A DNA stretch of 64,000 nt, taken from contig JAJNBG010000002.1 in the NCBI GenBank assembly GCA_021155905.1, positions 1 to 64,000 on the forward strand, written 5' to 3'. The notes under the pieces are model-generated. The model searched no databases. It worked only from the letters and a program-made list of their open reading frames with translations, and was not told the origin of the DNA. A program made the translations under genes and the position numbers. Positions 1-64,000 of the stretch are shown piece by piece (position 1 is the first letter of the stretch; each line of letters opens with the position of its first letter). The stretch is from Bacteroidota bacterium. Its GTDB lineage: Bacteria; Bacteroidota; Bacteroidia; B-17B0; Aurantibacillaceae.

Positions 1-66
1 TTCGAAGCCCATTTCGGTCACGGCTTTTAGGAGCATTGGCTCCAAGCCTAATTCTTGAAATGTCAT
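1..66 (-). CDS. DEAD/DEAH-box RNA helicase, N-terminal fragment
   Basis: Only the first 22 codons are in the window; the gene runs off the left edge. On the minus strand they read MTFQELGLEP then MLLKAVTEMGFE. This matches the start of bacterial DEAD-box RNA helicases (DeaD/RhlE type): a phenylalanine 17 or more residues ahead of the Q motif, then 'F.ELGL.P.LLKA...MGF'. These ATP-dependent cytoplasmic helicases unwind RNA in ribosome assembly and cold adaptation. The ATG at 66-64 overlaps the stop of a 23-codon leader ORF as ATGA. The helicase motifs themselves lie outside the window, so the subfamily cannot be given. Confidence 0.72.
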   Translation of the reverse strand, partial: MTFQELGLEPMLLKAVTEMGFE

Positions 67-162
67 TTGTTTTTGTTTAAATTATTATTACTAGCTGCTC
101 TAGAAGATTTAATTTTCGCAGTAGCTGTGAACATTTTATAGCCCGACGTAGGCGCGTTCACA
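63..162 (-). promoter_or_regulatory. Structured leader with short upstream ORF before the helicase gene
   Basis: A 23-codon ORF (134 down to 63, ATG at 134-132) ends in TGA overlapping the helicase ATG as ATGA. It is rich in A, S, K and N. Around its start lies a perfect 7-nt inverted repeat, TGTGAAC (126-132) and GTTCACA (156-162), enclosing a GC-rich segment, so the ORF start could be sequestered in a hairpin. Cold-shock helicase genes often have long regulated leaders. That the ORF is translated, or that the hairpin regulates, is inference. Confidence 0.3.
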
Positions 163-328
163 ATGTATTGGATGCAAATATTAAATCTAATTGCGGTGCA
201 AAGATACAACAAATATTTTAATTAACAAGCTATGAACAATCATATAATTAATAAAATATTGATTATTAGTAGTTTACATATTATCTGGCGATTAATTTAT
301 AATTTTTTAAGATCAATAGGTAAAATAA

Positions 329-360
329 TTTGGTTTATAAAATAAACTAGTTTACATTTG
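329..360 (+). promoter_or_regulatory. Bacteroidota-type promoter (-33/-7)
   Basis: TTTG at 329-332 and TACATTTG at 353-360, with a 20-nt spacer, fit the Bacteroidota consensus TTTG-N(17-23)-TAnnTTTG. The ATG at 371 would leave a leader of only about 7 nt. It would drive the 371-2318 cluster. Confidence 0.55.
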
Positions 361-370
361 CCTCGAGAAA

Positions 371-1012
371 ATGAAATTATATATTTTGATATGTGCCTTT
401 GCCGCTTTTACAGCGACGGCTCAAAGCGTATCTTACAAAGAAAGTTTAAAAAAGAACATTCGTGTTTTTGAGTCTTCTAATAGTGCACCTGAGTTTATAA
501 AATCAGCCAATGAATTTGAAACGATGGCATTATCCGAAAAAAAAGAATGGTTGCCGTTTTATTATGCCGGTTTATGTAATGTACTGGCAGCTTTTCAAAA
601 ACCAAAACCAGAAATTGATGCTTTGTGTGATAAAGCAGAAGGTCTGGCACATAAAGCGGATTCCTTAAGTAAAAATAATTCAGAAGTATTGGTTTTAAGA
701 TCCATGATTGCAGCCGCACGTATTAACGTGAACCAGGCAAAACGGGGACAAAAATATGGCATGATGGCCAGGAAATTTGCAAACGAAGCAGTAAAATTAA
801 ATGACGCCAATCCCAGGGCATATTTTGTAAAAGCACAGGCAACTTTGTATACACCAGCTGCTTTTGGTGGTGGTGAAAAAAAAGCCAAACCCATTTTTGA
901 ATTGGTATTAGAAAAAGCAAAAACATTTAAACCGGAATCTAATCTTCACCCAACATGGGGAAAGACAGAGGCTGATCAGGAATTAAAAAAAATAAATAAT
1001 AAACAGAAATAA
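371..1012 (+). CDS. Exported TPR-like protein
   Basis: A 213-residue protein of unknown role. Residues 1-18 (MKLYILICAFAAFTATAQ) are a typical signal peptide with an A-x-A/Q cleavage region, so it should be periplasmic. The rest is alpha-helical with TPR-like spacing: 'WLPFYYAGLCNV', 'ADSLSKNNSEVLVLRSM', 'AVKLNDANPRAYFVKAQA', which resembles Bacteroidota proteins annotated as hypothetical with tetratricopeptide-like folds. It ends 5 nt before the next gene and probably starts a co-transcribed set with the membrane protein and winged-helix regulator that follow. The start is fixed by the signal peptide and by the promoter directly upstream. No catalytic motif is visible. Confidence 0.8.
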   Translation: MKLYILICAFAAFTATAQSVSYKESLKKNIRVFESSNSAPEFIKSANEFETMALSEKKEWLPFYYAGLCNVLAAFQKPKPEIDALCDKAEGLAHKADSLSKNNSEVLVLRSMIAAARINVNQAKRGQKYGMMARKFANEAVKLNDANPRAYFVKAQATLYTPAAFGGGEKKAKPIFELVLEKAKTFKPESNLHPTWGKTEADQELKKINNKQK

Positions 1013-1017
1013 ACCCA

Positions 1018-1590
1018 ATGGAAGAAAGAGAGATTAATATCAGTGAGAGTTTAAAGATTATCCAAAGTATGGTGAATAAAACACAGCGTCAATTTAGTGA
1101 CGATAGTTTTTATTACATCATGTGGGGTTGGTTGGTTTTCACAGCTTCTGTGGCTCATTTTATTTTGTTACAGTTAAATGTGCCGCAAGCACCAATTGTC
1201 TGGTTGCTAATGCCGGTTGGCGGAATTGTTTCCATGATCTATGGAGCAAAACAAAGCAAAAAGGAAAAAATCAAAACTTATGTGGGCAACTACATGAGCT
1301 ATTTATGGGGTGCTATGGGAATGGCCATGCTTGTTGTGTTGGGAATGGCATTCAAAATTGGGTTTGATGTAACGTACCCGATACTGATCTTAATTTATGG
1401 AATCGGAACATTTGTTTCAGGAGGTTTATTAAGCTTCAGGCCTTTGATCATTGGCGGTGTTATTTGTTTCGCGCTTTCTGTAGTTTCGTTTTTTGCGATG
1501 TTTCAATACCAACTATTATTTATCGCCGCGGCTATGTTAGCTTCATACATTATTCCCGGCCATTTATTAAAAGCGAAATTTAACAACTAA
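1018..1590 (+). CDS. Six-TM integral membrane protein, unknown function
   Basis: A 190-residue protein with a soluble N-terminus of about 25 residues (MEEREINISESLKIIQSMV) and six hydrophobic segments near residues 27-50, 59-77, 93-111, 118-138, 143-162 and 166-184. I recognise no transporter or enzyme motif. It sits 5 nt after the TPR-like gene and 4 nt before a small winged-helix regulator. Membrane protein plus winged-helix regulator pairs of this kind recur in Bacteroidota, where the regulator probably controls its own operon. That partnership is inferred from spacing only. Confidence 0.75.
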   Translation: MEEREINISESLKIIQSMVNKTQRQFSDDSFYYIMWGWLVFTASVAHFILLQLNVPQAPIVWLLMPVGGIVSMIYGAKQSKKEKIKTYVGNYMSYLWGAMGMAMLVVLGMAFKIGFDVTYPILILIYGIGTFVSGGLLSFRPLIIGGVICFALSVVSFFAMFQYQLLFIAAAMLASYIIPGHLLKAKFNN

Positions 1591-1594
1591 ACTA

Positions 1595-1891
1595 ATGGCA
1601 CTCAAAGAACTCAATCCATTATTGCATTCGCAGCTCCGGCTGGCGGTTATGTCATTATTGGCGGGAGTAAAGGAAGCAGACTTTTCCTTTTTGAAAGAAG
1701 AGACGAATTCTACAGCCGGTAATCTGAGTGTGCAATTGCAAAAATTAAAAGAAGCCGATTATATAGAAATAGAAAAATCATTCAAAAACAATTATCCCCA
1801 AACCACTTGTAAAATGACTAATAAGGGTTTAAGTGCATTTAATGAATACGTGGAAAATTTAAAAGAGTATTTGGTGCCTAAAAAGACTTAA
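1595..1891 (+). CDS. Winged-helix DNA-binding transcriptional regulator (MarR/ArsR-like, short)
   Basis: A 98-residue cytoplasmic protein that is almost entirely one winged helix-turn-helix domain. 'LHSQLRLAVMSLLAG' is helix 1, 'FSFLKEETNSTAGNLSVQL' is the helix-turn-helix with the recognition helix, 'KLKEADYIEIEKSF' runs into the wing, and 'CKMTNKGLSAFNEYVENL' is the closing helix. This is the usual layout of the short Bacteroidota 'transcriptional regulator/winged helix DNA-binding' family, which lacks a separate ligand domain. It is probably translated with the preceding membrane gene (4-nt gap) and may repress the operon. The target site is not evident. Confidence 0.85.
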   Translation: MALKELNPLLHSQLRLAVMSLLAGVKEADFSFLKEETNSTAGNLSVQLQKLKEADYIEIEKSFKNNYPQTTCKMTNKGLSAFNEYVENLKEYLVPKKT

Positions 1892-1945
1892 GGGATTAAA
1901 GGGACGGAAGAGAGAAAAGAGACTTAATGATTTCCTGTAAAACTT

Positions 1946-1970
1946 GTCACTTCGAGCGGAGTCGAGAAGC
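1946..1970 (-). repeat. Dispersed palindromic element, CTTC/GAAG arms (copy A)
   Basis: On the minus strand: arm CTTC, core TCGACTCCGCTC, arm GAAG, then TGAC. The 25-nt unit is identical, in opposite orientation, to copy E at 8512-8536. It lies between the regulator and 2TM genes. Confidence 0.8.
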
Positions 1971-2048
1971 AGCATCTCAAAGGCCCAGAATCTAGTTCAG
2001 TGTGATGATAGAATAAAGTATAAAAAAAATAATAAACTAAAACAAAAA

Positions 2049-2318
2049 ATGGAAACAGAAAAAGAACGTGAACTATGGAAACTGGCAAAAAAACGTGTTG
2101 GTTTTAAAAGACATTTGGCAACCTATATTGTAATCAATGCCTTTTTTTGGGCGTTATGGTACTTCACCGACCATAATGATGATTATAACGGGGTACCATG
2201 GCCGATTTTTCCAATGTTGGGCTGGGGCATAGGTATTATGTTTAGTTTCCTTGGAGCTTATGTGTTTGTAAAACATGATTCCGTGGAAAGAGAATACGAA
2301 AAACTGAAGAATCAATAG
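2049..2318 (+). CDS. 2TM domain-containing protein
   Basis: An 89-residue small membrane protein matching the 2TM family common in Bacteroidota: charged N-terminus 'METEKERELWKLAKKRVGFK', first membrane helix 'YIVINAFFWALWYF', a short loop with 'GVPWPIFPMLGWGIG', second helix 'IMFSFLGAYVFV', and a basic/acidic tail 'EREYEKLKNQ'. The open frame extends to a TTG at 1944, but that part reads through repeat copy A and low-complexity DNA, so the ATG at 2049 is the real start. 2TM domains often occur beside or fused to LytTR/histidine-kinase signalling proteins; no such gene is adjacent here. Function is unknown. Confidence 0.85.
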   Translation: METEKERELWKLAKKRVGFKRHLATYIVINAFFWALWYFTDHNDDYNGVPWPIFPMLGWGIGIMFSFLGAYVFVKHDSVEREYEKLKNQ

Positions 2319-2331
2319 TAAATGTTTAATC

Positions 2332-2442
2332 GTTCTCGATACAGCGCAAAGTGACAGCGCTTACTCGAACTGACAAACAGTGAGGATATTATGTCCGTTC
2401 GAGTGATTTTTGCCTGTCTCTTGCAAAAATTGTATCGAGAAC
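2332..2442. repeat. Nested inverted repeat (REP-like element, 111 nt)
   Basis: Outer arms GTTCTCGATACA (2332-2343) and TGTATCGAGAAC (2431-2442) are perfect 12-bp complements. Inner arms ACTCGAAC (2363-2370) and GTTCGAGT (2397-2404) form a second perfect stem. It fills the gap between the 2TM and HEAT-repeat genes. Confidence 0.75.
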
Positions 2443-2481
2443 AGTACAATTTTTTTGTTAGACGTTTATAACTATTATAAA

Positions 2482-3318
2482 ATGAGTTTCTATGATCTTC
2501 CGAAAGATAAACGGGCTGCATTGGTTAATGAGATCAAGACAGCTATTTTATCTGAAATAAAACCCTTCGACTCCGCTCAGGGTTCGAAGCTTAAGAACAC
2601 CCTTGAGTATTTCTCGAACGAGGATACATACATCCGTAAAGCAGCTTATTTATCCATTGGCAGAATTTATTTAGAGAATGATGGTTTACGTAAAACCATC
2701 ATTCTTATTTTAGATAAGTTATTAAAAGAGGAAAAAGCTCATATTCGCCAAACCGTGATCAACGCGGCAGGTGAAATAGGAAAAACAGATTTTAAGATCG
2801 TACAACATTTCTTTGAGAAAGGATTATTTGATGAACACCATTCCGTTCGGAATGCCGTAATCGGTTCAATAAAAAAGATGGGAGAGAAGAACCCTATTCC
2901 TGTGTTAAAATGGTCGGAGCAATATTTACATCACGAGAATAAAGAGATCCGTCGTGAGATTTGTCATGGCATTGAACTGCGGGGTAGAACCCATCCCCAG
3001 GATATTTTACCCTTATTGAAAGTATTACAACATGATAAGACTTCACGCGTACGAACAACGCTCGTTCATGTCATTGGGCAGATTGCTTATAAGAAAGGCT
3101 GTTTACAAACGGTAATTGCCGATCTCAATACCTGGGAAAATAAAGAACTCACTAATGATGCCATTGAAGAAATCATAGACGTGCATTATCGCTACCGTGA
3201 TTTTTCAATACTAACGCAGAAAGAGGCTATTGCTTATATTGAGAAGCATTATAAGACTTCTCGACTTCCCATCCGCCGGCTGGCGGATGGGGCATCACCA
3301 GGTGACAGAATTATTTAA
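2482..3318 (+). CDS. HEAT-repeat protein with in-frame repeat insertions
   Basis: A 278-residue cytoplasmic alpha-solenoid. Paired helices of HEAT/PBS-lyase type recur: 'IRKAAYLSIGRI', 'HIRQTVINAAGEIGK', 'SVRNAVIGSIKKMG', 'EIRREICHGIELRG', 'RVRTTLVHVIGQIA'. Such proteins are protein-binding scaffolds; no enzyme motif is visible. Two parts look foreign. Residues 28-34 (PFDSAQG) are encoded by repeat copy B, the same 20 nt found in aroC. The C-terminal tail 'LPIRRLADGASPGDRII' is encoded by another dispersed repeat with a strong hairpin, so the original stop was probably lost or replaced. I chose the ATG at 2482 because the upstream 24 codons run through the nested palindrome. Confidence 0.8.
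   Translation: MSFYDLPKDKRAALVNEIKTAILSEIKPFDSAQGSKLKNTLEYFSNEDTYIRKAAYLSIGRIYLENDGLRKTIILILDKLLKEEKAHIRQTVINAAGEIGKTDFKIVQHFFEKGLFDEHHSVRNAVIGSIKKMGEKNPIPVLKWSEQYLHHENKEIRREICHGIELRGRTHPQDILPLLKVLQHDKTSRVRTTLVHVIGQIAYKKGCLQTVIADLNTWENKELTNDAIEEIIDVHYRYRDFSILTQKEAIAYIEKHYKTSRLPIRRLADGASPGDRII
2563..2582 (+). repeat. Dispersed palindromic element, CCCT/AGGG arms (copy B, in coding sequence)
   Basis: Arm CCCT (2563-2566), core TCGACTCCGCTC (2567-2578), arm AGGG (2579-2582). It is identical to copy H inside aroC and read in the same frame, giving PFDSAQG. Confidence 0.85.
3258..3307. repeat. Dispersed repeat with 10-bp hairpin at the 3' end of the HEAT gene
   Basis: CCCATCCGCC (3268-3277) pairs perfectly with GGCGGATGGG (3282-3291) around a GGCT loop. 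It is flanked by TTCTCGACT on the left and GGTGACA on the right, which resemble the outer parts of the TCGACTC family, so it looks like a variant with a different core. Confidence 0.65.
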
Positions 3319-3319
3319 T

Positions 3320-3868
3320 CTATAATGGCTTCGCCGGTAAATTAATTTCAAAGGCTGCCCACTTTCTGTCTTCCCCATTCCAGTAATACTGTATGGATTT
3401 CCCACCATTAGTGTCATAAACAATGTAATAGGCTTTCAGGTCATCCGTGGCATAATAACTTTTGATCATCACTTCACCGGTATTTCCAGGTAAAGGTTTT
3501 TCCGGTAAATTAATTTCAAAAGGGTTCCATTTATGATCGGTTCCGTTCCAGTAATACTGAACGGACTTTCCCGTCTTCGTATCCCAGGCAATATAGTAAG
3601 CTGCACCGTCCTTGTAATCAAAGTATACATCAAACATAATATTACCTAATGCTCCCGGTACTGGTGCGGCAGGAATATTAATTTCAAATGCGCTCCATTT
3701 GTGTTCATCATTGTTCCAGTAATACTGAATTGATTTACCGGTTTTAATATCCCATGCGATGTAATAACTTTTCTTATCGTTCTTGTCGTAATAAGAAGTC
3801 ATACGAATGTTGTTTTGCGCTTTTAAGCTCAGCGATGCTAATGCGAGAAAAAGAAAGATTGTTTTCAT
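3320..3868 (-). CDS. Secreted protein with three tandem ~57-residue repeats
   Basis: A 182-residue protein with a signal peptide (MKTIFLFLALASLSLKAQ), so exported. The mature part is three near-identical units, each built as 'YYDKND.K.YYIAWD', 'TGKS.QYYWN', 'HKW..FEINLP..P.PG'. Each is rich in Y and W with short beta-strand patterns, and probably a small beta-sheet or one propeller-like blade. I do not recognise a named family. The open frame continues 33 codons upstream through the neighbouring terminator region, but the signal peptide fixes the start at 3868. Its stop is 2 nt past the convergent HEAT gene. The function is unknown; the repeats suggest binding rather than catalysis. Confidence 0.75.
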   Translation of the reverse strand: MKTIFLFLALASLSLKAQNNIRMTSYYDKNDKKSYYIAWDIKTGKSIQYYWNNDEHKWSAFEINIPAAPVPGALGNIMFDVYFDYKDGAAYYIAWDTKTGKSVQYYWNGTDHKWNPFEINLPEKPLPGNTGEVMIKSYYATDDLKAYYIVYDTNGGKSIQYYWNGEDRKWAAFEINLPAKPL

Positions 3869-3913
3869 AAAATGAGTTTTATTAAATATAGGCTTTTCTT
3901 TAATATTCATTAA

Positions 3914-3956
3914 ATAAAAAAGAGCTGCCGGAAATCGGACAGCTCTTTTATTTTTT
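3914..3956 (-). terminator. Rho-independent terminator (of the DoxX gene)
   Basis: The stem pairs AAAAAGAGCTG with CAGCTCTTTT, plus CCG/CGG with a one-base bulge, and T-rich runs lie on both sides. It lies 3' of the minus-strand gene ending at 4003 and could work in both directions. Confidence 0.75.
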
Positions 3957-3971
3957 CTGCTTCTCAATTTC

Positions 3972-3988
3972 TCCCGATAGGTACGGGA
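3972..3988. repeat. Small palindrome TCCCG-N7-CGGGA
   Basis: TCCCG (3972-3976) and CGGGA (3984-3988) flank ATAGGTA. A short hairpin just after the DoxX gene stop, with the look of another dispersed Bacteroidota repeat. There is only one copy in the window, so the assignment is weak. Confidence 0.35.
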
Positions 3989-4002
3989 TGAACTGACAGA
4001 AG

Positions 4003-5322
4003 TTACTTCATGAATTTTTGTTTCACGTCACTGTAAGTTGGGAAATTATTGTGGTGCCAGTTCATGATGACGGTTCCGTTTTTAATTAAAATTAATCCCG
4101 GGTTAGCGCGCACCATCGTTTTTAAAACGATACCATCGGCATTCGCGAAATCATACATGGCCTGGTGCTTGTGTTTATAATCATCAATCTGTTTAGCATC
4201 TCCTGCCGTTAACGCCAGTACTTTCACATGATCTGCATCCGCCAGTTTATACAGATCGTTTATTTTGGCATGCAGGGTTTCATTGTCTTCCGTTTTAGTC
4301 AGGTCATAACAGATCAACAGGAACATATAATCTTTGGTGTTCAGAATACTATCCTTGATGTCATTTCCATTCAGGTCCGTGATGGAAAAGTCAACAATCT
4401 TTGGTGGATTAATGGCATCATGTATTAAAATATTATCTGTTGCCACCCATTTCCAGTTCAGGGTATCCTGCCATGGGTAATTCTTCATATCAAAATGTTT
4501 TTGCTCGCCCGTCTTTAAGTTTTCGTAGATAAACCCGGATTCATATTCCGCAGGTTTATAATCTGCTCCTGCTTTCATGTTTTCTTTGATGTTCATGCCA
4601 ATGGCATATGGCCTGAAATCCAATGGAGGTAAGTTACGGTAAGCATAAATAGGGAAAGCAAAAGAAAGAACAATCGCAATGGCACTTAAAGACATGGTGA
4701 TCAACCCTGAGAATAATTCGTTGATGTGTTCTTTACCTGAAATCAATAGGGTGATAAGCATTAAAAGTACCACGTCTTTCCAGAAACTAGTCCATGGTTT
4801 TAATACCAGGAAATCCCCGAAACAACCGCAGGTGGTTACTTTGTTATAGCAGGCTGAGTAGAAGGTTAAGAAAGTAAAGAAAGCAATTTGCGTGAAGAGT
4901 AAAGCCAGTGTTAAATTACGCTTCCAGCCAACCAGTAACATAAAGCCTAAAGCCATTTCACTCACGCATAATAAAATAGAGAGGGGTAAAGCGATGTGGG
5001 CAAAGCTTTCGAAAATAGATAGACCTGAATCGGCTTTGAATACTTCAAAGTACTCCTGCAATTTGTAACTGAAACCCAGGGGATCGTTTGCTTTAATAAA
5101 GCCGGAGAAGATGAATAAACCACCTACCAGAAAACGGGAGATATGTGTGATAATTGGAAGCTTATTGAGAAAGCCTGACCCGTTTACCAGTAACACCAGG
5201 ATACCCAAGACTATGCCAATAGTGGTTTTGCTGAAGCAGGCAGGTGTGATGTAAAATAAAAACGCTGCCAATCCCAGCGACCAGATAGCACGGAATGATT
5301 TTGAAGATAAAAACTTTTTCAT
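4003..5322 (-). CDS. DoxX/MauE-type membrane protein fused to a thioredoxin-like domain (BT_3928-like)
   Basis: A 439-residue inner-membrane protein. Residues 1-230 carry about seven hydrophobic helices with the DoxX/MauE pattern 'HISRFLVGGLFIFSGFIKAN', then 'GFMLLVGWKRNLTLALLF' and a cysteine-containing 'SACYNKVTTCGCFGDFL' segment. In MauE relatives such cysteines serve periplasmic redox or disulfide chemistry. Residues 300-439 look thioredoxin/AhpC-like ('YMFLLICYDL', 'VKVLALTAG', 'NPGLILIKNGTVIMNWHH') but have no CxxC, so that domain probably binds or scaffolds instead of reducing disulfides. The layout matches Bacteroidota proteins annotated BT_3928 family. It is a single gene bounded downstream by a terminator. 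Confidence 0.85.
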   Translation of the reverse strand: MKKFLSSKSFRAIWSLGLAAFLFYITPACFSKTTIGIVLGILVLLVNGSGFLNKLPIITHISRFLVGGLFIFSGFIKANDPLGFSYKLQEYFEVFKADSGLSIFESFAHIALPLSILLCVSEMALGFMLLVGWKRNLTLALLFTQIAFFTFLTFYSACYNKVTTCGCFGDFLVLKPWTSFWKDVVLLMLITLLISGKEHINELFSGLITMSLSAIAIVLSFAFPIYAYRNLPPLDFRPYAIGMNIKENMKAGADYKPAEYESGFIYENLKTGEQKHFDMKNYPWQDTLNWKWVATDNILIHDAINPPKIVDFSITDLNGNDIKDSILNTKDYMFLLICYDLTKTEDNETLHAKINDLYKLADADHVKVLALTAGDAKQIDDYKHKHQAMYDFANADGIVLKTMVRANPGLILIKNGTVIMNWHHNNFPTYSDVKQKFMK

Positions 5323-5434
5323 AGAATATGTTTAAGTCTCTAAAGTATAACCTATGGGCCTAAGTTAAAACACTTTTAAAGTTTTTTAACTAACAATGGA
5401 AGTTTGATAGCTTCAGGCTTGTGAGCTTAAAATA

Positions 5435-5462
5435 CAAAACCCGGAATTTTTCCCGGGTTTTG
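5435..5462 (-). terminator. Rho-independent terminator (of the copper-storage protein gene)
   Basis: CAAAACCCGG (5435-5444) and CCGGGTTTTG (5453-5462) form a perfect 10-bp stem with an 8-nt loop. On the minus strand it is followed by TATTTTAAG. Confidence 0.8.
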
Positions 5463-5490
5463 AAAAGTAATTTTTATGTGTAGTGGTGCA

Positions 5491-5928
5491 TCACATTTTT
5501 TTGCAAAGTTCCGCTGCTTTGTAACAGGCATCTGCACAATTTTTACAATGATCCATGTTGTGCTTGGAACATTCGTCACCGCATCTTTTGCAAATGTCGG
5601 CGCAGATCCTGCACATTTCTTTGGATTGCTCGCTGCCTAAACTCATTAACTGGCTGGCAGCTTTGCAAACAGCAACACACTCCATGTTAAGTTGAATGCA
5701 ACGAGACATCACATCGACGTTTTTTTCCTTCAGGCACATGCTTGAACAGTTGTTGCACATGGCAGCGCAGTTGTTGCAGGCATCAATACAGGCTTTCATC
5801 TCATTGAAGGAAGATTTCGAAAGTGCCGGATTCGTTTTTGAATAGTAGCTATCGTCCACAAACGAAATAAAGGAGAAGCACATCAGTGCCATTAAAAAAA
5901 GTCCGAGAATAATAAAATGTTTTTTCAT
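5491..5928 (-). CDS. Exported four-helix-bundle copper-binding protein (Csp-like)
   Basis: A 145-residue protein with an N-terminal signal peptide (MKKHFIILGLFLMALMCF) and a mature part with 18 cysteines. They come in helical i/i+3/i+4 spacing: 'CIDACNNCAAMCNNCSSMC', 'CIQLNMECVAVC', 'MCRICADICKRCGDEC', 'HCKNCADACYKAAELC'. This is the pattern of copper storage proteins, where the thiolates point into a four-helix bundle and hold many Cu(I) ions. A signal peptide places it in the periplasm, like Csp1. That could make it a copper sink supplying or protecting exported copper enzymes; a copper-monooxygenase-like protein is encoded at 58876 but is not linked. It is a monocistronic gene with its own terminator. 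Confidence 0.88.
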   Translation of the reverse strand: MKKHFIILGLFLMALMCFSFISFVDDSYYSKTNPALSKSSFNEMKACIDACNNCAAMCNNCSSMCLKEKNVDVMSRCIQLNMECVAVCKAASQLMSLGSEQSKEMCRICADICKRCGDECSKHNMDHCKNCADACYKAAELCKKM

Positions 5929-6169
5929 GACTATTATATTTATAGGTTAAACTATTATTGGCTATTGCATTATCAACATGCATTGAAGTCCGAAGTAAAG
6001 GTAAGGCAGCCTTATACGGAACTTGTCTCTAATTCGTTTAAGCTAAATTTTGAATGGGTAAAAAGTTATTTTGGCTAGCGATTATGTATTATATCAAACC
6101 GAAATTATATAGGTTGTAGTAACAGTACCTGCAAAACATAAAGATTGAAGCAACCAGGGAATCATTTGG

Positions 6170-7033
6170 CTATATAAACCGGTCTATATTACGATGCAGG
6201 CTTTGTGTAACGATCTCAGCATAGCGTCGAAGGAGTTTGTCATCTTCCAGGTAACTGATGATGATTTTGATAGCTTTTTTGCCGGAGGTTAAGGTGTAAT
6301 TTTCATAAACATAATTCCTGTTATCCATGGTATAGGTTCCATACTGAGAAGCGGTAGCATAATGTTTTATTTTCAGATGGTCTACAGATGAAACGGATGT
6401 AATACTTGTGCCCGGATTTTGCATGTATTCATCATTGATGTTTAAATAAGATTTTTCATCGATCGTCATTCCGTCAACCACATCAAATTCTTCAATGGTG
6501 ACCGAGAAGGATTTGGAGGATTCAGATTTTGAAGCTTTATCGTTACTTAAGTAATTATGCAGGTAGCCCGGCAAAACAGATTTTGATTCTCTTAATTCGA
6601 AAGGCAATGTCATGCTGATCTGTGGTGAGACGAAATAATTGGCCCATTGGACATCTTTCAAATAAGGTTTGTTTTCTGTACGACTAGAATCGCCTGAGAA
6701 CGATTGATTCATTAAAAGGAAGCCTAAAAGCAATTGGAGGAGGGTGGAGGTTACAAAAATTTTTAGCTCCCGATTTTTATGGGATTTTATAAAGCGGCTG
6801 CCTCGTTGAAAAAGCTTATTCTTTTCTTTAGGCAGACTGTTTTGGATTTTTACAAAGTCCCCGTTTTGAGTGGTTTCGCTTGTTATATATGTTTCAAAAG
6901 AGGAATCGAATTTCGCTTTTTTCCAGTCTGTGTAATTGGCATTTATTTTTTTGCCACATTCTTTACAAAACACCAGGCGTTCAGTAGTGATTGAATTTTT
7001 AAAATGACAATGATTGCAAGCCAGGTAATTCAT
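6170..7033 (-). CDS. Zinc-ribbon membrane protein, unknown function
   Basis: A 287-residue protein. The N-terminus has a zinc-ribbon knuckle pair, C6-N-H-C9 and C23-K-E-C26. A basic linker leads to a single membrane helix near residues 91-112 ('FVTSTLLQLLLGFLLMNQSF'). The C-terminal 170 residues are outside or periplasmic, with alternating strands ('KIKHYATASQYGTYTMDN', 'KAIKIIISYLEDDKLLRRYA') and no recognised motif. The topology (cytoplasmic metal knuckle, one helix, outer domain) resembles small bacterial zinc-ribbon membrane proteins of unknown role. It is monocistronic, transcribed away from the XRE-S24 regulator with a terminator between. Confidence 0.75.
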   Translation of the reverse strand: MNYLACNHCHFKNSITTERLVFCKECGKKINANYTDWKKAKFDSSFETYITSETTQNGDFVKIQNSLPKEKNKLFQRGSRFIKSHKNRELKIFVTSTLLQLLLGFLLMNQSFSGDSSRTENKPYLKDVQWANYFVSPQISMTLPFELRESKSVLPGYLHNYLSNDKASKSESSKSFSVTIEEFDVVDGMTIDEKSYLNINDEYMQNPGTSITSVSSVDHLKIKHYATASQYGTYTMDNRNYVYENYTLTSGKKAIKIIISYLEDDKLLRRYAEIVTQSLHRNIDRFI

Positions 7034-7148
7034 AAGCCGTTTTTTGAATGGATGATTTACCGAATGTATGACCTCCCGTAAGAAGTTAAAAGTTTTTATC
7101 GTTTTTTAACAATGACTATTTTACACTTTAGCTTTTTCAAAATTGAAA

Positions 7149-7176
7149 AGGGCCGTAATATGATTACAGCCCTTTG
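7149..7176 (-). terminator. Terminator hairpin after the XRE-S24 gene
   Basis: The stem AAAGGGC(C)GTAAT / ATTAC(A)GCCCTTT has an ATG loop and one mismatch. On the minus strand it is followed by TTCAATTTT. It lies just downstream of the regulator stop at 7198. Confidence 0.6.
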
Positions 7177-7197
7177 CTAAAAAGAAATATTAATTAT

Positions 7198-7986
7198 TTA
7201 AGAATTCAGTTTCTTATTCCCCTGCTTTTTAATGACTTCCATTTCTACCTGCAGGTTACGCAACATGCTCATAATGCTACCTACATTTAATTCTTCTTCA
7301 CGGTAATCGGTCATGTTAATGCAACAGGTATATTCCCATACTTCTAACACGTCTTTTAAATTGACATTAAACGGCGGGTATATTTTGTTATCGGAATGGC
7401 ATTCCATAAATCCTTTTTTAGTGTTCACATTAAAGATACGTTTATACGAAATCCCATCTTCTTTGGTCACGACTATATAAGTTTGCCCGTTTTTAATATC
7501 CTCAACTCTATCAAGGTATTTAGCTACTACAAATGAGCCTTCCTTAATTGGCGGCATACTGTCGCCTTTAATTGGAAAAGCACGGTGTTTGCCTGAAGGT
7601 AAAAATGGTAATTTCATACGCGGTAATCGTTCCATGTATTCAGGATCGGCGTATCCCCTTAAATAGCCGGCACTGGCTTTTAAAGGAACTAACTCTACCG
7701 CATCACGGCCATCTTCGTCAATTACGACAGGAAAAAGCATACGGTTCTTCCCAATTTTCATTAAGCCGTCAAGATTGGTTTTGGTCAAATCACCACGTAC
7801 CAATGCATCAACCGCTATGTGAAAAAAATCGGAGATCGCAATTAATAAGTCAATCGACGGTTCGTTACGGTTTTCTTCGTAAGCGCCAAGGCGGGAACGG
7901 GTGATGCCGAGATTATCTGCCAGTTGCTCCTGCGACAGGCCTTTTTGCAAACGCAGGAATTTTAAATTACTAAATATTTTGCTCAT
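7198..7986 (-). CDS. XRE-family repressor with S24 (LexA/CI-like) peptidase domain
   Basis: A 262-residue regulator. Residues 5-60 are an XRE helix-turn-helix ('LRLQKGLSQEQLADNLG', 'ITRSRLGAYEENRNEPS'). The C-terminal half is an S24 fold: 'FPIKGDSMPPIKEGSFVVA' holds the nucleophile serine and 'EDGISYKRIF' the catalytic lysine. An Ala-Gly pair sits in 'KASAGYLRGY', at the place where LexA and CI self-cleave. It may therefore be inactivated by RecA-stimulated autocleavage, though many Bacteroidota members of this family have not been shown to cleave. Two matching palindromes in its upstream region suggest autorepression. It is alone on its transcript, with no phage genes nearby, so it is more likely a chromosomal stress regulator than a prophage repressor. 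Confidence 0.88.
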   Translation of the reverse strand: MSKIFSNLKFLRLQKGLSQEQLADNLGITRSRLGAYEENRNEPSIDLLIAISDFFHIAVDALVRGDLTKTNLDGLMKIGKNRMLFPVVIDEDGRDAVELVPLKASAGYLRGYADPEYMERLPRMKLPFLPSGKHRAFPIKGDSMPPIKEGSFVVAKYLDRVEDIKNGQTYIVVTKEDGISYKRIFNVNTKKGFMECHSDNKIYPPFNVNLKDVLEVWEYTCCINMTDYREEELNVGSIMSMLRNLQVEMEVIKKQGNKKLNS

Positions 7987-7997
7987 GATTTTAAATT

Positions 7998-8037
7998 GCT
8001 ACAAATTATAGCACGAATATACTACATTAAATAGTAT
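7998..8037. promoter_or_regulatory. Tandem palindromic operator candidates for the XRE-S24 regulator
   Basis: CTACAAATTATAG (7999-8011) and CTACATTAAATAG (8022-8034) both fit CTA-N7-TAG and share CTACA on the left. The second is extended to ATACTA/TAGTAT. Their centres are 23 nt apart, about two helical turns, directly upstream of the regulator start at 7986. Confidence 0.5.
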
Positions 8038-8161
8038 TTTTGTAAAAGGTTTTTGTTAATTTTTTAAATTTGTTGTTAGTGCCATGGGTTTTGTGGATGG
8101 GTTTCTCCTGTCTACGAAACCTTTGTTTTTAGACGGGATAATTACTTCTGTTCGGTTGTCC

Positions 8162-8181
8162 GTTCGAGCGGAGTCGAGAAC
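8162..8181 (-). repeat. Dispersed palindromic element, GTTC/GAAC arms (copy D, left flank of the GIY-YIG unit)
   Basis: On the minus strand: GTTC, core TCGACTCCGCTC, GAAC. Bases 8163-8180 are an exact inverted copy of 8514-8531. Confidence 0.85.
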
Positions 8182-8190
8182 CAGTAGAAT

Positions 8191-8542
8191 ATGAGAGTAA
8201 AATATTTATATGTTTATATATTAAAATGTAGTGACGGAACTTATTATACGGCATAACTAATAATATTGAAAAAAGGTTCCGCAGCATAACGAAGGAACAA
8301 ATAAGGAAGCTTATACTTATTCAAGGTGTCCAGTTGAACTTGTATTTTGCGAATTATTTACTGATTATAATTTAGCAATACAATGGGAAACCGGAATAAA
8401 GAAATGGGGTTCTAAAAAGAAAGAAGCTTTGATAAACTCTGATTGGAAACGATTGCGGGAAGAGGCTCAATGTAAGAATGAGCGTTCACATATTTTTTTA
8501 GATAGTGGAAAGCTTCTCGACTCCGCTCGAAGTGACAATTAA
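8191..8542 (+). pseudogene. GIY-YIG endonuclease pseudogene (two frameshifts)
   Basis: The small single-domain GIY-YIG nuclease family (UvrC-like, about 100 aa) is readable in three frames. Frame 1 from ATG 8191 gives MRVKYLYVYILKCSDGTYYT. After a missing base near 8250 the next frame gives GITNNIEKRF. After a second missing base near 8282 the third frame gives HNEGTNKEAYTYSRCPVELV and 'AIQWETGIKKWGSKKKEALI', ending at TAA 8542. The YVYIL...YYTGIT pair, the arginine of 'EKRF' and the glutamate of 'QWETGIKKW' are family hallmarks. The last codons lie in repeat copy E and read LLDSARSD. Both lesions are single-base losses at GG and CC runs, so sequencing error is possible; if real, the nuclease is dead. 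Exact inverted repeats lie on both sides. Confidence 0.82.
8512..8536 (+). repeat. Dispersed palindromic element, CTTC/GAAG arms (copy E, right flank of the GIY-YIG unit)
   Basis: CTTC (8513-8516), core TCGACTCCGCTC (8517-8528), GAAG (8529-8532). It is identical in reverse complement to copy A, and inverted relative to copy D. Confidence 0.85.
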
Positions 8543-8729
8543 GCTTTAATTCCCTTAAAAGCACGACTTGCATGCACTTATTACATGCGAAAATCATATG
8601 AGCATATTTTAGCTGAGGAGCTATATTTTTCAGGTGCTTAACAAAAGTTTAGCAAAGAGGGTAGGTGACCGACTTAACTTTGAATCAAAAAATAAGTCCA
8701 TTGATAAAAATAAAACCTGAATTAAGCCC

Positions 8730-9818
8730 TTGAGAACGTCCTGGAAATATTTGTTAAGTCTTAGTCTCCTCTTTCAGTTGATCACTTCCTGTTTTGCGCC
8801 TCTTAAATTTGAAACCGCTAATCCTAATGCTCCAAAACCGGGCCCACCGGATTATGCTTTACATAAATACTGGTTGGCATTGCCGGAGATGACCGATAGC
8901 GCCGACCTTGTCATAAAAAACTCGGCATTAAACGATCTTCAGGCTTCTGCTAAAGCAGATGTTTTTTACGTTCATCCTACCACCTATATTTATGGAAAGG
9001 CGTGGAATTCCAATATCAATGATCCGGCTGGCCTGTTAACAGAAAGTTCTCCCGTGAAAAACCAGGCGAGCATTTTTAATGGCAGCTGCAGGGTTTATGC
9101 ACCGCGGTACAGACAGGCAGAATTCCTGACCTATGTAGCTTTTTACAAAAAACAGGCGCAGGTATTCGACGTTGCTTATAACGATGTGAAAAAAGCTTTT
9201 TTATATTACATCAATAACTATAATAACGGCCGTCCGTTTATCATTGCATCTCATAGCCAGGGTACTGACCACGCTATCCGCTTGTGCCGGGAACTGATTG
9301 AAAAAGATTCTTCATTACGTAAACGCTTTGTAGTAGCTTACCTGGTGGGCTCTGTAATTAAAGAAGGAGATTTTACTGATTTGGTTCCCTGTGATTCTGC
9401 TAATCAAACAGATTGCTATGTGACATGGAATACGACCAGATGGGGTGAGGTTACTTTTTTCGGAAAGCCGGTTTTAAATGCGGTTTGTGTAAATCCACTC
9501 AGCTGGAAGCGAAGCAGAGAAACAATTTCTCATGAGTATAACCAGGGCGGAGTATCGACGTCGTTTGATAAAATAGACAGGGGTTTAACCGGTGCCAAAA
9601 TTTCTCCAAATGGTCTTTTATGGGTGCATAAACCAAAAAGAAGCAAGAAGGAATACCCAAGAATTAATAAACGCAACTATCATTCCGTAGACTATAATTG
9701 GTTTTACATGAATGTCAGGGAAAATGTGAGGGACAGAATTGATTCGTATTTTTTAGGCAGAGATACAGTTGACCGGTCACTAACCAACAGAGACTCTCAT
9801 GCAGAGATCCCAAGGTAG
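8730..9818 (+). CDS. DUF3089 lipoprotein, alpha/beta-hydrolase-like
   Basis: A 362-residue protein with a lipoprotein signal: 'WKYLLSLSLLFQLITSCF' with Cys21 as the likely lipidated residue, so membrane-anchored outside the cytoplasm. The body matches the DUF3089 family: 'ADVFYVHPTTYIYGKAWN', 'RVYAPRYRQAEF', and the nucleophile elbow 'IIASHSQGTDHA' (S-H-S-Q-G), as in alpha/beta hydrolases. The likely activity is a lipase or esterase, but no substrate is known. The start is a TTG at 8730; no in-frame ATG gives a signal peptide, so TTG is the best choice. It converges on elaA with an 11-nt gap. The upstream gap carries the GIY-YIG pseudogene unit. Confidence 0.85.
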   Translation: MRTSWKYLLSLSLLFQLITSCFAPLKFETANPNAPKPGPPDYALHKYWLALPEMTDSADLVIKNSALNDLQASAKADVFYVHPTTYIYGKAWNSNINDPAGLLTESSPVKNQASIFNGSCRVYAPRYRQAEFLTYVAFYKKQAQVFDVAYNDVKKAFLYYINNYNNGRPFIIASHSQGTDHAIRLCRELIEKDSSLRKRFVVAYLVGSVIKEGDFTDLVPCDSANQTDCYVTWNTTRWGEVTFFGKPVLNAVCVNPLSWKRSRETISHEYNQGGVSTSFDKIDRGLTGAKISPNGLLWVHKPKRSKKEYPRINKRNYHSVDYNWFYMNVRENVRDRIDSYFLGRDTVDRSLTNRDSHAEIPR

Positions 9819-9829
9819 GATCTAAGGAA

Positions 9830-10279
9830 TTACTTTCTCAACCTCATGGTTCTATGAGGAATATTATCTTCCAGGTACTCTTCTCCTTCAGGCACAAAAC
9901 CAAGATTTTGGTAAAAACGATCCAGGTAAGACTGGGCGCCAATCACAATCACGTTTGACCCAAATAATTTTTTTATTTGAGCAATACTGTATTCCATTAA
10001 TAATTTTCCGTAACCCGATTGGCGAACAGAAGGATGAGTCACCACTCTGCCGATAGAGGGCTCTGATTCATAAGAAATACCCGGAGGGACAAGGCGTGTA
10101 CACGCCACCAGTTTCCCGTTTTCATAACCGAGTACATGATAGCATTTCTCATCTTTGTTATCCATGTCGAGGTACACACAATTCTGTTCTACCACAAACA
10201 CTTCAGAGCGCAATTGCAATAGTTGATATAGCTCAGTGTTACTGAGTTCTTTAAATGACTTGGTAATGAATGAAATCAT
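9830..10279 (-). CDS. elaA: ElaA-type GNAT N-acetyltransferase
   Basis: A 149-residue cytoplasmic acetyltransferase. It has the ElaA signature: 'LYQLLQLRSEVFVVEQNCVY' followed by 'D.DNKDEKCYHVLGY' and the acetyl-CoA loop 'IGRVVTHPSVRQSGYGKLLM' (GNAT motif A, R/Q-x-x-G-x-G/A). The C-terminus 'SYLDRFYQNLGFVPEGEEYL' is the standard GNAT motif B. The substrate of ElaA is unknown. It lies downstream of the MFS and CoA-binding genes in the same direction, but repeat copy F separates them by 85 nt, so co-transcription is uncertain. Confidence 0.9.
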   Translation of the reverse strand: MISFITKSFKELSNTELYQLLQLRSEVFVVEQNCVYLDMDNKDEKCYHVLGYENGKLVACTRLVPPGISYESEPSIGRVVTHPSVRQSGYGKLLMEYSIAQIKKLFGSNVIVIGAQSYLDRFYQNLGFVPEGEEYLEDNIPHRTMRLRK

Positions 10280-10309
10280 AATTATAAAAGCACTTGCAAT
10301 TTGTTCTCA

Positions 10310-10334
10310 CACTTCGACTCTGCTCAGTGTGACA
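10310..10334 (+). repeat. Dispersed palindromic element, CACT/AGTG arms (copy F)
   Basis: CACT (10310-10313), core TCGACTCTGCTC (10314-10325), AGTG (10326-10329), then TGACA. It lies between elaA and the CoA-binding protein gene. Confidence 0.8.
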
Positions 10335-10364
10335 TCCTGAAATTACAAGCGCGACTTGCGAAAA

Positions 10365-10733
10365 TTAATATTCTTTGATGGCCAACATAACAAGGGTGCA
10401 GGCATGAAGAGTCTGAATACCTTTACTTTCGGCCAGGGATTCAAATTCGGCATTTTCGGTACCCGGATTAAAAATAATACGTTTGGGTTTCAATGACAGG
10501 ATGTAGTCTGTCCAGGCGTGCTGATGAGCGGGACCGACATATAAGGTGACGGTATCCACATCTTCAATAGCCGGCCTATCGGTTATGATATCCACATCGT
10601 GTATTGTTCCATTACGGAGTCCCACTGGGTAAACGGTGTGTCCGTGTTTATGGAGACTGAAGGTTGCCTTAAAGCTATACCTTTCCGGGCTCGGCGATGC
10701 GCCGATCACCACTGTTGTTTTATTCTTCGACAT
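10365..10733 (-). CDS. CoA-binding protein (YccU-like)
   Basis: A 122-residue single-domain protein of the CoA_binding_2 family (Rossmann-like). It has the N-terminal nucleotide loop 'VVIGASPSPERYSFKA', the middle strand 'VDTVTLYVGPAHQHAW' and the terminal 'IIFNPGTENAEFESLA...GI' segment typical of YccU/YbiF-like proteins. These bind CoA through the glycine-rich loop, and the physiological role is poorly known. Its start overlaps the end of the MFS transporter gene by 14 nt, so the two are translationally coupled. A link to transport of a CoA-activated metabolite is only a guess. Confidence 0.88.
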   Translation of the reverse strand: MSKNKTTVVIGASPSPERYSFKATFSLHKHGHTVYPVGLRNGTIHDVDIITDRPAIEDVDTVTLYVGPAHQHAWTDYILSLKPKRIIFNPGTENAEFESLAESKGIQTLHACTLVMLAIKEY

Positions 10734-11988
10734 AATTTAAATCTTTTGCAAATGTTTCTTCTAAAAAATAGAGAGCAACAAATCCTATTCCAATGATGAT
10801 ACAACCTGTGATTTTTGTAGCTAATAATTTATCCACTGCAAACACGGAAATGACCAGGTTCAATAACAGTGAAATTAAAATAGTGGAAGCGCGTACAAAA
10901 TTTGGCGCCGTTGTAGTGGCTGTTGCACGAATATTGGTTCCGAATAATTCTGATGCTGTACTGATGAAAACCGCCCAGTAACCGGTAGCAAAACCAATAA
11001 ACGTGACAATGGTGTAAAATACAAATACGGAAGTTCCTCCATATAAAAAGTAAAGCACTGTGCCCAGCGTAGTGAGAGATAAGAAAAGAGCAAGCGCTTT
11101 TTTTCGGGACCTCAGCCATTGGCTGATTAAACCAGAAGCTATATCACCAACGGTGATGCCCGCATATGCAAACATAATGGCTCTTCCGGCAGAAATGGAT
11201 TTTTCTGGCAGCCCCATCATTTCGCTTAGTTCAGGTGAAAACAAAACCAAAGTTCCCATTACGTACCACACCGGTACAGTCACAAAAATAATACAGAGGT
11301 ATTTTACTATACTTTTTTGACTGGAGAATAATTGCAGGATATTTCCTTTTTTAACGTTGCTTTCTGCTTTAATGGCCGCAAACATTCCTGATTCAAAAAC
11401 ACCGATCCGAAGTACCAGCAAAGCCAATCCCATTCCTCCTCCCAGAAAAAATGAATTACGCCAGTTGGTAATGACTTCACCCATAAATCCTGCAACTACT
11501 GCTCCGAATACTCCGACAGTCGCTACAATCATAGTTCCGTAACCGCGCTTTTCCTTGCTCATACTTTCGCTGACTAAAGTAATACCGGCTCCTAATTCAC
11601 CAGCCAGACCAAAGCCCGAAACAAAACGCAATACCATATAAGCATTTGTGCTATGTACCATGCCATTTAAAATGTTGGCAATGGAGTACACTAAAATAGA
11701 TCCGAACAACACAGATAGACGGCCTTTTTTATCACCAAGAATTCCCCAGAAAATGCCTCCAAACAGCATTCCTGCCATTTGCCAGTTGAGCAACAGTTTG
11801 CCATAAATAAGGTTTAAGGTTTTTTTGACAGAGTCAGAAATGCCCGGGTATTGTTCAGGCAAAATTTCATTAAGACTATCAAAACGCTCTACGCCAAATA
11901 ATAACAGATCGTATATATCAACGAAGTAACCCAGGGCTGCGACGATGATGAGTTTGTTTAAGTTCTTATTCGGGTTGGGTTGCTTCAT
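10720..11988 (-). CDS. MFS transporter
   Basis: A 422-residue inner-membrane protein with about 12 hydrophobic helices. The family loop between TM2 and TM3 is clear: 'FWGILGDKKGRLSVLF' (G-x-x-x-D-x-x-G-R-[KR]). A second signature follows TM4, 'RFVSGFGLAGELGAG', as in the metabolite:H+ symporter (MHS) and SLC22-like branches, which import organic acids or sugars. The open frame extends to TTG 12012 through repeat copy G; the ATG at 11988 gives the usual short cytoplasmic N-terminus 'MKQPNPNKNLNKLIIV', so I take it as the start. It overlaps the CoA-binding gene by 14 nt. Substrate unknown. Confidence 0.88.
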   Translation of the reverse strand: MKQPNPNKNLNKLIIVAALGYFVDIYDLLLFGVERFDSLNEILPEQYPGISDSVKKTLNLIYGKLLLNWQMAGMLFGGIFWGILGDKKGRLSVLFGSILVYSIANILNGMVHSTNAYMVLRFVSGFGLAGELGAGITLVSESMSKEKRGYGTMIVATVGVFGAVVAGFMGEVITNWRNSFFLGGGMGLALLVLRIGVFESGMFAAIKAESNVKKGNILQLFSSQKSIVKYLCIIFVTVPVWYVMGTLVLFSPELSEMMGLPEKSISAGRAIMFAYAGITVGDIASGLISQWLRSRKKALALFLSLTTLGTVLYFLYGGTSVFVFYTIVTFIGFATGYWAVFISTASELFGTNIRATATTTAPNFVRASTILISLLLNLVISVFAVDKLLATKITGCIIIGIGFVALYFLEETFAKDLNYVEE

Positions 11989-11998
11989 TATTTTTTGT

Positions 11999-12023
11999 TT
12001 ATCCTTCGACAAGTTCAGGATAA
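11999..12023. repeat. Dispersed palindromic element, TTATCCT/AGGATAA arms (copy G)
   Basis: TTATCCT (11999-12005), core TCGACAAGTTC (12006-12016), AGGATAA (12017-12023): a 7-bp perfect stem with a variant core. It sits directly upstream of the MFS gene. Confidence 0.7.
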
Positions 12024-12206
12024 TTCAAATTTACAAAAAAGACAAGAAGGAACTAATGTTTGAGCCTTAAAGGCATTATTTATATTTATTTTTTTTCTGA
12101 CGAAGGAAATAAATCCCGATACATTTTAAATGAAAATAAACCAGACTATTGTGTGTAATTTTGTGTAGTGCAGCCTCCCTCTTGGTCTCTTTGCCTTCAG
12201 ATCCCT

Positions 12207-13295
12207 TTAAACAAACTTATCGCCTTTTTGTACTTTAACGTCGTTAACGAAATTACGGATCTGCTGCTCGTCCTGTTTTTTACAAACCATTAAAACACCA
12301 TCGGACTCTACGACGATGTAATCTTCAAGTCCCTGTAACACGACTAGCTTATCGCTGGGAACATGCACGATGCAATCTTTACAGTTGTACTGGATAATGT
12401 TTTTTCCAACCAGAGCATTATTTCCTTTATCGTGCTTAATGTGAGAATACAATGAGCCCCAGGTGCCAAGATCGCTCCACCCAATTATAGAAGAACGTAC
12501 ATATACGTTTTTTGCTTTTTCCATTAAGGAATAATCAATGGAAATATTTTTGCAAACATTGTATGCCAATTTGATGAAATCTTTTTCCTTAGGAGTATTG
12601 TAAAACTCAATACCTTCTTTAAATACATTGGCCAGTTCGGGATCATTTTGCTCGAGTGAAGCAATAACACTTTTGGTGCTCCAGATAAAGATCCCTGAAT
12701 TCCAAAGAAAATCTCCGTTTTCCATGAAAAACTTAGCCATGTCATGATCTGGTTTTTCAATGAATGTTTTTACTTTGTACATGCGCTTGTCTTTTTCTTC
12801 AACAGGCGAATCGATAAATTGAATGTAGCCGTAACCGGTATCAGGCCTGGAAGGCTTAATCCCTAGTGTTACCAGACAATCTTCATTTTTAGCCTTGGCA
12901 TAACAGGATTTAATCGCTTTAATATATGTATCTTCCTTAGTGATCAGGTGATCGGAAGGTGCAACAACCGTAATGGCTTTTGGGTTAAGTTTATGAATTT
13001 TATATGACGCATAAGCCACGCAGGGAGCCGTATTTTTACGGGCAGGTTCTGTGAGGATATTTGCTTTTGGTAAATCAGGTAACTGCTCGGCAACCAAAGC
13101 TTCATAGCTTTCACTGGTAACCACGTAAATGTTTGATGCGGGACATAACTCTCTGAAACGGTCAAAGGTTTGTTGTATCAGCGTTCTGCCGGTTCCCAGA
13201 ATATCAAGAAATTGTTTGGGGTGAGCAGTGGTACTCATTGGCCAGAAACGCGTTCCAACTCCACCTGCCATTATAATACAGTACTGATTCTTCAT
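12207..13295 (-). CDS. manC: Mannose-1-phosphate guanylyltransferase
   Basis: A 362-residue enzyme that makes GDP-mannose from mannose 1-phosphate and GTP, feeding GDP-mannose/GDP-fucose polysaccharide synthesis. The nucleotide-binding signature is at residues 9-28 ('IMAGGVGTRFWPMSTTAHPK', with QFLDI following), the acidic catalytic region is 'VVAPSDHLI', and 'VKTFIEKPD' is the sugar-phosphate-binding lysine motif. It is the short form lacking the C-terminal phosphomannose isomerase domain of bifunctional ManC/AlgA. A beta-helix-like C-terminal tail ('IIQYNCKDCIVHVPSDKLVV') is present. It is monocistronic, with no other sugar-nucleotide genes beside it. Confidence 0.93.
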   Translation of the reverse strand: MKNQYCIIMAGGVGTRFWPMSTTAHPKQFLDILGTGRTLIQQTFDRFRELCPASNIYVVTSESYEALVAEQLPDLPKANILTEPARKNTAPCVAYASYKIHKLNPKAITVVAPSDHLITKEDTYIKAIKSCYAKAKNEDCLVTLGIKPSRPDTGYGYIQFIDSPVEEKDKRMYKVKTFIEKPDHDMAKFFMENGDFLWNSGIFIWSTKSVIASLEQNDPELANVFKEGIEFYNTPKEKDFIKLAYNVCKNISIDYSLMEKAKNVYVRSSIIGWSDLGTWGSLYSHIKHDKGNNALVGKNIIQYNCKDCIVHVPSDKLVVLQGLEDYIVVESDGVLMVCKKQDEQQIRNFVNDVKVQKGDKFV

Positions 13296-13352
13296 AAAAA
13301 TAGAGCACTAATTTAAACAAAAATAATGGGGATAAAAAATTAAAAACAGGCA

Positions 13353-16300
13353 TCAAATCCTGATTCCAATCACTAAAACATCATCAATTTGTTCCGCTTC
13401 ATCTTTCCAGTCCATGAAGGCATCCATGAGCTTTTGCTTTTGAACTTCCATTGGAGACTCCACATTTTCGAGTAAGGTTCTCTGAAGATTTGTGAGCATG
13501 AATTTTTTACCTTTCGGGCCTCCGAACTGATCGGCATAACCGTCACTGAACAGGTACAGGCAATCACCTTCGTTTACAGGTACCACATGATTCTGGTAAA
13601 CCCTGCTTTCTTCCAGTTCTAATCCTCCGATCGGATATTTTGTAGCCTTAATAATTTCCAATTCATAGCCTTTGTCTTTTCGATAAATCCAGAGTGGTCT
13701 GTTTGCACCAGCGTACTGAATTTCGCCGGCGTTTGAATTAAAGGCACAAAGTGTAATGTCCATACCGTCCCTTCTTTCAAATTCTTTGGCATTCTGATTC
13801 AGGGCAATTTTCACTCCTTTATGTAGTTCCAGTAAAATATCTCCTGGTGCAGTGATCTTTTTTTCGTTGACAATCTCATTAAGCAGGGTATTTCCCACGA
13901 TACTCATAAAAGCTCCCGGAACACCATGACCTGTACAATCCACAGCAGCAATAAAACGCGTGTCCCCATTCCTGGCAAACCAGTAAAAGTCTCCACTTAC
14001 AATATCTTTTGGCATGTATAGTACAAAACTGTTTTGGAATAAATTACCAATTTCACTCAGGTTAGGTAATAATGCTTCCTGAATATTTTTAGCGTATTTA
14101 ATACTGTCGGTAATCTCAATGTTATGATGTTCGATTACTGTTTTTTGCTCAATTACCTCTTTATTAATGATCTCAACTTTTTCTTTTTCTTCACGTAATT
14201 CTTTGGTACGTTCTGTTACCTGTAATTCCAGTTTCTGTTTATCCGCGATTAATTTTTTAGTACGCATGGAGTTATATAGCCAGATGCCTGCAATCAGTGT
14301 AATGGCCGAAAGCGTATAGAACCACCAGGTTTTGTACCAGGGCGGAGAAATGATAAATTCATAACTGACAGGTTCTGTATTCCATAAACCATCATTGTTC
14401 ATAGCTTTCACCATAAATTTATAATGACCAGGGGGCAGGGAAGAGAACGTCGCTTCCGTTTTGGAAGTGGGAGGAGTCCAGGAGTCGTTTTCCAAGCCTT
14501 CCAGTTTGTACTGGTACATTACTTTTTCCGGTGCGGTTAAACTCACACCAATGAAATGAAAAGTAACGTGATTTTTATTAAACGGCAGGTTTAAATTTTT
14601 CGGTAACAAGCTTGTGGAATCAAGGCCGTTTGTGTACTTGGATAAATCTTCCTGTCCGAAAAATAATTTTACATTGTTGATTTTGGTAAGTGCTTCTTTG
14701 GTATTTTTTTTATCAAAACGAGGATCATAAATTTCCAGTCCATTGATGGTACCGATCAGGATTCTTCCGTCTTTGTCTTTAAAACTGGCATTTGAATTTG
14801 ATTCTACACTGATTAATCCGTCTTCTTTACCAAAATGTTTAATGGTAATTTTTTTGTTATAAAAATCTTTTAGATCCAGGATATCAATCCCGGTGTTTGT
14901 GCCAATAAATAATCGTTGCAAATCATCTGTCTGGGAAAAGTTAATGAAGTTGGAGGTCAGACCATTTCTCTGAGAGATTTTAGTGAAGGTTGAATAGTCG
15001 TAATGAAACAAACCTTCTTCCGTACCAAACCATAGGTTTTGTTTATAGTCCTTAATGATATTGGATATCCTTCTGTTCGTGAAGTTATTCTTATCAGAAA
15101 ATAAGGTAATGTTTTCCTTGTCATACTTAACCACGCCATTCTCTGTCCCGACCCATAACGCACCCTGCTTATCTTCCCTCATACAAAATACGGGGAAAGG
15201 AATGTCAGTCTGTTTCAAGGCATTCACAGCGGTTGCTTCTGTAATTACTCCGTTTTGTAATTTGAAAAGGCCATTGTTGGTGCCTATCCAGATTATTTTT
15301 TTACTATCCTGAAACAGGGATAAAATGTATTGGTGTCTGAACCCAAAATCAGAAATGGTATTGAATTTTCCATTTTCATATACGCAAAGTCCATCCCTCG
15401 TTCCAAAATAGATCTTACCGTCTTCCGCGGCGAGTATAGCGTTAATGTCATTATCCGGAATGGCATTGATGTTCTTTTTGTCGAATTTATAATTTTCCAC
15501 GGATGCACCTCTGATTCTCGAGATACCTGCATTTCTCAGCGCCACCCAGTAATCACCTTTTTTATCCTGGATCACTGCATTCACGTAATTTTCAGGGAGC
15601 CCATCCTGTTTGGAATAATATACAAAACGATCCCCTGAATATTTGTAAACTCCTGAGCCATCTGTTCCCATCCAGATATTATTTTCCCTGTCTTCAAACA
15701 GGCACATAATGGAATTAAAGGTGAGTCCATTGCTGAGGTTATATCTTAAAAGGGAATAGTTGTGATATTTAAGGAGACCAATATCCGCTGAGCCGAATAA
15801 TTGCTCATTCTTTGAGGTGACGAGGATACTCCGGAAAGCGATATAAAACTGTCGGGGAATGTAATCTCCGACCCGCACATTGTTCTTTGTGTCAATCACG
15901 TTCAGGCCATTCACGGTTCCAATTAATATTTCTTTGCTGGCCGTTTCGCCTATCGAAAAAACAAAGGTTCCCTGTAGTCCGTTTGATTTATCAAAATGTG
16001 TAAACGAACTGTTTGCAGGGTTGTAGCAAATGGCACCATCATTAATAGTTGCAAACCACATCCGTTTTTGAGAATCAATAAAAATGGAGAATACCGAGGC
16101 TTTGTCCAGGATACTATCGAACTGGAAACGCCTGATTTTTTCATTCTGCAAAATGTAAACACCTTCCTGGGTGCCGATCCAGATCTTGTCTTCATCTTTT
16201 AAAAGTTTGAAGATCCAGCTGTTTTTTAATCCGTTTTTTTCATTATAATTTTTATAGGTAAATCCGTTGAACACGCTTAGTCCTTTGCTTGTTCCAAATA

Positions 16301-16580
16301 CCAATTCATTTTTGCTGTTCTCGGCAATGGAAAAAACCACATTATTGATCAGTCCGTCATTGTCGGAAATGGTTGTGAATTTATTTCCATCGTATTTACC
16401 AACGCCGCCGCTGTTTGTTCCAAACCACATGTTCCCTGAATGATCCTGGAAAATGGACAAAACCTGTGACTGGGGAAGTCCCTGTTCCGTATTGTAATTT
16501 TTGAAATTATAGGTTTGCGCAAAAAGCGGACTTCCAAAAAGAAGGAAAAAGAAAACTATATTTTTTTTACTAAAGGGCAT
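13353..16580 (-). CDS. Two-component-regulator propeller sensor with SpoIIE phosphatase output
   Basis: A 1075-residue transmembrane signalling protein. A signal peptide (residues 1-21) is followed by about 12-14 propeller-blade repeats ('MWFGTNSGGVGKYDG', 'IWIGTQEGVYIL') and a Y_Y_Y domain near residues 680-745 ('YQYKLEGLENDSW', 'PPGHYKFMVKAMN'), all periplasmic. TM is near 753-770. A coiled coil (about 775-830) leads to a SpoIIE/PP2C phosphatase ('SGDFYWFA', 'AAVDCTGHGVPGAFMS', 'GMDITLCAF', 'SDGYADQFGG'). Such proteins couple carbohydrate-binding-like propellers to histidine kinases; here the output is a Ser/Thr phosphatase. The partner (an anti-sigma or STAS antagonist) is not adjacent. 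A promoter lies just upstream. Confidence 0.9.
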   Translation of the reverse strand: MPFSKKNIVFFFLLFGSPLFAQTYNFKNYNTEQGLPQSQVLSIFQDHSGNMWFGTNSGGVGKYDGNKFTTISDNDGLINNVVFSIAENSKNELVFGTSKGLSVFNGFTYKNYNEKNGLKNSWIFKLLKDEDKIWIGTQEGVYILQNEKIRRFQFDSILDKASVFSIFIDSQKRMWFATINDGAICYNPANSSFTHFDKSNGLQGTFVFSIGETASKEILIGTVNGLNVIDTKNNVRVGDYIPRQFYIAFRSILVTSKNEQLFGSADIGLLKYHNYSLLRYNLSNGLTFNSIMCLFEDRENNIWMGTDGSGVYKYSGDRFVYYSKQDGLPENYVNAVIQDKKGDYWVALRNAGISRIRGASVENYKFDKKNINAIPDNDINAILAAEDGKIYFGTRDGLCVYENGKFNTISDFGFRHQYILSLFQDSKKIIWIGTNNGLFKLQNGVITEATAVNALKQTDIPFPVFCMREDKQGALWVGTENGVVKYDKENITLFSDKNNFTNRRISNIIKDYKQNLWFGTEEGLFHYDYSTFTKISQRNGLTSNFINFSQTDDLQRLFIGTNTGIDILDLKDFYNKKITIKHFGKEDGLISVESNSNASFKDKDGRILIGTINGLEIYDPRFDKKNTKEALTKINNVKLFFGQEDLSKYTNGLDSTSLLPKNLNLPFNKNHVTFHFIGVSLTAPEKVMYQYKLEGLENDSWTPPTSKTEATFSSLPPGHYKFMVKAMNNDGLWNTEPVSYEFIISPPWYKTWWFYTLSAITLIAGIWLYNSMRTKKLIADKQKLELQVTERTKELREEKEKVEIINKEVIEQKTVIEHHNIEITDSIKYAKNIQEALLPNLSEIGNLFQNSFVLYMPKDIVSGDFYWFARNGDTRFIAAVDCTGHGVPGAFMSIVGNTLLNEIVNEKKITAPGDILLELHKGVKIALNQNAKEFERRDGMDITLCAFNSNAGEIQYAGANRPLWIYRKDKGYELEIIKATKYPIGGLELEESRVYQNHVVPVNEGDCLYLFSDGYADQFGGPKGKKFMLTNLQRTLLENVESPMEVQKQKLMDAFMDWKDEAEQIDDVLVIGIRI

Positions 16581-16590
16581 CTTTGCATTT

Positions 16591-16598
16591 CAAATATA
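16591..16598 (-). promoter_or_regulatory. -7 promoter element TATATTTG
   Basis: TATATTTG on the minus strand matches TAnnTTTG, and the ATG at 16580 is 10 nt downstream. It sits between the preceding gene's terminator and the propeller-SpoIIE gene; no good -33 box is visible. Confidence 0.4.
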
Positions 16599-16600
16599 AC

Positions 16601-16632
16601 AAAAAAGCCAACCCGCTGAATAAGGGTTGGCT
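16601..16632 (-). terminator. Rho-independent terminator (of the GEVED/SprB gene)
   Basis: AGCCAACCC (16606-16614) and GGGTTGGCT (16624-16632) form a perfect 9-bp stem. On the minus strand it is followed by TTTTTTGTT. Confidence 0.85.
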
Positions 16633-16655
16633 CTTAGAGGATAAAATGTTAATTA

Positions 16656-19600
16656 TTAGTTGGTCACTGATAATTTGATCGTACTTTCAGCACCGTTGAT
16701 ATTTATTTTAATAAAATACATACCGGACGCCAGACCATCTAAAGGAACAGAATAAGAATGCTGATCCATGCTTTGTTCTCCTTGGTTTAAAACTGTTCTT
16801 ACGGATTTCCCAAAAACATCAAACAATTCTATTTTCACGTTGGCATCATCTTTCAAACTATATTGTATCGTCACCTTGCTGCTGGCAGGGTTAGGGAATA
16901 CTTTAATCGAATGTTCCTTAGCACTGATGTCGTTAACGCTAACAGTATTTATCGGGTTAATTTTGGCAGAGTCAACAATGAAGTCGAGATTTGTATATTG
17001 ATTGTTTGTAATGTTAATGATCAGTCCGTCATAAGTACCATTTGTATCCAGACCCGGAATATCCACCAGGATAAAATAGGATTCTCCAAAACCATTTGGA
17101 GGTAATCCTTGTAATACATAAGCTCCGCTTGTGTCCGTCATTGTTTGAACAAACATTTGCCCACCTGGATTCTTACCTCCTTTGACAATGATACCACCGA
17201 TTGGGTTACCCGGGGCGGCAGTTTTAAAACCTGTTCCCATTCTTTTTCCAAAGCCATTTCCTTCTTTGATATGTCCACTTAATAAACCTGTTCCTGTTGC
17301 AGTAAAGGTACCCAATGCTTTTACATTGATATCCTGAACATCATTCACAGCACATCCGTGAATTATCTGTCGGGCTGTTTTCCAGTTTACAGCGGAGTCA
17401 CCATAAGTAACCTGCATATTGGTCGCTGTTGGAATTGCTTTAATAATGTAGGTTCCTGACGTAAATGAATTGAAAAGGAAACTGCCGTTGGCTGCAATAT
17501 TTTGTCCGGCAACAGAATCAAATTTGGTGAAGAATGGTAAGTACTTATAAAGAACAACACGTCCGGCAACCGGAATGGAAGGGTTCGTAGTTACCATTCC
17601 GGAGAAATTACTGGAAGGGTTTACCGAGATATTTAATGTATTGCTTATTGCAGTACAATTCGAAGCATCGGTTACGGTTAAATTATAGGAGTGTGTTCCA
17701 ACGCTTGTCGTGTACACATAAGTTGCATTAACGGATACAATTGTGGATGGCAATTCGTTCCATGAATAAGTGAAAGGAGCAATACCACCACCTACAGTTG
17801 ACGTTAAGGTGTCTTCCAGTTGCTCACAGATTGAAGAACTGCTTCCCGAGATAGAAGCAGAAAAAGCACCCGGCTCAGTAATTGTTACGGTTTGATTAAG
17901 AATACAATTATTTGCATCCTTGATTTGTACAGTATAAGTACCTGGAGCCAAGTTTATCTCTGTATCATTTGTCCCACCGGAAGGCAACCATTGGTATGTA
18001 TATGCGCTTGTTCCACCATTGGCCAAAACAGAAGCCATACCATTATTTAAACCATTGCAGGTAACGTTCGTTTGAGTTGCGGAAGCTGTAACAGGAGTTG
18101 GTTCAGTAATGGTAACGGTTTCTGTAATCATACAGGAGTTAGCATCCATGATACTTACCGTATAATTTCCGGCACATAAACCTGTGATGGAAGAAGTTGT
18201 TCCCGGAACCGGAGTCCATGAATATAAATAAGGTGCGACACCACCTGAAGCCATAGCTTCTGCGCTACCATCGCAGCTCCCACTGCATAAGGTATTTGTT
18301 GCGGAAGTTACAGCCGTAAGAGCCGTTGGTTCCGTTATCATTACAGTATTAGTACTCGCACAACCATTTATATCCATTACGGTTACTGAATAAATTCCAG
18401 CGCATAATCCGGTGACAGAAGGCGTCGTTGCCGGAGCAGGAGACCATGAATACACAAACGGACCCGATCCGCTTACCGGAGTTACGGAAGCTGATCCATT
18501 GCAAGCACTAAAACATGCAGTTGCAGAACCGGTTACAGAAGCCGTTACAATATCAACAGTCACTGCAACAGTATCTGATAATAACACAGACGACCCGTTA
18601 CACATAATATCACAATAGTAATAGGAGGTAGTAGCAGGCATTACGTTAATGGCGGTTGTGCCAGAAGCAATACCTTCGTTACCAAAAGCTCCGCCGGTAG
18701 ATGACATCCATTGGAAGGTGATGCCGGTGGCAACCGGTAAAACAGGTGCAAGATCCAACGCCGTTGATTGACCCAGACAGATAATTGAAGCGCCTGAAGC
18801 AGAAATTGCATTTGGGAAAGATACCAATCCGCAATCAGGAGGCATGATGGTCACCAGGTAATCTTCGGTTTCTCCGTAGGTTGTAAATCCGGTACCAATT
18901 TGTTTTGCTCCTCCACCCTGAGGCGTAATACAGGCTTCGTATGAATTTAAAGAATTACCGGATATATTTCGTACTCTCATTCTTGTTAATCCGACATTGG
19001 CTGTTACGGGAATAGAGATAGCACCGGCTATCGTGTCATTCCCGCTGTTACTTCCTAAAAAGGTGTATTCATTGGAGTCAAATGTTCCGTTCTGATCATA
19101 ATCGATCCATACACTAACATGTTCTCCGGATGTATATCCTAAAACTGTTGTCATGGTGTAGGATTGTCCCGCGCTGATAGTAGATGAAGCCACTGTTCCT
19201 GTAAAATCCTCGAAGCCGATCGGTCCACTGCATGCTGAAGTATTTGTCATTGTTGCAAAGGCAACATAATTGATTTCGTCGCCTGATGCACAGTCCATCT
19301 GACCAGGGATACAGTAACATGCCATCAACGGATTTTGAGTTACCGTGATTGGCGTTGAAGTACCACTCATGGCACTGGATGTACAAGTGGTGATGCATCT
19401 GTAATGAGTGGTCATAGTTTGAGACCATACTTCATATGGAAAGTCTGTTTGCGCGGTACCTAAATTGAACCACGCGACGTTATCAGTCGAATATTGCCAT
19501 TGATACGAAAGGTTACTTACGATATCGCTATTAACCAGGTTCAGTTTTAAAGTTGTATTAGCACAAATCGCAGTATAGGAAGAAGTAGCATCACCGGCAT

Positions 19601-21731
19601 TAGGTGCACCGGTACAAGGAGGAGCAGGTGTAATATTTACAAAATAATCAATGTTAGTACCATCTGAGTAGTTGGCGGTACATGGATCAAAACCCGGGAA
19701 AACACTGCTAATGGATTCCATTTTTAAACGCAACCTTGTATTACCACCCATGGCTGAAAGCGGCACGGTGAATGGCATTATTATAGTTCCATTAACGGAG
19801 TCCCCTACGTTCATATATTCTGCTGAATCAAAAATTCCGTTTTGGTTATAATCCAGCCAGGCTCCCACATATGCTCTTGGGAAAGGCGACGCGATAGTTG
19901 CCGTGATGGTATAAGTTTGATTGGCATTTAAAGATAAAGACATGGAAGGCGTACTTGTCAGGTCATAATAGTTGTCTCCTGCATTACAGGCAGGAGTATA
20001 GGAAACACCCGCAACGGTTACGTCTGTCATTTGTGCACCATTAGAACAGGTAACATAATCAGGCACACAATAGCAGGTTGTCGGCAAATTCTGTACAACG
20101 ACTACCGGAGTAGAAGTAGCAGAAATTGCACTGTTTGTACAGGTAAGTACGCATTGATAATGAGTTGTAGCCGTTTGTGAAGAAACCGCTAAAGGAACGT
20201 TGGGTTGAGAAACTCCCAGGTCGGTCCACAAAGAACCGTCCGGAGACGATTGCCATTGATAGTTGATGCCACTAACCGCATCATTACCTGCTAAATAAAG
20301 AGTATAAGGTGTATTGGTACAAACATTAGTCAAAGATGATACGGCACTTCCGCCGTTCGGCGTTAGAGAACAGGCCGGCGCTGCGGTAATATTCACTTTA
20401 TAATCTAAAATCTGGCCGAGGCTTCCCGGATTGTTAGCACATGGATTAAGGTTTGTTCCTGGATAAGCGTAATAAGCATCAAGCATTAAACGCATTCTTA
20501 CCGTTCCTGTTGGTGCGGTAAAAGGAACATTCACATAGGTCGAGTAAGTTCCGGATGCACCAAAACCTAAAGAGGTAAATTCATTGCTGTCAAATACTCC
20601 ATTTTGATCATAATCGATCCATGCTCCCATGATACCATCACCATTAAAACCGCTGATACCTGATGTTGCTGATAAAGTATAGGTGTTTCCTGCGACTAAA
20701 TTAATACTGGTATAGTTACTCATGGTTGAATCAGAAAACCCGTATGAATCACAATTCGTGTTTTGAGAAATAACATTGGCTATAGAAAACTCAGCTATGG
20801 AATCCTGTGTACAATCTACCATGAAATTTGGCCAGTTAGGCATGCAGTAACAGTTTATTAATGGATTCAGGTTTACACTGACAGTTGTTGATGTATCTGA
20901 TTGGGTGGAGGAAGTACAAGTGCTGATACATCTGTATAATAGGCTTTGAGGTATACTAGAAACGGAATATCCCCAACTGATCTGTTGTGTCCCCATATTA
21001 GACCACACAGTTCCATCAACAGAAGATTGCCATTGGTAGGTCATTCCTGATTCCAGCGTATTACCAACAAGATCAAGGTTAAACGCTGTGTTGGGGCAAA
21101 TCAATGTAGATGAAGAAATCGCGTTTCCTGCATATGGCGTTCCGGAACATGATGGCAACGGTAATACGGTGATCTCATAATCTTCTGTTTCACCATAATT
21201 CGAGTTTGTTGTCCCACATGCATCTGATGCTCCGGGTCCCGGGGACGTATCGCTCGATCTTAAACGGATGCGGGTTTGTCCTGCTAAAGCGTTATAAGGG
21301 ATTATGAAACTTCCACTGAAGTACGCCGTTGCCAAAGCCCCCACATTAGGAGAAACACCCATAAATTCTGACGCACTGAAGGTGCCATCCTGATTCCAGT
21401 CACCCCACACACCTATATGGCAGGTGCCATATGTACCGCCACCAACATTCAAATTATAAGGTGTGCCAATAGTTAAAGACGTGGTAGTTGCACCGGTATT
21501 AGGAAAAAAAGTATAAAAAGGGCTTGATGCTCCTGCTGAAGGGTTGTTTAAAGAAGTTCCAACGAACTCCACTAAAGAAATCCAATCTCCGGATCCTGTG
21601 CCTGTACCATATGAAGTGGAGCAATAAACCTGGGCATTACCAGTGTTTGAAAAAGTCCCGAGGATTAGCATTAAAACCAAAGCACAAGCCTTACTTTTTT
21701 TGAAAACGGATTTGGGTAGAGTTATTCTCAT
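16656..21731 (-). CDS. Giant T9SS-secreted protein with GEVED and SprB repeats
   Basis: A 1691-residue exported surface protein (signal peptide up to about residue 33, 'GTFSNTGNAQVYC'). Four GEVED-type domains ('GVWGDWNQDGTF', 'GETEDYEITV', 'AWIDYDQNGVFDSNEF') alternate with about four Ig-like modules ('YQWQSSVDGTVWSNMG'). Then come three SprB-like repeats ('SCDGSAEAMASGGVAPYLYS') and one further PKD-like unit. Near residues 1395-1600 lies a module shared with the next protein ('EGNGFGKRMGTGFKT', 'IIVKGGKNPGGQM'). The last 80 residues are a T9SS type A sorting domain ('VFPNPASSKVTIQYSL', 'LASGMYFIKININGAE'). In this class such modules serve adhesion or gliding, but no specific role is proved. 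It lies in the same direction as the other giant gene, with a terminator between. Confidence 0.9.
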   Translation of the reverse strand: MRITLPKSVFKKSKACALVLMLILGTFSNTGNAQVYCSTSYGTGTGSGDWISLVEFVGTSLNNPSAGASSPFYTFFPNTGATTTSLTIGTPYNLNVGGGTYGTCHIGVWGDWNQDGTFSASEFMGVSPNVGALATAYFSGSFIIPYNALAGQTRIRLRSSDTSPGPGASDACGTTNSNYGETEDYEITVLPLPSCSGTPYAGNAISSSTLICPNTAFNLDLVGNTLESGMTYQWQSSVDGTVWSNMGTQQISWGYSVSSIPQSLLYRCISTCTSSTQSDTSTTVSVNLNPLINCYCMPNWPNFMVDCTQDSIAEFSIANVISQNTNCDSYGFSDSTMSNYTSINLVAGNTYTLSATSGISGFNGDGIMGAWIDYDQNGVFDSNEFTSLGFGASGTYSTYVNVPFTAPTGTVRMRLMLDAYYAYPGTNLNPCANNPGSLGQILDYKVNITAAPACSLTPNGGSAVSSLTNVCTNTPYTLYLAGNDAVSGINYQWQSSPDGSLWTDLGVSQPNVPLAVSSQTATTHYQCVLTCTNSAISATSTPVVVVQNLPTTCYCVPDYVTCSNGAQMTDVTVAGVSYTPACNAGDNYYDLTSTPSMSLSLNANQTYTITATIASPFPRAYVGAWLDYNQNGIFDSAEYMNVGDSVNGTIIMPFTVPLSAMGGNTRLRLKMESISSVFPGFDPCTANYSDGTNIDYFVNITPAPPCTGAPNAGDATSSYTAICANTTLKLNLVNSDIVSNLSYQWQYSTDNVAWFNLGTAQTDFPYEVWSQTMTTHYRCITTCTSSAMSGTSTPITVTQNPLMACYCIPGQMDCASGDEINYVAFATMTNTSACSGPIGFEDFTGTVASSTISAGQSYTMTTVLGYTSGEHVSVWIDYDQNGTFDSNEYTFLGSNSGNDTIAGAISIPVTANVGLTRMRVRNISGNSLNSYEACITPQGGGAKQIGTGFTTYGETEDYLVTIMPPDCGLVSFPNAISASGASIICLGQSTALDLAPVLPVATGITFQWMSSTGGAFGNEGIASGTTAINVMPATTSYYYCDIMCNGSSVLLSDTVAVTVDIVTASVTGSATACFSACNGSASVTPVSGSGPFVYSWSPAPATTPSVTGLCAGIYSVTVMDINGCASTNTVMITEPTALTAVTSATNTLCSGSCDGSAEAMASGGVAPYLYSWTPVPGTTSSITGLCAGNYTVSIMDANSCMITETVTITEPTPVTASATQTNVTCNGLNNGMASVLANGGTSAYTYQWLPSGGTNDTEINLAPGTYTVQIKDANNCILNQTVTITEPGAFSASISGSSSSICEQLEDTLTSTVGGGIAPFTYSWNELPSTIVSVNATYVYTTSVGTHSYNLTVTDASNCTAISNTLNISVNPSSNFSGMVTTNPSIPVAGRVVLYKYLPFFTKFDSVAGQNIAANGSFLFNSFTSGTYIIKAIPTATNMQVTYGDSAVNWKTARQIIHGCAVNDVQDINVKALGTFTATGTGLLSGHIKEGNGFGKRMGTGFKTAAPGNPIGGIIVKGGKNPGGQMFVQTMTDTSGAYVLQGLPPNGFGESYFILVDIPGLDTNGTYDGLIINITNNQYTNLDFIVDSAKINPINTVSVNDISAKEHSIKVFPNPASSKVTIQYSLKDDANVKIELFDVFGKSVRTVLNQGEQSMDQHSYSVPLDGLASGMYFIKININGAESTIKLSVTN

Positions 21732-21942
21732 TTTAAGTGTATTTTTTGATGATCGTATGTATTTTAAATAAAGATTTTTTTTATTTCAAAAGGCTAACAA
21801 AAATATAACTTTTTTTGATTTGAGCCGTATTTAATTTGTTGTTTTTTATGGACAAAGCTTGAGATGTATATGATTAATGAAAATAATTAATCTTTAAATT
21901 TCTTTTAATTATTTCTAAATTTTTTAGAAACTCATTTGAAAT

Positions 21943-21980
21943 AATAAAAGCCATCTGTCGTCAGACAGATGGCTTTTATT
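21943..21980 (-). terminator. Rho-independent terminator (17-bp perfect stem)
   Basis: AATAAAAGCCATCTGTC (21943-21959) and its exact complement (21964-21980) with a GTCA loop. On the minus strand it is followed by ATTTCAAATG. It ends the second giant gene. Confidence 0.85.
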
Positions 21981-21994
21981 TGCCTGGCTAAAAT

Positions 21995-24900
21995 CTATTC
22001 GCTTACTATTAGTTTAATAATATTTTCAGAATTATTTATCGTTAATTTAATGAAATATATTCCTGAACCAAAGTGCTCCGTATTGATTTTGTGAGTGTAT
22101 TTATCTTTTTCCTGGCGTGCGTCGGATATACTCTGCATTTTATGACCGATAACATCAAAAATTTCGATCTGAACTTCTGCAGGCTCAAGCAGTTCATATT
22201 GAATGATCGTATATTGACGCGCAGGATTAGGGTAAACAATTATTTTATTTTCCAGTAAAATGTTTTCCGTTGGAACAAAGGTTATGTTGTTAGGGTTGAT
22301 ATACATGGAATCCACATAAAAATTTAAATTATTGAATTGTGTGCTGCCGGTAGACACAACAACGTGGTACGTGCCATTGGTATCTAATCCGGGAATATCC
22401 ACATAAACAAAGTAGCTTTCAGATCCGGTATTTAATGGTAAGCCTGATAACGTATAAGTTCCTGTTGAAGGATCTGTTAATGTTTGAACAAGCATTTGTC
22501 CACCGGGGTTTTTACCTCCTTTTACAATAATTCCCCCAATTGGATTACCCGGAACCATTGTTTTAAAAGAGGTATTCATCCTTTGTCCGAATCCGTTTCC
22601 TTCTGTAATTGTACCTGTTAATACTCCGGGACCCATCACAAAGTTTCCAAGGGCCATCAGTTTAATGTTTTGAGCAGAGTTAGTTGTGCAACCATGATTA
22701 ATTACAGTTGCATCCTGCCAGCTGATGGCACTGTCTCCATATGTTACCTGGATGTTTGTAGCACTTGGAACAGCTCTTACCACATAGAGGGAACTGTCAA
22801 TGTTAGAGAATGAATATGAACCGGCAAATGGAACAGTGGTGATTGAATCCCATTGACTTAAAGCAGACACGTATTTGTACAAAATCACATCACCTGTTGT
22901 TGCGCCGGTAGTGCTTGTAATTACACCACTGATGCTTTTTGATGGTATAATGGAAACAGTGGTGATTAAAGAAGAAAGACACGAACCGTTAATTCCCGAC
23001 ACAGTATAAGTAGTTGTTACCGAAGGGGTGACACTAATGCCCGGCGAGGCTGCACCTGTGTTCCAGGTGTAGGAAGTTGCTCCGCTTGCTGTTAAATTAG
23101 AAGTTGAACCATTACAGATATTGAGGTTACCGGTAACCGAAAGTACCGGTGAGCTATTTACTGTGAGAGTAAGGGTCGTTACATCGGAGCATCCGTTGGC
23201 TCCTGTTCCTGTTACACTATAGGTTGTTGAGGTAACGGGTGAAACTACTATCGATGAAGAGGTTGGCCCTGAACTCCAGATATAACTTACCGCACCTGTT
23301 GCTGTTAAAGTACTCTGGCTTCCTGAACATATAGTGGACGGAGATGCATTAACCGAAATGGACGGCATTACGACATCCTGCATGATGAATACATTGTTTG
23401 AAAAAGAGCAGCCATTAACCGTATTGGTTATTGACACCGAGTAACTTCCGGGTGATACAAAAGCAGGGGAAGATGTATTTTCAGTCCCCGGAATGATACC
23501 ACCTGCAGGCGACCAGCTGAACATGACGGTTGACGGATTGGCCGTTGCGGTTATGCTTACAGTTGGCGAAAGGCATGTAATAGTTGCAGAAGTCGATGAT
23601 AATGATGCCGTTGGTACAGCCATATCTGACACAACGCTAATGGTCGCCATAGCAGCACATCCATTTAGAGTATTTGTAACAACAACTGTAAACACATCTG
23701 CGGCAAGAGCCACGGGATTATTAACCGAGTAATTACTTAACGTTCCCGCAGTCGAAGACGTCCATGAGTATGACGTAAAAGGATCATCGGTACTGGATGT
23801 ATTTAAAGTAGCCGTTGGACTTGCACAGGTAATGGTTGGAGTACTGCCCGTATTAATGGTAGGGATGGAAGTATTAGAAAAAACTGCGACGGTCGACGAT
23901 GCCGTACATCCATTTACCGGATTAGTGGCAGTCAATGTATAGATGCCTGCAGCACAAGCAGCTGTAGAAAGAGTATTTGTGGAACCACAAACGCCGCCGG
24001 TCCAGCTGAATGCCGCATTAGTCGGCGTAGTTATACTTCCGTTCAATGGTACTGAAAATGAAATACAGGACATGGTTTGATTTGAGCCGGCGCTCAGACC
24101 TGCAGGCATTGTTGTGTTTTGAGAAACAGATGCTGTAGTTGAATAAGTACATCCATTAGATGGATTTATTACAGTTAATGAATACATTCCTGCACCAACG
24201 GCAATGGCATTTTGAGAATTTGTTCCGCTCGAAATAGATCCTCCTCCTGGAGCTGTCCATGTGTAATTTACGCCCGCCAAACTAGAATTTAAATTGACTG
24301 TTGACGTTGTACAGGTAATAGTACCGGTTGTACTCGCCGTTGTTGTTGGGGTTATCGTATTTTGACTCACAATCTGAGAACCCATTGAAACACAGCCGTT
24401 GACAGTATTAGTAACCGTGTAATTTTTTACACCACCACTACTTACAGTAATTGTTCCGGTAGTATTTCCGGATACAATACCTGTTCCGGACCATGAGTAG
24501 GATACCGGAGTGACCGTTGTAGAAATGCCGACTGCTACTAAAGTATTGGTACAGGTCAACGTATTTGTTACTGGATTATTTGTTACAACTGGTGCGCCAG
24601 AACTAGGGGACACCTGAACTGTTCCTTGTTTGGAACACCCATTTACCGGATTGGTAACCGTTAATGTATATATATTAGCTGCGTTAGCTGTGGCAGTATA
24701 ACTTGTTGCTCCGGATAAAACACCGCCTGTCCAGGCACCAGTACAGTTAGTCGGAGTTGCGACACCGGATATGGAAACTGTAGGTGATGCGCAGGAAAGT
24801 GTTTGAGTACCGGTAACAGTAAGCGTTGGGACAACCGTATTTTGAGAAACACAGGTATTAGCAGTAACTGTACATCCGTTCGATATATTAGTAACAGTTA

Positions 24901-27900
24901 AATTATAACATCCCGGTAAATTTATTATCGGGTTAGCAGTTGTGGATCCTGCTACTATGCCAGGACCGCTCCAGTTATATGTTCCGCCGCCGGTTCCTGA
25001 TAGAGCCATCGTTGTTGTTGTGCATGTTAATGTTCCCGAGTTTGAAGCAGATGCAGTTGGAGGAGTTGTATTTTGTGAAACAGCGGTAGTCGCGGACGCA
25101 GCACATCCATTTACGGGATTGGTCACAGATAAAGTATAAATTCCCAGGGCATTTGCCGCTGTATTTTGAGTTGTTGGAGATCCTGAAATTCCGGGCCCAG
25201 ACCATGAATAGTTCATGCCAACAGGTCCGCCATTTAATGCAACCGTTAATGTACTACAGGTTAAAGTTCCTGTTGTGCTTGCCGTAGTTGAAGGCGAAGT
25301 TGTGTTCTGGTTAACAGCTGTTGTTGCAGTGGCAGAACAACCATTCGCAGAAGTAACGGTTAAAGAATAAATTCCTCCTTTGTTGACAGTGGCCGATGAT
25401 GTTGTACCTCCGGAAACAATACCCGGCCCACTCCAGCTATAGGTTCCCCCACCTGTTCCTGTAACAGAAACAGTTGCAATAGTACAGGTCAATGTGCCTG
25501 AGTTCGATGCAGTTGGTGAAGGAGCAGTTGTATTTTGAGTCACTGCTGTTGTTGCCATACCTGAGCATCCGGTTCCCGAATTAGTAACAGTCACTGTATA
25601 GTTCCCCGGTAAATTAGCCGATGTATTTTGAGTGGTTGTAGGTCCGGCAATTCCGGGGCCTGACCATAAATAAGTTGCGCCCGCAGCAAATCCACTGCTT
25701 AACCCCACTGTTGTTGCCGAACAGGTTAACGTACCTGATGTACTGGCCGTGGCAATAGGATTAGAATTTACAGTTAAGCTTAAAGTTTTAGTGTTTATAC
25801 ATCCGGCAGCACTTCTTCCGATTACTGTATAGTTTGTAGTTGTGGTTGGAGAAACAACAACACTTGACCCAGTTAAACTGCCCGGGTTCCAGGTATAAGT
25901 TGAAGCACCGGAAGCAGTTAACGAAGAAGCTGATCCCGCGCATATGGCAGTAGGATTACTGAGCGCAGTTACCGTCGGGTTAGGGCTTACATTTAAAGTA
26001 ACTGTTTTAGTGTTTGAGCATCCGGTGCCAGCCATTCCTGTTACCGTATATGTGGTAGTCACGGTTGGTGTTACAGCAATTGTAACACTGGTTATGCTTC
26101 CAGGATTCCAGGTATAAGATATTGCTCCTGAAGCAGTTAAAGTAGCAGTAGAACCAACACACATCGTAGTAGGATTACTAACCGCATTGATGGTTGGATT
26201 AGGATTTACAGTTACAGTTTTAAAGTCGGAGTTGGTACATCCTGTAAGGGTATTTGTTCCTACTACCGTATAAGTAGTTGTAGTAAAAGGAGTCACATTT
26301 TGATTTGCTCCGACAAAATTACCGGGATTCCAGGTATAGGTATGTGCTCCGGTTGCCGTATTCATAGTTGAGCCACCATTACAAATTGTATTATCAAGGC
26401 CGGCAGACACAACTGGCAATGCATTTACTGTTATCATCACTGTATTGGTTGCCACACATCCATTGGAATCCGTTACCGTAACGGTGTATGTTTGAGTAGA
26501 CGTTGGGTTTGCTGTAACTACAGAAGATGTTGTTGAGCTAAGAGATGCACCGGGTGACCAGCTATAAGTATAAGCAGGTACACCGTTTGATGCTGTAATA
26601 GTAAGGGTTGTATTAGCTCCGTTGCAAATGGTCATATTTCCTGTAAAAGAAGTATTGATAGAAGGAGGATTTACTAAAGAACCTATTGTAGAGGCCGTGC
26701 ATCCGTTCAGATCAGTTGTCACAACAGAATACGTACCGGCGTATTGACCGGAAATATTTTGTGTATTTTGATTCCCGGGGCTCCAGGTATAAGTATAAGG
26801 AGAAGTGCCTCCTGAGGGAGTTGACGAAACCATTCCATCATTACTTCCAAAACAGCTTGGGTTTGTGGTAACCATGGAAATGGAAGGTGATACAACAGTA
26901 AGAGTCGCGGTATTGGAGACGATGTTTTTACATCCAACATTCACAATACACCTTAATTTATTTTGGTTCATACTGGGAATCGCTGTAAAACTGGTTACAG
27001 AAGTATTGGTGTTTGTATATGGGAATACAGCATTAGAAAAAGTACCTGTGGTCGCAGAGTGCCATTGGTAGCTGATTGGCACCCCGCCAACAACGTTTAA
27101 CGACATTGTTCCTGCTGTGTTATTACATTTAACACTGGAAACAGGTTGAGAGGATATCCCTATCGTACTGGATAAAGTTTTTACATTTAACGCATTATTT
27201 GCCGGTTGATCTACATAAAAAAAGTATGGAGTCCCGGTATAATCTATTTCAATATTAGGATTGAGGGAAGTAGCACTGTTCAGGTACCCTCCTCCAATCA
27301 CATTGCTCCACGTAGGTACGCCTGTATATTTATAAGCAACCGGATAGGGAGGAGTACTCAAAATACCTGTAATGTAAGGAACATCAACCGGGTCCAGTTC
27401 AAGATCAAAAACATTACCCGAACTTAATCCGGTTATAGCAGAGCCAACAGGTGTCCAGGTTGCTCCGTCGAATTTTTGAACCACAGTGTTTCCTCCTGTT
27501 TCTGTATAACCTAAATAGAAATCACCGTTACTCGCAAGTTTAATTTTTGAGTTGGTTGCATTTGCTCCTAGTGTGGACATCAACACCCAGGCAGCACCAT
27601 TGTATTTCATGACAGTGGTCTTGTTGGTTTGAGTACCATCCTGGAAAGCTAATACCGGCATATTAGAATTGGTAACGATCAAGGAATTAAAGGCGCCAAC
27701 TCCTGGAGATACAACTCCTGAGCCAACGGCAGCCCATACGGATGAGCCGCTGTTCCATTTTTTTACAGTTGATTTATTTGAGTTAGCAACATCTGTGTAG
27801 GCAATATACTCATCGCCAGCTGGATCTGAAGTAATACAAAGATTGGTAACAGCTCCTGTTGAAACAGCAGCACCCTGCTGCAATAATACGGCTCCTGATA

Positions 27901-28249
27901 AATAATAAACTTTACCAACTCCACCTGCATTATCATCACGGACAAAAACACTGACTTTACCAGCTTTGTTAATATGAATCGCAGGTTTAATAGAAGTAGA
28001 TCCGGTCAATGTGGCAGTCAGTGTCCAGCTGGAAGAAGTCATTCCGGAATGAAGCTGGTATTTACCTGCCGTGGTATTAAAAGCAATTGTATACAATACT
28101 TTGTTAGGTGCAATTGCCACATCCGACAACGCTGAGGGTGTTATAAAATTTGCTGCGCCAACCTGGTCCAGAGAACATTGTGCTTTAAGAGAGTTAATAG
28201 AAACAAAAAGGCTCGCGACAAATAATGATTTAAATAAAAGTTTTTTCAT
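21995..28249 (-). CDS. Giant T9SS-secreted adhesin-like protein with about ten Ig-like repeats
   Basis: A protein of about 2084 residues. The start is at 28249, where a signal peptide begins (MKKLLFKSLFVASLFVSINS, then LKAQ); the frame before it is spurious. Residues 40-390 resemble a beta-propeller-like region with repeated 'SGSSVWAAVGSG' turns. A SprB unit follows ('CFGSNDGMVSSTPSGGTSPY'), then PKD-like units ('ASGAISYTWNPGSITS'), and about ten units of 75-80 aa starting 'STSGTLTCS' with 'YSWSGPGI' and ending 'AVSQNTT'. Two more PKD-like units precede the C-terminal module shared with the other giant protein and a T9SS sorting domain ('VYPNPARQYTIIQYEL', 'GSGIYFIKLTINN'). It is probably a cell-surface fibre or adhesin. 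Recent duplication within the array is visible. Confidence 0.88.
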   Translation of the reverse strand: MKKLLFKSLFVASLFVSINSLKAQCSLDQVGAANFITPSALSDVAIAPNKVLYTIAFNTTAGKYQLHSGMTSSSWTLTATLTGSTSIKPAIHINKAGKVSVFVRDDNAGGVGKVYYLSGAVLLQQGAAVSTGAVTNLCITSDPAGDEYIAYTDVANSNKSTVKKWNSGSSVWAAVGSGVVSPGVGAFNSLIVTNSNMPVLAFQDGTQTNKTTVMKYNGAAWVLMSTLGANATNSKIKLASNGDFYLGYTETGGNTVVQKFDGATWTPVGSAITGLSSGNVFDLELDPVDVPYITGILSTPPYPVAYKYTGVPTWSNVIGGGYLNSATSLNPNIEIDYTGTPYFFYVDQPANNALNVKTLSSTIGISSQPVSSVKCNNTAGTMSLNVVGGVPISYQWHSATTGTFSNAVFPYTNTNTSVTSFTAIPSMNQNKLRCIVNVGCKNIVSNTATLTVVSPSISMVTTNPSCFGSNDGMVSSTPSGGTSPYTYTWSPGNQNTQNISGQYAGTYSVVTTDLNGCTASTIGSLVNPPSINTSFTGNMTICNGANTTLTITASNGVPAYTYSWSPGASLSSTTSSVVTANPTSTQTYTVTVTDSNGCVATNTVMITVNALPVVSAGLDNTICNGGSTMNTATGAHTYTWNPGNFVGANQNVTPFTTTTYTVVGTNTLTGCTNSDFKTVTVNPNPTINAVSNPTTMCVGSTATLTASGAISYTWNPGSITSVTIAVTPTVTTTYTVTGMAGTGCSNTKTVTLNVSPNPTVTALSNPTAICAGSASSLTASGASTYTWNPGSLTGSSVVVSPTTTTNYTVIGRSAAGCINTKTLSLTVNSNPIATASTSGTLTCSATTVGLSSGFAAGATYLWSGPGIAGPTTTQNTSANLPGNYTVTVTNSGTGCSGMATTAVTQNTTAPSPTASNSGTLTCTIATVSVTGTGGGTYSWSGPGIVSGGTTSSATVNKGGIYSLTVTSANGCSATATTAVNQNTTSPSTTASTTGTLTCSTLTVALNGGPVGMNYSWSGPGISGSPTTQNTAANALGIYTLSVTNPVNGCAASATTAVSQNTTPPTASASNSGTLTCTTTTMALSGTGGGTYNWSGPGIVAGSTTANPIINLPGCYNLTVTNISNGCTVTANTCVSQNTVVPTLTVTGTQTLSCASPTVSISGVATPTNCTGAWTGGVLSGATSYTATANAANIYTLTVTNPVNGCSKQGTVQVSPSSGAPVVTNNPVTNTLTCTNTLVAVGISTTVTPVSYSWSGTGIVSGNTTGTITVSSGGVKNYTVTNTVNGCVSMGSQIVSQNTITPTTTASTTGTITCTTSTVNLNSSLAGVNYTWTAPGGGSISSGTNSQNAIAVGAGMYSLTVINPSNGCTYSTTASVSQNTTMPAGLSAGSNQTMSCISFSVPLNGSITTPTNAAFSWTGGVCGSTNTLSTAACAAGIYTLTATNPVNGCTASSTVAVFSNTSIPTINTGSTPTITCASPTATLNTSSTDDPFTSYSWTSSTAGTLSNYSVNNPVALAADVFTVVVTNTLNGCAAMATISVVSDMAVPTASLSSTSATITCLSPTVSITATANPSTVMFSWSPAGGIIPGTENTSSPAFVSPGSYSVSITNTVNGCSFSNNVFIMQDVVMPSISVNASPSTICSGSQSTLTATGAVSYIWSSGPTSSSIVVSPVTSTTYSVTGTGANGCSDVTTLTLTVNSSPVLSVTGNLNICNGSTSNLTASGATSYTWNTGAASPGISVTPSVTTTYTVSGINGSCLSSLITTVSIIPSKSISGVITSTTGATTGDVILYKYVSALSQWDSITTVPFAGSYSFSNIDSSLYVVRAVPSATNIQVTYGDSAISWQDATVINHGCTTNSAQNIKLMALGNFVMGPGVLTGTITEGNGFGQRMNTSFKTMVPGNPIGGIIVKGGKNPGGQMLVQTLTDPSTGTYTLSGLPLNTGSESYFVYVDIPGLDTNGTYHVVVSTGSTQFNNLNFYVDSMYINPNNITFVPTENILLENKIIVYPNPARQYTIIQYELLEPAEVQIEIFDVIGHKMQSISDARQEKDKYTHKINTEHFGSGIYFIKLTINNSENIIKLIVSE

Positions 28250-28414
28250 GAAAAATAGTTGATTTATATACTCAAATGTAAGTAAAAATGCAACCGACAT
28301 CTAGTGATTTTTGCGATTTAACAAATTAAATATTAATAAGTTATGAAGAATAATTAATCAAGGGCTTCATTTATAAGGCCCGGCTCTTTGAATTAACTAA
28401 ACAAGGGATGTTTG

Positions 28415-28927
28415 TTACGGATGAAGATACATTTCAATCAATCCTTCAGGAGACTCAAATTGAATGGTTTTTTGGTCATCATCAATTTCGATGATAAAGT
28501 CATCATTAAACGGAAGAATTATTTCCACGCCCGTTGAATGAATCACTTTTACAATGGGATTATCCGTTTTTTCGTCAATATCTGTTATAATACCAATATT
28601 TCCCAGACGGGAATCAATGACGGAATACCCAATGAATTCATTTAGTGAATCACTATTCTCCAAAATAAAGTCGGTTAAAGCAAATGCTTTCTTTCCGATT
28701 AGTTTTTTTGAGGTATCAATCGAATCTATGGTTTCCAGTTTTAAAATGTACCCGGTGTTATTGGGTCTGCATTCTTCAATAAAATAAGGAACCTGAGAGC
28801 CATTTAATTCTAAAAATACTGATTTAATGGCTTCTTCATCGATATTAATTAATTCATTCAGTCTTAAAATCAGGTGCCCTTTAAGGCCGTGTGTTTTACT
28901 GATATATCCAATTTCTTCTGTGTTCAT
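28415..28927 (-). CDS. rimM: Ribosome maturation factor RimM
   Basis: A 170-residue 16S rRNA processing protein that binds the 30S subunit near protein S19 during assembly. The N-terminal domain has the family opening 'EEIGYISKTHGLKGHL'. After the linker 'ALTDFILENSDSLNEFIGY' comes the PRC-barrel C-terminal half ('GIITDIDEKTDNPIVKVIH', 'LPFNDDFI'). The usual Bacteroidota neighbour rpsP is not beside it; here it is the last gene of the aroC-transporter-TRIC operon, 2 nt after the TRIC channel gene. A weak GGGC/GCCC hairpin lies downstream. The short length is normal for the family. Confidence 0.92.
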   Translation of the reverse strand: MNTEEIGYISKTHGLKGHLILRLNELINIDEEAIKSVFLELNGSQVPYFIEECRPNNTGYILKLETIDSIDTSKKLIGKKAFALTDFILENSDSLNEFIGYSVIDSRLGNIGIITDIDEKTDNPIVKVIHSTGVEIILPFNDDFIIEIDDDQKTIQFESPEGLIEMYLHP

Positions 28928-28929
28928 AA

Positions 28930-29556
28930 TTAATCTATCGTTTCGTTTCCGGCATCAAATTTAGGCAACGCCAGTTTATATTTCACTGCGAGTATTCTCA
29001 CAAAAATTATTAGTACCATGCTGATGCTGGCTGCGATGTTAGAGTCAACATTTGCGTAAAGTAGCGCGGTAAACAGAACAGCGCCGGCAATACAAGCAGT
29101 GGCATAAATTTCTTTGGCAAAGATAAGCGGAATTTCGTTAATCAATGTATCGCGAATCACACCTCCAAATACCGCCGTGATGAGCCCTAAAATAACTGCT
29201 GCAAAAGGATTCACATGATATTCCAGGCTTTTTTGCACCCCTAATATGGTATAAATTCCCACCCCAACTGTATCAAATAAAAAGAGGGTCCTTGTTAATT
29301 TGACGATGTACTTTTTAAAAACAAGGGTGAACACGAACGCACAAATAATAGAGATGAGGATATTACGATCGCTTAACCAGGAAATGGGATATGCACCCAG
29401 CATCATGTCCCTCAATGTACCGCCGCCAATCGCCGTTAAAAATCCCGTAAAAAATACGCCGAAATAATCGTGGTAATGTTTTTTATCACGTGCGGCTAAG
29501 GAACCGGAAATAGTGAAGAAAAAGATACCGATAAGGTTTAGCCAATAAAATAACAT
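28930..29556 (-). CDS. Trimeric intracellular cation (TRIC) channel family protein
   Basis: A 208-residue inner-membrane protein of the TRIC/YicG (UPF0126) family. The pseudo-twofold repeat is visible: 'TGFLTAIGGGTLRDMMLG' in the first half and 'TAVFGGVIRDTLINEIP' in the second, the glycine-rich kinked helices that line the pore. About seven membrane helices are present. Bacterial members are monovalent-cation channels whose physiological role is unsettled. It lies 15 nt after the DAACS transporter and 2 nt before rimM, so it is surely co-transcribed. Confidence 0.9.
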   Translation of the reverse strand: MLFYWLNLIGIFFFTISGSLAARDKKHYHDYFGVFFTGFLTAIGGGTLRDMMLGAYPISWLSDRNILISIICAFVFTLVFKKYIVKLTRTLFLFDTVGVGIYTILGVQKSLEYHVNPFAAVILGLITAVFGGVIRDTLINEIPLIFAKEIYATACIAGAVLFTALLYANVDSNIAASISMVLIIFVRILAVKYKLALPKFDAGNETID

Positions 29557-29571
29557 GACGACAAATTAAAA

Positions 29572-30930
29572 TTAGATATGCGTTCTCGGCGTGAGTTTTT
29601 CTCCCTCCCACTTAGCGACTACGGCACTTGCTACCGCATTACCAATGACATTTGTAGCGGAGCGGCCCATATCTAAAATCTGATCAACTGCTAATAACAA
29701 CAGCAATCCTTCACCAGGGATATTGAACATGCTCAGCATACCTGCTATTACTACCAAAGATGCTCTTGGCACACCGGCCATACCTTTGCTGGTAATTAAT
29801 AGAATCAGCATCATCTGGACCTGGTCGCCCATTGACATGTGAATGCCATAAGCCTGTGCAATAAATACCGTAGCAAAGGTCATGTACATGATAGATCCGT
29901 CTAAATTAAAAGAGTAGCCTAATGGTAAGACGAAGGATACGATTCGGTTGCTGATACCAAATTTCTCTAACTGTTCAATCGTTTTAGGCATGGCGCTTTC
30001 TGAACTGGCAGTGCTGAAGGCTAATAAAATTGGTTCTTTGACATAGTATAATAAAGAGAAAAATTTAATACGAAGCACAAGGCAAATACAAAACAGGATT
30101 CCAAATATAAAAAACAAAAGCCCTCCGAAAAAGCAAGCCATTAAATAAGCATAGCCGCTTAATACATCAAGTCCTTGTTGTATGACCACCGCTGTAATGG
30201 CTCCAAATACACCAATAGGGGCAAAGCTCATCACGAAATTAGTGACCTTGAACATAATGTGTGATAGGCTATCCATGGCTCTGATCATTGGTTTTCCTTG
30301 TTCGCCGATACTCGCAGCCGCTATTCCAAAAAACAAAGCAAAAATAACGATGGGTAAAATTTCATTTTCAGCCATCACTTTAATAATACTATCCGGTACC
30401 ACATGAGCAATAAAGTTTTTAGCATCCTGCGCATTTGCTTTTACTCCTGCTTCAGCAGTGGCAGGCGGTAAATCAAGCGCCATTACTTTTCCGGGTTCAA
30501 ATAAATTCACAATCACTAAACCTAAACTCAAAGCGAGTAGGGTAGCGAAGGTGAAATAAATAATGGTCTTTCCGCCAATCCGTCCCACCGATTTGAAATC
30601 CCCTACTTTGGCAACTCCCATAACTAATACAGCTAATACCAGAGGGGCAATGATCATTTTAATTAAGCGCAAAAAGATGTCGCTTAATATGGAATAGTGG
30701 GAGGCCACTTTTTTTTTGGCTTGTTTTAAATTCTCTTTATGCAGTTTATCAGTGGATGTAGTGATTTGCTTTTCAATTTCCCGATTCCCTTTTGAGATTT
30801 TTTGAATATAAGCTTGTTCTATTTTCGGAACATTATCGGTGATGGATTTGTTAATACCATATCCTAAAATGATACCAAGTATCATGGAGATAACAATGAT
30901 GGTAATGAGTCTGTTTTTTTTGCTGAACAT
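29572..30930 (-). CDS. Dicarboxylate/amino-acid:cation symporter (DAACS)
   Basis: A 452-residue inner-membrane transporter for glutamate, aspartate or dicarboxylates. Family signatures are clear: 'AFSTASSESAMPKTIEQL' is the serine-rich hairpin HP1, 'LPLGYSFNLDGSIMYMTFA' covers the Na+/substrate-binding TM7, and 'DQILDMGRSATNVIGNAVAS' is the TM8 motif with the substrate-binding D and N residues. Unlike short GltP proteins it has a charged loop of about 60 residues between TM1 and TM2 ('EQAYIQKISKGNREIEKQI'), which would be extracytoplasmic. It lies 14 nt after aroC. The exact substrate cannot be told from sequence alone. Confidence 0.93.
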   Translation of the reverse strand: MFSKKNRLITIIVISMILGIILGYGINKSITDNVPKIEQAYIQKISKGNREIEKQITTSTDKLHKENLKQAKKKVASHYSILSDIFLRLIKMIIAPLVLAVLVMGVAKVGDFKSVGRIGGKTIIYFTFATLLALSLGLVIVNLFEPGKVMALDLPPATAEAGVKANAQDAKNFIAHVVPDSIIKVMAENEILPIVIFALFFGIAAASIGEQGKPMIRAMDSLSHIMFKVTNFVMSFAPIGVFGAITAVVIQQGLDVLSGYAYLMACFFGGLLFFIFGILFCICLVLRIKFFSLLYYVKEPILLAFSTASSESAMPKTIEQLEKFGISNRIVSFVLPLGYSFNLDGSIMYMTFATVFIAQAYGIHMSMGDQVQMMLILLITSKGMAGVPRASLVVIAGMLSMFNIPGEGLLLLLAVDQILDMGRSATNVIGNAVASAVVAKWEGEKLTPRTHI

Positions 30931-30944
30931 AAATGTGTTTTGAT

Positions 30945-32039
30945 TTAAATTTTTGAGGTCTTGTTTCTTAGGATATGATCAACGAGCACTAAGGCCGCCA
31001 TACTTTCAACGATAGGTACCGCTCGCGGTAAAACACAAGGATCGTGACGGCCTTTGCCTTTTATGGTCGTTTCATTTCCGTCTTTGTCAATACTTTGCTG
31101 GTCCTGCATGATGGTGGCAACCGGTTTAAAAGCCACGTTGAAATAAATGTCTTCACCATTGCTTATACCGCCCTGGATACCACCACTGTGATTGGTTAAA
31201 GTCCTGACTTTTTTGTCACCCTGAGCGGAGTCGAAGGGTAAAAACACGTCATTCATTTCAGAGCCCTTGAAATTTACGGAATTGAAACCTTCGCCGTATT
31301 CAAAACCTTTTACTGCATTAATACTGAGCATCGCTTTACCGAGGTCAGCGTGTAATTTATCGAATACGGGTTCTCCCAAACCAATAGGAGTTCCTTTCAC
31401 CACGCAGCTTACAATACCACCAATGGTATCTCCGTCTTTACGGACATCTTCGATATAGCTTACCATTTTATAAGCCGTGGCCGCATCCGGACAACGAATG
31501 ATTGATTCGTCTGTTTTAGTCAGATCTAAATCTTTATATGATTTCTCCAGTTTAATGGGGCCAACCTGGCTGACATATCCCTGAACAGAAATGTTAAGGT
31601 GGTTTAAATATAATTTGGCAATGGCACCGCCAACAATACGGCAGGCTGTTTCGCGGGCAGATGAGCGTCCGCCACCCCGGTAATCCCTTATGCCATATTT
31701 TTCCTGGTAGGTAAAATCAGCATGTGATGGACGAAAGGTATCTTTGATATGTTCGTAATCGGTGCTTTTTTGATTTGTATTTTCAATAGTAAATCCAATC
31801 GGATGTCCGGTTGTTTTGCCTTCAAAAATTCCGGAAAGAAAATTCACTTTGTCTTCTTCTTTTCTTTGGGTGGTAATATAAGATTGCCCCGGTTTACGAC
31901 GCTGCAGTTCTTTTTGAATAAATTCTATGTCAATTTCCAGTCCTGCAGGACAACCGTCCAGTATTCCGCCAATAGCCGCACCATGGCTTTCACCAAAAGT
32001 GGTTAACCGAAATAAAGTACCGAAGGTATTGCCTGCCAT
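30945..32039 (-). CDS. aroC: Chorismate synthase (with repeat-encoded insertion)
   Basis: A 364-residue enzyme for the last shikimate-pathway step, EPSP to chorismate, using reduced FMN in the cytoplasm. Signatures are '[20 protein letters not shown]', '[13 protein letters not shown]' and '[16 protein letters not shown]'. The frame extends 20 codons upstream, but the ATG at 32039 gives the standard '[20 protein letters not shown]' start. Residues 268-275 are PFDSAQGD, from repeat copy H, where other chorismate synthases have a short loop before '(K)VRT.TN(H/R)SGG'. The insertion lies in a loop, so the enzyme is probably still active. It is first gene of a tight operon and divergent from hutI (72-nt gap). 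Confidence 0.95.
31215..31238 (-). repeat. Dispersed palindromic element, CCCT/AGGG arms (copy H, inside aroC)
   Basis: On the minus strand: CCCT, core TCGACTCCGCTC, AGGG, then TGAC. 20 nt (31219-31238) are identical to copy B, and it is read in the same codon frame. Confidence 0.9.
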
Positions 32040-32111
32040 GATGTAAAAATAACCATTTTGATCAAAAATAAGCCATAAAATAATAACTTGCACTTTCAAA
32101 CAATTAATGCC

Positions 32112-33359
32112 ATGTCGAGACTTCTGATCAAAAATATAAAAACATTGGTGCAGGTTCGTGAAGCTTCTGTATTGAAAGTAAGCGGATCGCAGATGAAAGA
32201 ACTGCCTTCTATTGACAATGCGTGGATGGCCGTGGACAATGGCCTGATTGCTGATTTTGGACCCATGGAAGATTTTCCGGGAATCGAAGACTGGAAAGGA
32301 CTTGAAGTGATTGATTGCGAAGGAAAATTAATTTTGCCTAGTTATGCCGATAGCCATACTCATATCGTATATGCCGGAAACAGGGAAGTAGAGTTTATAG
32401 ATCGGATCAATGGCTTGAGTTACGAAGAAATTTTCGCAAGAGGTGGCGGGATCTTAAATTCGGCAAAGAAATTAGCGGATGCAACTGAAGATGAATTGTT
32501 TGAACAAACGATGGTGCGTTTGAAAGAAGTAATTGGACAGGGAACGGGCAGTATTGAAATAAAAAGTGGTTATGGATTAAGTGTGGAAAGTGAATTGAAA
32601 ATGCTGCGGGTGATCAAACGTATTAAAGATTTGAATTTGGTTCCTGTGAAAGCTACATTCCTTGGCGCGCATGCTTTGCCCGTGGAGTATAAGAATAACA
32701 AGCAAGGCTATATTGATCTGATCATTAATGATATGTTACCGAAAATAGCTGCAGAGAAATTAGCGGATTATATTGATGTGTTTTGTGAGCAGAATTATTT
32801 CACTTACGAAGAAACCAAACAGATTCTGGAAGCCGGAAAAAAACATGGATTGGTTCCAAAAGTACATGCTGAACAGTTGAGCCATTTTGGAGGCATTCAG
32901 GCAGGGGTTGAATGCGGTGCTATCAGTGTGGATCATCTGGAATTCTGTGATGATGCCGATATTGAATTATTAAAGAAATCAGATACCATGGCAACGGTAT
33001 TGCCGGGAGCTGCTTTCTTCCTTGGCTTACCTTTACCTCCTGCCCGTAAAATGATTGATGCCGGTTTACCAATTGCTTTTGCCAGCGACTTTAATCCAGG
33101 AAGTTCACCAAGCGGTAACATGAATTTCATGATGAGTCTCGGCTGTGTGCAGTATAAATTAACACCCGAAGAAGTAATCAATGCCTGTACTATTAATTCG
33201 GCTTATGCCATGCAGTTATCGCATGAAGTGGGAAGTATTACGATTGGCAAAAAAGCCAATTTCTTTATAACGAAACCAATCAGCTCTTACGGTTTTATTC
33301 CGTATTCGTTTGGAAGTAATTTGATTGAGGTTGTGTATTTGAATGGAGTGAAACAGTGA
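32112..33359 (+). CDS. hutI: Imidazolonepropionase
   Basis: A 415-residue metal-dependent amidohydrolase that hydrolyses imidazolone-5-propionate to formiminoglutamate in histidine degradation. The metal-binding '[16 protein letters not shown]' motif (HxH), the C-terminal metal/active-site stretch '[20 protein letters not shown]' and 'AISVDHLEF', and '[15 protein letters not shown]' are all intact. The ATG at 32112 is preferred because the eight codons before it extend into the divergent promoter region. No other hut genes are next to it, as is common when hut genes are scattered in Bacteroidota. Confidence 0.95.
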
Positions 33360-33368
33360 ATCAACTTC

Positions 33369-34556
33369 CTATCTACTTAATTGTAAGTGAGGATTGAACA
33401 GGATGATAAATTCTGTGCCGGATCCGGACTCGGTATGCCGGATAGAAGCGTCGATTTGTTCTATCAATGAATTTATAATTTCGAGACCAAGTGAATGAGA
33501 ATTATTGACATCCATCTTGCTCGGTAATCCGATACCATTATCCCTGATTTTCAACTCGTAAGTCTCCGCACTGCCTTTTGTTAAGGTCATATCAATGCGT
33601 GGCGATTTAATTTCCTTAAAAGCATGTTTAAATGAATTTGTTGTAAGTTCGGATACAATCAAACTCATGGGTGTTGCCATATCAAGATTTAAATCCACAT
33701 CGTCTCCCGTAATCGAAGATTCAATTTCGTAATAGACATTTTTTTGAGATTGGATCAGGTCATTGAGGTATTCTTTGAAATTGACGGTTCCAATGTTTTT
33801 ACCTGTAAATATTTTTTGATGAATGAGTGATAAAGCAAAAATGCGACTTCTGGTGATTTTAAGAATTTCAATTGTTTTTGGATCTGTAATTTCATCCGTT
33901 TGCAGGTTAATCAGACTTGAAATAATTTGTAAATTATTTTTAACCCGATGATGAATTTCTTTAATGATCAGGTTTTTTTCTTCATTGGTATTAAGCAGTT
34001 CCTTGTTTTGTTCAAGTAATTTAATGGTTGCCTTATTTTCTTTATCGAAAATTAAAGAAATGAGAAAGGTACAAACCGGCACTCCGATTAAACAGGCGGT
34101 GAAGAAAAAAATTTCGTAATAACGGTTATATTGTACCGGTAGTTGAAATCCGAGGTCATGTATAATCCCTATAGTGAGGATGATCAAGAAAAATATGGTG
34201 AGCCACATCCAGGAATAAAATCCTCTTCCGAGTAATAAAACAGATATCACTGAGAGCATAATATATGTGATTAGAAAAGGAGAAAATATGCCTCCGGAAT
34301 AGAATATACTTAGCAGAGCTACAGTTAATGTGGCGTTCAAAAGATACAAATTACAGGATAGGACGTAGGTGGTAATGTCTTTTTTTAATAAGATAAAGAT
34401 TACAATGAATGAAATAAAGTTACCAGACATGATGATATTTCCTGCAGGATAGTCGATAACAAAACATATCAAATTGAAAATAGCAGAAAATACAGCCGTA
34501 ATTCCAATAAATGGAACTAGTATTTTGTCTCTGTTGGAATTCGTAATTAAACTCAA
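33369..34556 (-). CDS. Membrane sensor histidine kinase (HisKA_2 type)
   Basis: A 395-residue protein with about six hydrophobic helices in residues 15-175 and a short coiled stretch. 'KEIHHRVKNNLQIISSLINL' is the HisKA_2 phosphoacceptor box (H at HHR). Then 'ELTTNSFKHAFKE' is the N box, 'IRDNGIGLP' the G1 box, and 'SGSGTEFIILF' the end of the HATPase domain. The signal sensed by the membrane part is unknown. No response regulator is beside it, so its partner must be elsewhere. It converges on hutI with a gap of 9 nt. Confidence 0.92.
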   Translation of the reverse strand: MSLITNSNRDKILVPFIGITAVFSAIFNLICFVIDYPAGNIIMSGNFISFIVIFILLKKDITTYVLSCNLYLLNATLTVALLSIFYSGGIFSPFLITYIMLSVISVLLLGRGFYSWMWLTIFFLIILTIGIIHDLGFQLPVQYNRYYEIFFFTACLIGVPVCTFLISLIFDKENKATIKLLEQNKELLNTNEEKNLIIKEIHHRVKNNLQIISSLINLQTDEITDPKTIEILKITRSRIFALSLIHQKIFTGKNIGTVNFKEYLNDLIQSQKNVYYEIESSITGDDVDLNLDMATPMSLIVSELTTNSFKHAFKEIKSPRIDMTLTKGSAETYELKIRDNGIGLPSKMDVNNSHSLGLEIINSLIEQIDASIRHTESGSGTEFIILFNPHLQLSR

Positions 34557-34706
34557 TTCGTTGAAATGTCAGTGTTATAAAGATTCAGGAACCGAGAAAA
34601 AGTTAACCAGTTAGCAGCAATATAATTTTTCTAATGGTTTTTAAAGATAAGCGATTTCTAAATATGAAAGACAAATTTTTAAACAAATAGGAAATAAGCA
34701 ACTGAG

Positions 34707-35549
34707 CTATTGTTCAATAACCTTTACCCACATCCGGATCTCAATTAAAGGGCGGTCATCTTTGTTTTTTCCTACTGCCGCTATTTTATCAATCACTTCC
34801 AGCCCTTCAATCACTTCTCCGAAAATGGTGTATTGTGTGTCCAGGTGAGGGGTTCCTCCAATGGTTTTGTAAATTTGCCGGTGTTCGGGAGGAAATATAT
34901 AATGCGTTGTTTTGGCAAATTCTTCATTGACCTGCGCATCAATTTTTTTAAAGTAAACCATTAAGCTATCATTGTTCTGCTCTTTTTTGAAGTTTGCAAT
35001 TTTTTCTTTCAAAGCACTGTTTTCAGGTTTGTTTAAAATGTCTTCTCTGATTTTTGTAATGATTGGTTTATTGATTCGTTTCTCGTAGGCTTTCAAATCT
35101 TCGTCGGTTCTCACTTTACCTTGTACTATATAAAACTGGCAGGCAGAGGATGCTTTCTCTGGATTCACATCATCGCCGTTTCTGGCGGCGCATAACATTC
35201 CTTTTTTATGACATAGTGTAGGCACAAATTCCGCAGGAACAGTATATTTTAAATCACCGTCACCCAATAATTTTGAAGGTTCCGCATGTTTACTATCTGG
35301 ATCTCCTCCCTGGATCATAAAGTCCTGAATAACCCGGTGAAATAAAAGGCTGTCATAAAAATGTTCCTTCACCAGTTTTAAAAAATTGTCACGGTGCTGA
35401 GGTGTTTCGTTAAACAGCTTCAATTTCATGTTACCCAAAGAAGTTGAAATCAGGATTGTTTCTTTGGAAAAGGTTTGAGAATACCCCGGTTTAATCATTG
35501 AAACAAGGCATAAACTCAATATTATAGACTTCAAATACATTTTATTCAT
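34707..35549 (-). CDS. Exported peptidyl-prolyl cis-trans isomerase (cyclophilin)
   Basis: A protein of about 280 residues with a signal sequence ('YLKSIILSLCLVSMIKPGYS'), so periplasmic. The cyclophilin fold is clear: 'TSLGNMKLKLFNETPQHRDN', 'DSLLFHRVIQDFMIQGGDP' (F-H-R active-site core), 'ACQFYIVQGKV' and 'YTIFGEVIEGLEVIDKIA'. A helical insertion of about 80 residues ('KAYEKRINKPIITKI...EQNNDSLMVYFKKID') splits the domain, as in several Bacteroidota cyclophilins. It would speed proline isomerisation of exported proteins. Three in-frame ATGs (35573, 35549, 35540) are possible; I chose 35549 because the signal peptide then has a normal length. Confidence 0.9.
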   Translation of the reverse strand: MNKMYLKSIILSLCLVSMIKPGYSQTFSKETILISTSLGNMKLKLFNETPQHRDNFLKLVKEHFYDSLLFHRVIQDFMIQGGDPDSKHAEPSKLLGDGDLKYTVPAEFVPTLCHKKGMLCAARNGDDVNPEKASSACQFYIVQGKVRTDEDLKAYEKRINKPIITKIREDILNKPENSALKEKIANFKKEQNNDSLMVYFKKIDAQVNEEFAKTTHYIFPPEHRQIYKTIGGTPHLDTQYTIFGEVIEGLEVIDKIAAVGKNKDDRPLIEIRMWVKVIEQ

Positions 35550-35606
35550 TTTTTTATTATATTTGGGGTACAAATATTAATCCAATCTCATTAATATAAA
35601 AATAAA

Positions 35607-35963
35607 ATGAAACTAAAATTATTTATTGCATCATTAGCCTTTGGTTTGATTATTTTAGCGTTTAACAGTTCCTGTCAAAAGAAGACAGACTGTAAGTTAA
35701 CTGTAAAAACAGTGGACGAAATGGGAAATGTTGTTGGCGGCGCGACCGTTAAATTATATGCAAATGTGAAAACGGCCTCAGGGTCAACGGTTGAAGCCGA
35801 TTTGAAGGCGGAAGGTGTTTCTGATGCAAGCGGAGTAAGTACGTATACATTTAAGCTGCCTGCTATCCTGGATATCAAAGCGGTATCAGGTAGTTCTGTT
35901 GGAGTTGGTATTATTAAGCTGGAAGAAGGTAAATCAGTGGAAAAATCAGTGACGTTAAAATAA
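35607..35963 (+). CDS. Small Ig-like lipoprotein, unknown function
   Basis: A 118-residue protein with a lipoprotein signal ('LIILAFNSSCQKK', lipidated Cys23). The mature part looks like one carboxypeptidase-regulatory or Ig-like beta-sandwich: 'CKLTVKTVDEMGNVVGGATV' and 'SDASGVSTYTFKLPAILDI', the typical 'vkd..G.pl.ga.V' pattern. It is probably anchored in the outer membrane. It is divergent from the cyclophilin gene and ends at a bidirectional terminator. No function can be assigned. Confidence 0.8.
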   Translation: MKLKLFIASLAFGLIILAFNSSCQKKTDCKLTVKTVDEMGNVVGGATVKLYANVKTASGSTVEADLKAEGVSDASGVSTYTFKLPAILDIKAVSGSSVGVGIIKLEEGKSVEKSVTLK

Positions 35964-35984
35964 AGCTGAAAATTTTAATATTAA

Positions 35985-36017
35985 AAAAAATCCTCCCGTT
36001 AAACAGGAGGATTTTTT
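35985..36017. terminator. Bidirectional terminator between the lipoprotein and GT4 genes
   Basis: AAAAAATCCTCC (35985-35996) pairs with GGAGGATTTTTT (36006-36017). It is A-rich on the left and T-rich on the right, so it serves both the plus-strand gene ending at 35963 and the minus-strand gene ending at 36016. Confidence 0.85.
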
Positions 36018-37215
36018 ATTTAATGAGATCTTTGTAAAACGAGATCAGGTTAGCGGCAATACGCTTGTAATCAAAACTGGTTTCTGCTAAGGTCCTGGCC
36101 GATCTTTGCAAATTTTGTTTCTGCTGATCATCCGATAACAGAGTAAGAATTGCCTTCGTAAAATCTTGACTGGAATCGGCGATTAAAAAGTCCTTGTTTT
36201 TAGTGTAAGGAATACCTTCTGCTCCAATACTGGTAGTAATGATCGCTTTTCCATAAGCCAGGCCTTCAACAAGCTTTATTCTTAAACCGCTTCCCGACCA
36301 TAATGGAACCAGCATGATATCATAATTATGGTAAAATTCTGATGAATCCTTTACATCGTCGATGATCGTCATGTTTTTTGAAGCCAGTTTTTTTATGCGC
36401 TGAGGCATCCCACGGCCGGCTAACACCAATTGGGCATCCGGCTTTTGTTTTATGACTTCAGTCCACACCGAATCCAGGAGCCAGTCTACCGCTTCAATAT
36501 TTGGCATCCAGTCCATGGACGCAAAGTGAAACAGCGTGTTGAGTTGCTTTGGAGAAGGTACCTGGTTATAACTGTTTAAATTAACTCCTGTCAGGCAGGT
36601 ATAAACACTTTTGCCCGGACAAATTTCCGAGATGTTTTTTTTGTCTTCATCTGTGATAGTCACAATGGCATCCGCCTCATTGAAAGCATTGATTTCAAAA
36701 TCCTTTAAGCGGTTATTCTGAATCGTTAAATAATTTTTCTTGATAATACTTTTTTCATTTTGCAGATGTCGCTCCCAGATCTGGTGTTCCACATTATGGC
36801 TCCTTAAAACTATTTTTGCATTTGAAAACTGTTTGATCGTTGGAATATACGATGCCATAAAAACTCCTTCCAATTGAATGATATCAAAAGAGTAGGATTT
36901 CAGTTTTTTAATCAATTGTTCTTCATATTCCTTAAAGAAGAACCTGCTTACGAAATAGGATTCGGATGAGAAAAGATTTTTGACAGCACCTGGTAAACTT
37001 GTATTAGTATCCTGGTAAACTGATTGATAATTTGTTTTTTCTTTAAACGCCGGGCTAATATTTTCTTCGGGTTTAAAATGTTTTTTTGTATTAATCGGAA
37101 ACAAATGAAGCTCTACACCGTTATCGGCTAATCCTTCCGCTAAGGTGCAGATTGCAATGGAGCTTCCGTCGTTGGCGGGATATGGAGCTTTATTGCATAA
37201 CTGGAGGATCCGCAT
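36016..37215 (-). CDS. Glycosyltransferase family 4
   Basis: A 399-residue GT-B glycosyltransferase. The start at 37215 gives 'MRILQLCNKAPYPANDGSSI', the usual GT4 N-terminus with the acceptor-side loop; the frame before it overlaps the permease gene. The C-terminal donor domain shows 'LVLAGRGMPQRIKKL', 'DIMLVPLWSGSGLRIKLVEG' (the E-x7-E-like nucleotide-sugar region) and 'GKAIITTSIGAEGIP'. It is cytoplasmic or membrane-associated and acts on an unknown polysaccharide or glycolipid acceptor. It overlaps the 3' end of the LptF-type permease by 26 nt and is translationally coupled to it. Inference: both work on envelope lipopolysaccharide. Confidence 0.88.
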   Translation of the reverse strand: MRILQLCNKAPYPANDGSSIAICTLAEGLADNGVELHLFPINTKKHFKPEENISPAFKEKTNYQSVYQDTNTSLPGAVKNLFSSESYFVSRFFFKEYEEQLIKKLKSYSFDIIQLEGVFMASYIPTIKQFSNAKIVLRSHNVEHQIWERHLQNEKSIIKKNYLTIQNNRLKDFEINAFNEADAIVTITDEDKKNISEICPGKSVYTCLTGVNLNSYNQVPSPKQLNTLFHFASMDWMPNIEAVDWLLDSVWTEVIKQKPDAQLVLAGRGMPQRIKKLASKNMTIIDDVKDSSEFYHNYDIMLVPLWSGSGLRIKLVEGLAYGKAIITTSIGAEGIPYTKNKDFLIADSSQDFTKAILTLLSDDQQKQNLQRSARTLAETSFDYKRIAANLISFYKDLIK

Positions 37216-38635
37216 GTTCTTTTTTTCGATTAAGTAATTTTTTGATCGGATCAATATAGGATGACATATCAAAAAGTGCCGAGTCTTTCGCTGCTTTATA
37301 AGTCAAAAAGATTCCCAAAGGTAAAAACAACATTAATGGAAACCAGGTTCCGAAAAATACAGTATATACCTCCTGGATGACCAGGTCTTCAAAAATGATC
37401 GACACTACATAATACAAAAGGAAAAACATGACTGCTACAACAACCGGTAAACCCATTCCACCCTTCCGGATAATTGCTCCCAGTGAGGCGCCAACAAAAA
37501 ACAGTACGATGCAGGCAAAAGAAATGCTTATTTTTTTATGCCAGCCAATTGAAAAATCAAGCCTGTTTATGTTTTTACTAAAAATCTCGTCGTTGATGGA
37601 ATCAATATAACTACTCGAACTCCTAACCAGGTTTTGGGCATTTTCTACACATCTTCTGAATTCATCATTGTTAAGAGACCCGTAGAATTTTTTCAGTGGT
37701 ATGTGTTCTTTAGCGAATCCCGAAGTTTTTAAAGTTCTTGGTACGAAATAATTTGTAAATTGATTTTGAAGATTCGTGTGTTTTTTTTCAATAGCTAAAT
37801 TCATTGTGTCAAGCTCTTTGGCGATTTGCCAGATATTCATCATCTCGTGATGGTCCTGAAAAAGAGCTTCTTCTGTCTGCTTCATTTTAAAGCTGCTCAT
37901 GTCCACATTCACGTTCAATTCCTGATAAATCAATTGCATCAAAGGCCTGGTACGCCTGTGTTCTTCCTCTTCCATGATATCCTCATACCTTGAACCGTTG
38001 CTAAGTTTGATTTGAAGATAATTGGTGTCCGCGGACGTTTTCATAATACCACTGTCAGCATACAGCTGAATATTATTGCCTTTTCCTTCCGAGTGATCAT
38101 AAATATTAAGATTGTAAAGCGTTTGCCCGTCCTTACTTTTTTTTCCGACTTTGATGCTGTAGCCTTCTAACTGACTGTAATACACCCCTTCTTTAATACT
38201 TAGGGTTGGCTTCGCCTGCCGGATATCCCATAGCATGCGTGCGGATTTTAAAGTAATTTTAGGAAGAATAAAATTGTTGAATACAAATGTGAAGCAGGCC
38301 AGGAAAACAATAAATACAAATACCGGACGAATGATTTTGAATAAGGATAAGCCTGAAGATTTCATGGCGGCTAATTCATAATTCTCTGCTAGATTTCCGA
38401 AGGTCATAATCGACGATAATAAAACCGCGAGAGGCATAGCCACCGGAATGAAAGTAAGAAAGGAGAAGAAAAAAAACTGAACAAGTACCCAGGCTCCCAT
38501 ACCTTTACCAATAATGTCGTCCATATATGTAAATACATGGATCAAAAAGAAAACGAACACCCCAATGAACAATGTCATGAAAAATGGCGGCAAATATGCT
38601 TTCAGCAGGTAAGTATGTAGTACTTTTGGCTTCAA
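37190..38635 (-). CDS. LptF/LptG family permease
   Basis: A 481-residue inner-membrane permease (YjgP/YjgQ family), a subunit of the LptB2FG ABC exporter that lifts lipopolysaccharide from the inner membrane. The N-terminus 'LHTYLLKAYLPPFFMTLFIG' and first TM cluster, a periplasmic jellyroll ('YYSQLEGYSIKVGKKSKDGQ') and three C-terminal TM helices ('AIIRKGGMGLPVVVAVMF') fit the family. It is longer than E. coli LptF (366 aa) because of an enlarged periplasmic loop with charged coil-like helices near residues 260-345. It cannot be decided whether it is the F or G copy. It is followed by a GT4 gene. Confidence 0.9.
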   Translation of the reverse strand: MKPKVLHTYLLKAYLPPFFMTLFIGVFVFFLIHVFTYMDDIIGKGMGAWVLVQFFFFSFLTFIPVAMPLAVLLSSIMTFGNLAENYELAAMKSSGLSLFKIIRPVFVFIVFLACFTFVFNNFILPKITLKSARMLWDIRQAKPTLSIKEGVYYSQLEGYSIKVGKKSKDGQTLYNLNIYDHSEGKGNNIQLYADSGIMKTSADTNYLQIKLSNGSRYEDIMEEEEHRRTRPLMQLIYQELNVNVDMSSFKMKQTEEALFQDHHEMMNIWQIAKELDTMNLAIEKKHTNLQNQFTNYFVPRTLKTSGFAKEHIPLKKFYGSLNNDEFRRCVENAQNLVRSSSSYIDSINDEIFSKNINRLDFSIGWHKKISISFACIVLFFVGASLGAIIRKGGMGLPVVVAVMFFLLYYVVSIIFEDLVIQEVYTVFFGTWFPLMLFLPLGIFLTYKAAKDSALFDMSSYIDPIKKLLNRKKEHADPPVMQ

Positions 38636-38711
38636 CTTTTGAGGTCTAATTTAATTATATTTTTTAAGGAGAAGTGCACAAATTATATAAACTTTGTTAT
38701 TTTTGTAGGAT

Positions 38712-39461
38712 ATGATTAACGGGAAAAAAATAGTGGTAGTGTTGCCAGCATATAATGCGGCGCTGACTTTAAAACGTACTTACGATGAAATTCCTTTCGA
38801 TATTGTTGATGATGTTGTTTTGGTGGATGATCACAGTAAGGATAATACTGCTGAACTGGGTAAACAGTTGGGAATAAAACATGTCATTCGTCACGAAAAA
38901 AATAAAGGGTATGGCGGCAATCAAAAAACTTGTTACGACAAGGCTTTGGAAATAGGTGCTGATATTGTGATTATGCTTCATCCTGATTATCAGTATACGC
39001 CAAAATTGATTCATAGTATGAGTTACATCATTGCCAATGATTTATTTCCGGCGGTGTTTGGTTCCCGTATTTTAGGTAAGGGTGCCTTGAAAGGTGGCAT
39101 GCCGATGTACAAATATATTTTTAATCGTTGCCTGACTTTAACTCAGAATATCCTGATCAATCAGAAATTAAGCGAGTACCACACCGGTTACAGAGCATTT
39201 AACAGGGAGATTTTAGAGACAATTAGTTATCATGAAAACTCTGATGATTTTGTCTTCGATAATCAGATGATTTCTCAGATCTTTTATGCGGGTTTTGAGA
39301 TCGCTGAGATAACCTGTCCTACAAAATATTTCCCCGAGGCAAGTTCCATTAATTTTAAACGGAGTGCAAAATACGGAATGGGAGTGTTGGGTGTTTCTTT
39401 CACTCACTTCTTCAATAAACTAGGCCTGGCAAAGAGCAGGATCTACATCCGGAAAAAATAA
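38712..39461 (+). CDS. Glycosyltransferase family 2 (DPM1-like)
   Basis: A 249-residue GT-A enzyme. The nucleotide-sugar fold is clear: 'VVLPAYNAALTLKRTYDEIP', 'VDDHSKDNTAELGK' (D-x-D region), 'KGYGGNQKTCYDKALEIGAD' and 'MLHPDYQYTPKLI'. A C-terminal segment 'EYHTGYRAFNREILETI' is typical of polyprenyl-phosphate sugar transferases. No transmembrane helix is seen, so it is cytoplasmic and probably acts on a lipid-linked or cell-wall sugar acceptor. A TATTTTTG box at 38698-38705 fits the Bacteroidota -7 element just upstream. It diverges from the LptF-type permease. Confidence 0.9.
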   Translation: MINGKKIVVVLPAYNAALTLKRTYDEIPFDIVDDVVLVDDHSKDNTAELGKQLGIKHVIRHEKNKGYGGNQKTCYDKALEIGADIVIMLHPDYQYTPKLIHSMSYIIANDLFPAVFGSRILGKGALKGGMPMYKYIFNRCLTLTQNILINQKLSEYHTGYRAFNREILETISYHENSDDFVFDNQMISQIFYAGFEIAEITCPTKYFPEASSINFKRSAKYGMGVLGVSFTHFFNKLGLAKSRIYIRKK

Positions 39462-39488
39462 TTTTTATAAATCTTTATACCCGCAACG

Positions 39489-40562
39489 ATGAAATACACC
39501 AAAATTCTATTATTGGCCTTGTTAGTTGTGGGTATGACTTCCTGCAAATCCTGTAAAGATAAAAAATCAGAGGAAGAAGCTCCTGAAGAGCCTGTTAATG
39601 GACCAACTGTTGATAATACGTTGGGCTATGGGGTTTTAAACAAGGTAAAGGGAATATGGAATGGCCCGGTATCTTCAACCACCGGGCTCGGTAGTTATCC
39701 CGAATGGATCGTGGATTTCAGGCCAAATGCGGAGAACCAAATCTCTGCAAAAAATGAACTCGATTCATTAAATGATATTTTCATGTCTTTTTTTATTGTA
39801 AAATACAATAATGAGTATAAGGTAGCTTTTAGAAATGGAGGTTCTTTTGTTGGAATGAAACGATCTTCTTACTTTCTGGCAGATAGTGTTTCTGAAACAG
39901 CCAGTCAGAGTTATTATAGATTCTCCGAGGTTATTAAAGGAAAAAAAAGAGCTTATTCTGAGGTTATCAGAAAAGGAGACAGCTTGATCATCAAATCATA
40001 CACTAATAAAACAAACACATTGCCTTCTTCGGTACCACATATGGCATGGAATGCTAAGCTACAGGATACAACATCTGCCGCAGCATCAGTTGCTGCCCTG
40101 GGGTTTCCTAAGAAATCAATGGCCAGGGATTTTACGTCGGCTTTTGTTGGAATCGGGGAATCTATTTATTATGCAAGCTCAGGAATTCCTGCCGGTGATC
40201 CTTATCCTGAAACAGCTCAGCCGTACCTGGGGAAAACAACAGTTAATTATACACATTCCGCTTCTTACACTGCTAACACAAATAATAAAACTTTTTTAGT
40301 GATATGTACGCAGCCCTTATTCAGTGGCATGACGATGGATTTAAAGCACCGCTCACGCTATGTTATTTTAGCAGCGAATGATTTGAGTTTCACATTTAAT
40401 TATATGCATCCTGGTTCTTATTATGCATACGCCATGTACGATAAAGACGGGAATGGAGTTATCAATAGCGGAGACTGGATCAGCGGAACAGGGACAACTT
40501 TTAACCTGACGGCTCTTGGAACAATTACGGTTAATACGGCTATCAATGTTCAGATTCCTTAG
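39489..40562 (+). CDS. Lipoprotein, unknown function
   Basis: A 357-residue protein with a lipoprotein signal ('LLLALLVVGMTSCKSCKDKK', Cys20). A low-complexity acidic linker ('EEEAPEEPVNGP') precedes a beta-rich body: 'IWNGPVSSTTGLGSYPEWIV', 'RGNGGSF' style turns and 'GSYYAYAMYDKDGNGVINSG', which looks like an EF-like D-K-D-G-N-G calcium-binding loop. No known family is recognised; N-terminal parts resemble lipocalin-like or THAP4-like domains only loosely. It follows the GT2 gene by 27 nt and may share its transcript. Its end overlaps the convergent HAD gene by 20 nt. Confidence 0.75.
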   Translation: MKYTKILLLALLVVGMTSCKSCKDKKSEEEAPEEPVNGPTVDNTLGYGVLNKVKGIWNGPVSSTTGLGSYPEWIVDFRPNAENQISAKNELDSLNDIFMSFFIVKYNNEYKVAFRNGGSFVGMKRSSYFLADSVSETASQSYYRFSEVIKGKKRAYSEVIRKGDSLIIKSYTNKTNTLPSSVPHMAWNAKLQDTTSAAASVAALGFPKKSMARDFTSAFVGIGESIYYASSGIPAGDPYPETAQPYLGKTTVNYTHSASYTANTNNKTFLVICTQPLFSGMTMDLKHRSRYVILAANDLSFTFNYMHPGSYYAYAMYDKDGNGVINSGDWISGTGTTFNLTALGTITVNTAINVQIP

Positions 40563-41190
40563 GTAATAATTTCAATTCAGTGATCAAATCAACGACATCT
40601 CTACCTTTAGTTAAATAGTACGATTGAATTCCTGTATTCATAGCACCCTGAATATGTTGAGGAGAGTCATCAATAAATATGGTTTCATTTTTATTGAGAT
40701 TATTTTCTTTTAATACAAATTCAAAAATTTCCCGGTCTGGTTTACGCATGCCTATGCGACAGGAGTAGTACACCTTCTCAAAAAAAGTCTCCAGGTTTTG
40801 GTAGCTATGTTGTTGAAATAAATGAGATTCTAATTCCCGAACATGTGTTTCATTGGTATTACTTAACAAAAACACACGGTACCCTGATTTTAATTTTAGC
40901 AATAATTCAAGACGTTCCTTAGGGAAATCCAATAACATGGCATTCCAGGCATGCAGAACTTCTTCTCTTGTGGTTTGATCATACAACGAATTTTTTAATT
41001 CTTCAAAAAAATCAGATTCGCTGATAGTGCCTTTGTCAAACTGATCAAAAAGAGGTGATTGCTGTAACTGTGTGAAAATCGTTTCAAATGGTTTATTCGT
41101 TAATCTGTTGAATTCATTGATGGTTCGTGAGTAATCGAGGTTTATGATTACTCCGCCCAGATCAAAAATTATATTTTTAATTTCACTCAT
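40543..41190 (-). CDS. HAD-family phosphatase (YihX-like)
   Basis: A 215-residue HAD-IA hydrolase. Motif I is 'IIFDLGGVIINLDYSR' (the YihX-like D-L-G-G-V form, where the usual second aspartate is glycine), with motif II 'VFLLSNTNETHVRE' (S/T-N) and motif III/IV 'CRIGMRKPDREIFEFVL' (K) plus 'IFIDDSPQHIQGAMNTGI' (DD). YihX is an alpha-D-glucose-1-phosphate phosphatase, but substrates vary within this subfamily. A four-helix cap domain lies at residues 15-85. It is cytoplasmic. It is convergent with the lipoprotein gene at its 3' end and lies 58 nt from the tRNA on the 5' side. Confidence 0.88.
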   Translation of the reverse strand: MSEIKNIIFDLGGVIINLDYSRTINEFNRLTNKPFETIFTQLQQSPLFDQFDKGTISESDFFEELKNSLYDQTTREEVLHAWNAMLLDFPKERLELLLKLKSGYRVFLLSNTNETHVRELESHLFQQHSYQNLETFFEKVYYSCRIGMRKPDREIFEFVLKENNLNKNETIFIDDSPQHIQGAMNTGIQSYYLTKGRDVVDLITELKLLPKESEH

Positions 41191-41248
41191 ATATTTTGTT
41201 TATGTGCTACAAATATATATTTTTGCAGCCTTATCTGTTATACAGATC

Positions 41249-41322
41249 GCTCCTATAGCTCATTCGGTTAGAGCAACTGACTCATAATCAGTAGGTGCCT
41301 GGTTCGATTCCAGGTGGGAGCA
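41249..41322 (+). tRNA. tRNA with anticodon CAT (Met or Ile2)
   Basis: A complete 74-nt cloverleaf: acceptor GCTCCTA/TGGGAGC, D arm GCTC/GAGC, anticodon stem ACTGA/TCAGT with loop CTCATAA (anticodon at 41283-41285), T arm CCTGG/CCAGG with TTCGATT loop, discriminator A. CCA is not encoded. The T loop and absence of a C-A mismatch at the acceptor end rule out initiator tRNA; elongator Met and lysidine-modified Ile2 cannot be separated by eye. Confidence 0.93.
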
Positions 41323-41675
41323 CTTCTGCCTCGCGAAACACCTGATTTATCAGGTGTTTTTGCTTTTAAAAAGGGTTTGTGTGTAACATATGGGAAACAT
41401 TTCAATTTTCTTTTCAAAGCATTCATTTACTTTAAATTTTACGTACTCATTGGCAAAGTATCGGACTCGTTTGGTGTTTGTTGATCCTCTTTAATTGCAG
41501 TTGAAGCTTTTGGATTGTTTCAAAATAATAGCCTCTGAGCTTGGCCAATTCTCTTGTCCTGAAAGGCGCTGGTTGCTGAATAACACATGGTGCAAAAATA
41601 CAAAATTGAAAAAGGAACGTACTGAATTAACCTAATCTGGAAAAGCAGAAATGAACTTTTAATTCGTTCAATTAA
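41323..41675. other. 353-nt gap after the tRNA: terminator and possible gene remnant
   Basis: A stem AAACACCTGA (41336-41345) / TCAGGTGTTT (41350-41359) followed by TTGCTTTT terminates the tRNA transcript. From about 41590 to 41350 the minus strand shows broken coding-like stretches in two frames, joined at a TGA near 41470 ('RELAKLRGYYFETIQKL' and 'YFANEYVKFKVNECFEKK'). I cannot assign a family. It may be a decayed gene or tRNA-associated insertion scar. Nothing else is visible. Confidence 0.4.
41336..41368 (+). terminator. Terminator of the tRNA transcript
   Basis: A perfect 10-bp stem with TTTA loop, then TTTGCTTTT, starting 14 nt after the tRNA end. Confidence 0.8.
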
Positions 41676-43757
41676 TCACTTTTTTGTGTAATTTCTGATC
41701 ACCTTTGCCAAATCAATTCCTTTCCCGAGTACCGGCTTAAAAAGATCACCAGTGGTTTTAATTCGCTCAATGGCATTATGTATATGGAAGTCGCTCATCT
41801 TTAATCCTTTCTTTACCTCGCCCCATTCAAGAGGCATAGATACGGTTGCGCCAGGCTTTGGTCGAACAGAGTAGGGCGCAGACACTGTTGCCTCCGGTCT
41901 GTTTTGTAAGAAATCAATGTACATTTTCCCTTTCCGGTTTTTCACCATACGCTCAATGCTTGTGAATTTCGGGATACGTTCATGAACCAATGTCGCAATG
42001 ATCCTTCCGAACTCTTTAGACTGTTCATAGGTATATTTCGCACCAAATGGAATGTAAATATGGATTCCTTTTGAACCGCTGGTTTTAGGATAGCTTTTGA
42101 CTCCGAGGTTTTCCAGAACATCTTTTGTAACATTTGCCGCTTCGATGACTTGCGCAAATGTCGTTTGAGCAGGATCCAGATCAATAATGCACCAATCAGG
42201 ACAATCTTCACTTTGTACCCGGCTATGCCATGGATTCATTTCTATACAGCCTAAAGAAGCCATGTATAACAGGCTTGCATCATCTTTGGCAATCAGGTAT
42301 TCTTTTTTTTCGCTGCTTTTACTTTTGAACTTGTAAGTATCAAGCCATTCCGGTGCCTTTCCTTTTATGTTCTTATAAAAGAAACTGAATCCGGTAACCC
42401 CATCCGGGTGCCTGAGCATGGATTGTGGCCTATCTTTAAGATAGGGAAGGATATAAGGTGCGGCCTGGTAATAATAATTGAGCAGGTCCCGCTTAGTGAT
42501 CTTTTCTTTGGGCCAATACAGTTTACTTAAATTCGTAAATTTCAATTCATGCCCATTGATCATTCTAACCTGTGTTTCGTCCGTAGGATTTAAAAATGTT
42601 TTTCGATCAGCTTTCTTTTTGGCTTCAACAATTTTTTTGGCAGGAACTTTTTTACTTTCCTTTACCACTTTAGATGTCGGCTTTGCTTTTTCCCTGATCA
42701 CATCACTGGCTTTTTTATCCACTCTCATGCCCTGGAAAGAGGGGTGTCGCATAATACCATCGCTCGTCATTTCTGTAAAAGCGACTTCGCATACCAACAG
42801 GGGTTTCACCCATGTTGCTGTTGCATTTGGGGGATTAGGTCTGAACCTGGACGGTTTATTAATATCAGGAACCTGAGTAAAGGGAGAGTTTTTAATGATC
42901 AGGGGTTTAAACTGCTTCATGAGATCGCGCTGGGTTTTCACATCAAAACCTGTCCCAATTTTGCCAGTATAAACTAGTTCTTTTCCATTAAAAACTCCTA
43001 CAATTAATGAACTGAAGAGTTTTGATGTATCATCGTTTTTGGTGTAGCCACCAATGACCATTTCCTGGCGCTTGTTGGCTTTAATCTTTAACCATTCTTT
43101 TGAACGGCTTTTAGTCAGGTATTCACTGTTACTTTTCTTGGCGATAATTCCTTCCAGCCCCATTGCTTTTGCCGCTTCAAAAAAATCTATACCACTTTCT
43201 TCAAAGTATTCGCCAATTCGCACCAATTCATTTTTAGGTAAAATAGCATTGAGAATGGCCTTTCGTTCCAGTAATGGTAGACCGGCTAAGTCTCTGCCTT
43301 CGTACCAAATGATATCGAAGACATAAAATAATAAGTCACCATCTGCCTCGCTGCGCCAGTTTTGGAGATCACCAAAATTCGATATCCCATCTTCACGAAC
43401 AACAACTACTTCACCATCGATTATAGCATTCAGTTTTAAATCTTGCAGTGCTTTGGTGACCGGATAAAATTTATCATTAAAAGATTTGTCATTCCTGGAC
43501 TTTAGTTCAACTTTGGATTTGTTGCAAAACGCTAAAGCCCTGTAGCCATCCCATTTTACTTCATATAGCCAGCCTTTTTCATCAAAGGGTTTATCAACCA
43601 GGGTTGCCAACATTGGAGTCAATTTGGTTGGCTGTTTGCTTTTGGATGCTTTTCTTAGAAGGGCTTCCAAATTTACTATAGGAGGATTTTTGCCAGCACT
43701 TTTAGCGGCAGCTCTGTTTGATGTTATGTTGGATTCAACAGGTTTTCGGGAAGCCAT
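41676..43757 (-). CDS. ligD: LigD-type ATP-dependent DNA ligase with polymerase/primase domain
   Basis: A 693-residue DNA repair enzyme for non-homologous end joining. After a basic disordered N-terminus the ligase domain begins: motif I 'LYEVKWDGYRALAF' with adenylated Lys68, 'DGEVVV' and 'EGIIAKKSNSEY' (motifs III/IV), 'WLKIKANKRQEMVIGGYTK' (motif V). The OB domain ends near residue 340. A Lys/Ala-rich linker (about 345-385) leads to the LigD polymerase domain ('PQSMLRHPDGVTGFSFF', 'WCIIDLDPAQTTF', 'KTSGSKGIHIYIPF'), which fills gaps. The N-terminal 3'-phosphoesterase of full LigD is missing, and Ku is not in the window. It sits 408 nt from a divergent DNA glycosylase gene. Confidence 0.93.
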   Translation of the reverse strand: MASRKPVESNITSNRAAAKSAGKNPPIVNLEALLRKASKSKQPTKLTPMLATLVDKPFDEKGWLYEVKWDGYRALAFCNKSKVELKSRNDKSFNDKFYPVTKALQDLKLNAIIDGEVVVVREDGISNFGDLQNWRSEADGDLLFYVFDIIWYEGRDLAGLPLLERKAILNAILPKNELVRIGEYFEESGIDFFEAAKAMGLEGIIAKKSNSEYLTKSRSKEWLKIKANKRQEMVIGGYTKNDDTSKLFSSLIVGVFNGKELVYTGKIGTGFDVKTQRDLMKQFKPLIIKNSPFTQVPDINKPSRFRPNPPNATATWVKPLLVCEVAFTEMTSDGIMRHPSFQGMRVDKKASDVIREKAKPTSKVVKESKKVPAKKIVEAKKKADRKTFLNPTDETQVRMINGHELKFTNLSKLYWPKEKITKRDLLNYYYQAAPYILPYLKDRPQSMLRHPDGVTGFSFFYKNIKGKAPEWLDTYKFKSKSSEKKEYLIAKDDASLLYMASLGCIEMNPWHSRVQSEDCPDWCIIDLDPAQTTFAQVIEAANVTKDVLENLGVKSYPKTSGSKGIHIYIPFGAKYTYEQSKEFGRIIATLVHERIPKFTSIERMVKNRKGKMYIDFLQNRPEATVSAPYSVRPKPGATVSMPLEWGEVKKGLKMSDFHIHNAIERIKTTGDLFKPVLGKGIDLAKVIRNYTKK

Positions 43758-44164
43758 TTAGAGTTTAATTACTTCTCGAAAATTATGATATTATAAAGAA
43801 ATCTGCCTTACAGTTTTCAATGTTTTAATTAAGCTAAAATCGAACCAGGAATTTGTGTCGGTTTGAAAAACACTTCCGTGGCAATAGGGTGACAGTTTAT
43901 GATTTTCTTAAACGTTTCTTTAAAATAGCCAGGCAGTTAGTTCTTAAACAATAAAACATTTTTTTTGGCCGTGGCGCGAGTTTACATACTGTACTGGGAA
44001 TCGGTTTAATTTTAACAAGAAAATGAACTCTATGAATAGACATTTACAAAAATCAAAGAAAAGCTTTAATTTTGTCATGGGCTTTTTATTTAAATGTCAT
44101 TTCATGAATACATAGCCTTTTAAATCATTGTTCAGATTTTAAAGTATCGAACAAAAATGAAATC
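43758..44164. other. 407-nt divergent intergenic region between ligD and the glycosylase gene
   Basis: No gene is well supported. A 30-codon plus-strand ORF (44023-44115) starting MNSMNRHLQKSKKSF is basic, with a hydrophobic middle, but has no homology I know. The region must hold both divergent promoters; no clear TAnnTTTG was found. Confidence 0.5.
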
Positions 44165-44749
44165 ATGGCTAAACTGAATGCTTCATATTATTCAAATTCT
44201 GATGTTGTTTTTCTGGCCAGGGATTTGATTGGCAAAACAATTTGTACCTGTATTGATAATAAATTGACAGGTGGGATTATAACAGAAACCGAGGCATATG
44301 CCGGAGTTAATGATAAGGCATCACATGCATATGGTGGCAGAAGAACGAATAGAACGCAGACAATGTATAGTGCCGGTGGCGTTAGTTATGTTTATTTATG
44401 CTATGGCATTCACAGGCTTTTAAACATTGTTACAAATAGTCAGGATATTCCGCATGCGGTACTGGTACGTGCGATTTATCCAACAAAAGGTGTTGAAGAG
44501 ATCATCAGGAGACGTGGTGTAAAATTCTCTGAAAAGCTATGTGTTGGCCCCGGAAAAGTGTCCCAGGCACTGGGAATAGATCTCATTCATAATAATGTTT
44601 CACTAACCGGAAAAACAATCTGGTTGCAGGATGATCATGTGAATATTCATGACAATGACATACAGGTTGGACCAAGAATAGGTGTAGATTATGCCGGTGA
44701 AGATGCTAAACTACCTTATCGTTTCTGGACCACTAATTATAATTTTTAA
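44165..44749 (+). CDS. DNA-3-methyladenine glycosylase (AAG/Mpg family)
   Basis: A 194-residue base-excision repair enzyme that removes alkylated and deaminated purines such as 3-methyladenine and hypoxanthine. The family signatures are 'VVFLARDLIGKTICTC', 'GGIITETEAYAGVNDKASHA' (catalytic glutamate in TETEAY), 'TMYSAGGVSYVYLCYGIHRL' and 'LCVGPGKVSQALGID'. The length is normal for the family. It is divergent from LigD; the two may be co-controlled DNA repair functions but share no operon. It converges on the HExxH gene with a 22-nt gap. Confidence 0.95.
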   Translation: MAKLNASYYSNSDVVFLARDLIGKTICTCIDNKLTGGIITETEAYAGVNDKASHAYGGRRTNRTQTMYSAGGVSYVYLCYGIHRLLNIVTNSQDIPHAVLVRAIYPTKGVEEIIRRRGVKFSEKLCVGPGKVSQALGIDLIHNNVSLTGKTIWLQDDHVNIHDNDIQVGPRIGVDYAGEDAKLPYRFWTTNYNF

Positions 44750-44771
44750 TAGACTTTAATTTTTTTACAGC

Positions 44772-45311
44772 TTAGTGAGTTTTTATCTTTTCGTTGTATA
44801 AAATGATTTCATTTGGCTGTAGGTAATATTTTTCAATTTCCGGCCTTTTCTGTACATAGCCCGGAATACTTCTTAAGTAAACGGCATGATTATAAAGTCC
44901 GCTTCCGTAGCCTCTGTCTATGGCTCCGCTGTCAGCAGCCCTTTCAATTTTCCTTTTAAAAGAGGGCAAAGGATATAATAGCATGAGCGTTAGTAGTCGC
45001 GGTCCTGTTGCATTTTGAAACTGTAATACATGAAAGAGCTCGTGGGCAATCACTGCTTCCTGTTTATCAAGAGAGAGGTTTTTAAACAGGGCTGAATTGT
45101 CAGGCTCGCTTGCTTCCTCAAGTAATGTAACAGTGTATTCACGCTCTCTTGTTTTTTTAAATAAACTACTAAAAGTAGGTGCAGTTCCATAGGGAACAGA
45201 ATGTTTATTTGTCAACTTAAAATGAATCCGGCAATCTTCTAATTCGGGATAAGATGATAAGGCAGTCATGATGGGCTCCTTATATTGTAATGGAATGATT
45301 TTATTAGTCAT
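44772..45311 (-). CDS. HExxH zinc-metalloprotease-like protein, soluble
   Basis: A 179-residue protein. The zinc site is 'VIAHELFHVLQF' (H90-E-L-F-H94), with a downstream 'ERAADSGAIDRG' that supplies the third ligand, as in M48-like gluzincins. No signal peptide or membrane helix is evident ('LLTLMLLYPLPSFKRK' is only weakly hydrophobic), so it may be cytoplasmic, although a small M48-like domain often sits next to a membrane anchor. I recognise no closer family. It is single and followed, in the same direction, by the TonB receptor operon, which is a separate unit. Confidence 0.75.
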   Translation of the reverse strand: MTNKIIPLQYKEPIMTALSSYPELEDCRIHFKLTNKHSVPYGTAPTFSSLFKKTREREYTVTLLEEASEPDNSALFKNLSLDKQEAVIAHELFHVLQFQNATGPRLLTLMLLYPLPSFKRKIERAADSGAIDRGYGSGLYNHAVYLRSIPGYVQKRPEIEKYYLQPNEIILYNEKIKTH

Positions 45312-45449
45312 TATTATTGGTCAATTAATATTCAATACTTAACAGGTTCGCTAAATCAGTTATTACGCGTTCCATGATCTTTATTCGAGGGTATTTTAGT
45401 TATTCAAAATGGGCTTTGTCATTGGTATAAATTAATTATTAATTAAACG

Positions 45450-47717
45450 TTAGAAGTAAATTTTATAACTCAACACCGGGATCAAACCCAATTGGTACCT
45501 TGTTTCTGTATTTTGTGTGAATCTGTCGAAATAATGATAGGCAACATTTTGATTGTTACTTACATTCTGAATATCCAGCGCCCAGATCACTGTACTCTTT
45601 TCCCTGTTCTTTCTGTAACTCACTCTTAGATCCATCCTGAAATAAGAAGGTATTTGTTCAGAATAAGTATACCGCATCGACGGTTCATTGCTTGCGGATT
45701 CCATGTAGCCATTCCTTGAGATGCCTCTTAAGTCAATGCTTATGTACCTTCGTCCGTCTTTTAACCGGAATTCCTTACCGCATGTAAGTACTGCATTATA
45801 ACCCGTATTGAACCTGGCGTTATATAAATTAGTTGAACCAAGTGTATAAGCGCTATTGTAAATACTGAACGAAGGAATCATATAGAAACCTTTGAAGTAT
45901 TTTTCATAAGTAAAATCGAGGCCATATACGACGCCTTTTCCTTTTGATACTAGTTCGAAAACAATGGCTTCATTGAAATAATTAAAGGCAGAAAAACCCT
46001 GAGAAACATTAATCGGTACCTGGTCATATAACTGATAATAAAGCTCTGTTTTAAATGTGTTTGAACGGAATTTCAACAAATGAGTCAGCGAGAATGACTG
46101 CGACCGGGTTGGCTTTAATTCCCCGTTTTGTGCATCCGCAACATATAGATTTGCCGGTTGCAATTGGGCACTCTCTCCATAATTAAATGAAAGTTCCTGT
46201 TCATCTGTTAAGAGATATTTCACCATCGCTCTTGGTTGTAGCGCAAAGTATTTTATACGGTCCTGGTAAAAACCATGCAACCCAAATTGAAATTCTACTT
46301 TGCGGAGAATACTGCTTTCAAAAGACAGGAATGGCTGGACCAGTGATTCATTTATTGTACCACCGACTTTTTGGACGTCATTTACAAGAGAATTTATCCG
46401 GGTCATAAAGTAGTTAACGTAAGAACCGGCTTTCATCCTGCTATGATTTGCAATACGTTTTGATAGGAAACATACACCGCTCAGTTTTTGCTGGTTATAT
46501 TTGTCGGCCTCTTCAATTTCATTCTTCCATAAATTGCTACTTGGTGCGGAATTTCTCGTGACTTCTTTAGACGAGTAAGCAACGACAGTCTTTACAAAAA
46601 ATGTGTTGGAGAGCGGCGTCGTAATTGAAAGACCGGAAATTGAAGTAAGTGAGTTATAATTAATATCCTGGAGTTCCTTCTGCATCTTAACCTTTAAACT
46701 GTCATCCTTGCCCTGAAAAAGCGTTTCGCTGTTTCCAATCATCCCGAATAGTTTTACGGTATTGTTCCTGAAAGGGTAGTTGATTACAAAAGAAAGGTCT
46801 TTGTAATTTGTTTTTTCATCACCGAAGTTAACACCAAGTTTACTTAACAAACCAATAGTCGAATACCTGAAATTAACCAGATAAGAAGCTTTGCTTTTTT
46901 TTGAAAATGGTCCTTCCAGGCAAATGTCCGTTCCCAGGAAACTTGCCTGGACCGTTCTTTCCATTTTCTTTTCATTGCCCGCTCTGAATCTCAGGTCAAA
47001 AATTCCGGACAGAACATTGCCTGAAAGTGGAGAAAAGGGCGCCATGCGAAATCCGGATGTTTCGAGTAACTGCGCGCTGATCATACTGACACCGCCACCA
47101 TTTAAGGCTGGGCGGTCATTCAGTGTGCCGGCATTCTCCAAATGATTTGGATTGACTACTTCAACACCCTCCATTTTCCATTGAATGTAATTTGGAGAAG
47201 TTCCTCTCACGGTTAACTGGTTTGCCTGGTCATCACTATTCACAACACCGGCATGCGAATTAACAACACGGGCCGGATCATAGAAGACCGCTGCATATTG
47301 CTGAATGTTCCAAAGTGACAATTCTACATCCTTATCTTTTTCTGGCTTGACAGTAACCGGGTCAAGATTCACTTTGTATTCGCTCATGTCAAAGTTTTGA
47401 ACGGAGTGTTTGCCCGCTGATACAATGACATTTTCTCTTACCTGGCTTTTAAAACCCGGGTGCTCCAGCATGATCTGGTAATTGCCGGCCGAAACCAATA
47501 GTTCGTAATTTCCATTGCTGTCTGTTTGCGCTGTATAGGACTCTATACCGGAAACAAAAACCGTCACATCAGTCAAAGGGTTTTGTGTAGATTCACTCAC
47601 ACAACGCCCCCTGAGCACTTCCTGGTTTTGTGAAATGAATTCTGTTGAAAGTAAGAGAGTGATGGATAGAAAAAACCACCCGGGTAAAATTGAAAAGACG
47701 CCTTTTGAACCGATCAT
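45450..47717 (-). CDS. TonB-dependent outer-membrane receptor
   Basis: A 755-residue outer-membrane beta-barrel. A signal peptide (to about residue 30) is followed by a carboxypeptidase-D-like domain ('GRCVSESTQNPLTDVTVFVS', 'YELLVSAGNYQIMLEHPGF'), a plug-like region near 125-235 ('NQLTVRGTSPNYIQWKMEGV', 'GGVSMISAQLLETSGF'), then a barrel ending in 'YHYFDRFTQNTETRYQLG' and an aromatic C-terminal strand (Tyr-Lys-Ile-Tyr-Phe). It imports a nutrient, using proton-motive force through TonB. The substrate is unknown. It is last in an operon after a cytochrome c and a dehydrogenase-like lipoprotein (12-nt gap), so it may bring a substrate or cofactor for them. Confidence 0.9.
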   Translation of the reverse strand: MIGSKGVFSILPGWFFLSITLLLSTEFISQNQEVLRGRCVSESTQNPLTDVTVFVSGIESYTAQTDSNGNYELLVSAGNYQIMLEHPGFKSQVRENVIVSAGKHSVQNFDMSEYKVNLDPVTVKPEKDKDVELSLWNIQQYAAVFYDPARVVNSHAGVVNSDDQANQLTVRGTSPNYIQWKMEGVEVVNPNHLENAGTLNDRPALNGGGVSMISAQLLETSGFRMAPFSPLSGNVLSGIFDLRFRAGNEKKMERTVQASFLGTDICLEGPFSKKSKASYLVNFRYSTIGLLSKLGVNFGDEKTNYKDLSFVINYPFRNNTVKLFGMIGNSETLFQGKDDSLKVKMQKELQDINYNSLTSISGLSITTPLSNTFFVKTVVAYSSKEVTRNSAPSSNLWKNEIEEADKYNQQKLSGVCFLSKRIANHSRMKAGSYVNYFMTRINSLVNDVQKVGGTINESLVQPFLSFESSILRKVEFQFGLHGFYQDRIKYFALQPRAMVKYLLTDEQELSFNYGESAQLQPANLYVADAQNGELKPTRSQSFSLTHLLKFRSNTFKTELYYQLYDQVPINVSQGFSAFNYFNEAIVFELVSKGKGVVYGLDFTYEKYFKGFYMIPSFSIYNSAYTLGSTNLYNARFNTGYNAVLTCGKEFRLKDGRRYISIDLRGISRNGYMESASNEPSMRYTYSEQIPSYFRMDLRVSYRKNREKSTVIWALDIQNVSNNQNVAYHYFDRFTQNTETRYQLGLIPVLSYKIYF

Positions 47718-47729
47718 CAGAACACTAAT

Positions 47730-48098
47730 TTATTTATCTTTTTTTCTCATATCCTTCAGATAAGCGATCAATGCATTCATTTCCACTTTTGAAATTTCAT
47801 GTTTATTAAATGCCGGCATTCTTCCTGTCCATAAAAAAGTTGCCCTGCTTCTTATTCTTGCGCGCATAATGATAGCGGGTAACTTCTTGTCGTTCAATGC
47901 CGGACCAACGCCCGCTTCTCCGTTTGGGTGACATTTCTGACATTTGTTTTTAAATACCAGGCGTCCGTCGGCAATTTTTTGATCCAGTGCATTAACGGAG
48001 GTCATGTCTTTTTTAACACGACGAGTTGAACAGGAAACAAAGTATATACCCGAACAAATAAAAATTACTATAACTAGGATCAAACTTTTTTTCATCAC
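47730..48098 (-). CDS. Cytochrome c lipoprotein
   Basis: A 122-residue electron carrier. A lipoprotein signal ends at 'GIYFVSCSTRR' (Cys23), so it is anchored on the periplasmic side of a membrane. The single haem site is 'KCQKCHPNGEAGVGP' (CxxCH), and 'LWTGRMPAFNKHEI' provides the distal methionine. The C-terminal helix 'MNALIAYLKDMRKKD' is typical of class I cytochrome c. It sits 1 nt after the dehydrogenase-like gene and 12 nt before the TonB receptor gene. It is probably the electron acceptor of the upstream oxidoreductase, though that is inferred from the operon. Confidence 0.9.
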   Translation of the reverse strand: MMKKSLILVIVIFICSGIYFVSCSTRRVKKDMTSVNALDQKIADGRLVFKNKCQKCHPNGEAGVGPALNDKKLPAIIMRARIRSRATFLWTGRMPAFNKHEISKVEMNALIAYLKDMRKKDK

Positions 48099-49565
48099 TT
48101 AGAGTTTTGATATTTTCCAGAGTACTCCCGTATGTTGTTTTGGGGCAGGACCTTTTTCAGGCATTTCGAGAACACCAAAATCTACCACATACAATGCATT
48201 GCCATCTGCACTGAATTTTAAAGCTACGGGTCTTTCCAATCCTCCGTTTTTCAGTGTAGATGCAGGCCCGTTGACGCGGCCTTTATTTACAGCAAAATCT
48301 GAAATATCGCCTGTTTCTACATTTACTTTGACTACTTTGAAGCCAACCGGTCCATAAATAGCCCCCACTCCTGGAGCCATATCACCAAACTGTGCAACAA
48401 ACGCTTCACCTTTGTGTCCGAAAGCATTTGACGTTGAAAAATCCAATCCGTTTGAGGATGAATGGACACCGAAAGTTGCAATAGGGGCAGGCGGAGTATT
48501 GGGATATTTTTGTAAAAGTGATTTTGGTCTGATCTTTCTCGCTTTATAATCGGCTCCGGAAAGAGAATCTGCACCTGAAAAATCCGGCCAACCATACCAG
48601 GTTTTGCGTTTGACTTTAAATAAAAGGTCACCCGTACCAAACACAGGCCGACTTCCACGCTCATCAAATCCATTATCCGTGACAAAAAGACTTCCATCTG
48701 GTGAAAAAGCCAATCCAAAAGGATTACGAAAACCCCAGGCGACTAATTCCACATCGCCACCAGTTAGCGGAATCCGCATGACGGCCCCGTTACAAGGAAC
48801 GCTGCCCTTGATAACCTGACCTTTTACCGTTTTTGTTCCAAAAGGAACAAAGGCACCGGTTTGAACCTTTTCCTTATCTTCAGAAAAAACATTTTCTGTT
48901 TCGTAATTTTCACCTGTGAGTATTACGTCTTCACAAGGCACATCATGAAAATCTTTTTTTCTGGAAAGCCAGCCAAAATCAAAATTATCTTTACCAACGA
49001 TAGCTGAGTTGGTAGCCGTGCCCTGACCGAAATAAATGTAACCATCATCTCCAACCACTACACCATCCGTGTGGTGATCACCATAGCTTGGTAAGTTCTC
49101 AGCCAGCCTGGTTATTTTCCTATCTTGTGACACTTTTAAAATTCTTCCACCTTCCATGCTTCCTCCTTCAGAAATATAGAAGTCACCTTTGTAATAATCA
49201 ACTGCCGTCCATGGCCCATTCTTGCTTCCCTCTGCGATTACGGTTTTTTTTCCGTCAGGTTCCAGTCGCAATAATTTTGGAACAGTAAATATCTCACCAT
49301 AAGAATAGCCTGCTTCAAGAATGTAAACCCGGCCTTGTTCATCCATAGTTATCCCCGATGGAAAATTAAATCCTCCTGAAATCATTTCAATTTTGTAGCC
49401 ATCTGGTAAAAGAATATCCGATGGATTAACAGGTCGCGCAACGGGTTCATAACTCTTCGTGCCATAATGACCCCGAAGTTTGAAACAGCCTTCTAACAAG
49501 AACAGACACGAACATAACAAGATGTAAGTGAAAATCCGCACACGTTTTATGAGAATTGTCCGCAT
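48099..49565 (-). CDS. Sugar dehydrogenase-like lipoprotein (beta-propeller, PQQ/sorbosone type)
   Basis: A 488-residue protein with a lipoprotein signal ('LLCSCLFLLEGCFKLRG', Cys27), so periplasmic. The body is a six-bladed beta-propeller of the soluble glucose/sorbosone dehydrogenase type: 'FPSGITMDEQGRVYILEAGY', 'DGYIYFGQGTATNSAIVG', 'FGLAFSPDGSLFVTDNGFD', 'ERPVALKFSADGNALYVVDF'. PQQ and Ca2+ are the cofactors of true members; the actual binding residues were not checked. It is the first gene of the operon with a cytochrome c and a TonB receptor, which suggests oxidation of an imported sugar or aldehyde with electrons passed to the cytochrome. Substrate unproved. Confidence 0.85.
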   Translation of the reverse strand: MRTILIKRVRIFTYILLCSCLFLLEGCFKLRGHYGTKSYEPVARPVNPSDILLPDGYKIEMISGGFNFPSGITMDEQGRVYILEAGYSYGEIFTVPKLLRLEPDGKKTVIAEGSKNGPWTAVDYYKGDFYISEGGSMEGGRILKVSQDRKITRLAENLPSYGDHHTDGVVVGDDGYIYFGQGTATNSAIVGKDNFDFGWLSRKKDFHDVPCEDVILTGENYETENVFSEDKEKVQTGAFVPFGTKTVKGQVIKGSVPCNGAVMRIPLTGGDVELVAWGFRNPFGLAFSPDGSLFVTDNGFDERGSRPVFGTGDLLFKVKRKTWYGWPDFSGADSLSGADYKARKIRPKSLLQKYPNTPPAPIATFGVHSSSNGLDFSTSNAFGHKGEAFVAQFGDMAPGVGAIYGPVGFKVVKVNVETGDISDFAVNKGRVNGPASTLKNGGLERPVALKFSADGNALYVVDFGVLEMPEKGPAPKQHTGVLWKISKL

Positions 49566-49984
49566 GGAACCAAAATAAAGACGATCAGACAGGTAACCGT
49601 TTTTAATTCGGTGAACGGCGTTATAAAGTAGCTGAAACGAATTATTTAAGTGGATTCTTTATACTTTAACTTCAAAAAAAAATACCGGATAAAGTCGGCC
49701 TAAATAGGGTGAAAGTCTCATAATTTGTAGTTAAACTTTTCTTTGTTCGAGAAAGCCGGTTAATTGTGTTGTTCCTAAAGTTTATTACCTGTTTGTAATA
49801 CTTTACGCTTCAAATGTATAATTCAGTTGAGCCCTGATGTTTTTCCTGTTAAAACGACACTAAGTTTCCAATCATTTTTTTTATCATTTATTTCTAAAAT
49901 CTTACATATAGCTTGTTTTACGTTTTTTGAATAAAATGGCAGAATAATACGATTTAACTTTGTTCTATGATTTATATAGAAACT
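49566..49984. promoter_or_regulatory. Divergent intergenic region with -7 element TAACTTTG
   Basis: 400 nt, AT-rich, with no coding potential. It holds TAACTTTG (49955-49962), a match to the Bacteroidota -7 box TAnnTTTG. Because transcription would start near 49966, the ATG at 49967 would be almost leaderless, which favours the ATG at 49985 for the PAS-SpoIIE gene. A TTTG lies at 49926-49929, but its 25-nt spacer is longer than usual. Confidence 0.45.
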
Positions 49985-51190
49985 ATGGAAAAAGTTGGAT
50001 CAGTTAAGCAGCAGCGTGAACTGAATAGAAAAATAATTCCGAAATTAGGCAATAAAGACTTTGAGCGTTTTTTTGAATTTTCTCCCGACGTGCTTTGCAT
50101 AACAGATTTTAACGGACGTGTTCAAAGAATCAATTCATCTTTTGAACGGTTGTTTGGTTACACAGAAAAAGAATTATTGACAAAATCTTTTACAGATTTT
50201 GTTCTTCAGGACGAACAGCAGATAATTCTGAATGAATTATCGTTAATTACCAATGGGAAGGGCTCAACTAATTTTGAAAATCGCTGTTTCTCGAAAACCG
50301 GAAATGTTATTTGGGTTTCCTGGCGCACGTTTATTATTCCGGAAGAAAAATTGATATATGCAATCGGTCGTGATATAACCATAAAGAAAGACGACGAATA
50401 TTTATTGCAGCACCAGACCGAGTGTTTAAAAGAAATGATCTCTGATAAGATTGAAGGATTGCAATATGCCCGTCTGTTACAGGAAGCGCTTTTTCACGAC
50501 CCGCAAACTTTAAATCAGATATTTCCGGAGGCATTTATATTTCATTCTTCAAAAGATATTATTGGCGGGGATTTTTATTGGTTTACCAAGTCAGAAAATA
50601 AGGCATTTGTTACTTGCGCTGATTGCACCGGCCATGGCGTGCCTGGTGCAATGCTATCTGTGCTTGGCATCAACAAACTTCATGAGATAATTAATTCACA
50701 TGAATTTCAACCCTCCCGCATCCTTGATAAATTAAATACGATTATTTATAAAGCACTTGGAAAAAAGAATAGCCCAAAAATAATGCGGGATGGTATGGAC
50801 GCAGCGTTTTATTCAATAGATTTTGAAACAAATATTCTGGAATATGCAGGCGCTAATAATCCTCTATATATCTTAAGGGCTGGTGATTTGATTGAATTAT
50901 CCGCTGATAAACAAAGTATAGGTGATGATTTAAATTTAGCGCCTTTTACTAATCAATCGTTTCAATTAGAAAGCGGGGATGTGATTTATGTTTTTTCTGA
51001 TGGATATGCCGACCAGTTTGGTGGCGAGAAAGGTAAAAAATTTACGAAAAAACAATTTAAAAATCTGCTCATATCTGTTTCGCATAAAAGCATGGAAGAT
51101 CAAAAACGCCATTTACAGGAAATGATAGAGGAATGGATGTTTGGACACGAACAAACGGATGATATATGCGTGATTGGCGTGAAAATTTAG
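49985..51190 (+). CDS. PAS-domain SpoIIE family protein phosphatase
   Basis: A 401-residue cytoplasmic signalling phosphatase. One PAS domain at about residues 20-130 ('SPDVLCITDFNGRVQRINSS', 'FERLFGYTEKELLTKSF', with a PAC-like 'NRCFSKTGNVIWVSWRTFII') is joined by a short coil to a SpoIIE/PP2C domain: 'HSSKDIIGGDFYWFTK', 'TCADCTGHGVPGAMLS', 'GMDAAFYSIDF', 'SDGYADQFGG', 'EQTDDICVIGVKI'. There is no transmembrane segment, so it senses an internal signal. The output module is the same type as in the 13353 and 55823 genes. A start at 49967 is possible but leaves no leader. It stands alone upstream of the CHAT gene. Confidence 0.9.
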   Translation: MEKVGSVKQQRELNRKIIPKLGNKDFERFFEFSPDVLCITDFNGRVQRINSSFERLFGYTEKELLTKSFTDFVLQDEQQIILNELSLITNGKGSTNFENRCFSKTGNVIWVSWRTFIIPEEKLIYAIGRDITIKKDDEYLLQHQTECLKEMISDKIEGLQYARLLQEALFHDPQTLNQIFPEAFIFHSSKDIIGGDFYWFTKSENKAFVTCADCTGHGVPGAMLSVLGINKLHEIINSHEFQPSRILDKLNTIIYKALGKKNSPKIMRDGMDAAFYSIDFETNILEYAGANNPLYILRAGDLIELSADKQSIGDDLNLAPFTNQSFQLESGDVIYVFSDGYADQFGGEKGKKFTKKQFKNLLISVSHKSMEDQKRHLQEMIEEWMFGHEQTDDICVIGVKI

Positions 51191-51313
51191 AATAAGTGAG
51201 ATCAGGGAATCGAAGTTGCTTCAATAATTAATTCATTGGTTAAATTGGCGACATAATTCCTTTTAACATTTACTTATTTATAATAACTTTATGTCATAAT
51301 CGACATTTTGTTA

Positions 51314-54300
51314 ATGAAACATTTTTTCCTTGCTTTTACATTTGTTTGCTGCCTGACTGGTTTTTCTCAAAGCTTTAAAAAAGCCTGGGAACCCATTCAG
51401 AAACGAATTGACAAAGGAGAATCTTTTTCAAACACAGAACTTCATGGCTTTCTGGAAAAATATGAAAAGGATCTGGATCAGAACCTGATTGAACGGTCCA
51501 TCCTTTTTGATTTTTTAGGTGGTAATGCTTTTAAGGAGCAGAAGTTTGATGAAGCAGTTGACTATTTCAACAAGGCGATTGACATTACTAAAACTTTAAA
51601 TGATACTTTATACCGGGCTTTCTATCTCTATGATTTGGCCTGTGTGTATAATCATGTTGGTTATTATACGGATGCGGAAGCCTTGTTTTTAAAATCGCTA
51701 CCTAGCCTGGCAGCAGTATATGGACAGAATAGCCTGCAATACACGATGCGTTTCAAAGTGCTGGCAGAAATGTATGTGGAGATGGGGAATTATCCATATG
51801 CCAAATCCATGAACGATGCCCTCCTGTATTATTTTAAAACACTGAATGGGGAAAAGGACCGGGAATACCTGATTTGTTTAAATAACGACGCGCGCATCAG
51901 CCAGGGCACCGGTGATTATACAAAGGCCCTCGATACGTTTAAAAAACTATTGGAGATTCATGGAGTCATGAACCCGATTGATACAGCTGATTATATTACC
52001 ACAATCAACAACACGGCGGAGGCTTACCGCCTTACCGGCAACTACAATGAGGCTTTAAGCCTTTTACAAAAAGCACTCGCGATTTATAACAGCGGTAGTA
52101 AGCATGATGAACTGACTTTAGCAACTATGTATAACAATTTAGGGCTTAACTATAAAGCAACGGGTAATTATCATGAAGCCGAAAAAGCTTATAATCAATC
52201 CATTGCTATTTATAAAAAACTGAAATTGGAATACTCACCGGATTATACCAATTCCCTGAACAACCAGGCAGAGCTTTACAGGAATCTTGGTCGTTACAAA
52301 CAAGCCTTTGATTTACTCTTGCAGGTGATTCATATCCGTAAAAATTCATTGGGGACAAAGCATCAGAACTATGCCAATGCCTTGAATAATATGGCTTTGG
52401 TACATATTGATGAAGGATCCTACGAAGCTGCAGAACCATTGTTACTGGAAGCCAGCGCGATTTACAAAGAAGTGTTGGGTGAAAATCATCCGTTTTACGC
52501 GAATGGATTAAACAGTCTTTCCATGTTGTATGCACACTTAAAGCGCTACAAAGAATCGGAAGAATTGAAGCAACAGGCCTTAACGATTATTAAAAATACA
52601 GTTGGAACTGAGCATGAACGCTATGCTTATTTTTTAGGAGGAACTGTTACTTTGTATGACATTTTAGGAAAATATGATCAGGCCATTGAAAATATTGAAA
52701 TTTCGAATGCCATTATCAAACAAAAATTTGGAGAGAAACATATTTCATACATCGATGGACGGTTCAATCTGGCTTATTTTCAGTGGAAGAAAAAGAATTA
52801 TAAAAAAGCGGAAGCATTATTTTTGGAATCATTGAATGCTTATAAAGAACAGTTTAATAAATATTTTGAAAGTATGAGCGAAGCTGAACAGCTTTCGTAT
52901 TATACAATTTTGGGAAACCGTTTTGACAGTTTCGATAGCTTTGTGATGAGTTACACAAAGTTATTTCCTCAGGAAGACCACAATGAATTATTAGCGACAT
53001 GTTTCAATTACCAGTTGTTTATCAAATCGCTCTTACTAAATAAGAGTGTTAATACAAGAAAAAATATCTTAAACAGTAACGATACGGCTTTGGTAAATAG
53101 CTATAACCGCTGGATCAATATCAAACAGCAACTGGCCGGCACCTTTCGTGACCTGGACTTCCAGGGAAGTTACTGGGACATGACCCGGCTGGAAGAAGAA
53201 GCCAACAGGCTGGAGCAGTTTCTCAAAAATAAAAGTGCTTTGTTTTCAGGAAATAATTCTAAAACCTATAAGGATATTCAGGCGAGGTTAAAAGCTAGTG
53301 AAGCTGCCATAACCATTATCCGTCAGGACATAAGGAAGAATGACAGCAGTTCTGTGGTTGAGTACGTAGCCTTGGTACTGCGAAAAGATAAGCCTTATCC
53401 TTCTTTGGTTCGCATCAGCAAAACTAAAGAATTTGAAAGCGACTACATCATCGATTATATTAATAAGATTTACGATAGGGAAGAGGACTTTCTTTCATAT
53501 AACCGTTTTTGGAAGCCACTGGCGATGCAGTTGACCGGAGTCACCAATGTTTATTTGTCAACCGATGGTATTTATAACCAGGTGAATTTATACACCCTAA
53601 AAGATCCTGTTACACACAAGTATGTACTTGATGAGTTTAACATCAGTATACTTCCAAACCTGAATTATATTTTTAATGAAACCAAAAGCAATCCGTTAAA
53701 TAACGCCGAGCTGTTTGGCTTCCCGGATTATGAATACGATTTCTCTAAGAAAATAAGCATCCCTGTGTCGTCAGAGGCATTGGCGGTGAACCGCTATGGT
53801 GCAGCAAAATTAATTCCCCTGCCGGGTACGAAAACTGAGGTGGAAAATATTTCTGGTTATCTGAAAGACGTAAATTGGAATGTGAATGTCTACCAAAAAG
53901 AACAGGCTTCGGAAGAACAGTTAAAGAAAGCGGTTTCTCCTAAAGTACTTCATATTGCCACACATGGTTTTTTCCTGAGCGATGTGGATAAGGAAGATAA
54001 AAGTATGATGGGTTTTGAATCGACCAAACTAAAAATGAATCCCTTATTGCGTTCAGGAATTATGCTGGCAGGAGCATCAGCAGTTGCTAAAGATACCAGC
54101 AACAACCAGGTGGAGCAGGATGGAATTTTTACGGCCTATGAAGCATCTTTATTAAATTTAACCAACACCGACCTGGTTGTGTTGTCTGCCTGCGAAACCG
54201 GTTTGGGTGTTGATATAAATAACCAGGGAGTTTATGGTTTGCAAAGGGCATTTTACATTGCGGGCGCCAAAAATTTAATCATGAGTCTCTGGCAGGTAGA

Positions 54301-54463
54301 TGATGACGCGACCATGACTCTGATGAGTGAATTTTATAAAGAGTGGGGAATAAACCCGAGACAACAAACTATTACCAAAGCTTTTAAAAAAGCACAACGC
54401 GAAGTGAGAAAAAAATATCCGCACCCGTATTATTGGGGCGCCTTTACTTTATTGGGGAATTAA
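51314..54463 (+). CDS. Exported TPR-CHAT protease
   Basis: A 1049-residue protein. A signal peptide (MKHFFLAFTFVCCLTGFSQS) means export. At least eight TPR repeats cover residues 50-560 ('DYFNKAIDITKTLNDTLYRA', 'AEAYRLTGNYNEALSLLQKA', 'NNMALVHIDEGSYEAAEPLL'). A helical linker follows, then the C-terminal CHAT domain, a caspase-like cysteine peptidase. The catalytic pair is His in 'KVLHIATHGFFLSD' and Cys in 'LVVLSACETGLGVDI', both intact, and the domain ends 'HPYYWGAFTLLGN'. CHAT proteins in this fold include Craspase and the gasdermin-activating proteases, but a secreted TPR-CHAT form is a different setting and its substrate is unknown. The start is ATG 51314; TTG 51308 is not needed. Confidence 0.92.
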   Translation: MKHFFLAFTFVCCLTGFSQSFKKAWEPIQKRIDKGESFSNTELHGFLEKYEKDLDQNLIERSILFDFLGGNAFKEQKFDEAVDYFNKAIDITKTLNDTLYRAFYLYDLACVYNHVGYYTDAEALFLKSLPSLAAVYGQNSLQYTMRFKVLAEMYVEMGNYPYAKSMNDALLYYFKTLNGEKDREYLICLNNDARISQGTGDYTKALDTFKKLLEIHGVMNPIDTADYITTINNTAEAYRLTGNYNEALSLLQKALAIYNSGSKHDELTLATMYNNLGLNYKATGNYHEAEKAYNQSIAIYKKLKLEYSPDYTNSLNNQAELYRNLGRYKQAFDLLLQVIHIRKNSLGTKHQNYANALNNMALVHIDEGSYEAAEPLLLEASAIYKEVLGENHPFYANGLNSLSMLYAHLKRYKESEELKQQALTIIKNTVGTEHERYAYFLGGTVTLYDILGKYDQAIENIEISNAIIKQKFGEKHISYIDGRFNLAYFQWKKKNYKKAEALFLESLNAYKEQFNKYFESMSEAEQLSYYTILGNRFDSFDSFVMSYTKLFPQEDHNELLATCFNYQLFIKSLLLNKSVNTRKNILNSNDTALVNSYNRWINIKQQLAGTFRDLDFQGSYWDMTRLEEEANRLEQFLKNKSALFSGNNSKTYKDIQARLKASEAAITIIRQDIRKNDSSSVVEYVALVLRKDKPYPSLVRISKTKEFESDYIIDYINKIYDREEDFLSYNRFWKPLAMQLTGVTNVYLSTDGIYNQVNLYTLKDPVTHKYVLDEFNISILPNLNYIFNETKSNPLNNAELFGFPDYEYDFSKKISIPVSSEALAVNRYGAAKLIPLPGTKTEVENISGYLKDVNWNVNVYQKEQASEEQLKKAVSPKVLHIATHGFFLSDVDKEDKSMMGFESTKLKMNPLLRSGIMLAGASAVAKDTSNNQVEQDGIFTAYEASLLNLTNTDLVVLSACETGLGVDINNQGVYGLQRAFYIAGAKNLIMSLWQVDDDATMTLMSEFYKEWGINPRQQTITKAFKKAQREVRKKYPHPYYWGAFTLLGN

Positions 54464-54480
54464 ATCTACGTAAAAAAATA

Positions 54481-54867
54481 ATGAAGTTAAAAGGCGTACA
54501 TCACATTGCAATTATTTGTTCAGATTATGAAAAGTCAAAACAGTTTTATACAGATGTTTTAGGCTTCGATGTGATTCATGAAATATACCGTGAAGAAAGG
54601 CAATCCTATAAATGTGATCTTTCACTCAATGGCGAGTATCTCATTGAACTGTTTTCATTTCCTGATCCAAAACCAAGATCCACAAGACCGGAAGCGACCG
54701 GTTTAAGGCACATAGCATTTTCTATTGAGAATATTGAGGAAGCAATTACAGATTTGGAGAAACGTGGAATAAATGTTGAACCCATCCGAACAGATGAATG
54801 CACAGGGAAGAAGTTTGCTTTTTTTAATGATCCCGATAACCTGCCAATTGAACTATACGAGTTATAG
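54481..54867 (+). CDS. VOC-family (glyoxalase-like) metalloenzyme, GloA2-like
   Basis: A 128-residue single-domain protein of the vicinal-oxygen-chelate fold, related to YaeR/GloA2. It has two beta-alpha-beta-beta-beta halves: 'VHHIAIICSDYEKSKQFYTD', 'FDVIHEIYREERQSYK', 'GEYLIELFSFPDPKPRSTRP', 'TGLRHIAFSIENIEEAI' and 'FNDPDNLPIELYEL'. His at 'VHHIA' and 'RHIAF' and the terminal 'ELYEL' glutamate are the usual metal ligands. The start is the ATG at 54481; the 16 codons before it overlap the CHAT gene's 3' end. The gap to CHAT is only 17 nt, so it may share that transcript. The substrate is unknown. Confidence 0.9.
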   Translation: MKLKGVHHIAIICSDYEKSKQFYTDVLGFDVIHEIYREERQSYKCDLSLNGEYLIELFSFPDPKPRSTRPEATGLRHIAFSIENIEEAITDLEKRGINVEPIRTDECTGKKFAFFNDPDNLPIELYEL

Positions 54868-54920
54868 TATTAATAAATTCAAATCTTGGTTTTACATAAA
54901 TACCTGTCGGTTTAAATCCT

Positions 54921-54928
54921 TAAATTTG
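54921..54928 (+). promoter_or_regulatory. -7 promoter element TAAATTTG
   Basis: An exact TAnnTTTG match, 22 nt upstream of the YgiD-like start. No well-spaced -33 TTTG was seen. Confidence 0.4.
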
Positions 54929-54950
54929 GTTATCGCTTTGGAGAAAAAAC

Positions 54951-55826
54951 ATGGACCGTAAGCACTTTTTAAAAACTCTGGCCATATTGCCATTAGCAGG
55001 AATGAGTATGAAACTGGAAGAATTAAATAAATTGACAGGTACATTCGGTAAAACTGAAAAAATGCCCGTGTTGTTTGTTGGTCATGGTAACCCCATGAAC
55101 GCAATCACCGATAACATTTATAGTAAAACCTGGAAAGCAATGGGAGAAAAGCTGACCACTCCCAAAGCAATCTTATGTGTTTCTGCTCATTGGTTAACCA
55201 ACGGTACGGCGGTGACAATGGTGGATCATCCAAAAACGATTCATGATTTTGGTGGGTTCCCGGAAGAGTTGTTCGCGGTGCAATACCCTGCGCCAGGCGC
55301 GGTGGATTATGCGAAGATGGCCATTGATAGCGTCACATCTACAGTTGTACACGAAGATTTTGAATGGGGACTGGACCATGGTGCATGGTCTGTTTTAAAA
55401 AACATGTACCCTAAAGCCAATATTCCTGTGTTTCAAATGAGTATTGACTATGCGAAGCCTCCTCAATATCATTTTAATCTGGCGAAGGAGCTATATGCTT
55501 TGAGAAGTAAAGGTGTAATGATTGTTGCCAGTGGAAATGTGGTTCATAACCTTGGGCTCATCAGTTGGGATGGAAAAATAAAAGCATATGACTGGGCTGT
55601 TGAATTTGACACACTGGTAAAGAAAAGTATTGAAGATAATAACCCAACACCGTTGATTGAATACCAAAAATTAGGAAAGATTGCCACTCTGGCCCATCCA
55701 ACTAATGATCATTATTTACCATTGATGTATACTTTAGGATTAAGGGATAAAACAGATCAGTTCCAGTTTTTTAATGATACCCTGGATATGGGATCTTTGA
55801 GCATGCGCAGCGTTTTGTTTAGTTAG
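54951..55826 (+). CDS. ygiD: 4,5-DOPA extradiol dioxygenase (YgiD-like)
   Basis: A 291-residue protein of the class III extradiol dioxygenase family. The N-terminus 'RKHFLKTLAILPLAGMSMKL' resembles a Tat-like or weak signal segment. The core has 'MPVLFVGHGNPMNAI' (His ligand), 'AILCVSAHWLTNG' (His ligand), 'DHGAWSVLKNMYPKANIPVF' and 'SGNVVHNLGLISWD' (His), which match the YgiD metal site. The E. coli protein cleaves L-DOPA in vitro; the true substrate here is unknown. It overlaps the convergent SpoIIE gene by 4 nt at its 3' end. Confidence 0.92.
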   Translation: MDRKHFLKTLAILPLAGMSMKLEELNKLTGTFGKTEKMPVLFVGHGNPMNAITDNIYSKTWKAMGEKLTTPKAILCVSAHWLTNGTAVTMVDHPKTIHDFGGFPEELFAVQYPAPGAVDYAKMAIDSVTSTVVHEDFEWGLDHGAWSVLKNMYPKANIPVFQMSIDYAKPPQYHFNLAKELYALRSKGVMIVASGNVVHNLGLISWDGKIKAYDWAVEFDTLVKKSIEDNNPTPLIEYQKLGKIATLAHPTNDHYLPLMYTLGLRDKTDQFQFFNDTLDMGSLSMRSVLFS

Positions 55827-58147
55827 ATTCTGATGCCAATCAGACATACGTCATCTATTTGTTCCAACTCACCGCGCCAGTCTTCGAAGGCTGTATTCAG
55901 TTTGTCCCGCTGCATAGACATTGATCCCTTGCTAATCTCCGCCAGTAAATTATTAAGGGTTTTATATTTAAATTTTTTTCCTTTTGGCCCTCCAAATTGA
56001 TCGGCATAGCCATCCGTGTAGAGATAGATCATATCATCTTTTTGCACCTCTATCTGGTGAAGAGTAAAAGGATCTGTTTTGATGCCCATGCCAATTGGCA
56101 TTTTGTCGGCTTTAAATTCGATAATCTGGTTATCCCTTACAACTATAGGAGCGTTGTGGGCAGCCGCATAGGTGATCGTTTGATTAATCCGGTCAAAGCA
56201 AATAATGATTCCATCCATGCCGTCCTGTCCGCCTTCCTGCGAAATGTATTTGATCAATCGTTTTCTTACATGATTTAATATTTCGTTTGGTTCCGCAATG
56301 TTTTTATCGCGAATGGCTTCATTTAAAAAAGAAATATTCAATAAGCTCATGAAAGCGCCAGGAACGCCATGCCCCGTACTGTCACAAACAGTCAGGTAAA
56401 AACGGTTATCTGTTATGGATTCATTATAGCTACTGACTTTTGTCGTTGCCCAGTAAAAATCACCTGATACAATGGCTTTGGGTTTAAAGAGTACAAAATG
56501 TTGTGGAAGGTGTTTATTGAGGTATTCGTCCTTTGCTAAAATAGTAGTTTGGATGCGCTGCGCATAATGTATGGAATCAACAATCTCTTTTTGTTTTTCC
56601 TGGATGATGTTTTTCTGTTCTACAATTTCCGCCGTACGTTCAGTAACCTTGTCTTCCAGGTTATGATTAATATGACGGAGATCATTGATTAAGGCGTTAA
56701 TGGAGGATTGCATCGTTTTGAAGCTGGAAGCAAGAACGCCGATCTCATCTTTTTTACCGGTAATTATTTCCACTTCCATATTTCCTTTGGCAAGTTCCAG
56801 GGCATCCACTGTTAGCTCTTTTAATGGACGTGTGATTTCACGGGAAACAAAATAGGAGGTAATAAATACCAGGATTAACAAACATGCAAATGCAATTATA
56901 ATATTATTCCGTAGAGTAGTAACGTTTTCAAACGCTTCGGCCTCATCAATTTCACTCATCAGCCCCCATTGCATATCCATTATTTTTAATGGTTTAAATG
57001 CAGATAAAACCCTCACGCCTCTGTAATCAGGGAACGTTTGGGTATCTGTAATGCCCTGCAATGCCTCCATAGAACCTTTTGTTTTAGCAACCTGCAAGCC
57101 AATCGAGCTTCTGAATTGTTTGATTTTTTCAATGGTATTTTTATCTACCTGAATATCTTCCAGTATATGAAAGTAGTTGATGCTGTCTTCAATTAAAAAA
57201 CGGGATTGGTTGCGGAGCGTGTAATCTTTACCAACGATATAAGTTTCGCCTGAATTTCCTAAACCAACTTTCGACCAGTTTTGTTTATTCGTCATGATGT
57301 CATTGATTTTATCAATCGGCATTTGAAATGCAAGAACACCTATTTTTTTGTCGCCGTCAAATATCGGGCAGGTAATAAAAGATGCCTGGGCATTATAGGA
57401 CGCAATGTAGGGTTGAAAATCTACTAACTTTGTAAGTCCCTTTTTAGTATCTCCGTTAGCCGATTTGAATGCGGTAGCAAGATTTGTATTCCGAAATGGT
57501 CCTGTGATAAGTGACGTTGTGAAATCCACTTCCTTGTAAACCGTATAGACAATATTTCCGGTTTCATGATCGATGAGGAAAATATCATAATAGCCGAACT
57601 TGTCCAGAAAATTTTTTAACAGACCGTGGTATTTAGCATGTGCCTTTGTATATGAACTGGCATCATTCGCTGACAGGAGGTTGTTTTTTTCATCGGCTTT
57701 ATAGGGATTGGAAGCGCCATACAAATCCTGCAAAACGAGTGATTTATCATCAAAAGTGATTTGGTTAATTTGTGAATCAGGGACCAGGTTTTTTCTTAAG
57801 CGGGAAATATATTGGGAATCTATGTAGTTGTCAACTCTGTTTTCGATAACCTGCAGTTGCTCTTTTGAGAATTTCAATTCTTCATTAATGGAGTTAAAAC
57901 CATTCTTCAGATCTTTCATGGCATCAATCACCATAGGGTTTTCTGCACAGGTTGTAATCTGATCATTGATAATCTGAAAGTAGTCTTCGATTTGACCTGC
58001 TTTCATTTCCCTGACGGCTGTTAATTTTTCAAAGGATTGCTTTTCGAGTGATTGTTTCGCGCGCAGGTAACTAATAACGCTGATCACTGCCATCGAGAGA
58101 AAAGCAATGAGGAAAAAGGTGCTGGCAATCTTTACTCCAATCTTCAT
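55823..58147 (-). CDS. dCache-HAMP sensor with SpoIIE family phosphatase output
   Basis: A 774-residue membrane signalling protein. TM1 is near residues 8-28 ('ASTFFLIAFLSMAVISVISY'), followed by a periplasmic dCache-like sensor region (about 35-410; 'GYYDIFLIDHETGNIVYTVY', 'GLGNSGETYIVGKDYTLRNQ'). TM2 is near 417-437, then HAMP ('SREITRPLKELTVDALELAK', 'DEIGVLASSFKTM') and a coiled coil. The C-terminal SpoIIE domain has 'SGDFYWATTK', 'VCDSTGHGVPGAFMS', 'GQDGMDGIIICF', 'TDGYADQFGG' and 'EQIDDVCLIGIRI'. Like its paralogues it should dephosphorylate a partner-switching protein when the periplasmic ligand binds. No partner is adjacent. Confidence 0.92.
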   Translation of the reverse strand: MKIGVKIASTFFLIAFLSMAVISVISYLRAKQSLEKQSFEKLTAVREMKAGQIEDYFQIINDQITTCAENPMVIDAMKDLKNGFNSINEELKFSKEQLQVIENRVDNYIDSQYISRLRKNLVPDSQINQITFDDKSLVLQDLYGASNPYKADEKNNLLSANDASSYTKAHAKYHGLLKNFLDKFGYYDIFLIDHETGNIVYTVYKEVDFTTSLITGPFRNTNLATAFKSANGDTKKGLTKLVDFQPYIASYNAQASFITCPIFDGDKKIGVLAFQMPIDKINDIMTNKQNWSKVGLGNSGETYIVGKDYTLRNQSRFLIEDSINYFHILEDIQVDKNTIEKIKQFRSSIGLQVAKTKGSMEALQGITDTQTFPDYRGVRVLSAFKPLKIMDMQWGLMSEIDEAEAFENVTTLRNNIIIAFACLLILVFITSYFVSREITRPLKELTVDALELAKGNMEVEIITGKKDEIGVLASSFKTMQSSINALINDLRHINHNLEDKVTERTAEIVEQKNIIQEKQKEIVDSIHYAQRIQTTILAKDEYLNKHLPQHFVLFKPKAIVSGDFYWATTKVSSYNESITDNRFYLTVCDSTGHGVPGAFMSLLNISFLNEAIRDKNIAEPNEILNHVRKRLIKYISQEGGQDGMDGIIICFDRINQTITYAAAHNAPIVVRDNQIIEFKADKMPIGMGIKTDPFTLHQIEVQKDDMIYLYTDGYADQFGGPKGKKFKYKTLNNLLAEISKGSMSMQRDKLNTAFEDWRGELEQIDDVCLIGIRI

Positions 58148-58238
58148 AATTAAAACGCGAGAGATTTTTTTTGTGCATTAAAAATAAGGCTTTTATCTCA
58201 GATAGCATTTAAATATTTACGATAGTCGTGCCTTTGGG

Positions 58239-58766
58239 CTAGCGGGATATCTTTATTGGCCATTTGAATTTGATGCGGGGCTCACTATCAGATTGTAATT
58301 TTTCCAGATCGTTCATGTAATCCTGTTGAAGATCCTCATGTAAAGCATTAATGAGTGTGTTTATTTTTTTTAGTTGTTGCTCATACATATTTACCAATAG
58401 CTGGCTTTTCTGATAAGGAATTCCGGAGGCTTTCAGTTTTTGGCAGAAATAAATATGAAGCTCTGCCGCCAAAGCTTTGTCTGAAATGTATCTACAGTAT
58501 TTGGTAATGATACGAAGAAGTTTGCGAAGGCTTTTTTTAACGTAGTAAAGGTTCGGTTGCGATTTTAATTCGTCAAAGTGTTCATCAATTTCTTTTTTGA
58601 CACCGGTAATAAAATTGTTTTTATCATGGGCTTCAAATAATAAATAATCCAAAAACTCTTTATTATCCTTTTTGTATTTGGCAAGTGTAATACATAGTTC
58701 AGCCAGTTGTTTCGGAGGCAATTCCTGTAGCTCCTTTTTTAATTCGTGGAGGGTAGCGGTTTTCAT
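58239..58766 (-). CDS. DUF6155-like helical protein, unknown function
   Basis: A 175-residue cytoplasmic, mostly alpha-helical protein. The opening 'LHELKKELQELPPKQLAELC' and 'KYKKDNKEFLDYLLFEAHD' and the middle 'LYYVKKSLRKLLRIITKYCR' match what I recall of the Bacteroidota DUF6155 family; the match was not computed. No motif suggests a reaction. It is a single gene, upstream of the dCache-SpoIIE gene in the same direction (91-nt gap), and divergent from the T9SS oxidase-like gene. A partner role for the phosphatase cannot be supported. Confidence 0.75.
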   Translation of the reverse strand: MKTATLHELKKELQELPPKQLAELCITLAKYKKDNKEFLDYLLFEAHDKNNFITGVKKEIDEHFDELKSQPNLYYVKKSLRKLLRIITKYCRYISDKALAAELHIYFCQKLKASGIPYQKSQLLVNMYEQQLKKINTLINALHEDLQQDYMNDLEKLQSDSEPRIKFKWPIKISR

Positions 58767-58823
58767 TGATGTAAATATAGCAGATTCGATGCTTTATTCG
58801 TTTACATTTTCATATTTTGTTTT

Positions 58824-58855
58824 TTTGGTCTGTTGACTTGTTTTTTGTACATTTA
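58824..58855 (+). promoter_or_regulatory. Bacteroidota-type promoter (-33/-7)
   Basis: TTTG at 58824-58827 and TACATTTA at 58848-58855 have a 20-nt spacer; the last base of the -7 box differs from the TAnnTTTG consensus. It lies 21 nt before the ATG at 58876. Confidence 0.5.
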
Positions 58856-58875
58856 TTTAAACAAATCATAATTCC

Positions 58876-60471
58876 ATGAAAAAATATTTATTCTTTATTC
58901 TTTTCTCTTCTGCATTAATAAACAACCTGATTTCACAAGTTGACTATAAAGATGTGGCAGGTATATTTTATGCCCGTTGCACAAGCTGCCATCATACAGG
59001 CGGTTCAGATTATCCGTTTATGAATTACACGGAAACTGCCGCTATGGCATCTTCCATTGATTACGCTCTGCAGAATGACATTATGCCTCCCTGGAGTGCG
59101 GATACTTCCTACACAAGATTTATGCATGAACGGATCATCACGAGTTCTGAAAAGCAATTAATTCTTGATTGGATCTCAGGAGGAACAATCAAAGGAGATA
59201 CAACGTTGGCTCCTCCTGCGCCGATTATACCTCATGGTTACCAGCTTGCAGGAAATGCGGATTTAACATTGAGTATCGGGAACTTCACGAGCACTTCGAC
59301 ATCGACAGATAAATACTATTGTTTTTCAATTCCATCCGGATTGACGCAGGACAGAATCCTCAGAGCTTTTGAAATCGTTCCGGGAAATCCGGCGATTGTT
59401 CATCATGCTGTTGTCACAGCGGATACAACAGGCGCTTACACCAGTGACTTGTCCGGTTCCTGCTATAATATTCCCGGAAATTTAGGAATTGGCACCTATG
59501 CTCCTGGTTCGAAAGCAACAATATTTCCAAGCCAGGCACCCTTGAAAGCGGGAATGTATTTAAAAGCAGGTTCTAAGATCATCATCCAACTGCATTATCC
59601 GTCAGGAAGTGCCGGGGAAGTGGACAGTACAAAAATCAGGTTATTCTTTTACCCAGTTAACGAAACCGGTGTGAGACGCATCTATTCAACGACACCACTT
59701 CAAAACTGGTCAATGTCAATACCGGCCAATACTATTAAAACCTTTTCGGCTTATTATCCATCGGCAAGCATTTCTTTGCCTGTTTCATTATCTGCTTTTG
59801 CCGTGATGCCCCATTCGCATTTATTGTGTAAAAGTATACTTTATTACGCTGTTAATCCCGGGATTGATACCATTAAGCTTGTTCGCATTAATGACTGGGA
59901 TTTTGAATGGCAGGACTATTATACGTTCAAAAAATTAGTGAAGATTCCGGCAGGATATAAATTGTATTCGAAACACGTATACGACAATACTGCTGCTAAT
60001 CCAAATAATCCTAGTAGTCCTCCAGTCAATGTTTATGCAGGGACGGGAACCATGGATGAGATGTTATTTGACGGTATGATGTATTTAATCTATCAGCCCG
60101 GTGATGAGCTCATTGATATTGAGACTATTATCAATAATGACACTCTTTTGAATCCCAATTCGGTAACTGCTATCAGAGATAAGGAAAGCGGAACAGCTTT
60201 GATTAATTCAGTCGCTTATCCTAACCCATTTACAAATACCATTGCGATTAAGTATATACTCAAGAGAGCCACTGATATTAGCATTGAGATCAGGGATATT
60301 GTTGGCAGAAAAGTATATTCTGGTAAATCAGTTAACCAATCTGAAGGTTATCATGAACTGAACTGGGATGGAAGAGATGTTTCCGGAAACAAGGCATCTG
60401 CCGGAATTTACTTTTACACAATAAGGACCGGCGATTACAGTTTTGATAATAAAATTATCAAACAGGATTAA
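58876..60471 (+). CDS. T9SS-exported cytochrome c / copper type II monooxygenase-like protein
   Basis: A 531-residue secreted protein. After the signal peptide, 'FYARCTSCHHTGG' (residues 31-43) is a CxxCH haem-binding site in a cytochrome-c-like domain. The middle (about 110-440) resembles the copper type II, ascorbate-dependent monooxygenase family: 'AIVHHAVVTADTTG' (HH), 'IIIQLHYPSG' (HLHYP-like) and 'AVMPHSHLLCKS' (MxHxH-like). The C-terminal 75 residues are a T9SS sorting domain with a FlgD-like look ('AYPNPFTNTIAIKYIL', 'NKASAGIYFYTIRTGDYSF'). This domain order is known from Bacteroidota proteins annotated as cytochrome c. It may oxidise a peptide or small molecule outside the cell. Ligand residues were not checked against a structure. 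Confidence 0.85.
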   Translation: MKKYLFFILFSSALINNLISQVDYKDVAGIFYARCTSCHHTGGSDYPFMNYTETAAMASSIDYALQNDIMPPWSADTSYTRFMHERIITSSEKQLILDWISGGTIKGDTTLAPPAPIIPHGYQLAGNADLTLSIGNFTSTSTSTDKYYCFSIPSGLTQDRILRAFEIVPGNPAIVHHAVVTADTTGAYTSDLSGSCYNIPGNLGIGTYAPGSKATIFPSQAPLKAGMYLKAGSKIIIQLHYPSGSAGEVDSTKIRLFFYPVNETGVRRIYSTTPLQNWSMSIPANTIKTFSAYYPSASISLPVSLSAFAVMPHSHLLCKSILYYAVNPGIDTIKLVRINDWDFEWQDYYTFKKLVKIPAGYKLYSKHVYDNTAANPNNPSSPPVNVYAGTGTMDEMLFDGMMYLIYQPGDELIDIETIINNDTLLNPNSVTAIRDKESGTALINSVAYPNPFTNTIAIKYILKRATDISIEIRDIVGRKVYSGKSVNQSEGYHELNWDGRDVSGNKASAGIYFYTIRTGDYSFDNKIIKQD

Positions 60472-60475
60472 AGCG

Positions 60476-60505
60476 AAAAGGCTCCCAAAGCAGGGAGCCT
60501 TTTTT
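60476..60505. terminator. Bidirectional terminator
   Basis: AAAAGGCTCCC (60476-60486) pairs perfectly with GGGAGCCTTTT (60493-60503), with T and A runs on both sides. It separates two convergent genes. Confidence 0.85.
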
Positions 60506-60905
60506 ATGAATTATAAAATACATTAGCGATGTCACTTTCAATACGTTTAGGTCTTTTTGTCTGAGAATCCAGCAAGTACCAGGTTGTTTTAATTTTCGCA
60601 ATAACAGAATTAGTTTCAGCTTCATAAATGACAACATGCCTGTCCGATTTTGCTCCATTTGGCTCAGTCACCCAGGTTTTTGCAGTTAGTTTACTGTCAA
60701 GGTAAGCGGATTTCAGATAATCAATTTCATGACGGCTGACCACCCACAGTAAATTTGTTTTCATATCCTGTGTTGCGACCGAGTTCCAGTGAGCAATCGC
60801 TATATCCTGCACCCATTTTAAATAGACGATATTATTGACGTGACCATTCTCATCAATATCAGTGGGATAAATACGAATGGTTTGCTCAAAGCTTATGTTT
60901 TCCAT
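60504..60905 (-). CDS. Hotdog-fold acyl-CoA thioesterase
   Basis: A 133-residue single hotdog domain of the 4HBT-type thioesterase family, cytoplasmic. The catalytic region 'YPTDIDENGHVNNIVYLKWV' has the D-x-x-G-H-V-N-N motif; the rest ('RHEIDYLKSAYLDSKLTAK', 'SVIAKIKTTWYLLDS') forms the sheet. It hydrolyses acyl-CoA thioesters or the like; the substrate is unknown. The ATG at 60905 is chosen; the open frame starts with GTG two codons earlier. It converges on the T9SS protein gene and diverges from lpxR. Confidence 0.88.
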   Translation of the reverse strand: MENISFEQTIRIYPTDIDENGHVNNIVYLKWVQDIAIAHWNSVATQDMKTNLLWVVSRHEIDYLKSAYLDSKLTAKTWVTEPNGAKSDRHVVIYEAETNSVIAKIKTTWYLLDSQTKRPKRIESDIANVFYNS

Positions 60906-60981
60906 ATACACTTGTATTAAGTTAAAAGTAAAGATAAATAATTAGTAAACCATAGGAGTAATTTAGACGTATATTGTATAT

Positions 60982-61953
60982 ATGAAACGTGTGTTATTGT
61001 TTTTGATTCATGTCATTTGCTGTGATCTGTTTTCTCAGGTAAGTGATACAATGCTTTTATCAACGAAAGCAGAAAATTACATTCGATTTCAGTATGACAA
61101 TGATTTTTTCAGCGCGACAGATCGTTATTATACGCAGGGTATTCATTTGACGATTATTCACCCTGTTATTAAATATTCGCCAATATCATATTTATTGGTT
61201 CGGTTAAAAAAAGCGTCGTTACATTATTATGGTTTTCAGATAGCCCAGGACTGTTTCACGCCTAAAAGCATCCGCTATGATTCACTGAATTACCTTGAGC
61301 GTCCTTTTGCAGCAACATTTTATGTAACGCATACACAATGGTCATTAATGCCTCAAAAGAAACAAGCTTTGCGTACGGAGATTGACTTGGGAATACTTGG
61401 CCCTTGTGCTATGTGTGAAGAGGAGCAAAAAGCCATTCACAGGTCGCTGGTTAATATTCAGCCATTGGGTTGGGAAAACCAACTCAAAACAAATTACCTG
61501 ATTAATTACAATGTGCAATTTGAGAAGGGATTGTTTAACAGAAAACAGCGTGAGATCATTGGGCAAACTACTTTAAGAACTGGTACCTTTTATACAGACT
61601 TGTCCATTGGGTTAACAGGTCGAATGGGTTTTTTCAGCCCTTACTTTAGTAACCTAGGAATGGATAAAAACGCTTTGTTCAGAAAGTCAAATTTCCAGTT
61701 TTATGGAATTCTCAAAGGAGCTGTAAAAGCAGTGGCTTATAATGCGACGTTAGAGGGCGGTTTATTCAATGATCAATCCGTTTATACCATTTCATCTAAT
61801 CGAATGGCAAGAGTTGTTGTGGAGGGAATGGCAGGTTTTGTTTTAACCTATAAGCAAATTGGCTTAGAGTACAGTAAATTTTATTTAAGCCCCGAATTCA
61901 GGGAAGGACTCGAACATCACTGGGGGAAGTGTGTGATCAGTTATTGTTTTTAA
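60982..61953 (+). CDS. lpxR: Lipid A deacylase (LpxR family)
   Basis: A 323-residue outer-membrane beta-barrel enzyme. A signal peptide ends near residue 19 ('HVICCDLFSQVSD'). The catalytic N-terminal strands carry 'FQYDNDFFSATDRYYTQGIH', where N-D-N-D and the Y-T-x-G turn match the LpxR active site (Asn, Asp, Thr, His). LpxR removes the 3'-acyloxyacyl chain of lipid A. The C-terminal 'YSKFYLSPEFREGLEHHWGK' is like other LpxR ends. It is alone and ends directly before a convergent hypothetical gene. Whether it acts on this host's own lipid A is inferred. Confidence 0.88.
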   Translation: MKRVLLFLIHVICCDLFSQVSDTMLLSTKAENYIRFQYDNDFFSATDRYYTQGIHLTIIHPVIKYSPISYLLVRLKKASLHYYGFQIAQDCFTPKSIRYDSLNYLERPFAATFYVTHTQWSLMPQKKQALRTEIDLGILGPCAMCEEEQKAIHRSLVNIQPLGWENQLKTNYLINYNVQFEKGLFNRKQREIIGQTTLRTGTFYTDLSIGLTGRMGFFSPYFSNLGMDKNALFRKSNFQFYGILKGAVKAVAYNATLEGGLFNDQSVYTISSNRMARVVVEGMAGFVLTYKQIGLEYSKFYLSPEFREGLEHHWGKCVISYCF

Positions 61954-63558
61954 TTATTTGAACTCAAGCCTAAAAACCCTTGATTCATTCCGGTCAGCCT
62001 TTAATCTGTCCACAATTAACTTATCGTCAATCGACTCGAATGATGTTGGGAAAAGTTTTGTTTTTTCTTCCCTGATATCAAAGACTGACCTTTTTGTCAT
62101 TTTGCCATCATGGTCAATTTTAACACAGGTCAAATATCCTCCTAATCCGCTCGAATGTTCAGCTGGAGTTTCTGTTAAAGGTAGATTCATGTTTTTGGCG
62201 TTATCGAGGTAAAAAAAATAATCTTCCTCTTTATACAAATGATGATGGAAGGACATATCTGATACTCCGGAATTAATAGTATAACCAAAGCTTATCGAAT
62301 TATTCCCGCCGCTTATTTGTTCCTTTGGGATTTTATTGCACCAGACTGTTTTTCCGGTTTTGTCGGTTTTTAATATTAAAATATCGTTGTAATGCTGGAT
62401 ATATTTAGTTGTGACAGAAGTCCCGTTATAATAACTATACGTTACAACATAAAACTCTTCACCTATAATGGTTGTGCTACCATCAGGAGAAAATATAATT
62501 TTTCTTAAGACAAGGTCGGAAGCTTCAAGAGTGCCGTCTTTCGCTTTTTTTTCCATTTTTCGTTTGGTGCGTGCATTTTCATAAGATTTTAAAGTTTCAA
62601 TGGGAAATTCACAAAAGGTGGTTTTGAGATCTTTTACTACGTTCTTATCATCGTATTCTAATCGGATGATGTAGGCGCCTGTAGACCCTGAGCTGTTTTT
62701 TTTGTCTGAATAATAACCTGCAATTACGATGTCGCGATTCAAATCTTCGGATAAGACCGCTGAGTTTGTATATTTATTTCCGAGGTCAATTTTAATAGCC
62801 TGAAGCGTGTTGTTACTTTGATTGACCCTGATCAGCTCATAACGCATGGCGTTCTTATTTTCCTTATCAATTTCTCCATCCAATGAATTATTGATTTTTA
62901 CTTCTGTCAGAATGTAAATATTTCCTCTCGAATCGATCTCATAGCCCAGGTTATTCATGTCAAACTCAGAATATGGCATTTCGATTTCTGCAGCGTATAA
63001 TTTATTCATCTGATGGTCAAATAAATTAAATCCAATAATGTCTTTATTTAATTTATCTCTTGTTTCTTTGGGTTTTATTCTATAGGTAACTAACATTTTA
63101 GTACTATCAGTGGAATAATTGAACCTGTATTTAGGGTTGGCGCTTAAACGCCCGGTTTCGATCAATTTAATTTCTTTTGTCGCGAATTTTAAGGAGTTTT
63201 TGTCAAAGGGAAGCGCAAACAAGTATTCAGTTTTGGTTTTTCTGTCCAGGGTAGAATAGAACCAATAAAAATCATTTTTTAAGCTGAAAAAACCCTGATC
63301 ATGTGGATGGCGCTCAAATTCCGGGAAAGACGCGGTGGCTGTTTTTATTAAGGTAAAGCTTTTGTCAAATAACTGGAACACCATGTTTTTTTCATCTTTT
63401 TCAAGATAAACTTCTACATATTCATTATCTCCGTATTTGAAAAACCCTTTATCCCTGTGGTCTTTTATGGTTTCAAACTTGTCACTGAAACTATAGGATA
63501 GCGTTTGTGCAAATAGTGATGTCGAAATAAATGCTAAGATCAAAAACGTTTTTTTCAT
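61954..63558 (-). CDS. Secreted beta-rich protein, unknown function (tandem paralogue 1)
   Basis: A 534-residue protein with a signal peptide (MKKTFLILAFISTSLFAQ), so exported. The rest shows repeated short strands with D/N-G turns ('SRGNIYILTEVKINNSLDG', 'DILILKTDKTGKTVWCNKIP', 'LTCVKIDHDGKMTKRSVFDI'), which looks like a beta-propeller or NHL-like repeat protein. I recognise no named family. It has no T9SS sorting domain. A second copy of the C-terminal half starts 34 nt upstream and runs past the window end, so the two form a tandem duplication. It converges on lpxR with no gap. Confidence 0.75.
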   Translation of the reverse strand: MKKTFLILAFISTSLFAQTLSYSFSDKFETIKDHRDKGFFKYGDNEYVEVYLEKDEKNMVFQLFDKSFTLIKTATASFPEFERHPHDQGFFSLKNDFYWFYSTLDRKTKTEYLFALPFDKNSLKFATKEIKLIETGRLSANPKYRFNYSTDSTKMLVTYRIKPKETRDKLNKDIIGFNLFDHQMNKLYAAEIEMPYSEFDMNNLGYEIDSRGNIYILTEVKINNSLDGEIDKENKNAMRYELIRVNQSNNTLQAIKIDLGNKYTNSAVLSEDLNRDIVIAGYYSDKKNSSGSTGAYIIRLEYDDKNVVKDLKTTFCEFPIETLKSYENARTKRKMEKKAKDGTLEASDLVLRKIIFSPDGSTTIIGEEFYVVTYSYYNGTSVTTKYIQHYNDILILKTDKTGKTVWCNKIPKEQISGGNNSISFGYTINSGVSDMSFHHHLYKEEDYFFYLDNAKNMNLPLTETPAEHSSGLGGYLTCVKIDHDGKMTKRSVFDIREEKTKLFPTSFESIDDKLIVDRLKADRNESRVFRLEFK

Positions 63559-63592
63559 AGGATGTTTTTTTCGTGAATCTGGTTATTCTTTT

Positions 63593-64000
63593 TTATTTTG
63601 CCTGAAGCCTTAAAATTCTCGTGTTTTTTCTATCAGACCTCACATGGTATACAATTAAATTGTCAGTCACTGATTCAAACTGTCGTGGCCTGATATCATC
63701 CTCATCTTCTTCAATATGCAACAGGCTTTTTGCGATTTTTCCACCTGCATCAATTTTCACATTTGCAAGGTAAAGCCCTTTGTTTCTTAACTTTTTATCT
63801 GGTAGCTGATCCACTAATTCCTGTTCAATAAAACTGTCTCTGAATATAAAATAATCATTATCGTTTAGTGAGTAATTATAATAAGACAGGAAGGATTTTT
63901 TGTCACCGGATTGTCCTTTGTCAATTTTAGTGCACCATACTGTTTTCCCCTGCGGATCAATTTTTAAAAGAAATATATCATCGTAGTGATAGGTGCGGCT
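63593..64000 (-). CDS. Secreted beta-rich protein (tandem paralogue 2), truncated by the window end
   Basis: The frame is open from 64000 to the stop at 63593; its start lies beyond the window. The last 135 residues, 'RTYHYDDIFLLKIDPQGK', 'TVWCTKIDKGQSGDKKS' and 'YLANVKIDAGGKIAKSL', align with the C-terminal half of the preceding gene ('HYNDILILKTDKTGK', 'TVWCNKIPKEQ', 'LTCVKIDHDGKMTKRS'). A shorter reading that begins with GTG near 63814 is only an internal part of it. The function is unknown, as for its paralogue. Confidence 0.7.
   Translation of the reverse strand, partial: SRTYHYDDIFLLKIDPQGKTVWCTKIDKGQSGDKKSFLSYYNYSLNDNDYFIFRDSFIEQELVDQLPDKKLRNKGLYLANVKIDAGGKIAKSLLHIEEDEDDIRPRQFESVTDNLIVYHVRSDRKNTRILRLQAK

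Follow-up and report, generated by a model that had tools for sequence, protein, structure and literature searches.

The window, a 64,000-nt stretch of a Bacteroidota genome, contains a broken GIY-YIG nuclease gene enclosed by inverted copies of a short palindromic repeat, which raises the question of whether an enzyme of this kind can spread the repeats that surround it. The question reaches beyond this locus. Di Nocera, De Gregorio and Rocco (2013, PMC3733652), in the portion of their study on which we draw, divided REPs into two superfamilies, GTAG and CGTC; RAYTs are associated with the GTAG REPs, and for the CGTC REPs that portion reports no associated transposase gene. Hosts of CGTC REPs named there include S. 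meliloti, A. lipoferum, N. aromaticivorans and Neisseria. The same portion equates dRS3 with CGTC-1, counts the RPE-4 and RPE-6 repeats among those with the CGTC tag, and describes a stem of 8–9 bp, nearly always with a complementary AT start, and mostly inverted (HH) dimers.

The unit in the window

The borders of the unit are best set from tag to tag, which gives 381 bp (8157–8537, forward strand) reading TGTC...GACA. It consists of a left REP-like repeat with its TGTC tag outward (8157–8182, forward strand), a GIY-YIG nuclease pseudogene, and a right REP-like repeat that is inverted, so that its TGTC tag also points outward (8512–8537, reverse strand). The preliminary description had reported exact 18-nt inverted arms (8163–8180 and 8514–8531), a GIY-YIG gene between them with its stop just past the right copy, and a nuclease broken twice, and all of this was confirmed. 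The arms can be extended to 25 nt at 92% identity (8156–8180 and 8514–8538). With the protein of an intact paralogue as query, tblastn finds the pseudogene (8191–8539, forward strand) in three frames, as pieces at 8191–8250 (80%), 8250–8276 (67%) and 8270–8515 (71%), with frame breaks near 8250 and at 8270–8276; the last frame ends at the TAA at 8540–8542. The unit is preceded by an HTH/LexA-like repressor gene, named from its open reading frame alone (7198–7986, reverse strand), and followed by an open reading frame of 362 aa (8730–9818, forward strand). Three solitary repeats lie elsewhere in the window: a copy at 1944–1970 (forward strand) whose 27 nt are identical to the right arm, inverted, and two repeats of a second stem type (CCCT/AGGG) at 2562–2583 (reverse strand) and, with a TGTCA tag, at 31213–31239 (forward strand). 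Separately, several imperfect direct-repeat families of 26–128 nt occur at 23000–26800, probably inside one long repeat-rich gene.

The genome of the window (G000; 4.06 Mb, 67 contigs, 94% complete) matches PF01541 in four places, namely two long open frames (618 and 498 aa), the window pseudogene, which scores slightly below the curated cut-off, and an intact short gene of 111 aa (1483–1815 of locus L001, contig C58) in a unit that ends in the same way as that of the window. The two units align at 76% identity over 396 columns, from the TTGTC of the left repeat to the GACA of the right one and not beyond. When 2.6 kb of window DNA was used as query, the borders fell at 8156–8537 against C58 and at 8156–8538 against a unit in the relative G069, as expected for a copied unit bounded by its repeats. 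Among the matches listed for G000, both clade-A GIY-YIG loci (clades are introduced below) are flanked by the core GAGCGNAGTCGA. The gene of the window unit and of its paralogue belongs to PF01541, not to the HUH/Y1 transposases, and G000, at 94% completeness, has no match to Y1_Tnp/RAYT (PF01797); for this genome, a RAYT acting from elsewhere as the mover was therefore rejected.

The repeat and its copies

The core GAGCGNAGTCGA has 74 copies in G000 versus 2 for the reversed control, and a stricter pattern, TTCGAGCGNAGTCGAGAA, occurs in 38 places. We read the stem in 38 distinct copies out of the 74. Pairing between the four bases before the core and the four after it is complete in 31 of them, with a mean of 3.58 out of 4 versus 1.78 when the right arms are shuffled (maximum of 1000 shuffles, 2.42). 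Ten different fully paired stem sequences are present; the tag reads TGTCA in 28 and TGTC in 30 of the 38 copies. In the repeats of the window themselves, the stem beyond the core is four base pairs long and does not start with AT. As single-stranded DNA these two single repeats fold no better than shuffled sequences (z = -0.68 and +0.88), so that the pairing is visible in variation and not in energy, and an energetically stable hairpin is not supported for them. Most of the 74 cores are single; where two lie less than 100 bp apart, five of six pairs are inverted with tags outward, as in the unit.

The nuclease

PF01541 matches the intact paralogue with E = 6e-18 and is the sole Pfam domain in all three proteins tried, while NCBIfam models gave no match for the two proteins tried. 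Across 18 diverse proteins, Tyr8, Tyr19, Arg29 and Glu67 are invariant and His33 is nearly so; we take these to be the catalytic residues. In nine of 13 hand-picked pairs dN/dS is 0.02–0.14, the remaining pairs being identical or saturated, and on these ratios the nuclease is judged to be under purifying selection. By sequence, its nearest solved structures are UPF0213 proteins (best PDB matches 1zg2 and 1ywl), followed by the structure-specific nuclease SLX1. Copies with inner stops occur in G071, G047 and G058. A clade-C nuclease stretch of 102 codons is identical, with 0 differences, in two species (L057 in G070 and L069 in G080).

Inverted repeats beside related nuclease genes

Among 87 genomes of the family, one per species, the 111-aa protein has matches in 67. 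From the best 98 matches we took 90 loci; the eight omitted are the window copy and seven that are broken, partial or overlapping, and weaker matches were excluded. Each left flank was locally aligned with the reverse complement of the right flank, with a score of 14 as threshold. Inverted repeats were found beside 64 of the 90 GIY-YIG loci versus 3 of 30 cold-shock genes of the family. The preliminary description had proposed to test whether intact homologues are flanked by the same inverted repeats, and most of them are. When 15 loci from named replicons are added, 76 of 105 reach the threshold beside the gene versus 2 of 101 in distal windows about 400–600 bp away (four loci were dropped for short flanks). 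Of the 26 family loci below threshold, ten carry the same repeats in direct order on both sides (direct score >40), and two, L103 and L113, are members of a clade of shorter proteins (80 aa) that is seemingly without repeats; a further member, L102, passes barely, through an AT-rich match that is not a REP.

The 15 named loci come from a search of a plasmid collection with a clade-E protein, which gave 32 records, of which 15 were picked for different genera or records. Inverted repeats lie near the gene in 13 of these in a wider window and in 12 at threshold 14, where L131 falls out; L127 and L136 have none beside the nuclease. The flanked loci include members of Rhizobiaceae, Sphingomonadaceae, Azospirillum, Neisseria, where the repeat is dRS3, and Aeromonas, and their repeats are CGTC-type REPs: CGTCATCCTCGGGCTTGACCCGAGGATCC in Rhizobiaceae, CGTCATCCCCGCGAAGGCGGGGATCCAG in Azospirillum, CGTCGCCCCGTG.. 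in Novosphingobium, CGTCACCCCGGGCTTGACCCGGGGTCC in Sphingobium, and CGTCATTCCCGCG.. in Neisseria and Aeromonas. The tag varies: Sinorhizobium repeats carry CCTC, those of Planktothrix and Spirosoma TGTC. The pairing of nuclease and repeat thus recurs in relatives and in distant bacteria, and is more general than the window showed. On a plasmid of Planktothrix agardhii (L125), the record annotation places the nuclease between a type IIL restriction gene and DISARM drmA.

Nuclease clades and repeat types

The nucleases fall into clades, lettered here for this report, and by eye each has its own repeat: TGTCAnTTCGAGCGnAGTCGAGAA for clade A, a longer TTCGAGTAG..GTATCGAGAAC for B, CTGAGCGnAGTCGAAG for C, GGTGGCTGAG..TCGAAGCCACC for D, CGTCATTGCGAG..GAAGCAATCTC for E, GTCATGCTGAACTTGATTCAGCATCTC for F and TGTCATTTCGAGCGAAGCGAGAAATCT for G. 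The type-E repeat (CGTCATTGCG..) starts with AT, and so do many, though not all, of the repeats from Proteobacteria. In 5405 pairs of loci, each pair drawn from two different genomes, the similarity of the proteins correlates with that of the flanks (Mantel r = 0.46; largest of 500 permutations 0.11), versus 0.20 for distal windows. With a shared repeat defined as a score of at least 18, pairs with a protein similarity of 0.6–0.8 have a repeat in common in 44% of cases (distal 0.9%), and pairs below 0.4 in about 1% or less. Above 0.8 the figure is 88% of 43 pairs; distal windows match in 33% of these closest pairs, and relatedness thus contributes some background.

Repeat numbers follow the clades as well. 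Of the 13 genomes that have a clade-A nuclease (presence defined by E ≤4e-40; the gene of G071 contains a stop), 12 carry at least four type-A repeats, versus 24 of the 74 genomes without (Mann-Whitney on counts, 1e-6; Fisher on the split at four or more, 6e-5). For type-E repeats the numbers are 15 of 22 genomes with clade E (E ≤1.1e-28) versus 13 of 65 without (1e-5 and 6e-5, respectively), all these p values being too small because the species are related. Type-A repeats show no association with the clade-E nuclease (p = 0.33), and type-E repeats lean weakly toward clade A (p = 0.04). The preliminary description had proposed to test repeat number against the presence of the nuclease across strains. 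In our comparison, made between species and not strains, the association held clade by clade, with exceptions: 11 genomes have at least eight type-A repeats without a clade-A nuclease, and eight have at least eight type-E repeats without clade E. The 11 type-A-rich genomes argue for old relics or another source of the repeats. That repeat-rich genomes without the nuclease gene have lost it is only a guess; G075 retains a nuclease remnant with stops.

Filled and empty sites

Presence and absence could be compared at several orthologous sites. At the site of the window, the upstream repressor gene was aligned in 17 relatives and the 230 nt past it were read, and none of the 17 has the window unit there. 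In G078 both neighbours, including the 362-aa reading frame as right-hand anchor, are kept, with 261 bp between the anchors versus 644 in the window; the difference of 383 bp compares with a unit of 381. In G069, the intergenic spot that follows this repressor gene is occupied by a clade-E unit (L186; contig C24, ~20600–21000), where the window has its clade-A unit. The spot after the repressor gene is a shared landing place in these two genomes.

In the species pair G052/G053, aligned repeat sites are 88–98% identical. A clade-A unit of G052, together with an adjoining repeat pair, is absent in G053, where 29 bp stand against 613 between flanks that are 98% identical. To the left of this unit, about 35 bases (L045, ~1230–1260, compared with L200) diverge far more than the flank does, as if touched by repair. 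There are 71 core matches in G052 and 43 in G053, and among the matches listed for G053 none is a clade-A nuclease. When the site of the unit itself is excluded, 18 of 33 repeat sites of G052 have a partner among 27 sites of G053. Of 23 unpartnered sites in the two species, 11 could be placed by synteny and five of these aligned. The repeat is missing in the other species at L239, L266 and L272; at L242, the loop of a repeat that is whole in G052 contains, in G053, another TGTC palindrome; and at L245 the alignment is messy. The insertion at L239 (G052, contig C3, ~90330) is 109 bp, longer than the repeat alone, and comprises one repeat and other sequence. At L299 (G053, contig C2, ~253550), a further palindrome, TGTCCCGATAGCTATCGGGA, is inserted in a repeat loop and may be another family of the same kind.

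Distant bacteria provide further cases. On Sphingobium plasmids the unit is present in L139, L147 and L143, the last of which has one base fewer inside the gene; the corresponding spot has a single palindrome, CGTCACCCCGGGTCAAGCCCGGGGTGACG, in L142, a near copy of it in L140, and none in L141, L178 and L179. This single palindrome corresponds to the outer halves of both flanking repeats joined together. In Azospirillum lipoferum 4B the unit lies between sufB and sufC, where A. ramasamyi and A. oryzae have none; strain B510 likewise has no such unit between these genes, and its spacer differs. Target-site duplications, which the preliminary description had proposed to look for and by which a classical insertion sequence would be recognized, were not seen by eye in the aligned filled and empty sites of the window, G052/G053, Sphingobium and Azospirillum.

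Repeats also lie within repeats. Junctions at which TGTCANTTCGAGC runs directly into TGTCA, one mismatch being allowed, occur in 42 places in 14 of the 87 genomes (control, 0). This pattern detects one orientation only, and the shared orientation of the nested repeats was accordingly discarded as evidence. Of 34 lines read from 30 loci, seven have an intact or almost intact right half of the outer repeat, 13 have lost GNAGTC, and the others are ambiguous; the seven that retain the right half indicate insertion between GAGC and GNAGTC.

Discussion

The recurrent architecture, the cognate pairing, the duplication of unit-sized DNA within a genome, the presence and absence at orthologous sites and the repeats within repeats together suggest that the unit is a very small mobile element, dead in its window copy. 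Such an element would carry one gene, for a single-domain GIY-YIG nuclease of about 90–120 aa, between inverted REP-like repeats with their TGTC/CGTC tags outward. Each nuclease clade would recognize its own repeat, and the scattered solitary and paired repeats would be gene-less derivatives of the unit, as REPINs are of RAYT units. We regard the mobility of the unit and the cognate pairing of nuclease clade and repeat, as far as comparative sequence data can establish them, as very nearly certain. That the nuclease drives the spread of the unit and its repeats is the simplest reading and a probable one; the flanked homologues and the clade-specific repeat numbers support the earlier proposal that a single-domain GIY-YIG enzyme may spread a repeat in the manner of a RAYT. 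As for the mechanism, the putative nuclease might cut or nick the repeat, once folded, within the loop (in this family, between GAGC and GNAGTC), after which break repair by the host might fill the cut with a copy of another repeat or of the whole unit. Because GIY-YIG enzymes cleave DNA by hydrolysis, a break-and-copy route fits better than transposase-like strand transfer. We hold loop cutting followed by repair as a working model, with the chances of its being right and wrong about equal.

The association could also have arisen in other ways. It is very improbable that REPs merely fill intergenic gaps and happen to land beside any short gene: the repeats do lie between genes and 3 of 30 cold-shock flanks reach the threshold, but this low figure and the 2 of 101 distal windows led us to reject such an account for the bulk of the loci, and the cognate pairing and the coincidence of unit ends with tags likewise count against it. 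It might instead be supposed that the nuclease serves the host by trimming or removing REP cruciforms and that its gene is kept close to these substrates, the repeats spreading for some other reason. The kinship with UPF0213 and SLX1 structures and the purifying selection would suit such a role; the gene, however, has no fixed place, as the absence of the window unit in all 17 relatives that share the upstream gene indicates, and copies die where they stand, in the window as well as in G071, G047 and G058, so that we consider a host function quite improbable.

A homing endonuclease that parasitizes REPs moved by something else deserves more weight, although we think it unlikely. Such an enzyme would cut a repeat or a repeat pair, into which its gene would then be copied, and the flanking repeats would be its target and not its product. 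In favour of this, GIY-YIG homing enzymes are well known, the spot in Sphingobium has the full unit in some plasmids and in others one palindrome that joins the outer halves of both repeats, and other repeats interrupt repeats at a set point. Against it, G000 has no gene for another mover of the kind searched for, namely Y1_Tnp; repeat numbers track the cognate nuclease clade; and repeats and nuclease change together across clades.

The proposed element resembles several known systems. Like the REPIN/RAYT system, it has a single gene between inverted REPs, with scattered gene-less repeats and inverted pairs, and in RAYTs, too, the repeat type is specific to the enzyme clade, as it is with the GIY-YIG clades here. 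RAYTs, however, are HUH/Y1 tyrosine transposases associated with GTAG REPs, whereas here the enzyme comes from a different fold family, that of the GIY-YIG nucleases (PF01541), and the tag is TGTC/CGTC. In domain and size it is the same as the UPF0213 or YhbQ-type GIY-YIG proteins. GIY-YIG homing endonucleases and Penelope-type elements provide examples of a GIY-YIG nuclease that helps to spread its own DNA, as we propose, but here there is no intron and no reverse transcriptase, and dozens of short gene-less copies occur per genome. The repeats share with the CGTC superfamily a one-sided tag (CGTC, TGTC or CCTC), the hairpin and, in most of the few close pairs, an inverted arrangement, and they are found on both sides of the nuclease in hosts named for that superfamily, namely S. 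meliloti, A. lipoferum, N. aromaticivorans and Neisseria; the window repeat differs in its outer stem of 4 bp without an AT start, short of the 8–9 bp given for the superfamily.

Judging by titles and the beginnings of abstracts, and leaving aside preprints and most subscription journals, we found, among the papers listed, none that links a GIY-YIG nuclease with REP-type repeats. Three publications in which the title of the Di Nocera paper appears (RepRanger, 2025; HuH endonucleases, 2018; Coxiella MITEs, 2018) contain no word beginning with GIY, and the portion of a Moraxella paper that we consulted makes no such link. The single-domain GIY-YIG nuclease is, from the sequence comparisons, a strong candidate, and the best known to us, for the missing enzyme that spreads CGTC-type REPs, and hence a candidate answer to a question that has stood in print since 2013. 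More tentatively, and with the balance tilted slightly against it, one may imagine a class of minimal bacterial mobile elements that need no transposase, in which loop cutting by GIY-YIG enzymes and host repair made the whole CGTC/TGTC REP superfamily in several phyla, including the dRS3 of Neisseria.

If the nuclease does spread its repeats, REP-type repeats have arisen together with no fewer than two unrelated types of enzyme, and a likely role would fall to many short proteins annotated just as 'GIY-YIG nuclease family protein'. A minor observation concerns such database entries: at L069, L088, L044 and L070 the nuclease frame runs into the right repeat and gains a tail, for example PSTSSG, and C-terminal tails encoded by repeats may mark units of this kind in databases.
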